Assembly: GCA_005787665.1 (NCBI GenBank)
Contig: SYAB01000269.1
Span: 1-5,144, forward strand
DNA: 5,144 nucleotides
Direction of reading: 5' to 3'
Source: Actinomycetota bacterium
GTDB lineage: Bacteria; Actinomycetota; Actinomycetes; Mycobacteriales; Mycobacteriaceae
In this document: piece by piece, positions 1 through 5,144 of the stretch
Position numbering within the stretch: position 1 is the stretch's first letter
Layout of the letters: every line of letters begins with the position of its first letter
Position numbers and translations under genes: made by a program
Notes under the pieces: generated by a model
The model's database searches: none
What the model was told of the DNA's origin: nothing
What the model saw: the letters and a program-made list of their open reading frames with translations, nothing else

Positions 1-578
1 ACCTGGATGACACGGCGAATCTCGATGTCGCGGCCGATGACCGGGTCGAGTTTGCCCTCCCGCGCGCGCGCCGTCAGATCGGTGGAGTACTTCTCCAGCG
101 CCTGGTAGCTCGACTCGGGGTCGGCGCTGGTGACCCGGGCGCTGCCGCGGACCTTGGTGAAGGCCTCCCGCAGTGCCTGCGGGGAGGCCCCGGCGCCCGT
201 GAGCAGCTTGGCGACGTCGGAGTCCCCGGTCGCCAGGCCCACCATCAGGTGCTCGGTGGAGACGTACTCGTCGTTCATCTCGGTGGCGAGCTGTTGGGCG
301 GCGTTGATCGCAGCCAGCGACTCCCGGGACAGCTGCGGCTGCGAGGTCGCGCCACTGCTGGACGGCAGCCGATCGACGAGAGCCTGCGCCTCGGTGCGGA
401 TGGTCGCCGGATTGACCCCGACCGCCTCCAACAACGGGCCGGCGATGCCGTCGGTCTGGGTGAGCAGGGCCATCAACAGGTGCGCGGGCCGGATCTCCGG
501 GTTGCCGGCCGCACTGGCGGCCTGCAGGGCGGCGGTCAGCGCCGCCTGGGTCTTGGTGGTCGGGTTGAACGAGTCCAC
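1..578 (-). CDS. clpB: ClpB disaggregase chaperone, N-terminal part (cut by window edge)
   Basis: ClpB is a cytosolic AAA+ Hsp100 ATPase that pulls polypeptides out of aggregates together with DnaK/DnaJ/GrpE. Only its first 192 residues are present; the reading frame is open to the window edge. The two Clp_N helical repeats span about residues 1-145, with the landmarks PAHLLMALL (31-39) and [12 protein letters not shown] (104-115). The linker into the first AAA+ domain follows, with [21 protein letters not shown] (163-183, split here as [10 protein letters not shown] and [11 protein letters not shown]). The Walker A motif lies beyond the edge. The sequence agrees closely with mycobacterial ClpB as I remember it. 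I chose the GTG at 576-578 because known mycobacterial ClpB begins [11 protein letters not shown] and because GGAGG at 587-591 sits 8 nt upstream. An in-frame ATG at 591-593 would add five residues. The gene is divergent from the rest of the window and is probably heat- and thiol-stress controlled. Confidence 0.96.
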
Positions 579-586
579 TCCGACGT

Positions 587-591
587 CCTCC
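587..591 (-). promoter_or_regulatory. Shine-Dalgarno GGAGG that decides the clpB start
   Basis: On the minus strand GGAGG lies 8 nt before the GTG at 576-578, an ideal distance. A second purine run, AGGAGAA, lies directly against the alternative ATG at 591-593, too close for efficient initiation. This favours the GTG, in agreement with the N-terminus of other mycobacterial ClpB proteins. Confidence 0.65.
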
Positions 592-621
592 ATTTCTCCT
601 GGTAAAAGCGTGTCGAGGTAT

Positions 622-649
622 ACAACACCGACAACCTTGAGTCTGTTCC
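622..649 (-). promoter_or_regulatory. Probable SigH-type promoter of clpB
   Basis: Reading the minus strand, GGAACA (649-644) is followed by 17 nt and then GTTGT (626-622). This fits the SigH consensus GGAAYA-N16-18-GTT. Transcription would start near 615-618, leaving a leader of roughly 40 nt before the GTG at 578. It is established that clpB of M. tuberculosis belongs to the SigH heat/oxidative stress regulon. The assignment here rests on motif match and position only. Confidence 0.65.
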
Positions 650-656
650 GCTCAAC
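636..656. promoter_or_regulatory. HAIR operator for the HspR repressor
   Basis: On the plus strand the site reads CTTGAGT (636-642), 7 nt, then GCTCAAC (650-656). The HspR consensus is CTTGAGT-N7-ACTCAAG, so one half is perfect and the other matches 5 of 7. HspR, with DnaK as co-repressor, controls clpB and the dnaK operon in actinobacteria. The site lies about 60-80 bp upstream of the clpB start and overlaps the SigH -35 element, so bound HspR should block that promoter. Confidence 0.75.
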
Positions 657-730
657 CCTACTGAATTGGCCGCGCCCCGCGATAGGGCCTTACGACACTC
701 AACCGCCCAGTCTCACCCCCACCCCCGCGC

Positions 731-786
731 GAGCGGACGCAAACTCACCCTAAAGGGCCCCGTCCTGGGTGAGTTTGCGCCCGCTC
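731..786. repeat. Inverted repeat, 20-bp arms with one mismatch and 16-nt loop
   Basis: The left arm GAGCGGACGCAAACTCACCC (731-750) pairs with 767-786 (GGGTGAGTTTGCGCCCGCTC) except for one position (A at 737 against G or C in the partner). The 16-nt loop at 751-766 contains GGGCCC. The RNA would form a very stable hairpin on either strand. No U-run follows on either side, so it is not a classical intrinsic terminator. It lies between two divergent promoters, where no gene ends. A dispersed palindromic intergenic repeat, or an insulator between the two transcription units, are both possible. Confidence 0.85.
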
Positions 787-816
787 ACCCAGGTGATTGC
801 TCGCCGGGGCAGGAAA

Positions 817-832
817 TCGAACATATGATCGA
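817..832. promoter_or_regulatory. LexA (SOS) box
   Basis: TCGAAC-ATAT-GATCGA matches the mycobacterial LexA consensus TCGAAC-N4-GTTCGA at 11 of 12 defined positions, with the correct 4-nt spacer. It covers the putative -10 hexamer of the following gene, the expected arrangement for repression by promoter occlusion. Cleavage of LexA after DNA damage should release transcription of the gene starting at 836 and probably of the next one. Confidence 0.75.
824..829 (+). promoter_or_regulatory. -10 element TATGAT of a probable leaderless promoter
   Basis: TATGAT differs by one base from the SigA -10 consensus TATAAT and has the conserved T-A-T pattern. Six nucleotides separate it from the GTG at 836, so transcription would start at or very near the first base of that start codon. 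No convincing -35 is visible, which is common for mycobacterial promoters. Leaderless GTG/ATG-initiated mRNAs are frequent in mycobacteria, and no Shine-Dalgarno precedes this GTG. Confidence 0.55.
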
Positions 833-835
833 GTA

Positions 836-1144
836 GTGGGTGATCTGGCGGCGATCGGGTACCACGGGCAGCCGCTGCGCTCGCCGTTCCGGCCGGTGCG
901 TCCGCCGGTGCCGGTACTGATCGATCTGGGTGCGTTGTTCCCGCGCCGGCCGCACCGCAGCGGGCGCTACCACCCGCACGGGCTGCAGATGGATCAGGTG
1001 GTCACCGGGACCCTGAGTTGCTGGGGCCTGTGCGAGCAGGGCGAGTGGTGGGGCCTGGTCAGTTACCCGATCACCCACGGGGCCCACCGCCGGGCGGTCA
1101 CGCATTGGGTGCCGGCATGGACATTGCGCCCGGCCCCGCACTAG
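836..1144 (+). CDS. Small Trp-rich protein of unknown function, probably SOS-induced
   Basis: I do not recognise this 102-residue protein. It has a Pro/Arg-rich N-terminal third (GQPLRSPFRPVRPPVPVLI, residues 11-29) and a C-terminal part with five Trp (63, 71, 72, 91, 95) and a CWGLC pair of cysteines (62, 66). It has no signal peptide, no membrane segment and no HNH or other nuclease motif. GC-rich third codon positions throughout support real coding. An in-frame TTG at 797 gives a longer ORF, but it would place the LexA box and the -10 inside the coding sequence, so I prefer the GTG at 836, with leaderless initiation. The next gene follows after 9 nt, suggesting co-transcription. The LexA box immediately upstream suggests a role in the DNA-damage response, but this is inference from regulation only. 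Confidence 0.7.
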   Translation: MGDLAAIGYHGQPLRSPFRPVRPPVPVLIDLGALFPRRPHRSGRYHPHGLQMDQVVTGTLSCWGLCEQGEWWGLVSYPITHGAHRRAVTHWVPAWTLRPAPH

Positions 1145-1153
1145 GTTTCGGTC

Positions 1154-1819
1154 GTGACGAGTCTCGCTTCGGACCTGACCGAACTGGTGCCGCTGGCGAT
1201 GGTCATCTCGCTCTCGCCGTTGTCGATCATCCCCGGCATCCTGATGCTGCACACCCCGCGCCCACGCCCCACCAGCCTGGCGTTCCTCGCGGGCTGGACG
1301 ATCGGCATCGCCGCGATCACCGGAGCCTTCGTCATCGCCTCCGACCTGGCCGCCGGACTCGACAGGCAGTCGGCCGCGGCGCCGTACGTGCGGATCGCCA
1401 TCGGCATCGCGCTGATCGCCTTCGGCCTCTACCGCTGGCTGACCCGCAACCGCGCGCAGCACAGCCCCAAGTGGCTGACGTCGATGACCGCGGCTGGACC
1501 GGGGCGCGCGTTCGTCACCGCAATCGTGCTGTCGGTGGCCAACCTGAAGGTCTTCGCCATGTGCGCCGCGGCCGGCGCCGCTATCGGAACCGCGGCGCTG
1601 GGCCGCACCGGCGCCTGGCAGGCCGTCGCGGTGTTCACCGCACTGGCGGTCTCGTCGGTCGCACTGCCGGTACTGGCCTACCTCGTCGCCGGTGAGCGTC
1701 TCGACGAACCGCTGAACAGGCTCAAGCGCTGGATGGAGGACAACCACGGGGCGATGATCGCGGTCATCCTGGTGGCCATCGGCGCGGCCCTGCTCTACAA
1801 GGGCATCCACGCGCTCTGA
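1154..1819 (+). CDS. Six-helix membrane protein, Sap/GAP-type (SfLAP-like) transporter family
   Basis: This 221-residue integral membrane protein has about six hydrophobic helices, near residues 11-32, 42-64, 78-97, 118-137, 154-179 and 199-219. A basic loop (94-107, RWLTRNRAQH) lies between helices 3 and 4, and a charged amphipathic stretch (181-197) precedes the last helix. The N-terminal SPLSIIPGILMLHTPRPRP, the FLAGW motif (44-48) and the overall length resemble the GAP/Sap (sulfolipid-1-addressing protein) family. In mycobacteria, members of that family help export surface glycolipids or glycopeptidolipids; the fold is related to LysE-type exporters. The GTG start has only a weak upstream AGG, 8 nt away and overlapping the preceding stop codon, so translation is probably coupled to the gene before it. 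The cargo cannot be told from the sequence. Placement behind an SOS-controlled gene is unexpected for a lipid exporter. Confidence 0.8.
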   Translation: MTSLASDLTELVPLAMVISLSPLSIIPGILMLHTPRPRPTSLAFLAGWTIGIAAITGAFVIASDLAAGLDRQSAAAPYVRIAIGIALIAFGLYRWLTRNRAQHSPKWLTSMTAAGPGRAFVTAIVLSVANLKVFAMCAAAGAAIGTAALGRTGAWQAVAVFTALAVSSVALPVLAYLVAGERLDEPLNRLKRWMEDNHGAMIAVILVAIGAALLYKGIHAL

Positions 1820-1904
1820 AAAGCCCAACCGGTGACTTTCGCCCCTTCCGCGCCACCCCGTGCGGAGATCACCATCACAGGGGTTGGGAATCAAGGGGGC
1901 GCGG

Positions 1905-2147
1905 ATGGCCAAGGCCGGCACGGCTGAGGAGATCGACGGCATCGCGTGGAAGTTTCTGTGTTCGCCCTTCACCCGGCGCGACTACTGGGACTGGCCGCTG
2001 GAACGTCGCATCGACGCCTTCCTGCGCCACCTGAAGCGTCTGGACATCCTCAACGACGGCGGCGCCTACGGCGCGTTGATCGATCGGGTGATGGCCAACA
2101 TCCCCCGCGCCCGACGCGATGGCGTCCTCGACCCGCCGCACCGCTAG
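1905..2147 (+). CDS. Small hypothetical protein at the head of the acsA-E1 operon
   Basis: This 80-residue protein is not recognisable to me. It is mostly charged and predicted helical, with a compact aromatic/basic patch (FTRRDYWDWPLERRIDAFL, residues 22-40) and a second helix (about 54-66), ending in a basic tail. No membrane segment or signal peptide is seen. I chose the ATG at 1905 because GGGGG at 1895-1899 stands 5 nt upstream; an in-frame GTG at 1860 lacks a good ribosome site. Only 15 nt separate its stop codon from acsA, whose Shine-Dalgarno overlaps that stop, so the two genes are very probably co-transcribed. It might be an accessory or regulatory partner of the acyl-CoA-forming enzymes downstream, but nothing in the sequence proves it. 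Confidence 0.7.
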   Translation: MAKAGTAEEIDGIAWKFLCSPFTRRDYWDWPLERRIDAFLRHLKRLDILNDGGAYGALIDRVMANIPRARRDGVLDPPHR

Positions 2148-2162
2148 GGAGAGGCCCGATAC

Positions 2163-3955
<1,793 letters not shown>

Positions 3956-3959
<4 letters not shown>

Positions 3960-4930
3960 CCTATCCCCCGCCGACCGACCCGGCCTTCGCCCGCTCACTG
4001 CTGACCGACATGATCCGGATCCGGCGCATGGAAGAGAAGTGCGCCGAGATGTACAGCGCCGGAAAGATCCGCGGCTTCCTGCATCTCTACGTCGGCGAAG
4101 AGGCGGTGGCGGCCGGCTCATTGCGGGTGCTTGGGCCCAAAGACGCCGTGCTGGCCACTTACCGAGAGCACGCCCATGCGCTGATGCGCGGCATCCCGAT
4201 GACCAAGATCATGGCCGAGATGTTCGGTAAGCAGGAGGGATGCTCGGGCGGACGAGGCGGTTCGATGCACCTGTTCGACGCCGAACGCAGGTTCTTCGGC
4301 GGTAACGCGATCGTCGCCGGTGGTCTGCCGACGGCCGCCGGCCTGGCCTTCGCCGACGCCCAACTCCAACGAAACCGGATCTCCGCCTGCTACTTCGGCG
4401 AGGGAGCGATGGCCGAGGGCGCCTTCCACGAGACGATGAACATGGCCCAGCTGTGGAAGCTGCCGGTGCTGTTCTGTTGCGAGAACAACGGTTACGCGAT
4501 GGGCACCGCGATCAGCCGGGAACTCTCCGACGTCGACCTGCTCGTCTTGGCCGAGTCCTACCGGGTTCCGGCAGCCAGCGCCGACGGTATGGACGTACTG
4601 GCCAGCCACGCAGCGATGGAGGACGCCGTCGACCACATCCGCACCCACGGCGGCCCGTACTTCCTGGAGTTCCGCACCTACCGGTTCCGGCCGCACTCGA
4701 TGTTCGATCCCGAGCTCTACCGCGACAAGGCCGAAGTCGAGAAGTGGAAGCAGCACGACCCGATCGTCACGTTCTCCGCGCGCTGCCTGTCCGAAGGGCT
4801 GCTCACCGCCGAGGATGTCGCCGACATCGAGTCGGGGGCGGCCACCGAGGTCGCCGACGCGGTCGCCTACGCCGAGGCCGGAACCCTCGAGAGCGTCGAG
4901 ACCCTCACCCGCGATGTGATGACACCGTGA
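3956..4930 (+). CDS. Thiamine-diphosphate dehydrogenase E1 alpha subunit (pyruvate/acetoin type)
   Basis: This 324-residue subunit belongs to a heterotetrameric E1 that decarboxylates a 2-oxoacid (or cleaves acetoin) and passes the acyl group to lipoyl-E2. Family landmarks are [11 protein letters not shown] (40-50), [12 protein letters not shown] (68-79), [10 protein letters not shown] (98-107) and the thiamine-diphosphate motif beginning G148-E-G150 and ending N177-N178, with [17 protein letters not shown] between. [18 protein letters not shown] (239-256) is the active-site loop. Two departures from the usual pattern are seen: GEG rather than GDG in the Mg/ThDP motif, and RPHSMF where RGHSMS is common. 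The loops resemble pyruvate dehydrogenase E1 alpha more than classical AcoA, but the substrate is not settled. The GTG start overlaps the acsA stop (GTGA), with GGAG (3945-3948) 7 nt upstream. It forms an operon with the beta subunit. Confidence 0.88.
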
Positions 4931-5144
4931 AGACCACCTCTCGCGCGGCGGTGCACGACGCCATGGCCGACGCCATGCGCGCCGACGAGCGGGTGGTGCT
5001 ACTCGGCGAGGACGTCGGTCGCTACGGCGGCACCTACGCGGTGTCGAAGGGGATGCTGGACGAGTTCGGCCCGGACCGAGTGCGCGACACCCCGATCTCG
5101 GAGCTGGGCTGCGTGGGCATCGGCGTCGGCGCCGCTCTGAACGG
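4927..5144 (+). CDS. Thiamine-diphosphate dehydrogenase E1 beta subunit, N-terminal part (cut by window edge)
   Basis: The first 72 residues of the partner of the preceding alpha subunit are present, and the frame is open at the window end. [20 protein letters not shown], residues 25-44, and [23 protein letters not shown] near the end (split here as [10 protein letters not shown] and [13 protein letters not shown]) are typical of E1 beta. The Glu of PISE is the residue that activates thiamine diphosphate at N1'. The GTG start shares GTGA with the alpha-subunit stop, and no clear Shine-Dalgarno is seen, so translational coupling is likely and would keep alpha and beta equimolar. A lipoyl acyltransferase E2 gene is the expected next gene but lies outside the window. 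Confidence 0.9.

Follow-up and report, generated by a model that had tools for sequence, protein, structure and literature searches.

A probable LexA-controlled, leaderless gene for a predicted SH3-like barrel protein in mycobacteria and their relatives

The LexA regulon of mycobacteria is marked by the box TCGAAC-N4-GTTCGA, and LexA of M. tuberculosis is, as passages of PMC2897130 describe, translated from the codon that stands at its own transcription start. We describe here a small gene whose start region appears to be built along the same lines. It lies in a stretch of 5,144 nucleotides of a Mycobacteriaceae genome (contig SYAB01000269.1, positions 1 to 5,144), called the window throughout and marked as mycobacterial by its nearest relatives, in which a LexA-like operator covers a putative -10 element and abuts a GTG start codon. 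The features of the window are as follows.

817..832, + strand: LexA (SOS) box TCGAACATATGATCGA, matching 11 of the 12 specified bases of TCGAAC-N4-GTTCGA
824..829, + strand: -10 hexamer TATGAT within the operator, conserved in orthologues
836, + strand: predicted transcription start at the first base of the GTG start codon (leaderless); the 6-nt spacing from the -10 is conserved
836..1144, + strand: target gene for a 102-residue Trp-rich protein, predicted SH3-like small beta-barrel (from the ORF, its homologues and AlphaFold2)
1154..1819, + strand: Sap-family (PF11139) gene, possibly cotranscribed (Pfam E 1.8e-55), 9 nt past the stop of the target gene
starting at 593, - strand: clpB-like gene, divergent from the target gene
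after the Sap-family gene, + strand: a small ORF, an AMP-binding enzyme gene and a dehydrogenase E1 gene, in that order in the window

A sequence-only reading of this locus had pointed to a near-consensus LexA box enclosing TATGAT, to a GTG six nucleotides further on and to a product with CWGLC and five tryptophans, and each of these is indeed found there: six bases (830-835) separate the hexamer from the GTG at 836-838, the frame closes with TAG at 1142-1144, CWGLC occupies residues 62-66 and the tryptophans are residues 63, 71, 72, 91 and 95. Taken by itself, a LexA-like box in a single window is weak evidence. The stretch 817-832 is the sole match with up to two mismatches in the whole window, but as 46 of 200 shuffles of the window contain at least one such match as well, it is not significant without comparison. 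Across the genomes of four relatives, boxes with at most one mismatch number 51-77 per genome versus 11-22 for the reversed pattern. Control by PafBC was considered and rejected, since a PafBC-like motif (TGTCRGTG before TANNNT, spacing 6-10) was not found in window positions 561-860. Just upstream of the operator the window also holds a 27-nt inverted repeat (724-793), 85% complementary with arms 16 nt apart, and a similar motif, GAGCRGACGCAAA, lies near the target gene in some other loci, e.g. L001 and L030.

The comparison was made on the best 80 of 158 relatives obtained from a scan of GTDB species genomes. The pattern TCGAAC[AG]TA[TC]GATCGA is present in 77/80 of these orthologous loci, and in 75/80 the box is followed at exactly 3 nt by an in-frame ATG or GTG. 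In an alignment of 71 loci anchored on box and start, identity was 0.99-1.00 in the columns of the box except for the A/G position (0.62) and 0.30-0.61 in columns -60 to -22; the flanks were otherwise unconserved. The -10 positions T-12, A-11 and T-7 are invariant in the 71 aligned orthologues, all of which, like the window (824-836), have TANNNT 6 nt before the ATG or GTG. Of 16000 60-nt upstream stretches shuffled by dinucleotide, 11 contained a box with at most one mismatch, and none of the 350 other predicted genes of the orthologous loci has a box 0-5 nt before its start. Five loci depart from the 3-nt spacing: in L010 the box is displaced and a second TATGATCGA stands at the usual distance, in L063 the spacing is 4, L070 departs from the pattern at one more base of the left half, and in L031 and L047 the left half is lost. 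In the last two the loss falls at the same base with ACGTATGATCGA retained, about 90 nt from the end of a contig, a picture that two insertions of an element at one and the same nucleotide would give.

Among 76 upstream stretches of 100 nt compared, at least 20 groups have no 8-mer in common, and clpB is the divergent neighbour in 22/80 loci only; the box thus travels with the gene and not with its neighbourhood. The exact layout TCGAACNTATGNTCGANNNRTG occurs once per genome in four of five relatives' genomes, always at the target gene, and the fifth genome, which does not have it, is of the displaced L010 type. The gene itself evolves as coding sequence, its mismatches to the window being 0.24, 0.12 and 0.42 at the three codon positions (7154 codons). 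Judged by these alignments, the unit of box and start is among the most conserved things of the family, so that the sequence-only reading was correct in its observation and understated it, and it is comparison of this kind that lends the box its significance, as strong evidence on the level of sequence.

A wider set of 162 homologue loci at all distances was scored for a box with up to 2 mismatches that overlaps, or lies within 10 nt of, an in-frame start; it is not independent of the 80 orthologous loci, as L087-L119 partly repeat the genomes of L001-L080. L120-L123 were left out of it as duplicates of L134, L143, L159 and L160, and L081-L085 are repeats of L002, L003, L010, L040 and L022. 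The sequence-only reading had suggested that homologues be searched for upstream boxes, and a box touching the start was found in 135/162 loci (close 40/42, intermediate 92/110, far 3/10), 129 of the 135 with at most one mismatch, versus 5/656 other predicted genes of these loci that served as the matched control, one of the five (L065) being a family gene that had slipped through the exclusion. The 27 misses comprise nine loci with a box away from any in-frame start and 18 without a box within 2 mismatches. By this count the box is conserved with the gene beyond chance. The L098 orthologue keeps box and start and has an internal stop codon in the gene, and SOS boxes also stand at the starts of neighbours of some family copies (L103 1200-1514, L105 1122-1448, L109 1828-2127 and 2096-3157).

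The boxed loci differ in how the operator is phased against the start codon. In register A (82 of the 135 loci) the start lies 3 nt after the box, in register B (18 loci) 10 nt after it, and in register C (8 loci) 2-3 nt after it with TA at box position 7; in register D (16 loci) the start lies within the box and in register E (8 loci) at box position 7, the 3 other boxed loci being unscored for register. TANNNT precedes the start in 82/82 loci of register A (6 nt) and 8/8 of C (6-7 nt); as A and C are partly defined by the TA in the box, D (10/16, 7-8 nt) and E (8/8, 6 nt) provide the independent test. Register B, the start codons of which are uncertain, fits the rule poorly (1/18). In total 109/135 loci have TANNNT 6-8 nt before the start versus 7/6750 random positions. 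Thus a shift of the operator, as seen in registers C, D and E, leaves a -10-like hexamer 6-8 nt before the start. On the simplest reading of these alignments, transcription would begin with the initiator codon, and the operator may cover the -10 from one side or the other.

The right half of the box bears on whether the conserved 16-mer is a LexA operator at all, or only promoter sequence or a site bound by a different regulator. That it would be the latter is suggested by register A, in which the right half-site is GATCGA, GGTCGA or GATCTA (82/82) and never the consensus GTTCGA (0/82), and by L031, L047, L070 and L010, in which the -10 half persists although the left half is missing or has moved. 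Yet the boxes of registers C, D and E, in which the -10 has another position, are perfect or near-perfect LexA palindromes with GTTCGA in 31/32 loci; moreover, a bare promoter would not retain TCGAAC, and the PafBC-like motif is missing from the region searched. We therefore regard a promoter or foreign site without LexA as extremely improbable, and continue with the operator. The same counts, 0/82 in A and 31/32 in C-E, indicate that the imperfection of the half-site is tied to the register. In register A it may tune the -10, weaken LexA binding or prevent a symmetric promoter; perhaps a symmetric TATGTT operator-promoter would fire both ways or be over-repressed.

Based on these data we propose that in the undamaged cell LexA would sit on 817-832, over the -10 and against the start, and block RNA polymerase. 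Upon DNA damage RecA filaments would promote self-cleavage of LexA, whereupon the housekeeping polymerase could use TATGAT and initiate at or beside G836, giving a leaderless mRNA that would be translated from its first codon. The small barrel protein would then be made only during the damage response and act as an accessory that binds either nucleic acid or a protein of replication, repair or transcription. The parts of this proposal differ in firmness. LexA control, a -10 within the operator and a leaderless GTG, as the sequence-only reading had it, are strongly supported by conservation (77/80, 75/80, 135/162 and 109/135), so that LexA binding with induction by damage is in our judgement almost sure and leaderlessness highly probable, whereas for the accessory role the chances are a little under even. 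The chain as a whole, a LexA-controlled leaderless SOS gene for an SH3-like barrel protein with its function taken loosely, is moderately probable.

The sequence-only reading also called this a dedicated SOS gene, and here its neighbourhood calls for a qualification. In 47/80 orthologous loci a Sap-family gene lies no more than 74 nt downstream in the same orientation, and the transcript of the target gene may therefore not be monocistronic; none of the sites within window positions 600-2200 looked like a terminator. With a gap of 9 nt in the window, SOS read-through into the Sap membrane protein is possible. It is conceivable, then, that this membrane protein is the SOS-relevant product and the small gene merely the leader of its operon, as their proximity would allow. 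We consider this very unlikely, since 24/80 loci have no Sap gene downstream that we could find and nearly all of them keep the box, the distant relatives inspected have neighbours other than Sap, and the small protein is itself under coding constraint. An assignment of function from conserved neighbours (ClpB, Sap) was rejected because the neighbours vary between loci. A link to translesion polymerases was considered because of a plasmid operon of S. venezuelae in which, according to parts of PMC9380542, a LexA-bound hypothetical gene is paired with polymerase IV; it was dropped, as among the 14 homologue loci whose predicted genes were listed a single one (L152) has a DinB-like gene, judged by eye, beside the family member.

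The small protein thus retained as the candidate SOS product was said by the sequence-only reading to match nothing nameable. This stands as far as names are concerned, with no match to the window protein in Pfam at E<=1 and none in NCBIfam, in neither of which the family has a model. The protein is no orphan, however, as at least 140 protein clusters are related to it and profile searches, in which the best 12 or 16 candidates were scored per genome so that the tallies are lower bounds, found homologues in at least 137/401 sampled genomes of its GTDB family and in at least 40/298 of the order, a sample that overlaps that of the family. Named members among the matches listed belong to Mycobacterium, Mycolicibacterium, Gordonia, Williamsia, Nocardia and Nakamurella. 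One metagenome protein of 172 residues (P0115) has an FHA domain joined to the family domain and may be an assembly artefact. The full texts searched yielded no paper that could be linked with the gene and no expression or LexA-binding data for it, and neither of two box 16-mers was found in print, an unrelated Drosophila paper with a 13-mer being the one hit.

A structure predicted from the single sequence (pLDDT 69.9) was replaced by an AlphaFold2 model from an alignment of 86 sequences (pLDDT 91.7, pTM 0.77), which predicts a soluble SH3-like small barrel. At E<=0.001 Foldseek matched nothing in PDB or BFVD, and two matches of a PDB-sequence profile search (E 0.033 and 0.88) were taken as chance. 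The pI exceeds 9 in 67/86 family members, and by eye the window protein shows neither a secretion signal nor a membrane segment.

The sequence-only reading took the product as possibly a checkpoint or repair protein, which is a guess. SulA, YneA and DivS are SOS checkpoints that halt division, and many known SOS checkpoints are small proteins. By analogy the target could be another such protein acting during damage, its gene being small, under putative SOS control and standing alone in most contexts inspected, and small size being typical of many checkpoints. Set against this are the missing Pfam and NCBIfam match, the lack of any secretion signal or membrane segment visible by eye and the modelled soluble barrel, which make a division checkpoint rather unlikely; a binding accessory is the role we favour.

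Members of the family are also found on mobile DNA. Relatives of the MFE type occur in 131 plasmid records, most of them from Rhodococcus (75), Gordonia (15) and Prescottella (14), and, as weak matches (E 3e-3 to 0.9), in 11 Mycobacterium prophage records. Phage relatives surfaced only with L152 and L157 as queries at a loose limit, tblastn against phages giving nothing for the window protein at E<=0.01 or for L147 at E<=0.001. On the evidence of sequence, relatives of the family lie on M. abscessus prophages. In all copies examined, five of five from plasmids and two of two from prophages, a box with no more than one mismatch stands at a start codon. In one prophage copy this start is 81 nt inside the annotated one: the M. 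abscessus prophage prophiT46-2 (L262) has, 81 nt downstream of the annotated start of gene 95, a perfect box that contains an ATG, and this inner ATG is probably the true start. A viral-collection contig (L164) has the box 31 nt before the matched stretch, and on a Nocardia plasmid (L257) a family member with its SOS box directly follows the TniB/TniQ transposition genes. The phage family phrog_37248 is matched by 8/86 members (best E 7e-10) and not by the window protein, which also has no match among the PADLOC defence models.

These copies raise the thought that the family is mainly cargo of mobile elements (plasmid or prophage maintenance, counter-defence or defence), domesticated on chromosomes, with SOS control timing it to DNA uptake or prophage induction. 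The plasmid and prophage records (the latter with a best E of 3e-3), the copy beside TniB/TniQ, the phrog_37248 matches and the boxes in all seven mobile copies agree with it. The loci examined, however, place the window's own subgroup on chromosomes, apart from one plasmid record, and it is kept across many species; PADLOC gave only single weak matches in 2/86 members (best E 0.0016). An origin of this kind is in our estimate unlikely.

Putting registers, fold and distribution together, we tentatively suggest, with odds that we would set somewhat below even, an undescribed family of SOS effectors in Mycobacteriales and Nakamurella, also carried by plasmids and prophages, of which the barrel and a leaderless promoter fused to a LexA operator are the sole constants; the operator would have been re-phased at least four times at a fixed distance of 6-8 nt from -10 to start, with the perfect palindrome avoided in the main register. 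From its sequence context the target gene seems to belong to the damage response as a component not yet described. Confirmed induction by damage would add a widespread protein without a name to the few conserved SOS genes of mycobacteria and would open its function to straightforward knock-out work. With its several operator registers at putatively leaderless starts the family is a natural test series for the rules of LexA placement in mycobacteria, and it shows plasmids and prophages retaining putatively SOS-timed copies of their own.

The target shares with the mycobacterial LexA regulon both the sequence and the location of the box, and differs from its consensus in the right half-site of register A. 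Of the ten exact boxes in the genomes of two relatives (G003 and G004) eight were followed; the eight neighbouring proteins scanned were five DUF222 (13E12-type) proteins, two radical-SAM proteins and one without a match. In the LexA-controlled DUF222 genes of mycobacteria found at these boxes the operator overlaps or touches the start codon, with TANNNT 6-7 nt before the start in 5/5, and they occupy the same registers as the target family. Their protein is unrelated and has a few hundred residues compared with 102, PF02720 (DUF222) being absent from the window protein (E<=1) and from the 86 members (E<=0.1). The lexA promoter of M. tuberculosis likewise belongs, in the account given in parts of PMC2897130, to an SOS gene with coinciding starts of transcription and translation, but it encodes the regulator itself and the target gene does not. 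The predicted fold can be likened to SH3-like small barrels such as the Tudor domain of ERCC6-L2, chromo-barrels, the KOW domain of NusG and the C-terminal domain of retroviral integrase. As the DUF222 genes share the arrangement and lexA of M. tuberculosis has coinciding starts, the regulatory layout is of an existing kind, and the protein family is the new part.
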